25,855 bases of DNA from a virus, in the IMG/VR virus record IMGVR_UViG_3300023210_000187, positions 1-25,855 of that record; one strand, given 5' to 3'. Positions 1 to 25,855 of the stretch are shown in pieces. The first letter of the stretch is position 1. Each line of letters begins with the position of its first letter. Under the pieces are notes generated by a model. It did not search any database and was not told the DNA's origin. It saw only the letters and a list, made by a program, of their open reading frames with translations. The position numbers were made by a program, and so were the translations under genes.

Positions 1-183
1 TGCCTCCACCCCCGCAATCGCCTTGGCGGTCTCACCCTCGGCAGTGAGCGCGCGGAACTCCAGCCTCAGGTCAGGCAGCGGCGTGAAGTTGTTGCTCGGG
101 CGACGAGACATCCACGCGAAACCAACGACCGTCAGGAAGACGAGACCAACGAACGGCCACCAGCGCCTGATCCACTTGATCAT
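1..183 (-). CDS. Membrane-anchored protein, N-terminal part (3' end outside window)
   Basis: An ATG overlaps the fibre stop (TGATG at 185-181) and opens a frame that runs to the left edge without a stop, 61 codons in all. The protein begins MIKWIRRWW, with positive charges before a hydrophobic helix (WPFVGLVFLTVVGFAWM, residues ~9-25), then SRRPSNN and a charged stretch ending in a helical segment (AKAIAGVEA). This is a signal-anchor topology with the bulk of the protein outside the cytoplasm, or on the other side if inverted. After a tail fibre gene it could be an Rz-like spanin or another lysis or envelope protein, but the visible part cannot decide. It is supported by the overlap with the fibre gene and by the open frame. 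Confidence 0.6.
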   Translation of the reverse strand, partial: MIKWIRRWWPFVGLVFLTVVGFAWMSRRPSNNFTPLPDLRLEFRALTAEGETAKAIAGVEA

Positions 184-2051
184 CAGCTCGCCCACACCGT
201 GAAGCTAAACGTGTACGTGCCGCTGCCGTTGTACGGCTGCAGCGGCCCTGCGGCGACAAGACTAGCCGGATTGCCTATGCCTGTAGGTACAAAGTGTGCG
301 TAGGTCTGCTGCACATATGTCCGTATGTTCATAATGCCACGCTCTGTAAGCGCGGTAGGGTCCATCGAACCGCCTATCGACGCGCCGGACACAACCTCAA
401 CCGTGGCGACGACGCTCGCTGTAGTTAGTGCCGGGTTATTGAACGTAAGGACCGGGCAGCGGACAGTGACCGTGTCGTACGATCTGGTGGCGACGCCTGT
501 GGAGATGATGTTTACTCCGTCGTGAACGGTAACTGTGTAGCCGGTCGCTAGATTCACGCCTACATGTGAGAAGGTCACGCGCGCCCACGCAATAGGCACT
601 TTTGCCGGCATGATACGGGTCGGTGAGATGGAGGTGCTGGACGCTGGATAGGCGCTCTCCAATCGCATCGCGCTCGTACCGCTGTACAGATCCAACAATC
701 CACTATTGACGTCAATAAACTGCCGCAGCTCCCAATCCGGCGCGCCAGTTGTTACGTCAGACCAAGTAGATGCGGCGGCGCTGCGCTTCAGTAGGTATAC
801 ACCTTCCTGCCCACCGAGCGCCCCGTCGATGTCGTACCGCTTGGCGTAGGCATCTACAGCCGTGTCGTCGTGAGTCCAAAGTCCCGTCGCGTTGCTCCAC
901 GAGGCGTTCCACGTGGTCTCGTACGAGCCGTCCTTGTGTCGGTACTTCCGCATCGTCGCGCTCGCGACACTCGCGTTTTCGGAGTACATGACCAGCGTTC
1001 GGGTGTTGGCGATCGGATCGTTGAACACCGGGATGTTCAACCGAGCGCTGAGACTCTCAACATTGTCTGCGAGGTAATCCTTACCGAGCGTCGCGAAGTT
1101 TGCGTACAACCGGCGCCAAGACTGAGTAGCCTCACCAAGGTCGAGGTTGTTCGTCTGCGCAGCGTCTGGGTGGAGATGCCCAAGCATCGTACCCTGCGCG
1201 CTCGCGCTGCCTTCACGGCTGAGCTTATCGCTCGCCAGGTTCGTCAGACTCGCAACTGTGCTCCCAGAATCGAAGGTCGGCAGCGCGGTTGACCACAGCC
1301 CGTTCACCACACCGAGCATGTCCTGCACTTGGCGGTTGATGCCACGAATCCAGCGCGCAAATCCAAACACGCCGTAGGTCGCTCGCGCCGCATCTCGGTC
1401 GTTGGCGATGCCCCAATCCGTATCGTCGATCTGGAAAGGTGTTGCTGCGTCGGCGCGCCCCTCGAAGTAGAAGTTGCGCTTGTCACCGACGTCGACGTTG
1501 CCGGCGTCGGGTGTGATGGTAGCGATCTGAATCCAAGGCTCTCCGGGCGACGTGATCTCAATGGCCACCTCGAAGTCGTCGATGAAGCGCGTCGGAGTCG
1601 TACGGACGACCTCGGTCGGCGTAGCAGCGGCCGAGTTCCAAAACACGCGGTTGCCGATCTCCTCTTCGAGCGCAGTGAACTTGATGTACACCCCATGCAG
1701 CACAGCAGGGCTCGTCGCACCGCTTACGTCGATCGTGATGGCGTAGCCAGGCCGCGTCGTCAGGATGGCGCCATACTCCGTAGCCCCATCAAGCTGGTAG
1801 CCTAAGATGGCGGTGCCTCCATTGATCGTGACCACCGCGCCGACCTTGGAGACGCCGAAGCCACTGAGGACGTATCCTCTCGCCTGTGCGGCGGTGCCGT
1901 CTGTACTACGGTCACGGTCCTCACCGATGAGCGCGCCGTCTCCTACTTGAGTGACAGACTTGAATTGTGATGTGCGCGCCTGGAACTGGAAGTCTGGGTA
2001 GTCGATCCGCTGCCCAGGTCCTACGCGGAGGTATTTCTTATCACGAGGCAT
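183..2051 (-). CDS. Tail fibre / receptor-binding protein
   Basis: This 622-aa protein is almost all beta-strand with polar turns. The N-terminal ~240 residues would attach to the baseplate (RVGPGQRIDYPDFQFQARTSQF, ISGATSPAVLHGVYIKFTALEEEIGNRVF-like strands). Around 290-310 is LGHLHPDAAQTNNLDLGEATQSWRRLYAN, the 'LG....WR.LYA' pattern of fibre proteins. Residues ~340-470 have Trp/Tyr-rich repeats (YETTWNASWSNATGLW). The end is rich in Val/Ser/Thr, with QPYNGSGTYTFSFTVWAS as the terminal strand. It is the last gene of the tail block. AAGGAG at 2060-2065 lies 8 bases before the ATG and overlaps the upstream TAA. The receptor is unknown, and no self-cleaving chaperone or hydrolase motif is seen. 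The TGA overlaps the next ATG (TGATG). Confidence 0.75.
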   Translation of the reverse strand: MPRDKKYLRVGPGQRIDYPDFQFQARTSQFKSVTQVGDGALIGEDRDRSTDGTAAQARGYVLSGFGVSKVGAVVTINGGTAILGYQLDGATEYGAILTTRPGYAITIDVSGATSPAVLHGVYIKFTALEEEIGNRVFWNSAAATPTEVVRTTPTRFIDDFEVAIEITSPGEPWIQIATITPDAGNVDVGDKRNFYFEGRADAATPFQIDDTDWGIANDRDAARATYGVFGFARWIRGINRQVQDMLGVVNGLWSTALPTFDSGSTVASLTNLASDKLSREGSASAQGTMLGHLHPDAAQTNNLDLGEATQSWRRLYANFATLGKDYLADNVESLSARLNIPVFNDPIANTRTLVMYSENASVASATMRKYRHKDGSYETTWNASWSNATGLWTHDDTAVDAYAKRYDIDGALGGQEGVYLLKRSAAASTWSDVTTGAPDWELRQFIDVNSGLLDLYSGTSAMRLESAYPASSTSISPTRIMPAKVPIAWARVTFSHVGVNLATGYTVTVHDGVNIISTGVATRSYDTVTVRCPVLTFNNPALTTASVVATVEVVSGASIGGSMDPTALTERGIMNIRTYVQQTYAHFVPTGIGNPASLVAAGPLQPYNGSGTYTFSFTVWAS

Positions 2052-2063
2052 CTTGTTTTCTCC

Positions 2064-5000
2064 TTAGACGATGTGCGGCCCTGCGGTGTCACGGAAGAAC
2101 CTGAACAGGTCTACGTGTACTCCAGCAGCGGTGATCACGTCCATAAGCCCCTGGAGCCATCCAGGGCCGGCGCCGCCATTTAGGTAGAACGGGAAGTACT
2201 CATACGCAGGGGTTCCGACCCGCGCTGCGTTGACGGCGGTGTCGTCCAGCACTTGTGCAGACAGCACGCGCGTATAGCGGACCTCCAGCAGCGGGCCCAG
2301 TTCGTTGGGGTACTCCGTGATGGAGATCGGCAACGGCTCAGGCAACTCGTACGTCGTACCTGCGACGAGTGTCACGCGGTCGGTAATTTCCAAGTCGAGC
2401 GGACCGAAAGCGCCGAACTGCGGATCGCTGATGCGCCAGTCGGCGTCGATCGTCGGCGCCAACGTCCCACTGGCAGCGCTGATCGCGGCGAGTCGCACGC
2501 GATTGGATGTGAACGTAAACGCTGAGATGTTGCTGCCAGTCACCGCAGCGCCGGTCATCGGGTTGATGATCGCGGCGATCGTCCCCGTAACGCCGTTGTT
2601 CTCTCCGGACTCGAACTTGAACTCGCGCCCCACGTCGTAGGGGTAGGTGAATACGTTGCCGACAGGACGCTGGGATTCTTCGAGCTGGTCCAGGTAGCGC
2701 CGAACGTAGACCTCCTCAGGTCGGTCCGGCGTAACGGTCGCCGTGCCGTACTCGATCGGACCTCGCACGACGGTGATGTTGGGCGGCCCTGCAGTATGCG
2801 AGACGACCTCCCATTCGCCGAAGGGCGCGTTAGCGAGCGGAGGCCAGGGCGATTCACCAGTCCGCTGGGTTTGCGTAACTGGTGACCGTGCGGTCGTAAT
2901 GCGCAGCAGGTCGCCCGCAACCGCGCCGGTGAACGGGTCGGTCGCAAGGTTGTTGGAGATCTGATTCGGCGCGACTGTCTTTACGTTGTTCAGCGGAGGC
3001 CCTTTGGGGCGCAGGTTGACGAAGTCGATGTACGTCTCTGACGCCCAGTGCGCCGACTTCAGCAGCAGCTGTCCAGTCGTGTCCTGCACTGTAATGCGGC
3101 GTTCATGCGCACCGCTAAGCGGTAGTAGGCCATACTCCACAGTTGCAACAGTGTGCCCGTCGATCAGCAGCGCAACCGTGTCTTCTTGGGACTTCTGGAT
3201 CTCGTAGAAGTGCCAGTCCTCCGCGAGGGGTGTATCGAACTGCGTACCGGCGATAATGTTCCCGACCGCGTCGAGAATGCCGCCGTAGCGGTCCGCTCCG
3301 TTGAGCCCGAACCCCACTGCGATCTCGCGGGAGCCGTCGGCCAGGTGGAAGCGGAGCTTGTCGGGGATGTCTTGGGTCGCCAGTGCTTTGCAGAAGAGGC
3401 CGAAGGAGGATTGCTCAGTCTCTGGAATGACGCGCGCTGGCGCGTAGTACTCGACCCGTGTTACGAGCGCGCCATCGCCCATCTCTAAGTGCGCGCCGTT
3501 GGTCACATCGTTCGCGAGCGTTGTCTTAGTGCCCTCTGGGTCTGCAGCGTCGCCGTCGTAGTACCAGATCTGTCGATGCGTTCCATCTCGGCACTCGTCT
3601 CGGCAGTCCTCGGAAGGTCGGGCGTACCGCATCTCGGTCTGCGTGCGGATGATCTGCCAAGGCAGATCGCGCCACTCCATATCACCTGTCGCAGAGTCCC
3701 TACGGCGCCGACCTTGGCGTAGCCCTTCACGGAACGCGATCTCAATTTCTTGGTCTGAGACGCGCCGTTTGACGTAGCCGATCGTAACTGGATGACTGCC
3801 TTGCAGCAGGTCGAACCGATCGCCTGGCAGCGGCAGGTCGCAGCCACCCACAGTTGGGAAGACGCCCACAGCGCCCTCTATAGTCATCGTGTCCGTCGCC
3901 GCGCTGTACGTCGCAGTAAGCGCGCCGTTAGGTGCTCCGGGCACAGAGTGGCTCGTCGGGGTGCCCGCCAGGACCATGTTGTACTCGTCAGGCCCTTCAG
4001 GTGCGAGGTACGCGCCGTACATGGTGATCGGCTCAAGCGCCGTCGTAAACCGTCCAGTTTCGGGAGCGGGCGCCGGATTGATGCGATCTGCGCGCACGCA
4101 CTCGCGGCTTTCGATAAATGTCTTACCTGCAGACTGTGTTGGGTTGGCTACGCCTTTGATGAAGATCTGCGCAGGGAAGTTGGTCTCGATTGCGGTCGGC
4201 GTCGGTGTTAGCGGAGGCGACGTGATAATTTCTTTGTCCGCGCGCGTGAGGTCCTCAAAGATCTCGTAGTTGCCCGGGCCGAGCATCGCGTCCAGCATCA
4301 TCTCGATGGCCCACATCGTCCCGAGTGGCGTGTACGCGATAGCTTTGATGAGCTGCCGAAACTTGGTGTCGTCGGGCAGTACGTCGGGGCGATCGACGTT
4401 CAGGTTGCGTCCGAGGACACTGAGGTCTTCACCAGCCGCGTAGTCTACGAGGAACGAGCGCCGCATCGTATCGGCGCCTGAGTAGACCTGTGTGTAGTCA
4501 ACAAGCTCAGTGAGCGTGGGGTAGACCTCAGGAATCGCGTACGTCCAGATCTCTCCATTGAAGTACTCGACGTTGTGGAAATGGTTGGCCCCCTTGGTGG
4601 TGTAGCGGAACAGGGCGCCGTCCATGGCGAACACCCCATCGTCGGCCCATCCATGCGTGGTCTCGACCTGGAACGACTGCTTTTGGGCAGCCTCGAAGAT
4701 CTCCCATGAGCCTAGCTTCAGCCCCTCAAACGCGGTGCTAGCCAACGTGATCTGTGTCGCGGAGTTGCGCACCAAGATCCCGACGGAGGCCGTAGGCGCG
4801 AACGTCAGAGGGAAGCTCGACGCATCGTCAACTACGCGGAACTCTGCGCCGACCACGCTCGCTGGGATCGACATCTCCTGCGCGGTGGTCTGCCGTGTCG
4901 GCTCGCCCAGGTCGCGGCGAAACACGAGTGTAGGTATAGTCTGGTTGACGACGATGTTGATCTTGGTCGCGTCAGCGGCATCTACTGATGCGGTCTCGAC

Positions 5001-5117
5001 GCCATACGCAACTGGCGACGACACAACGGTAGGCTGCTGCAGACGCGTGGCGCGGAAGCCGCCCAGCCGCGTCACCTCATCGCCAATAGCACTCGTGAGT
5101 CCTTCTAGCGGGTTCAT
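2064..5117 (-). CDS. Large tail protein I-like baseplate wedge with lectin-like insertion
   Basis: This 1017-aa protein has its tail-protein-I/wedge signature at residues ~225-290: GEDLSVLGRNLNVDRPDVLPDDTKFR, then helices through GTMWAIEMMLDAMLG. The N-terminal 200 residues are beta-rich, including QVETTHGWADDGVFAMDGALF. About 585-710 resembles a concanavalin/LamG-type sandwich (RFHLADGSREIAVGFGL, WHFYEIQKSQEDTVALLIDGHTVATVEYG, ending TYIDFVNLRP). Cysteines cluster near residue 510 (CRDECRDG). The C terminus ends with a short helix (WLQGLMDVITAAG). Simple tail protein I is about 200 aa. It overlaps the small upstream gene as ATGA, following baseplate J. The protein probably links wedge to fibre and may bind host glycan. 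The lectin-like reading is by pattern only. Confidence 0.65.
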   Translation of the reverse strand: MNPLEGLTSAIGDEVTRLGGFRATRLQQPTVVSSPVAYGVETASVDAADATKINIVVNQTIPTLVFRRDLGEPTRQTTAQEMSIPASVVGAEFRVVDDASSFPLTFAPTASVGILVRNSATQITLASTAFEGLKLGSWEIFEAAQKQSFQVETTHGWADDGVFAMDGALFRYTTKGANHFHNVEYFNGEIWTYAIPEVYPTLTELVDYTQVYSGADTMRRSFLVDYAAGEDLSVLGRNLNVDRPDVLPDDTKFRQLIKAIAYTPLGTMWAIEMMLDAMLGPGNYEIFEDLTRADKEIITSPPLTPTPTAIETNFPAQIFIKGVANPTQSAGKTFIESRECVRADRINPAPAPETGRFTTALEPITMYGAYLAPEGPDEYNMVLAGTPTSHSVPGAPNGALTATYSAATDTMTIEGAVGVFPTVGGCDLPLPGDRFDLLQGSHPVTIGYVKRRVSDQEIEIAFREGLRQGRRRRDSATGDMEWRDLPWQIIRTQTEMRYARPSEDCRDECRDGTHRQIWYYDGDAADPEGTKTTLANDVTNGAHLEMGDGALVTRVEYYAPARVIPETEQSSFGLFCKALATQDIPDKLRFHLADGSREIAVGFGLNGADRYGGILDAVGNIIAGTQFDTPLAEDWHFYEIQKSQEDTVALLIDGHTVATVEYGLLPLSGAHERRITVQDTTGQLLLKSAHWASETYIDFVNLRPKGPPLNNVKTVAPNQISNNLATDPFTGAVAGDLLRITTARSPVTQTQRTGESPWPPLANAPFGEWEVVSHTAGPPNITVVRGPIEYGTATVTPDRPEEVYVRRYLDQLEESQRPVGNVFTYPYDVGREFKFESGENNGVTGTIAAIINPMTGAAVTGSNISAFTFTSNRVRLAAISAASGTLAPTIDADWRISDPQFGAFGPLDLEITDRVTLVAGTTYELPEPLPISITEYPNELGPLLEVRYTRVLSAQVLDDTAVNAARVGTPAYEYFPFYLNGGAGPGWLQGLMDVITAAGVHVDLFRFFRDTAGPHIV

Positions 5118-5560
5118 GTCTGTGGGTCCTCAAGGTCGATGCGGCGCTTGCCTGCGCGCCACTGCGGAACAAGCAACTCGCGGAAGTTGAGCACTGCAGA
5201 CTGAAAGTTGTAATGCACGTAGGTGACGAGGCCAGGCGCGGTCTCCGTCGCACCTCCAGGCAAGACGTGTGAAGACTGATGGTTACGCTCGGCTTTAGGC
5301 TTGAGCTGCTCGACAAAGACAGCGTAGGGGCCTCCAAAGGGCAGCGGTGGCGTGACAAACGTGCCTGCGCCGGCCGTGATGGCGACCGCACCGTAGTCAC
5401 CGTCCCAACCGTGGGCGCCGCGATAGCACTGAGAGTCTGCTGAGGTTCCCGTCGGCCCGAGGTAGACGAAGTAGTCGCTATCTACCACGCTCAGCCCGGT
5501 GATGGTCACACGGAAGCCTCCGTGGCGCTCTACAACTGAAGGTGTAACCTGAACCGGCAC
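5114..5560 (-). CDS. Small Ig/TIG-like baseplate protein, unknown function
   Basis: This 148-aa protein starts at GTG. AGGTGA at 5565-5570, 4 bases upstream, supports that start. The N-terminal ~85 residues look like a single Ig/TIG-type beta sandwich (RHGGFRVTITGLSVVDSDYFVYLG, GAVAITAGAGTFVTPPLPFGGPYAVFV). The last ~60 are mostly helical and basic (NFQSAVLNFRELLVPQWRAGKRR). Its stop overlaps the start of the tail-protein-I-like gene (ATGA), suggesting equal expression and a shared complex. I do not recognise a named family. Confidence 0.6.
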   Translation of the reverse strand: MPVQVTPSVVERHGGFRVTITGLSVVDSDYFVYLGPTGTSADSQCYRGAHGWDGDYGAVAITAGAGTFVTPPLPFGGPYAVFVEQLKPKAERNHQSSHVLPGGATETAPGLVTYVHYNFQSAVLNFRELLVPQWRAGKRRIDLEDPQT

Positions 5561-5570
5561 GTAGTCACCT

Positions 5571-7250
5571 CTAAGTCAACGCAACCTGCGTCGTGTCAGT
5601 GCGCGCGACTTGGTCGTCGTTGATGACCGTTACGCCTCGCGTAGGCGCGGATAGCGTGACGTTGTAGACGCCTGGGGTCGCCATGATTTGTTCAATAATC
5701 TCACTGCGGATGACGTCCCCAGAGATGCCGAGTCCGTTGACGTACGTCACGACGTTGGCTTCCGCTGCAGCGCGAACCACTGTGCGCTCAAAGCCCCTAG
5801 TGATAGTCAGCACACCGGTGACAGCGATAACGCGCTGCGTAGGTGCTTTGACCTGAACGTCGATACCAGCGGCGCGGTAGCCGGGGTAGTTGAGCCGATC
5901 ATTAGGATCACCGTCCACAACCTTCTGCGCAGCTGAGATCAAGCCAGTGTAGTACTCATAGTCCGCGAAGACCGTGTCGCCGATGGCGAGCGCGGGGTCG
6001 AACTTGATGAGCCCGTTGCTCTCGCGCACAGAGTACTGCCCGACTGGCGGTACGCCGCGTACGAGCGCAGTTGCGGCCCCGCCGCTGGTGACCTGGGTCA
6101 GCGCCAGCGCGGTGCCGACGACGGGCTTGTTCTGTAGGTACAGGAACTCTTCGCCGCCGGTCGCAGTGTCTGGTGGTGGACCGCCAAGTGACGCGCACAT
6201 GTTCTCACCTGCCACGAAGTTCAACGTACCTGCGGCCTCTGCGCCGGCACCTGCATTGGGGTTGGTGTACGTCAGCGTCGTCGCCGTCTGCCCTGTAATG
6301 AGGAAGATGCCGTTATTGTCCAGCGTGGCGGCGCCGTAGACGCGGATCTGGTTGCCGATCATGTCCGCCGTAAAGCCGGCGAGTGCGAGCGTCAACGTCT
6401 GCGATACACCTACCAGTGCGCTGACCGACGCCAAGCCCGTGTCGTTCTGCACTACGTTGACAGCCGCCGACGCTATTGTGGTGTTGTTGCCATCGTCTAC
6501 GTAGAGCGTCGCCACGCCAGGCTGGTTGATGTCTTCTGCGACGTGGCTGTAGCGAATGACCTTGCCGGTGCCGAGTGGATCTTCAATGCCGAGCACGATG
6601 AACGCGAGCGCGTCGACAGTCGAGCGCGGCAGCGACCGGATGATGTTGTTGATGCGCTGGCGAAAAGCATCGTCTGACTCTTGCGCCTGCCCTCCGACAA
6701 ACGAGACCGGGTTGAAGACCGTCGTGACCCCTGCGGGTCTGCTCGCGAACGCCAGTGGCACACCAGCGCTGGTCGCCGCGATGTTCCCTGCGATCCCAGG
6801 CTCTGCAGCTCGGGCTTCAGGGTTGCCGCCGGCGGATAGGCTCGTCGTAGTCTGCCCGGCGTCGATCTGTGCAGCCTCGATGGTCTCGACGCTAACGCCG
6901 TCTACGTTCTTCGCCGCAGTTCCTGCAGGGATCGCAACCACACCACCTGCAGCCGCACGCGTAAACTCTAGCGTCCCGATCGCGCGCCGTGCGCCGATGC
7001 GCTGCACAGTCGCACCGAGGATCTCCTTAGCACGCTCGTCCAGGTCGTCCGTAGCGGCTCGCTGAAAGTCGAACAGGTCCGCCAGCCGTGTAAACTGGTA
7101 GTAGACCTCACTGATGTCTGTTGAGACCGCGCCAATCAGGTGCGCCAGCGTACTGGCTGCACCGACGTCTACGAGTCCAGTACGCGCGACCAGTGCGTTG
7201 ATGATATCGCGTTGAATCTCAACCTTCGTTTTTTGCTGTGCTTTAGGCAT
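5571..7250 (-). CDS. Baseplate J-like protein (gp6-like wedge)
   Basis: This 559-aa protein matches the baseplate J family. The N-terminal helices (VEIQRDIINALVARTGL, ISEVYYQFTRLADLFDFQRAATDDLDERA) are followed by an 'RATG/P..T' type beta layer (TLEFTRAAAGGVVAIPAGTAAKN) and the hallmark FVGGQAQESDDAFRQRINN then LPRSTVDAL at residues ~185-220. The C terminus is ITRGFERTVVRAAAEANVVTYVN, then DVIRSEIIEQIMATPGVYNV, also typical. Many J proteins are 350-450 aa. A beta-rich insertion of about 160 residues (~265-425) explains the extra length. It follows the gp25 fusion by two bases, the usual W-J order. GAGG lies just upstream of the ATG. Confidence 0.85.
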   Translation of the reverse strand: MPKAQQKTKVEIQRDIINALVARTGLVDVGAASTLAHLIGAVSTDISEVYYQFTRLADLFDFQRAATDDLDERAKEILGATVQRIGARRAIGTLEFTRAAAGGVVAIPAGTAAKNVDGVSVETIEAAQIDAGQTTTSLSAGGNPEARAAEPGIAGNIAATSAGVPLAFASRPAGVTTVFNPVSFVGGQAQESDDAFRQRINNIIRSLPRSTVDALAFIVLGIEDPLGTGKVIRYSHVAEDINQPGVATLYVDDGNNTTIASAAVNVVQNDTGLASVSALVGVSQTLTLALAGFTADMIGNQIRVYGAATLDNNGIFLITGQTATTLTYTNPNAGAGAEAAGTLNFVAGENMCASLGGPPPDTATGGEEFLYLQNKPVVGTALALTQVTSGGAATALVRGVPPVGQYSVRESNGLIKFDPALAIGDTVFADYEYYTGLISAAQKVVDGDPNDRLNYPGYRAAGIDVQVKAPTQRVIAVTGVLTITRGFERTVVRAAAEANVVTYVNGLGISGDVIRSEIIEQIMATPGVYNVTLSAPTRGVTVINDDQVARTDTTQVALT

Positions 7251-7252
7251 GC

Positions 7253-9157
7253 CTACCTCGGGAGCTTCGGTTCGATACGAATCTTTTGGTCAAGACCATA
7301 TACGACGGCGTCCATCTCGACGTCGAGCTGATCTGGTGTCGGGCTTCGCAGCTCTACGCCAAGAACTTCTGCGATGCGCAGGTCTGCGCGCACGGCTTCG
7401 GCGAGGCGCAGCCTCATAATCTCGTCCGAGACGAGGCCACGGGGGCCGCCTACAGTCGGTAGATAGCCTAGCGTAGGAAACAGCGCTGACGTGTCGCGCT
7501 CTGTCGTCAGGCGTGTCCGCATACCTTGCTTGAGGTTATCTAAGCCGCTGACAAGTTTGAAGTCTTGCTGGTCTCCGGTGAGCACGAGGTCGAAGGTAGG
7601 GTCTCTCGCCGCCGCCGCGCTATCGACCTCTACTTGGTCTAGCCGGAAGTCTCTACCGAACAGCCGGTCGTGCTCGGGCGAATCAACAGTCGCGCCGACG
7701 ATAATCGGGAGTGTGCCGACAGCAGAGCTACCAGCATCGTCTACCGGGATTGAGATCTTTTCGCCGGGCCGCAGCGTGCCAGGTACACCAGCGACCGAGA
7801 TGTATGGAGGGCGCAGTCCATTGAGCGCTGCGATCTCACGGTAGCGCGACGAGTCTCCTAGTAAGCGCTGCGCGACTGTGAAGATCGTATCGCCTTGCCC
7901 GATGTTGTACTGCCGCGTAGTGGTGGGCGGGGGTGGAACAGATGTGCGGCCTCGCGCCTGGTCTGCAAGCGCTGAGCCTGGTCCGGGCCCAGTGCCTTGC
8001 GCCTCGACTTGCGTAAACGTCTGCGGCGGCGGCACTGCCGCAGCCTGCTCTGCTGTCACTAGCGTCCTTGCGTTCGCGGACACCTGATCCAACTTGCTGT
8101 TGAGGCTGCGCTGGAAGTCTTCGCCGAAGAGCGAGAGCCCTTCGACGCCGCGCCGGATGTCCACCATGCTTTGGATCACCGCTGCAGGGATGCCAGCGCT
8201 CAAGAAGATAACTGCGTTCTCTAGCGCGTCAGTGATCTGGTCTAACGCGGAGACGAGCTGGCTGACCATCTGGAACGGCATCTGGATGAAGTCCGTAACA
8301 CCTTCGATGAAGCTCTCTACCGCCGACACGACGGAGAGCGCCTCGTCGATAATTGTACCGAGAGATTTGACGGTGTTGATCGTGTTACGGACCGCGTCAG
8401 TGACTGCGTTGATGGCCCCACGAATCTCAGCAATCGCGCCCCGGACGGCGTTGATCTTGCTCCGCAGTGACTTCGCCTTGCTGACGACGGTTCGCGGATC
8501 AAAGATCCCCCTCTCGTGCGCCGCCTCTGTCTCTAGGTACCACTCTGCCCGATCGACAGCGAGCAGCTCGATAGAATAGAAGTACTCTGTGCTGCGCGCA
8601 GCTGTGCGGCTGACTGCGAAGCTGCGCGGTATAACGAGCCAGCTCTGCTGGTCCTTAGCGTTGTGCCAGTGAAGCTGCGTGCGCTCAGCAGTCTCAGGGT
8701 TGAGCTTCGCGTCTGAGTACCTACGGAAAATTGTATCTTGCAGCAGCTGGAGCTGGCGCTGGCCAGACAGCCCCAAAGGCGAAGTGACCCCCTGCGTAAC
8801 ATTTCGCACAGGATAATTACGCGCCGCTAAGTGAGCGTGGACGCCGGGGGACACTTGTAGTTTTCGTGGGCGGAACCCTGTTGTACCTGAGATCCTGATC
8901 GTACGCGCCAGTACGCCCGTCTCCTCGACGAACAGCCCTCCGCCGAGTGTGGGCGTGAGTGCTACAGTAAATGGCTCCGAGATAGAGTACTGCTGCGGCG
9001 CCAGCATCAGAGGAAAAAAGCTGCTGCGAGCAGCAGTTTGACGCCAGCCTCCTTGTACCAGCTCGAACATGTAGAGGAATTGGCGGAAGAACCGGTCGTC
9101 GCCGGTAATTGCCTGGCGGCGGCGCTCCCTCTCTCTATTGGTATCGTCAAGTGACAT
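7253..9157 (-). CDS. Baseplate wedge fusion: LysM protein (gp53-like) plus gp25-like domain
   Basis: This 634-aa protein has several parts. Residues 1-215 are beta-rich (VALTPTLGGGLFVEETG, YFYSIELLAVDRAEW). Residues ~225-390 form long Val/Ile-rich helices (IRGAINAVTDAVRNTINTVK and beyond), probably coiled. A LysM domain spans ~415-475 (QYNIGQGDTIFTVAQRLLGD onwards, ending in GEKISIPVD). Residues ~535-630 match the gp25/gpW wedge family, with 'G....L.T...' and the end LRLAEAVRADLRIAEVLGVEL then VEMDAVVYGLDQKI. In T4, gp53 (with a LysM-like fold) and gp25 are separate wedge proteins. Here both appear in one chain. AGGAG at 9164-9168 lies 6 bases before the ATG. The LysM part is probably structural, not lytic. 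Confidence 0.75.
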   Translation of the reverse strand: MSLDDTNRERERRRQAITGDDRFFRQFLYMFELVQGGWRQTAARSSFFPLMLAPQQYSISEPFTVALTPTLGGGLFVEETGVLARTIRISGTTGFRPRKLQVSPGVHAHLAARNYPVRNVTQGVTSPLGLSGQRQLQLLQDTIFRRYSDAKLNPETAERTQLHWHNAKDQQSWLVIPRSFAVSRTAARSTEYFYSIELLAVDRAEWYLETEAAHERGIFDPRTVVSKAKSLRSKINAVRGAIAEIRGAINAVTDAVRNTINTVKSLGTIIDEALSVVSAVESFIEGVTDFIQMPFQMVSQLVSALDQITDALENAVIFLSAGIPAAVIQSMVDIRRGVEGLSLFGEDFQRSLNSKLDQVSANARTLVTAEQAAAVPPPQTFTQVEAQGTGPGPGSALADQARGRTSVPPPPTTTRQYNIGQGDTIFTVAQRLLGDSSRYREIAALNGLRPPYISVAGVPGTLRPGEKISIPVDDAGSSAVGTLPIIVGATVDSPEHDRLFGRDFRLDQVEVDSAAAARDPTFDLVLTGDQQDFKLVSGLDNLKQGMRTRLTTERDTSALFPTLGYLPTVGGPRGLVSDEIMRLRLAEAVRADLRIAEVLGVELRSPTPDQLDVEMDAVVYGLDQKIRIEPKLPR

Positions 9158-9180
9158 CGCGCGCTCCTGAGTTTACCAGA

Positions 9181-9684
9181 CTAGAGCCAGTTCACGGGCG
9201 CTGCGCCCCCGGTAACGGTCGTGCCGGTAACAAACCATGAATGCCAGGTTGTGGCCAACTTGCTGGCTGCGTCTGCTGCCGTAGGGCCTGGCGGAATCCT
9301 AGACGCTACCTGCAGGGGCGTCATGGCCAGTACCGTCTGCCCCGTAACAGGAGGAGGTGGCGTCACGACAACTCCCGGTGGTGACGGCACGCCGATAAAG
9401 CCGGTGAACGCTGCGAGGCTGAGATCCAGCGCCGTCGTCACCAGCTCAAATGTAGTGCTGGTGACCAGCAGCGGGGTGAGGGTGCTCCGCATGGCGCCCT
9501 CGGCCGCGTCTAGCTGCGCAGGCGTTACGCCTGTCGGGTTGGTGACGCTCGCGAAGTAGTTCCGGACGGCGCGGGCCCAGTTCGCAGCCGCTGCTGCAGC
9601 ATCTGCAGGTGGGGTATACGAGGGGGCCTGCGTATCAAGGACGATCAGCAGCTCCGCCTCCAGTGTGGCAGCGCTCAGCGGCAT
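9181..9684 (-). CDS. Small Ala/Thr/Pro-rich tail protein, unknown function
   Basis: This 167-aa protein is not assigned. The N-terminal half is helical (ATLEAELLIVL, AAAAANWARAVRNYFASV, AQLDAAEGAMRSTLTPLL), the middle has a Pro/Val linker (PSPPGVVVTPPPPVTG), and the C-terminal part repeats a helical theme with AADAASKLATTWHSWFVTG. The 'AA..WA..v..Y' and 'AA.k...tWhsWf' segments look like two related helical units, a layout I associate with small proteins beside the spike in myovirus baseplate clusters. It lies between spike and LysM/gp25 protein, so a baseplate assembly or completion role is plausible. It ends 23 bases before the next gene. Confidence 0.6.
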   Translation of the reverse strand: MPLSAATLEAELLIVLDTQAPSYTPPADAAAAAANWARAVRNYFASVTNPTGVTPAQLDAAEGAMRSTLTPLLVTSTTFELVTTALDLSLAAFTGFIGVPSPPGVVVTPPPPVTGQTVLAMTPLQVASRIPPGPTAADAASKLATTWHSWFVTGTTVTGGAAPVNWL

Positions 9685-9686
9685 GG

Positions 9687-10910
9687 CTACTCTGTCGTGA
9701 CCTTCTTGGACAGGGCGCCACTGGCCGTCAGCGGTTTCGGAGCGACCGAGGGGCCCGTAGGTCCGAAGGGGGTCGACAGCGAGATCGTACTGGTCAGGTA
9801 CTCGTCGAGCTTCTTTCCGAGCACCACAGGCTCCGCAGCTACGTCAGACGCAGGCTTCGCGCCGGCGCCTAAGGTCACACCGGCAGTCGCCTTGAGGTTG
9901 ACGGTCTTCGTCTGGACGTTCACCACAGTTTCGACCGACGGGTCGGTATTTGTGGTCTCCAGTCGAATCTCCCGCTCGGTCAGTAGGCGCGCCAGCTCGC
10001 CCTCTATCGGCAGCCCTGTCTCCGCCTCGATCGCGCCCTCGTCAACCAACTGCAACGTCTGATTGCCTGCCAGGATAGACACCTGTCCATTCATCATCAA
10101 AGTGAACCCGTCCGTAGACGGCTCGATGGTCATTCTCGACGCACCTTCACCCTCGCCGAACGCGAAGGTGACTCCAGAGTTGGCCTTGAGGTTGAACGTG
10201 ACATTACCTGCGAGCGCGGTATTTCCTGCAGACGCAGACGCAGACGCTACTTCTGTGCCGCTCGCCTCCTGCCCGCCTCCGCCCTCAGACGTAGTGTCTC
10301 CGGAGCGCCCGAGATTGGCGCTGGTAGTATCGACCACAAAGCTGCCGCTTTGGTCTATGCCGCAGTAGCTGCCTTGGTGGATGTCGTAGCTGACCGATGC
10401 GTCCGCGACGTGAGGCGTAACGCGCTCGCCTAGCACAGCATCCGCGCCGACCCCTACATCCGCCGATGGGTGTGGTAGGTAGGCAACAAGCACCGGTGTT
10501 GACTCCCGCCCATCAAGGAAGCCTACCAGAATATGGTCGCCGTCCATGTAGACCGGGTCGATCGTTGAGCGGTCTCCACCTCCTCCGCGCGTGTTCGTAG
10601 AAATGGTGCCCTGTGTCTTGCGCGGGATGCGCAGCGTAGCTTCGTGAATCCCAGCGTAGGGGTACGTGACGAGGATGCCTGTGATGAGGCTGACGCCATG
10701 GGAGCCGTACGTGTATGCGTCACAGTACAGCGCCTTGCTTTGCGTCTGCTCATCCAGGCGCGAATACACGTCAGTTACTACAGCGCGCACATGTTCTGTG
10801 TAGCGGTGCGCGGCGTAGCGCTCCGGATTGCCTTCTGGCCCGTAGCTCGGGGTCACCACGCCGCCGCGTGCAATTCCTGTTGTCGTTGAGCTTTTGCTGT
10901 ACTTCGACAT
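9687..10910 (-). CDS. Baseplate spike / central puncturing protein (gpV/gp5-like)
   Basis: This 407-aa protein lies three bases after the hub. Residues ~65-150 look like the gp5/gpV N-terminal OB fold (VSLITGILVTYPYAGIHEATLRIP, then YMDGDHILVGFLDGRESTPVLVAYLPHP), the 'GD.VlV.F.dG....PvvlG' pattern. A Gly/Ser/Ala linker follows, including a (GCAGAC)3-type microsatellite near 10228-10246. The second half is beta-helix-like with short strands (NVTFNLKANSGVTFAFGEGEG, VVNVQTKTVNLKATAGVTLGAG). Trimerisation on the hub would form the membrane-piercing needle. No lysozyme domain is present, which agrees with the muralytic activity sitting in the hub. There is no clear Shine-Dalgarno, so coupling to the hub gene is likely. 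Confidence 0.75.
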   Translation of the reverse strand: MSKYSKSSTTTGIARGGVVTPSYGPEGNPERYAAHRYTEHVRAVVTDVYSRLDEQTQSKALYCDAYTYGSHGVSLITGILVTYPYAGIHEATLRIPRKTQGTISTNTRGGGGDRSTIDPVYMDGDHILVGFLDGRESTPVLVAYLPHPSADVGVGADAVLGERVTPHVADASVSYDIHQGSYCGIDQSGSFVVDTTSANLGRSGDTTSEGGGGQEASGTEVASASASAGNTALAGNVTFNLKANSGVTFAFGEGEGASRMTIEPSTDGFTLMMNGQVSILAGNQTLQLVDEGAIEAETGLPIEGELARLLTEREIRLETTNTDPSVETVVNVQTKTVNLKATAGVTLGAGAKPASDVAAEPVVLGKKLDEYLTSTISLSTPFGPTGPSVAPKPLTASGALSKKVTTE

Positions 10911-10913
10911 GAT

Positions 10914-13145
10914 TCAATACGTGTATTTCGGTTTGCGCTTCGTGGCCCACGCCTTCTCGAAGCTTTTGTCGTACACAGCGTAGATGTAGTTGAGCATCCC
11001 TATCGTCTCCGCGACCGGGTTGCCGACGCCGGCGAATCTCTCGACGCGGGTCTTACCAGGCATGTACGTGTCTATGTTGGAGGGCTGGAGCTGCCCGATC
11101 CCGATCGCATGGCTGGGGTCGCTGTACTCAGTCCATGCCCGCACCTTTCCGTTCGCGAGCGTCTCTGTTTTTTCTTTCGCGGTCCGCTTCGAGATGCCGA
11201 AGTTATTGACCGAGGCTGAAGGGTCTGCGGCCTTGGCATCGAGCTGCGCCCACACGGTCGGCCATAGTGTCACGTTGCTGATCTTCCAGACTTTATTCGG
11301 ATACTTATAGTTCGGACGGCCGATCCAACCGTCGGACTCTCCTGGCACCTTTGCAGCAGTAGCGGTCGCCGGGACGCCGTAGATGATGTTCTCCATAAGG
11401 GTCAGCTCGTGATCTGTAAGCTCACGTCCCCATTTAGACAGCTTCGCAGCCTCGTCCAGCAGCGCGCGAATCGCGGCCCCCTTAGCGTACCGCACGCCTG
11501 TTGTTAGCCTGCTACCGACGACCGGCTGAGCCACCACAGGTGCGTCTCCTGTAACGCCACCGAACTCGACAGGTTTACCCAGCTCGTAGCGATCAAGCTC
11601 TGTGTTTAGCCGTGAGATAAACGTCTCTCCACCTGCCGCGAGTTCAGGCCCAACCCAGCCGCGTGAGACCGTTACGCTTGTGGCCGTTTGCGTCTCTGAC
11701 CAGCTGTGCGTTACGCCGTCAACGTAGTACCACTCATCCTGCGCAGGTGACGGCCCGTGGATATGTAGTTTCTGCCCTACGCGAATATCTGGGCGCAGGA
11801 TCAGATCAACAGTCCCCGTCAAGAACAGGTGGTTGAGGCACAGCCAATCCCGAATGCGTTCACGATACCGCGCGGAGACGCCGAGGAAGTCGCTATTGGA
11901 GCCGTCTAATGTCGTCGGCACGTACATTGTCTGCACGACGTGCCTACGGACACCGTGCGCTTGCATGGATTGTGGATTCCACAACGGCTGCTGAAAGCCC
12001 CGGAGTGCTGCGCCCAGGCTCTGCGTCAAGAGTGGCGTGACGTAGAAAGCGTTTCGTCGCGCGGCCCCTGAGCGCGCGACGCGCTTGCCACGAACCTGGC
12101 GCTCGGGCACCTCATACTCCGTCAGTTGTTCAAACCATGGACCACTGTCGATCGCCTCAAGCACACCGGGCTCGGATCTCCGTGAGTACGTCGGGAAGGG
12201 CTTGTCACGTAGGATCAGCGCCATCCGCGAGTCTCCAGCGCGCACCGACTCCATGTTCTTGAAGTACCGATCTTCGGGATGGAGCAGGTCACAGTAGAAG
12301 TCGCACAGCGCTAGGTCAGCCCAGGTCTGTAGCAGCTCCCAGAATACTCTGTCTGGCCCAGGGCCACTGAACGTCAGCGAGTTCACATGCTGACGCGGTG
12401 GGTCGTCTCGGATCCACGCTCGCGAAGCTGTGCCGTCAGGGCTGAAGCGCAGGTGATCAATGAAGCTGAGGGGGCTATCACCAATGCCGTTAAGGCGTGC
12501 CGACTTCATGCTATTGGGGACCTGCCAGTTCGCGCGCCCAAGTTCTGCAGCTGCGGAGAGGAAGGCGGTGAGCAGCTTCCCGACTGTCTCGCTTACGCTC
12601 GTAGGGATCCTATCGTCACCCTGTAGCACTGCGGCGTAGCCCTGTGCCGCGAGCACACCATCAGTGAAGGGATCGAAGTAGATCGGTGACAACTCAAAGA
12701 TCGACCCAAAAGCACGTCCGTAAATGTCGATGGTGACCGTAGTGGCACCGGAGCTTGTAGCTGTGTGCCGCAGCACAACTGAGTCGATGCGCCCACGCAT
12801 GACATGGAACGGCTTGTCGTGCATGAACAGCTCGATGTCGACCCAATCGTCATCGTGAACAATGCTCATAAAGTCCTGCGCCGCACGCCGTGTCGCCTTG
12901 GCGGTAAGCTGGAAAGCCCCACCGGTCGAGCCGACACGGTTTGCTACTAGAACCTTAGTCAACACAGGCTGCGTACGGTCCGCCCGGCTCTGCGGCTCCA
13001 GCACAATCTCTTCTTGGTCGAAGAAATCGCTAGCGGCCTGCTCGAAGGGCGTGCCCCCCGCATCAGCGTCGAGTGTGTATATTCGTACACGGGCACTGTT
13101 TCGGATGAACCCTTGAAACGTGCCGTTTGTGCTCACCGTCTCCAT
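10914..13145 (-). CDS. Baseplate hub protein with C-terminal lytic transglycosylase domain
   Basis: This is a 743-aa two-part protein. The N-terminal ~530 residues look like a gp27/XkdQ/gpD-type hub: GGAFQLTAKAT, IVHDDDWVDIELFMHDKPFHVMRGRIDSV (residues ~75-125), and later GTVDLILRPDIRVGQKL with EWYYVDGVTHSWSETQTATSVTVSRGW (about 440-500). The C terminus (about 570-743) matches phage lytic transglycosylases of the type with 'ES.GW.GRPN' and 'GLGQL...N': Glu603 in GESDGWIGRPN is the candidate catalytic acid, followed near residue 680 by AIGIGQLQPSNIDTY and then NPVAETIGMLNYIYAVY. The enzyme cuts the glycan strand of peptidoglycan as the tube passes. The ATG overlaps the tape measure stop (TGATG). 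Confidence 0.85.
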   Translation of the reverse strand: METVSTNGTFQGFIRNSARVRIYTLDADAGGTPFEQAASDFFDQEEIVLEPQSRADRTQPVLTKVLVANRVGSTGGAFQLTAKATRRAAQDFMSIVHDDDWVDIELFMHDKPFHVMRGRIDSVVLRHTATSSGATTVTIDIYGRAFGSIFELSPIYFDPFTDGVLAAQGYAAVLQGDDRIPTSVSETVGKLLTAFLSAAAELGRANWQVPNSMKSARLNGIGDSPLSFIDHLRFSPDGTASRAWIRDDPPRQHVNSLTFSGPGPDRVFWELLQTWADLALCDFYCDLLHPEDRYFKNMESVRAGDSRMALILRDKPFPTYSRRSEPGVLEAIDSGPWFEQLTEYEVPERQVRGKRVARSGAARRNAFYVTPLLTQSLGAALRGFQQPLWNPQSMQAHGVRRHVVQTMYVPTTLDGSNSDFLGVSARYRERIRDWLCLNHLFLTGTVDLILRPDIRVGQKLHIHGPSPAQDEWYYVDGVTHSWSETQTATSVTVSRGWVGPELAAGGETFISRLNTELDRYELGKPVEFGGVTGDAPVVAQPVVGSRLTTGVRYAKGAAIRALLDEAAKLSKWGRELTDHELTLMENIIYGVPATATAAKVPGESDGWIGRPNYKYPNKVWKISNVTLWPTVWAQLDAKAADPSASVNNFGISKRTAKEKTETLANGKVRAWTEYSDPSHAIGIGQLQPSNIDTYMPGKTRVERFAGVGNPVAETIGMLNYIYAVYDKSFEKAWATKRKPKYTY

Positions 13146-15859
13146 CAGTGCCCCACGAGTGAATGGATGTAGACAGCAATGTCACTGAGTGCAGCCGACG
13201 AGTTCTCCATAGCGGACTTGAGAGCCTCCGCCGAAGTTTCAAACTCAAGCATCGTCGGTGTCATCCGCAGCCCACGCCCTACGCCGAGTGCCTCCTCCTC
13301 TGCTGCGCGCGCTGCGTCGGGTGCTGTCATCCTAGCCGCACGATCTGCTAGAGGCTCATAGACTGCAGTAAACTCTTCCGGCGGCCTCGTGAACGTATCG
13401 CCGGTTATGAGCTTCTCGACAGCGCTACGGCCAAGTGGCGAGCCGGCTTTCTGCAGCGCTTGGAATGCGGTCTCCAGCCCTAAGCCTCTAGGGCCACGCA
13501 TGGACTCCTGCAGTAATCGCTGTACACCTGCGCCTGTAGGCCCTGACTCGGCGCGCATATACGCTTTCCGCAAGCCTTCGACCGAGAAGTCACCCCCCTG
13601 CCCGAAGCCATGCAGGGTGCGCAGCAGGAAGAAGTCCATCGGGTCTGCTGCGCCCTCCCGCGCTAGCTTCCTGCCGCCGCCAACAAGGCCCGCTGCTGCG
13701 CCCATACTTACTGCGCCGAGGCCCAGCCGACCACCACCGAGGGCTTCTGCGGCGCCGGCAAATCCAGCTACATCCAACGCGGTGCCGGTTATCCCTGCCC
13801 GCTGCCCCTGCAGCCCTATGTACTGAAGTCCGCGTTGGAGGTCGCCCTGCGTGAGTCCGAGACCGGTGAGCGCGTCCGCCGTCTCGTCGAGCAGCGCGCC
13901 GGGGTCTCTAGGCGACCGGACGATATAGCCACCTGCCGCCTCAGGTGTGAGGTTATAGGCCCTACGCGCCTGCAGTCCGAAAGTCTGCTGGCGGCGCCCA
14001 AAACGCCCCATCGTCAACGCTGACCGGCCGCTGCGCAGGGTTTGGCTTATAACGTCTAAGCTCTCTTCCGGTGTAAATCCTAGCTTTACTCCAACAGATT
14101 TAGGTCCAGTGAACATGTCGAATGGCGTAGTTATGCGGCGGCGCGCGCTGATGCCTCCACCACTAGGCGCGTTGATGTTGGCCAACGCGCCACCTGGAAG
14201 CGCCCCGGCAGCGCCGAGGTACATCTCCATCGTGCCTTGCGTGGGGACCATGTCACCGTCGATCAGACTTCTTGCGGAGGCCCCGCCAGTGAAGATGCCA
14301 CCAAGCCCCTGCGCCTGTCGGGAGAACGCAAGTGCTTGCTGTGTAGTATCCAGCGCAGCCTCTGCCGCGCCTCCCGCAGCTCCACCGAGGCCGCCGCCCA
14401 GGGCAGCCCCGAGCAGGGGGTTACCGCCCAGTGTTCCTAGCAGGCCACCTACAGCTGCACCGGCGCCGCCGAGCATGGCGGCTATACCTGACGGGCCTTG
14501 GAACGTACCGCGTATAGCCATTCCGGCGCCACCGGCAGCTGCGCCTGCGCCCAACCCCAGCGTGCGCATCGTTGCCGCTCTCTTCACAGCAGCAGCTGTT
14601 TTGGCGGCGTTTTGGGCTCTGACGCCGTCGGCGTAGCGCTTACGCCAATCCTTAGCGAAGCCCGCCGCTGCCGCCTCGTGCGCCGCGTCCTGCGCTGCGT
14701 GCACACGTGCAGCGGTAGGCATCCCAGACGCTCGCGTCTTATCCAACCGCCCTAACTGTTTATCGAACAGCGGGACGGTTACATCCTCAAACGGAGCGCC
14801 GACCACAGTCTTCGCCCGTGCTGCCGCCAGCGCGGGTCGCTCCATCCTCGCTTGTGTTCTAGCGAAGAACGGGATGGTGGCCTCTTCAAACGGGGCACCT
14901 ACAGCAGTCTTTGCGCGCGCTGCCGCAGCTGCCGCCCGCTCAGCAGGTCGCTCCATCTTCGCGAGCGTGCGCGCGAAGAACGGCACGGTCTTGGCTCTCG
15001 CAAACGGCATGACTGCCGCCTCAGTCTTCGCACCCTCACGACGAAGTTCTGGCCGTTCGATGCGCGCGAGCTGTCGTAGGAACAGCGGGCCCGTAAGGTC
15101 TGCTGTCGCTGCAGCGCCTACTCGCCCGCCGGCACCGGCGGGGGCGGCTAGGTCGGCAATGAGATGGGAGAAGGGGGCGGCGACGGTGCGCCCGCCGGCA
15201 GACCTTACGGGCCCGGCTAGGTCGGCAATGAGATGGGAGAAGGGGGCGGCGACGGTGGGAGGTAGCGCGCCGACGCTAGCTGCCATGCCGCGCGCTGCAT
15301 CAGCTGCGGCGCGGCCTGGCGCCGCAGCCGCCGCAAGCTGGCGTGTTCTGCTGGCTGAGACTGGCCCCTTCGAGGCGAAGTGCATCCTAAGCCCTGGCGG
15401 CAACGCCATCGCCGCAGGCAACCCAACGGCGCTCGATGCTGCCGCTGCGCCTCCTTGGCTAAGTCCTACTGGGCTGCCGAGAGCGGCAGCGACTGCGGCA
15501 GGTCCAGCGGCAGGTCCAGCGGCAAGCCCTGGCGCCAGCACCCTGGTGATAGGCGCGGCGCCGACTCCCCCTGCGCCACGTGCTCGTTGGGCTCCAGTTG
15601 AACTGCCGATACCGAAACCGGCGCCCCCAACTGCGCCGCCGGTGGCGCCAGCCAGCGCAGCGCCAAGATTCTTATCCTTGATCTTGGAAAGGGAGCCTTC
15701 GATGCTCTTGAGCGCGGTAGCAACGCCCTGTAATTGCTCTCCGACCCCACCAACATTGAGCGCGGCTCGGAGCTTATCCCCGAGGGCCTTGATGTTCTTG
15801 AGCGCAGCGTCATCTATCTTCGCGTCGATGAGCAGCGTGGTTTTGACTTGGCGAGTCAT
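13145..15859 (-). CDS. Tail tape measure protein
   Basis: At 904 aa this protein follows the chaperone pair and precedes the hub, which marks it as the tape measure. It is very rich in Ala, Gly and Pro. Residues 1-75 include a coiled-coil-like start (TLLIDAKIDDAALKNIKALGDKLRAAL). Residues ~80-200 are Ala/Gly/Pro low complexity. Residues ~200-245 carry a tandem 23-residue repeat, and ~250-375 four units with '(F/L)F.R...R.ERP'. Residues ~450-510 are long Gly/Ala hydrophobic stretches that could be membrane-interacting. The C-terminal half is more ordered. At roughly 0.15 nm per residue this implies a tail of about 135 nm (inference). The TGA overlaps the hub ATG (TGATG). AGAGGA lies about 9 bases before the start. 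Confidence 0.8.
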   Translation of the reverse strand: MTRQVKTTLLIDAKIDDAALKNIKALGDKLRAALNVGGVGEQLQGVATALKSIEGSLSKIKDKNLGAALAGATGGAVGGAGFGIGSSTGAQRARGAGGVGAAPITRVLAPGLAAGPAAGPAAVAAALGSPVGLSQGGAAAASSAVGLPAAMALPPGLRMHFASKGPVSASRTRQLAAAAAPGRAAADAARGMAASVGALPPTVAAPFSHLIADLAGPVRSAGGRTVAAPFSHLIADLAAPAGAGGRVGAAATADLTGPLFLRQLARIERPELRREGAKTEAAVMPFARAKTVPFFARTLAKMERPAERAAAAAARAKTAVGAPFEEATIPFFARTQARMERPALAAARAKTVVGAPFEDVTVPLFDKQLGRLDKTRASGMPTAARVHAAQDAAHEAAAAGFAKDWRKRYADGVRAQNAAKTAAAVKRAATMRTLGLGAGAAAGGAGMAIRGTFQGPSGIAAMLGGAGAAVGGLLGTLGGNPLLGAALGGGLGGAAGGAAEAALDTTQQALAFSRQAQGLGGIFTGGASARSLIDGDMVPTQGTMEMYLGAAGALPGGALANINAPSGGGISARRRITTPFDMFTGPKSVGVKLGFTPEESLDVISQTLRSGRSALTMGRFGRRQQTFGLQARRAYNLTPEAAGGYIVRSPRDPGALLDETADALTGLGLTQGDLQRGLQYIGLQGQRAGITGTALDVAGFAGAAEALGGGRLGLGAVSMGAAAGLVGGGRKLAREGAADPMDFFLLRTLHGFGQGGDFSVEGLRKAYMRAESGPTGAGVQRLLQESMRGPRGLGLETAFQALQKAGSPLGRSAVEKLITGDTFTRPPEEFTAVYEPLADRAARMTAPDAARAAEEEALGVGRGLRMTPTMLEFETSAEALKSAMENSSAALSDIAVYIHSLVGH
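14730..15105 (-). repeat. Four diverged ~37-residue repeats in the tape measure (ERP repeats)
   Basis: Four successive segments read 'G/V-P-L/F-F-x-R/K-x3-R/K-x-E/D-R/K-P', for example GPLFLRQLARIERPE, VPFFARTLAKMERPA, IPFFARTQARMERPA and VPLFDKQLGRLDK. Between units lie Ala-rich spacers with AKT and GAPFE. At DNA level the second and third units align at an offset of 111 bp. The last unit is the most diverged. Confidence 0.75.
15087..15214. repeat. 17-bp perfect inverted repeat inside the tape measure gene
   Basis: Bases 15087-15103 are the exact reverse complement of 15198-15214, with 94 bp between the arms. On the coding strand the arms give different peptides (AGPVRSAG-type and ADLTGP). 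The right arm touches the second 44-bp direct repeat. A CGCCGG-CA-CCGGCG palindrome (15127-15140) lies between the arms. It may record a local inversion or a template-switch event. Confidence 0.8.
15145..15257 (-). repeat. 44-bp perfect direct repeat inside the tape measure gene
   Basis: Bases 15145-15188 and 15214-15257 are identical over 44 positions and offset by 69 bp, an exact multiple of three. The encoded protein has two adjacent copies of a 23-residue unit beginning TVAAPFSHLIADLA (residues about 201-245), with diverged ends. This looks like an in-frame tandem duplication recent enough to keep identical codons. Confidence 0.9.
15497..15520 (-). repeat. 12-bp tandem repeat, two copies, in the tape measure gene
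   Basis: Bases 15497-15508 and 15509-15520 are identical (unit ggcaggtccagc), giving an AAGP-AAGP stretch in the low-complexity N-terminal part. A third, partial and diverged copy follows. Confidence 0.85.
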
Positions 15860-15897
15860 AATGGCAATCCTCTGCGCGTAGGCGCCCTACCTGAATA

Positions 15898-16241
15898 TCA
15901 TAAGCTGGGCATCTGCCCGGCAGCCAATGCGGCCTCAACCTCTTCGAGCCACTCATCCGTTGAGGAGGTCATCTCCTCACCAAGCGCCGTGTTGATGGCT
16001 GCGAGCTGTTCTTCGAGGTCTGCGCGCTCCCCGCCCGTACCGAGGCGCAAGTGCGCCTCGATCTCTGTGCGGCGCTCGTGCAAGTCTTGCAGTAGCTCCA
16101 CAATAAGATCGGCGTGCGTGCGGTCGCGGTACAGCGGATCGTTGATAGGCAGATTGTACTTTCCGGCCCACCAAGATTCGACCGTACCTAGTTCACTCTT
16201 GCGATTCCTGCGCGCCGTTGCCCTCAGTCGCGTCAAGTCGA
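15898..16241 (-). CDS. Tail assembly chaperone, downstream frame (gpT-like), reached by frameshift
   Basis: This frame lies +1 (equivalently -2) relative to the upstream chaperone. From GAC at 16239 to the TGA at 15898-15900 it encodes about 113 residues. A frameshift at TTT TTT C would give a fusion of about 278-279 aa. The content matches GT-type extensions: ESWWAGKYNLPINDPLYRDRT with a Trp pair and a 'P..DP' turn, then charged helices (ADLIVELLQDLHERRTEIEAHL, DEWLEEVEAALAAG). The only independent start is TTG at 16236, and no Shine-Dalgarno precedes it at a useful distance; an AGGAGG at 16267-16272 is about 30 bases away. I therefore read it as the frameshifted half. The extension probably recruits the tail tube, as T does in lambda. 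Confidence 0.7.
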
Positions 16242-16735
16242 AAAAAGTGGGACTCGTGAGCCCACACCTCCTGCCATACTGCGAACACTGCGTCTTGGTC
16301 GAGCACGTCGCGCAGGTCCTGAGCCCACTGCGGCCCTCGAAACGTCTTTCCGTCCTTGGACCACAGCGAATAAGACATGTGCGCGATGGCCTCGTTGAGC
16401 GCGCGGATCGTGGGCTCCATTGAATCGAACGCCATCCCGGCAGCGAACCGGGCTTTGAGCGCTGCGGCCTGCTGATTCTCGCCCGTCGTCAGGATCCGAT
16501 TCGTAAAGGTCCCCTCATACACTTTGCCGCGCTTCGTCTTGTGGCGAAGCGTGAACATGTACTCCTCGTGGTCCTTTGGATCGTGACCTGAGACCTGCGC
16601 CTCCTCAGCCTCTTCCAGGCCCAGAATCACAGGCGAGTTTACAACCTCCGCGACATCTTGCTTGAGCTGCTCAGTACTCGCGAGCGCCTGTGCCGCAGCT
16701 GCGGGGGCTCGTTTGGGTCGGTAAGTCTTAGCCAT
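16193..16735 (-). CDS. Tail assembly chaperone, upstream frame (gpG-like)
   Basis: This 180-aa protein lies between the tube and the tape measure, the place held by lambda gpG-type chaperones. It has an Ala/Gln-rich N terminus, an acidic stretch, a beta-like core (YMFTLRHKTKRGKVYEGTFTNRIL) and helices (NQQAAALKARFAAGMAF, TIRALNEAIAHMSYSLW) ending in an Ala/Glu/Gln tail. GGAGGG at 16745-16750 sits 9 bases upstream of the ATG. Its last 44 bases overlap a second open frame that continues into a T-like domain. TTT TTT CGA (16246-16238) lies in the overlap. Such proteins bind the tape measure during tail assembly and are not in the virion. The intergenic 16736-16785 holds only the ribosome site and an A/T-rich patch. 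Confidence 0.75.
   Translation of the reverse strand: MAKTYRPKRAPAAAAQALASTEQLKQDVAEVVNSPVILGLEEAEEAQVSGHDPKDHEEYMFTLRHKTKRGKVYEGTFTNRILTTGENQQAAALKARFAAGMAFDSMEPTIRALNEAIAHMSYSLWSKDGKTFRGPQWAQDLRDVLDQDAVFAVWQEVWAHESHFFRLDATEGNGAQESQE
16238..16246 (-). promoter_or_regulatory. Programmed +1 (or -2) ribosomal frameshift site
   Basis: In the zero frame the mRNA reads CAC TTT TTT CGA. A +1 slip of tRNA-Phe from TTT to the overlapping TTC (16242-16240) keeps cognate pairing, indeed better for a GAA anticodon, and leaves CGA, a codon often decoded slowly, in the A site. The new frame continues GAC TTG ACG. A -2 slip by a single tRNA onto TTT would also reach it. The frame arithmetic excludes -1, the lambda-type shift. 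An AGGAGG lies 20 bases before the run. Confidence 0.65.
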
Positions 16736-16785
16736 CTAGGGTGTCCCTCCGACGCTATATTACAGAGAGGCCGGGGGGAGGTCTA

Positions 16786-17256
16786 CTAGATATTCTCCGC
16801 ACCAGCGTCAGCAACTCGGGTCGCTACGAACGCGACGTCCTCACCAACAACACTGCGCGCACCGAACGTCAGATTGTGGCTCGTTACGCGCACGCCGTAC
16901 AAGCGCACCAACGGGCCTGCGTTCCGGTCAATGATGTCCGCGTTCATAGAGCCCTGCAGCAGGACATTCTCCAGAAACTCGTCAGAGCCTGCGCCGAACG
17001 TCGGGAAGTAATTCAAGCCCTTCAACGACTTTTGGATCAGATACACCCGACTTGCGGTGAACGACACATCATAGGACACCGGAACGTGCTCAGCGATCTC
17101 TAGCTGGTCCAGCACAGAGATTGCGTCGTACGAGATCGTCTCGGAATACGATGCGATTGTAGCGTAACCGACGTCCTGGCCTTTGAGCTGCAGCCTGACG
17201 CGCGACCCTGTCGCGACTCGACTAACACCGTTCAGATTATCAACGGTTACTGCCAT
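16786..17256 (-). CDS. Tail tube protein
   Basis: This 156-aa beta-rich protein lies directly downstream of the sheath, the canonical place for the tube of a contractile tail. Features that fit the tube fold are RVRLQLKGQDVGYATIASYSE (two strands and a turn), YDAISVLDQLEIAEHVPVSYDVSFTASRVYL (a loop then long strands) and the C-terminal VRVTSHNLTFGARSVVGEDVAFVATRV. The family (gp19/XkdM-like) is usually about 140-190 aa, so the size is normal. AAGGAG at 17263-17268 is 6 bases upstream of the ATG, one of the strongest ribosome sites here, as expected for a highly expressed tube. Hexamers of this protein stack to form the channel inside the sheath. Confidence 0.8.
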   Translation of the reverse strand: MAVTVDNLNGVSRVATGSRVRLQLKGQDVGYATIASYSETISYDAISVLDQLEIAEHVPVSYDVSFTASRVYLIQKSLKGLNYFPTFGAGSDEFLENVLLQGSMNADIIDRNAGPLVRLYGVRVTSHNLTFGARSVVGEDVAFVATRVADAGAENI

Positions 17257-17280
17257 TACTTACTCCTTGCCTGGCCTCGA

Positions 17281-20031
17281 TCAGGCTGCTGTTTGCGAGA
17301 CAGTTACGAGATGAACCGTGGAGCGCACGAAGTTCACCGGAATGATAGGCGCGATCTCCACAGACACGTCCATGATGTCCGCGTTCAGCTCTACCGCGAG
17401 CGCTCGATAAGTCACGATGATGCCCTGCGTACGCAGCTCATCGAGAATGCTGTCCGCAACACCCTTAGCTGCGTTCATCGTGCCCGCGAAACCAGGCTCG
17501 CCGACAATGGCGTCCAGCGCGTTGCGGAAGTTGAACACCGCGAAGTTCGCAGCCTCGTTGACCGACGCCTCTTGGAAGGCGAGGTTCGTAGACTGCAAGT
17601 ACGTTGTAATGTTCCGCACGCAGCGCCGCCCTGTACGGTGCGCCTCCATGAACCAGAGTCCTGCCTGGATCATCTCATGCGCGTCGTCAACAGGGTTCCA
17701 GGTAGAGTCTTGCCCAAGGGCGACGACGTTAGCGACCTTGCGCGTCAGCGAGACACCAACCTGCGAGCCCGCTTGCATCCCCGCGCCGATGACGCCCTGG
17801 AACCACGGCAGGAACGTGGTCAGATCGCCAGCAGTGCTGTACCGCTGAATCGTCTGACAGCACGCTCGGATGTGCCGCGAGTTGAGCGACAGCGCCTGCG
17901 ACTTCGCAGAAGACTTCGCCGGCAGCGCGTTCGTCGGGTTGTTGCTCGCGTCCAAGGCGCTGAGCCCGACGAAAGCGTCGCGCTCACTGCGACCCTCACC
18001 AGACATGTAGATGCAGTGCGCGTTGAGCGCGGAGTGTACACCGGGCATCCCGGTCAGCACGACGATGGTGTTGACGTCGATCTCCTTGAGCAGGTCCAGC
18101 GCCGTCTGGTAGTCCGCTGCCGTTGCGGTGCCCTCGCTGCCACCAGACAAGAACTGGTCCGTCACGTTGGCCGGCGGCTGCCCCGAACCCGACTGCGCGG
18201 TCGTGGCTGCCAGGTTCCAGGCGCCACCGGGGTTGGTGACCAGAGCTGTAACCGCGCCGGTCGCGGACTTCGGTGTAAGCGATGTGATCGTCACAGCCGC
18301 GCCGGAAGCCGACGCGGAAGCGTAGGTATGCACAGGCTCCCCGCCTACATCCACAGTCGTGTTGTTGACTGCGGCGGCCAGGTTGGTGGCGTGCGTAGGC
18401 AGGTCTGCGGCGTCTCCTACAAAGGCGATCGTCTGGCCGTCGATGCTGATATCCCAAGTACCAGCGTCAGCGCCAGTAAAGGTAATCGTGTCCACCCTGC
18501 GCGTAAACGCAATGCGCGCCGCGTTGGTCAACGTGGACGTGCTGTCCAAGAAGCCTTCGATCGCGTTGAGGACTGCCGCGAAGCCTCCCGTCGAGCCGTC
18601 GATGTCCACCGAGATGCTGGTGAGGTCGAGCTTCGCCGGGTTGAGGAGCGTCTGTCCCGTGCGCGTCGTCCAAGTGAACCCAAACGTGTCAACGCCAACG
18701 TCCACTTGGCGTGCGTTGAAGTAGTCCGCGCACTTCTGCAACGTGTCGTGTACCGTGTTCGAGGTCTCAGCCGCCGTCGCGTAGACCGTAGCGGCCCGCG
18801 CTGCGGCGACGTCACCGAGCACGATGTAGTCGATCTGCGTCCAGGTCTTGGCTGTCCGCACCGGGGTGGTGCCCGCCATCGTGACCGCCTCGGACTGCGC
18901 AGCGCCATTCGCGCTCAAGCCCCACAACTGGATCGACGGAGTGCCTGCGCCGTCCAGCTCCAGCAGCACCGTCTGGTTAGCGACGGTCATGGTGGACGCA
19001 GCTACAAGGCCGGCGTAGGCATCACCCGCTGCGACCGTGATGAGCGGTATCAGCGTCGGGTTCTGGATAGTGATGGCCTGGTCAGTCGCCACGCCACTAC
19101 CTGAAGTCAGGTCCACATACGCGCCGAAGACCTCCGTGAACTGCAGCACTGTGGCCACCGGGTTCGCGTTGGCGTTAGTGAGGTCGAGTGTGACCGTCTC
19201 ACGGATAGGATCGCCGCTCGCGTCTACGCCGTAAAGGGTCACGGTCTTACCGCGCATGGCTGCGCTGTCCACAGCCGCAAGCACCGTAATGATCACTGTC
19301 CCGCCAGCCGGAGCAGCGATATCGCCGTCCAGGCCACCTTCGTCGCGCTCACCGTGCGCCAAGATCCCGGTCGAACGCACAGACGCGACCATGCGGTCCC
19401 AGCCGAACGGCGCCGAGGTCGGCTCGTCGTACTGAAGCTCGAACATGGCGGCTTCTTGGTTGGTCTGTGCGCCGTCAACGAGTCCGAGGTCGTCCGCCGT
19501 CTCCGTAGTAGTCTCGAACTTGACCGTAACGAGTTTGCCGACCTGCGAGGAGTTGATACGGGCGTTGTTCGTAGCGGCGCCGACAGAGATGTTGACCTGC
19601 TCAGTGAACGCGCCCCAATCGGCAGACCGGATCGTAAGGCTGTCCCCGATAGCGTTGCTGAGCGTCGCTGTAGACTGCGTCGCCTGGTTGACCTTCATAG
19701 CGACCACTTCGCGCGCGCCAGCCGGGACGGCTGCATCCGAGGAAGGCTCGAACACCATGGCGCACGCTTCGCGCATGTCGCCGGAGCGGAACGTGCTGCG
19801 GACGTTCTGTGGTTTCTTGAGCACGATGAAGTCATCGACCGCCCAGGCGCGAGATACGCCGTCCTTGTCGAGAGTTGTTGACGCTGCAGGGCGCCCACCG
19901 ACACCGGTGCCGAGAATCGCCACGCGCCCAGAGGCGCTGAGCCCTGCCTGCTCCAGCCCAGATGCGTCGATGCGAGAGTACGAGCCAGGGACTGCGCTGA
20001 AAAAGCCGTCGAAGAAGATCGTGGTTGCCAT
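17281..20031 (-). CDS. Tail sheath protein, enlarged with inserted beta domains
   Basis: This 916-aa protein is the contractile sheath subunit. The N terminus (FFDGFFSAVPGSYSRIDAS, then SGRVAILGTGVGGRP) is typical of sheath proteins. Residues ~630-700 (ADYQTALDLLKEIDVNTIVVL onwards) match the conserved middle of the sheath fold. The C-terminal ~150 residues carry WNPVDDAHEMIQAGL, VRNITTYLQS and the terminal strands that link neighbouring subunits. Most sheath proteins I know are about 350-700 aa. The extra length comes from two similar Ig-like modules (about 240-330 and 335-420, each with 'V..YG/WG.(D/S).(S/N)G....E.VT(L/M)') and another beta module at ~510-625. GGAG lies 10 bases before the ATG. 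These inserts probably decorate the sheath surface. Confidence 0.9.
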   Translation of the reverse strand: MATTIFFDGFFSAVPGSYSRIDASGLEQAGLSASGRVAILGTGVGGRPAASTTLDKDGVSRAWAVDDFIVLKKPQNVRSTFRSGDMREACAMVFEPSSDAAVPAGAREVVAMKVNQATQSTATLSNAIGDSLTIRSADWGAFTEQVNISVGAATNNARINSSQVGKLVTVKFETTTETADDLGLVDGAQTNQEAAMFELQYDEPTSAPFGWDRMVASVRSTGILAHGERDEGGLDGDIAAPAGGTVIITVLAAVDSAAMRGKTVTLYGVDASGDPIRETVTLDLTNANANPVATVLQFTEVFGAYVDLTSGSGVATDQAITIQNPTLIPLITVAAGDAYAGLVAASTMTVANQTVLLELDGAGTPSIQLWGLSANGAAQSEAVTMAGTTPVRTAKTWTQIDYIVLGDVAAARAATVYATAAETSNTVHDTLQKCADYFNARQVDVGVDTFGFTWTTRTGQTLLNPAKLDLTSISVDIDGSTGGFAAVLNAIEGFLDSTSTLTNAARIAFTRRVDTITFTGADAGTWDISIDGQTIAFVGDAADLPTHATNLAAAVNNTTVDVGGEPVHTYASASASGAAVTITSLTPKSATGAVTALVTNPGGAWNLAATTAQSGSGQPPANVTDQFLSGGSEGTATAADYQTALDLLKEIDVNTIVVLTGMPGVHSALNAHCIYMSGEGRSERDAFVGLSALDASNNPTNALPAKSSAKSQALSLNSRHIRACCQTIQRYSTAGDLTTFLPWFQGVIGAGMQAGSQVGVSLTRKVANVVALGQDSTWNPVDDAHEMIQAGLWFMEAHRTGRRCVRNITTYLQSTNLAFQEASVNEAANFAVFNFRNALDAIVGEPGFAGTMNAAKGVADSILDELRTQGIIVTYRALAVELNADIMDVSVEIAPIIPVNFVRSTVHLVTVSQTAA

Positions 20032-20044
20032 TATCGTATCGCTC

Positions 20045-20431
20045 CTATGCCGGGGTGTTCATGTACTGTTCGTACGCAGCGGTCCACTCCGCCATTGTTC
20101 GTTTCTCGGGTCGCTGACCCTGCATCATGCGGACGAATCCAGCCATGTGCTCCATGCGCCGGCCGCACGCGGTCACCCAGACGCGCAGTCGTACTCGGGG
20201 TTTGACGTCAACAGGACGCGGTGCTGGAGGCGCGACGGGAGGTGGCGGAGTGGCCACCTCCGCCTGCCGGACTGGCTTCATCTTTACCGCAGGTGCCTCA
20301 GTAGAAGCCGCGACGGCCTCCTCACGGACCTCTGCAGGCGCCACGGTGCCCTCGGCGCCGCTCGATGATGCGTGTGGGTTCCGCTTGCGGCGGCGACTCG
20401 GCTTTGATGGGCTGTCGCTGTTCGTCGTCAT
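20045..20431 (-). CDS. Small basic, largely disordered protein, unknown function
   Basis: This 128-aa protein is not recognised. Residues 1-45 are Ser/Arg/Lys then Ala/Glu-rich. Residues ~60-78 form a Pro-rich linker (TPPPPVAPPAPRP). The last ~50 residues (RLRVWVTACGRRMEHMAGFVRMMQGQ onwards, ending AEWTAAYEQYM) could fold as one strand and two helices. The start is strongly supported: AAGGAGG at 20440-20446 lies 8 bases before the ATG. It sits between the terminator candidate and the sheath, a slot that often holds tail accessory or chaperone genes. The composition would suit a short folded domain tethered by a flexible arm. Confidence 0.65.
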   Translation of the reverse strand: MTTNSDSPSKPSRRRKRNPHASSSGAEGTVAPAEVREEAVAASTEAPAVKMKPVRQAEVATPPPPVAPPAPRPVDVKPRVRLRVWVTACGRRMEHMAGFVRMMQGQRPEKRTMAEWTAAYEQYMNTPA

Positions 20432-20449
20432 CCTGCTAGCCTCCTTGTA

Positions 20450-21118
20450 CTACTCTTCACTCACCGTGACGAGGGACTTTACGCACCCAATCGTCGTCGC
20501 GCCGTCAACACTGATATGGAGACCGTCTACGGCGAACGCGCGCGCCTCCTTGGCGGCGATGACACCGAGCACCTGCTGGCAGGAGACTCGCAGTACACGG
20601 ACGAAGAGGTTCTCAGGGATATAGCGCGGGTCTGGCGCCACGTCGGAGCCGCCCAGGACCATGTCGAAGACGTTACACGACTTGAAGTAGTCGCGTGCTC
20701 GGATCATGAAGTACTTGGCCAGATGGTAGTAGTACACAGCTACGTCCGGGTGCTTCGTATATACCATAATGTCGAAGTTGAACGAGAATACTGAGGAGTT
20801 GATGTTGGAGTCGGCAGCGTCTAGGTCCGCAAGCTCCTGGGCCTCAGCGAACGTGACGAATCCGCCGTAGTCCCCCAAGAACTTGCCAGTTTCCTGCTCT
20901 GAGGAGAGCACGATAGCGTAGAGAGGGAAGTTGTGCTCCTCACGGGCGTACGAGTGGATGACCTCAGGCGGCTCGTCCAGAAACAAAGTCTGGATGGCCT
21001 CTGCCTCCGTTGTAGTCAGCTGATGCGTCTGCTCAAAGAAGCGTAGGAGCCTCTCAGGGTTTTCCGTAAGCTCTGTGATGCCGTTCGTTAGAGCTGTGTA
21101 GATGAGGCGCTCGATCAC
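20450..21118 (-). CDS. Tail terminator / tail-completion candidate
   Basis: This 222-aa protein starts at GTG inside the upstream stop (GTGA). It has an N-terminal helical region (residues 1-50), a beta strand FPLYAIVLSSEQE followed by FLGDYGGF, then SVFSFNFDIMVYTKHPDVAVYYYHLAKYFMIRARDYF, a strand and a long aromatic helix. It ends in further strands (NLFVRVLRVSCQQVLGV). A strand/helix/strand layout with a tyrosine-rich helix is what tail terminators and tail-completion proteins look like, and the gene lies directly before the sheath (one small gene intervening), the usual place. I see no diagnostic motif. Alternative: another neck or virion protein. Confidence 0.4.
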   Translation of the reverse strand: MIERLIYTALTNGITELTENPERLLRFFEQTHQLTTTEAEAIQTLFLDEPPEVIHSYAREEHNFPLYAIVLSSEQETGKFLGDYGGFVTFAEAQELADLDAADSNINSSVFSFNFDIMVYTKHPDVAVYYYHLAKYFMIRARDYFKSCNVFDMVLGGSDVAPDPRYIPENLFVRVLRVSCQQVLGVIAAKEARAFAVDGLHISVDGATTIGCVKSLVTVSEE

Positions 21119-22050
21119 GGCGTGCCTCCTCCACTGGCGAGCCGCGCTGCGCGAATGACAGCCGCCTCGACAAATTGCGGTGCAAGGCGGTCAACCTGCG
21201 CCTGAACCTGATCAACGAGGCGCCGTGGCGCGATGCCGGGGTGGAACCAGCCTGTCGCATTATCGCGGCTGATTGTACGGAACGTCGCGTAGGCGTGGCG
21301 CGGGCCGCCGCTACCTGGCTGCCCACCATTGTCTAGCCGCCCCTGCCGCCGCATCCCGGAGTAGACGTCGTAGCCAGATCGAGAGCCAAGTATGGGAGAC
21401 GGCACGTGGCCTGGGTGATAGAGGTTGCGAGCGCCGGCGTCTATCCGTTGCAGTACAGCGTGCTGTCGGCGGACAGACGGCACCGGCGGTGTTCGCTGAA
21501 TACCACGCAACCCACGCCGCTGGTCCCCGAAACGAGAACTACCATATAGGGAGTGGTGTACGGCGAACATGTTCTCGATCATACGACCGACGGCGCGCCA
21601 CCCTGCTGCATGTTCAGGCTTGGACCAGCTTCCGCCGCTTGCCGGGTTGCCAGCCTGCTGAGCGCGCGCAACCCAGCCAAGTGGCTGTACGGTAAACGAG
21701 GTTCCGCCGATCTGGCCACCGACTGAGGCGAACCTAAAGGCGATAACACGTGAGGTCTGGCCATTCTGCAGCAGCGTATCTCTTAGATCGTACGCACCGA
21801 CGCCATTCTCGACCATGTTCGCAAAGTCGCCATCCAGAGAGATCTCGGTGCCGTGCGACGTAGCCTTAGGCGGCTGCAGCGCTGCTAGGTACTTGTCCTT
21901 CGAGGTTCGTAGACGTTGATGCGCGAGCTGCTGCCAGTGTCGATGCGCAGCATCCGCCAGCTCACTTTCGATCAAGGATGTCTGTGCCCCCACTGCGCTA
22001 AGGAACTTTGAGACCGGCGTGAGGTTAAACTGTACGTCGAAAGTAATCAT
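21115..22050 (-). CDS. Neck / tail-completion protein candidate (gp10-like)
   Basis: This 311-aa protein begins with an antiparallel strand and a helix (VSKFLSAVGAQTSLIESELADAAHRHWQQLAHQRL) like HK97 gp10-type neck proteins. Residues ~70-100 contain FANMVENGVGAYDLRDTLL, in which an 'ENG' turn precedes a helix. The C terminus contains YATFRTISRDNATGWFHPGI and then a long helix, matching the 'FRTIS...W.HPG' pattern common in phage neck and tail-completion proteins. A low-complexity Arg/Gly region (about 175-245) lies between. An in-frame TAG just upstream fixes the ATG at 22050 as the first start; a weak AGGG lies 10 bases before it. The end overlaps the next gene as GTGA. Assignment rests on motif pattern and position. 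Confidence 0.5.
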   Translation of the reverse strand: MITFDVQFNLTPVSKFLSAVGAQTSLIESELADAAHRHWQQLAHQRLRTSKDKYLAALQPPKATSHGTEISLDGDFANMVENGVGAYDLRDTLLQNGQTSRVIAFRFASVGGQIGGTSFTVQPLGWVARAQQAGNPASGGSWSKPEHAAGWRAVGRMIENMFAVHHSLYGSSRFGDQRRGLRGIQRTPPVPSVRRQHAVLQRIDAGARNLYHPGHVPSPILGSRSGYDVYSGMRRQGRLDNGGQPGSGGPRHAYATFRTISRDNATGWFHPGIAPRRLVDQVQAQVDRLAPQFVEAAVIRAARLASGGGTP

Positions 22051-22062
22051 ACCTGTAGAACC

Positions 22063-22869
22063 CTATGACTGCTCTCGCGCGAACTCTAGGCGCACACGCC
22101 CTCGGAGCGGCAGCTGCTGCGGGTTACCGGCAGCAGACTGCGGGATTTGCTTGCGCCGCACGGTCGTAGCACGAATGACGTGCGGAAAATCAGTGATCAG
22201 GAACGCAGGGTGGCAAAGGTAGTGAACTGACAGCCGCGTCCCCGGCGTTGGTGTGGACCCTAGCAACCACTGAATATCACCGGCGACAACCTGGAAGTCC
22301 GTACCGCAAATGTATGACGTGCCGTTCGCCGCCTCTATATGCGAAACCTCGATTGCAGGGTAGCGCAGCGAAATTGGCGCACCGCCTGCGCTAGCTGTGG
22401 CGATCTGGTTGTAGACCACCTCAGAGTCCAGGTTGGTCAGGCGGTCGTAGTAGCCGATGACGTTCTCCGGCCGCACGGTAACGTGCATCTCGCCCCAGAC
22501 CCAGGTGCCCAACCGGTCATAGGCCGTCTGCCTGTACTGCGCCGACGCCATGAACGCACGGATGATCGCGCCGCCATTACGAGACTGCACAGCCTGTTGC
22601 ACAGGGTCTAGCGGCCCTATGCCGGCAGCAGATGTGTCCGGCACATAGCCTGGCGGCCCGAAGTAGAAAAAACCGGTGCCGTCGCACCGTGTACAGTTAG
22701 GGCTAGGCTGCTGTGTCTGAACATTGACCGGCGTGCAAGGGCATACCGAGGACCGTTCCCACACGAACCGTGGGCTGCGCTCGATGAGGTTCTTGAACTC
22801 GCGTAGGTCGAAGTCTACGCGCGCTCTCGCCGTGCCGACGGGCCCTACTGCCGGTAAGGTCGTCGTCAT
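22063..22869 (-). CDS. Neck/head-closure candidate with CxC-CxxC zinc-ribbon-like site
   Basis: This 268-aa protein has Cys at residues 43, 45, 59 and 62 in a CPC-x13-CxxC arrangement followed by DGTGF. The layout resembles a zinc ribbon or half of a DnaJ-type CxxCxGxG site. The rest is beta-rich, with VTVRPENVIGYYDRLTN and SVHYLCHPAFLITDFPHVIRAT as likely strands. The protein ends in a basic RVRLEF segment. The start ATG overlaps the upstream stop by one base (TAATG). I infer a neck or head-closure role because it sits between the adaptor and neck/terminator candidates and has the size and strand content of such proteins. The metal site probably stabilises a small fold and is not likely to bind DNA. 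The two other cysteines (in the strands SYICGTDF and HYLCHPAF) are not in the motif. Confidence 0.55.
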   Translation of the reverse strand: MTTTLPAVGPVGTARARVDFDLREFKNLIERSPRFVWERSSVCPCTPVNVQTQQPSPNCTRCDGTGFFYFGPPGYVPDTSAAGIGPLDPVQQAVQSRNGGAIIRAFMASAQYRQTAYDRLGTWVWGEMHVTVRPENVIGYYDRLTNLDSEVVYNQIATASAGGAPISLRYPAIEVSHIEAANGTSYICGTDFQVVAGDIQWLLGSTPTPGTRLSVHYLCHPAFLITDFPHVIRATTVRRKQIPQSAAGNPQQLPLRGRVRLEFAREQS

Positions 22870-23900
22870 TAGGCCACCTGAAACATGACGCCCTTGTAGT
22901 ACTGACGTAGGATTTTACGGTCTTCTTTGATCTGTTGGGTATACTGCCGGATGCGCGCACCGTAACCGGCCGAGGTCGCTGACGCGGTCGAGCTGATGGA
23001 CTGCGAGAGGCCGTCCATCGACAGCTGCTGCGCCCCAATACCAGCACCGAGGATCAGGTCACCTGCGAGCGACAGCGGCCCGATCGCTGCGATCTTACCG
23101 ACAAACTCCTTGAGTGCGAAGGGGACGTCGTCAAAGCCTGCCGTGTATTCGACACGGAACACGTGAGGGATGAAGTCCGTGCCTCGGTGGACTAATGGTA
23201 GCCACGTACCAGCGACACCGAGCGCCACAACGCCAGCTTGGCCTTGCCCAGGAATGATGTGAATCTGCCCGGAGAACTTGTCTACATTGATCCACGAAGG
23301 ATCAAAGTTGATAACCGTTTGCTCTACGGGTAGCACGAGCTGGATACCTTCCACGCTGAGCACGGGGAAATGGTCGAGCTGCAGTGCGATGTACTTGTAG
23401 TAGTCCTGCCGGAACAGATCGAGGCGCTCCGGGTCGGAGGCTACGAACTTCTGGATGCGGATGGGCACGTCCAGGTAGACCTCCGCAAGAGAAACTGCGG
23501 ACTTGATGTAGAACTCGTACAGTGAGTCGTCGAACTCCTGCCCGTTGTCATCGGTCATATCGAGGCCGAAGAAGTAGTTATTCTTCAGCTCATCTACCGA
23601 GATGACACGGAGCGCGGGGTCTTGATTCCCTTGCACCGGATCGCACTGCGCAGACGTCGTACCGGTCCCGCTGTTGCGAAACTGCACACGATACCAGTTG
23701 TTATCTATATCGACCGCAGAGTCTGTGTAGGTGTACAGGCGCTTATCCAGTTCCAGCGCCATCCGGGTTGAGGCGCTCGTAACCTCAGCGTAAACTCCAG
23801 TCTTACCGGTCGTGGAGCGCAGCACCATCAGTTCGTCATAGAACTTCATCGCCGCATAGGGATCTGCGACGACGAAATTGACTGTGGTGACGCCGGCCAT
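22869..23900 (-). CDS. Head-tail adaptor / connector protein
   Basis: This 343-aa protein is mixed alpha/beta. Residues ~10-40 are helical, followed by a beta-rich part with RIQKFVASDPERLDLFRQDYYKY and strands such as HFPVLSVEGIQLVLP. The C-terminal third carries FRVEYTAGFDDVPFALKEFVGKIAAIGPLSLAG, then a Gly/Ser-rich turn (QQLSMDGLSQSISSTASATSAGYGAR) and a charged helix ending in RKILRQYYKGV. The 'GFD..P..l...V...A' helix plus 'DGLSQS...TSA.Y' pattern is what I associate with phage connector/adaptor proteins of the gp6/gp15 type that dock under the portal. Its position before the neck and sheath genes fits. No good Shine-Dalgarno is visible. The TAA stop overlaps the next ATG (TAATG). Confidence 0.6.
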   Translation of the reverse strand: MAGVTTVNFVVADPYAAMKFYDELMVLRSTTGKTGVYAEVTSASTRMALELDKRLYTYTDSAVDIDNNWYRVQFRNSGTGTTSAQCDPVQGNQDPALRVISVDELKNNYFFGLDMTDDNGQEFDDSLYEFYIKSAVSLAEVYLDVPIRIQKFVASDPERLDLFRQDYYKYIALQLDHFPVLSVEGIQLVLPVEQTVINFDPSWINVDKFSGQIHIIPGQGQAGVVALGVAGTWLPLVHRGTDFIPHVFRVEYTAGFDDVPFALKEFVGKIAAIGPLSLAGDLILGAGIGAQQLSMDGLSQSISSTASATSAGYGARIRQYTQQIKEDRKILRQYYKGVMFQVA

Positions 23901-23941
23901 ACCGACCGGGATTCTAGCACACTCCCCGTAAGCGCGCGGAG

Positions 23942-24352
23942 TTACTCGTCGGCTGCGTTCGCGACTTCAGCCTCGATAGCGGCTTGCCCTGCGGCGACGG
24001 CGTCATCCTCTGCCTGTCGCTCGTTGCGCATCTCAGTGCGCAGCTCTGCGCCTGTGCGCCGGACGAAAGCTGCGTCGTCTTTGGACAGCTCCCAGACAGA
24101 ATCGGGGTCCTTGTCCTCGCCGGGGACCTGATACTTCTCGCGCAGCAGATCAAGCTGCTTCAGGAACGCCTGCTTGGTCTCCGCTACGCCAGCTGCGTGC
24201 GGCGCCAGGAACTCTAGCATTCGCATGCTGGCGTCGGAGTACCGAAGCTGTGCCCGCTGATGAACCATGAGCAGCTCTTCCATCTTCTCGATGTCAGAGT
24301 CCTCAACGCCGATCTGGCCATTGACTGCGGGGGATGTCTTTTCTGTAGGCAT
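23942..24352 (-). CDS. Small acidic helical protein, unknown function
   Basis: I do not recognise this 136-aa protein. It has a short polar N terminus, a predicted helix at about 18-50 (DIEKMEELLMVHQRAQ onwards), a second helix at about 54-75 (ETKQAFLKQLDLLREKY), an acidic loop, and a long charged helix with an Ala/Glu-rich end (about 98-136). It is rich in Glu and Gln with no Cys. An in-frame TGA four codons upstream makes the ATG at 24352 the first usable start. There is no Shine-Dalgarno; the bases just before the ATG read CTCCTT, the opposite of one. Lying just before the connector genes, it could be a small head or neck accessory protein or a scaffold-like chaperone, but nothing in the sequence proves this. 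Confidence 0.65.
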   Translation of the reverse strand: MPTEKTSPAVNGQIGVEDSDIEKMEELLMVHQRAQLRYSDASMRMLEFLAPHAAGVAETKQAFLKQLDLLREKYQVPGEDKDPDSVWELSKDDAAFVRRTGAELRTEMRNERQAEDDAVAAGQAAIEAEVANAADE

Positions 24353-24370
24353 AAGGAGTCGTCAGAAACA

Positions 24371-24397
24371 GTAGCGGAAATGAGGCGCACGCGCTAC
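24371..24397 (-). other. Hairpin in the 65-base gap upstream of the helical protein gene
   Basis: The gap 24353-24417 is the longest non-coding stretch in the window. Read on the minus strand it holds GTAGCG (24397-24392) and its exact complement CGCTAC (24376-24371), with two G-U pairs able to extend the stem and a 15-base loop. It is followed by TTTCTG, which is too short a U-run for a good intrinsic terminator. It may fold in the mRNA or be chance. Confidence 0.25.
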
Positions 24398-24417
24398 CAG
24401 TTTTCGGCCTTGACCGG

Positions 24418-24642
24418 CTACTGGCTGACGCGGTTCCAGATCTCGTCGTGGATGACGTAGAGCACGATCTTGGCGACGCCGTCAATGAGCCCCGCCGTCC
24501 CACCAAGCGCCAGGGCCGCGTTCATCTGGATCCCCTCTCCGGCCAAAGCCGTGAACACGATCAGCCCGGTGATGGCGCTCGCGATGACGCGCCAGGTGAT
24601 CGACTTCCATACGGACTGCGGAACGGACTTCAAGAACTTCAT
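24418..24642 (-). CDS. Small membrane protein, DUF2061-like
   Basis: This 74-aa protein shows the layout of the DUF2061 family. A short N-terminal amphipathic segment leads into KSITWRVIAS (residues 13-22). A first membrane helix spans about 17-36 and a second about 44-62. The C terminus is KIVLYVIHDEIWNR, matching the family's conserved K-x3-Y-x2-HE/D-x-W pattern. The start is well supported: AAGGAG at 24647-24652 sits 4 bases before the ATG and overlaps the TAA of the methyltransferase. DUF2061 proteins are bacterial inner-membrane proteins with no settled biochemical role as far as I know. In a phage, a two-helix protein of this size could be a holin-like or envelope-modifying factor, but that is inference and the position away from any visible endolysin does not help. 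Confidence 0.75.
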   Translation of the reverse strand: MKFLKSVPQSVWKSITWRVIASAITGLIVFTALAGEGIQMNAALALGGTAGLIDGVAKIVLYVIHDEIWNRVSQ

Positions 24643-24650
24643 GCTACTCC

Positions 24651-25220
24651 TTACCGCCGGACGCCCTTGAACAGGAAGATCTGTTTGGTGGCGCTAACTG
24701 GAAGCTGCTGGACCAACCTCATAGTCAAAATGTCTTGGTAGCGCGCCTCAGCCGCTGCGGGTGCCGGGAAGACACGCACATGGCCTGCGCTCTGGAATGT
24801 AGGGACGCTGAAGACAAGTGACGCCCCCGTGGGGAGTTGCTGGAGAAGCTCGCGGTCCTTCTCGATGTGCTCAAGCACCTCAAGGCACACGAATTGGCTG
24901 CCTTGCGGCAACGCCAGGCTCGTAAGATCAGCGCGCGCAAAGTGACAATCAGCGAGCTGCCGCTTAGCTGCCTGCGCAATCGCCACCGCAGAGAAGTCGT
25001 AGCCAGTGTATGGCGCCGCGCTCACGGTGCGCAGTACCGTAGCAAACTGCCCAGGGCCGCAGCCGAGGTCTACGACAGGTACAGCCTTGGACAGCTGCGC
25101 AGCCGCCGCTCTCCACAGATCTGAGTAGACAGGGACGTTCAAGGCGTCGCGGAAGTAGAACCCCTTGTAGCCGCCTCGTGTGTAGATGCGGTCGTAGAAC
25201 GCGGCCTCGTCCGTACTCAA
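24651..25220 (-). CDS. Class I SAM-dependent methyltransferase
   Basis: This 189-aa protein has a clear Rossmann-type SAM-binding core. Motif I is VVDLGCGPGQF at residues 49-59. The acidic end of strand 2 is GYDFS at 73-77. Residues 110-119 (FVCLEVLEHI) match the post-motif seen in UbiE/UbiG-like and Methyltransf_23/25 families. Residues 136-151 contain SVP followed by GHVRVF, also typical of that group. It starts at TTG inside the upstream stop (TTGA), which points to translational coupling with the glycosyltransferase-like gene. The length is normal for a minimal domain with no separate target-recognition domain. The substrate cannot be read from sequence. The lack of DNA-methyltransferase motifs (no DPPY or PC) argues against DNA methylation, and the neighbour suggests a sugar, small molecule or virion protein. 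Confidence 0.85.
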   Translation of the reverse strand: MSTDEAAFYDRIYTRGGYKGFYFRDALNVPVYSDLWRAAAAQLSKAVPVVDLGCGPGQFATVLRTVSAAPYTGYDFSAVAIAQAAKRQLADCHFARADLTSLALPQGSQFVCLEVLEHIEKDRELLQQLPTGASLVFSVPTFQSAGHVRVFPAPAAAEARYQDILTMRLVQQLPVSATKQIFLFKGVRR

Positions 25221-25855
25221 TCTTGTGACCCCCCGCGCACGAAGCCCTGTCTAGCTTGAGCGGCGGCCATGAGGTCCTTGAGCCGGGCCGCGACGTCTGG
25301 CGGGACCGCGTCATCGACCGTTTGCGGCTCGCCCGCGCCCGGAAGGCGGAAGGGTACTCGTGGCGCACCTCTCACCCCCAAGTACCCTCTACGGCCTGCG
25401 CTGATATTGTTCATGCCCTGCGTATCAACACCACGCATCCAGTCGCGGGCCAGGTTCTGTCCGACCTTAGGCGCACGCCCTAAACGCGCAGCCACTCGCC
25501 GGAACATCCAGCTATCAATGTTCCTACGTCGCGTACTCTGTGGAATGGCTGCAGTAAGCTCGGTCCGCAGGCCCATATTGAGGGCGCACTGGTGCGTGTA
25601 AAGCGAATGGTCGAACACGCACTGCGCTCCGCTGCTGATGTCGTAGAACGCGCCTAGCGGCGACTGCACCCATTCGTAATCCTGCAAGAGCACGTAGCTC
25701 TGCGCGAGCCGCTTGGGCTGCGAGTAGCAGTCTGCCGCGACGAGGAGGAACCCAAACGAATCGGCTTGGTGTGCGATCAGCCGCCACTTCTCAGCGAGAG
25801 GGACCCATTCGTCCAGGCGTGTAAATAGCACGCGTACGCAGCCGACCGCCGCAAG
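25217..25855 (-). CDS. Glycosyltransferase-like protein, 5' end outside window
   Basis: The reading frame is open to the right edge: eight in-frame sense codons precede the first internal GTG, and they encode a hydrophobic strand (AAVGCVRVLFTR). The true start therefore probably lies beyond the window. About 212 residues are visible. A strand-helix-strand pattern is followed by FLLVAADCYSQPKRL and a YVLLQDYEWVQ stretch, which resembles the donor-site region of GT-A (GT2-type) enzymes, where an acidic DxD-like motif is followed by 'P-x-R/K-L'. Here the motif is degenerate (AADCY). A later VDTQGMNNIS resembles the C-terminal end of some GT-A catalytic domains. The last ~60 residues are Pro/Arg/Ala-rich and probably disordered. 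The stop overlaps the methyltransferase start (TTGA), so the two are probably co-translated. Assignment is by pattern only; metal dependence and substrate are unknown. Confidence 0.45.
   Translation of the reverse strand, partial: LAAVGCVRVLFTRLDEWVPLAEKWRLIAHQADSFGFLLVAADCYSQPKRLAQSYVLLQDYEWVQSPLGAFYDISSGAQCVFDHSLYTHQCALNMGLRTELTAAIPQSTRRRNIDSWMFRRVAARLGRAPKVGQNLARDWMRGVDTQGMNNISAGRRGYLGVRGAPRVPFRLPGAGEPQTVDDAVPPDVAARLKDLMAAAQARQGFVRGGSQD

Follow-up and report, generated by a model that had tools for sequence, protein, structure and literature searches.

Two tail assembly products, gpG and gpGT, are obtained in phage lambda via a -1 slip on a heptamer; their roles have been reviewed (PMC5009743). 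A +1 frameshift in tail chaperone genes is also already known as a kind: the record for SPO1 (Herelleviridae) annotates +1 slippage between gp10.2 and gp11.1, that for Adastra gives a '+1 frameshift product', and the chaperone shift of the Bacillus phage Moonbeam has been published as an 'unusual +1 frameshift' (PMC4299906). A +1 tail chaperone shift was suggested for the haloarchaeal virus HSTV-2 (PMC5009743) and further cases occur among SEA-PHAGES annotations (PRFect, PMC10885494). The Listeria phages PSA, A118 and A500 have +1 frameshifts in structural genes (PMC5009743), but these differ from the present case in using a CCC proline site and in affecting genes for capsid or tail shaft. For +1 frameshifts in general there is no accepted motif (PRFect, PMC10885494).

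The locus described here is in a 25,855-base IMG/VR fragment (the window), which carries a myovirus tail module on its minus strand; all features below are on this strand. PHROGs matches identified a tail sheath protein (phrog_279, 17281–20031) and a tail tube protein (phrog_985, 16786–17256), the latter also matching Herelleviridae tube proteins by tblastn, and a baseplate J protein is encoded in the same module. Next to the tube gene is a frame of 180 aa with an ATG start (16193–16735), assigned by position, fold and profile as the short, gpG-like tail assembly chaperone. A second frame, listed as an ORF of 112 aa from a TTG start (15898–16236), follows, and directly downstream of it is the probable tape measure gene (13145–15859), assigned by position, length and a gene order as in SPO1, as its product has no family match in Pfam or PHROGs. 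The chaperone pair lies between the tail tube and tape measure genes, and the order of sheath, tube, chaperone, +1 frame and tape measure is that of SPO1. Lambda has its chaperone frameshift at the same position among the tail genes and follows the same two-product logic. The sheath protein has 916 aa, of which only the C-terminal residues 513–914 fall within the best-scoring stretch of the match to the tail sheath profile, implying a large additional region relative to the sheaths of about 570 aa in SPO1-like phages.

Neither chaperone belongs to a family in Pfam or PHROGs, and for the first chaperone a tblastn search of the phage collection gave no match and a PDB fold search nothing significant. 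Its AlphaFold model (mean pLDDT 76), however, matched Herelleviridae chaperones in a Foldseek search of BFVD, those of the Lactobacillus phages LpeD, LP65 and LfeInf, the LfeInf protein carrying the name tapemeasure chaperone. Comparison with a profile of 18 Herelleviridae chaperones gave a single-comparison p of 0.0007; the match spans most of the conserved domain and places the slip-site Phe within one column. The second chaperone matched its Herelleviridae counterpart weakly (p 0.007), and the tube protein shows distant similarity to Herelleviridae tubes. Homology with the SPO1 module is thus indicated by the tube, by profile and fold for the first chaperone, and by this p value only for the second. 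SPO1 differs from the window in host and sheath, and the chaperone similarity is detectable by profiles and fold only.

The initial annotation proposed that the chaperone frames overlap by 44 bases and are joined by a +1 slip of tRNA-Phe from TTT to TTC, with a -2 slip as an alternative. Both ORFs are present at the positions it gave and its arithmetic is correct: codons start at 1 mod 3 in the first frame and 0 mod 3 in the second, so that a -1 slip cannot join them and the step has to be +1 or -2. A lambda-type -1 step on a slippery heptamer is also ruled out by the -1 frame itself, which closes two codons after the stop of the first frame. The 44-base overlap exists but corresponds only to the distance from the TTG, as the second frame is open for 98 codons upstream. 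On the coding strand the site reads GAG TCC CAC TTT TTT CGA CTT GAC, with the proposed slip site TTT CGA at 16238–16243 and a run of six T at 16241–16246.

Homologous loci were collected, giving 51 distinct loci made up of this lineage, 23 Herelleviridae (Maine, near-identical to K, was not counted separately) and 21 Gram-negative-type myoviruses. The IMG/VR relatives L004–L009 and L017–L019 were found by tube and chaperone searches. The Gram-negative group, phages of about 90 kb infecting Pseudomonas, Bordetella and Aeromonas, was found through the sheath and comprises Touem01, PHB04, Dolphis, ST4 and 17 further distinct IMG/VR loci. L045 was left out because of a tblastn match split into two pieces and a misread frame. 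As slip codon we took the final in-frame TTT ahead of the stop that has a C (or TTC) after it, a rule that finds one by design; the control was the same aligned F-R position in the alignments, where a TTC would have shown.

In every locus examined (51 distinct) the second chaperone is in the +1 frame. The slip codon is TTT in 51/51, while Phe codons elsewhere in these genes are split between TTT (119/255) and TTC (136). Under independence the log10 probability of an all-TTT site is -4.4, -5.1 and -13.0 in the three groups, values that are overstated because the loci are related, although the bias has the same direction in each group. TTT makes up only 25% of Phe codons in the window (CGA is 12% of Arg codons) yet is invariant across the 51 distinct loci, which places the site beyond chance. 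In close relatives, every other Phe codon of the L004 gene is TTC, and TTT accounts for just 2/79 Phe codons in the L006 locus. The next codon is CG(A/C/T) in 48 loci (CGC 24, CGA 15, CGT 9), CAA in two and TTC in one; codon use would predict about 7 CGG, but none was found.

The relatives read TTC TTT CGA (L004, L006), TAC TTT CGA (L007, L009), ACG TTT CGC (L019) and ATG TTT TTC (L017, L018), and TCC TTT CGT is also among their sites. Among the Herelleviridae, 21 of the 23 loci have TTT CGT, CGC or CGA, SPO1 itself having TTT CGT, the same slip codon followed by C as in the window. The other two, Moonbeam and Alsa_2, have TTT CAA. Moonbeam thus differs from the window in the codon after TTT, but its +1 shift is at the same TTT, the annotated slippage base (48971) coinciding with the third T of the codon identified here. 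In the Gram-negative group every locus has a +1 frame and reads TTT CGC, CGA or CGT; in public records their genes appear as separate ORFs, mostly hypothetical proteins. The alignment of homologues that the initial annotation had recommended therefore bears out the TTT. It does not bear out the T-run, which occurs in this window only among the loci compared and is incidental, nor a specific part for CGA as a "slow codon", as CGC, CGT and twice CAA stand in the same place. The kept element is TTT followed by C, and by these alignments the exact slip spot is common to a very wide range of contractile-tailed phages.

After a +1 slip tRNA-Phe can re-pair at all loci checked; the codon it meets is UUC in 50 loci and UUU in one (the L017/L018 pair). 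This agrees with the originally proposed +1 slip from TTT to TTC, giving two products from one message. The alternative, in which tRNA-Phe slips two bases backwards along the T-run to give the junction HFFFD, is permitted by the frame geometry, and the window's T-run would allow perfect re-pairing; a -2 shift is used by phage Mu (PMC5009743). Such re-pairing, however, is possible in only 1/31 sites checked, that of the window, with a mismatch at all the others, and the T-run is absent in the close relatives L004–L009. A conserved Mu-type -2 re-pairing is ruled out by these figures: the -2 slip cannot be the common route, and would need a mechanism private to this phage, which makes it highly improbable. 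The homopolymer might instead suggest that RNA polymerase, rather than the ribosome, slips on the six T, but the run is short and is missing in all relatives, which keep TTT C alone, so that the chance of this is negligible.

It was also considered whether the second frame is translated as a separate protein, either starting at the TTG (16236) or re-initiating behind the first stop. The TTG exists, and many public records list two ORFs. As the initial annotation had observed, however, TTG is the only start available and no ribosome site was found before it, leaving the second frame of the window with no credible start. In L007, L009, K, Twort, P200, EF24C and others there is no ATG, GTG or TTG in the +1-frame overlap, and in L007 and L009 the first in-frame start lies past the beginning of the conserved part. 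Conservation of the +1-frame protein sets in immediately behind the slip codon (8 loci), and separate translation would leave the invariant TTT unexplained. L017 and L018 speak for it: in these contigs of about 103 kb, AAGGAGGT followed by an ATG is present in the +1 frame within the chaperone overlap (L017 3323–3340, L018 3299–3316), which together with TTT TTC at the slip position possibly means that a separate start has replaced frameshifting there. Frameshifting may therefore not be universal, but for the window two separate proteins appear very unlikely.

A +1 frameshift thus very probably yields a short and a long chaperone from one message, as judged from the comparison of sequences. 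We infer that slipping occurs, as well as its rate and the functions of the chaperones, as follows. The majority of ribosomes would continue to the TGA at 16195–16193 and release the short chaperone. In a minority, peptidyl-tRNA-Phe would be on UUU (16243–16241) with CGA (Arg) as the next codon in the A site, and a one-base forward slip would allow it to re-pair on UUC (16242–16240) and continue with GAC TTG ACG. The predicted fusion product has 165 + 113 = 278 aa, with ...SHFF joined to DLTRLR, and its extra part would be the second chaperone domain (15898–16239, +1 frame, 113 codons and a stop), recognised by conservation after the slip and the weak profile match. By analogy with gpG and gpGT, the short form may coat the tape measure protein and the long form recruit tail tube subunits; the lambda shift itself differs, being -1 on a heptamer where that of the window would be +1 on UUU_C.

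In the window a +1 slip at either of the two adjacent TTT codons gives the identical peptide HFFD, so mass spectrometry can distinguish +1 (HFFD) from -2 (HFFFD) but not between the two +1 positions. There is a second TTT CGA pair at codon 132 of the first chaperone (16337–16342), and the +1 frame is open from there as well. This pair was rejected as a slip site because it is not conserved, L004 and L006 having TTC CGC and TTC CGT.

No clear stimulator of the slip was found in the window. A Shine-Dalgarno-like sequence, AGGAGGTG (16265–16272), is located about 21–23 nt upstream of the slip codon, but its role is doubtful, as for this gene it does not stand out against synonymous codon shuffles. 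In prfB, which encodes bacterial release factor 2, a Shine-Dalgarno is found about 3 nt upstream of the frameshift site. Like the proposed event, the prfB shift is a +1 slip of one P-site tRNA, but it has a stop codon in the A site and serves autoregulation, whereas here there is a sense codon and a tail-assembly product. According to a review, UUU_U is the prfB site in a minority of species. With CGA in the A site and the Shine-Dalgarno-like sequence 21 nt away, the window does not have a prfB-type shift.

Across the relatives, anti-Shine-Dalgarno pairing is above shuffles from about -30 to -13 in this lineage and the Herelleviridae, and from about -18 to -1 in the Gram-negative group, and flat elsewhere; the latter position is close to the prfB arrangement and the former is not. 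The signal is missing in several loci (K, Terranova, LysYB1, Adastra). As the loci are related and several are without it, this enrichment is a lead and not a result. The AGGAGG about 20 bases upstream that had been pointed out originally thus has partial statistical support in relatives, while in the window it is ordinary against shuffles and offers no clear mechanism. No conserved downstream RNA structure was shared among the loci folded (window, L004, L019, SPO1, L007, L009, K). Downstream folding in the window was not exceptional against shuffles (z +0.3 and -0.7), L004, L019 and SPO1 behaved likewise, and L007 and L009 were marginal. In Staphylococcus phage K (L022, 7328–7427), alone among the loci folded, the RNA right after the slip site is far more stably folded than its shuffles (z -4.5).

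A literature search that did not extend to subscription papers (e.g. the SPO1 genome paper) found no description of the shared UUU_CG(U/C/A) signal or of its extension to phages infecting Pseudomonas, Bordetella and Aeromonas. It is tempting to speculate, although the odds are somewhat against the full proposal, that UUU_CG(U/C/A) is an ancient dedicated +1 signal of contractile-tailed phages of Gram-positive and Gram-negative hosts, that the avoidance of CGG means the A-site codon must be read by an inosine-containing tRNA-Arg, and that an upstream Shine-Dalgarno-like element at a lineage-specific distance tunes the rate. The presence of UUU_C in 50/51 distinct loci of very diverged phages offers a general +1 motif, with which annotators could unite chaperone genes that at present appear as two hypothetical proteins. 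The natural variants CGU, CGC, CGA and CAA, with no CGG, are material for studying the role of the A-site codon in +1 slipping.

No tRNA genes were found in the window. A contig of an L007/L008-type phage (L020, PBPC01000005.1) has been binned with a Gemmatimonadetes MAG, which might represent the host. The window also has, at the late module's upstream end, a methyltransferase-like gene (24651–25220) beside that of a DUF2061 membrane protein (24418–24642).
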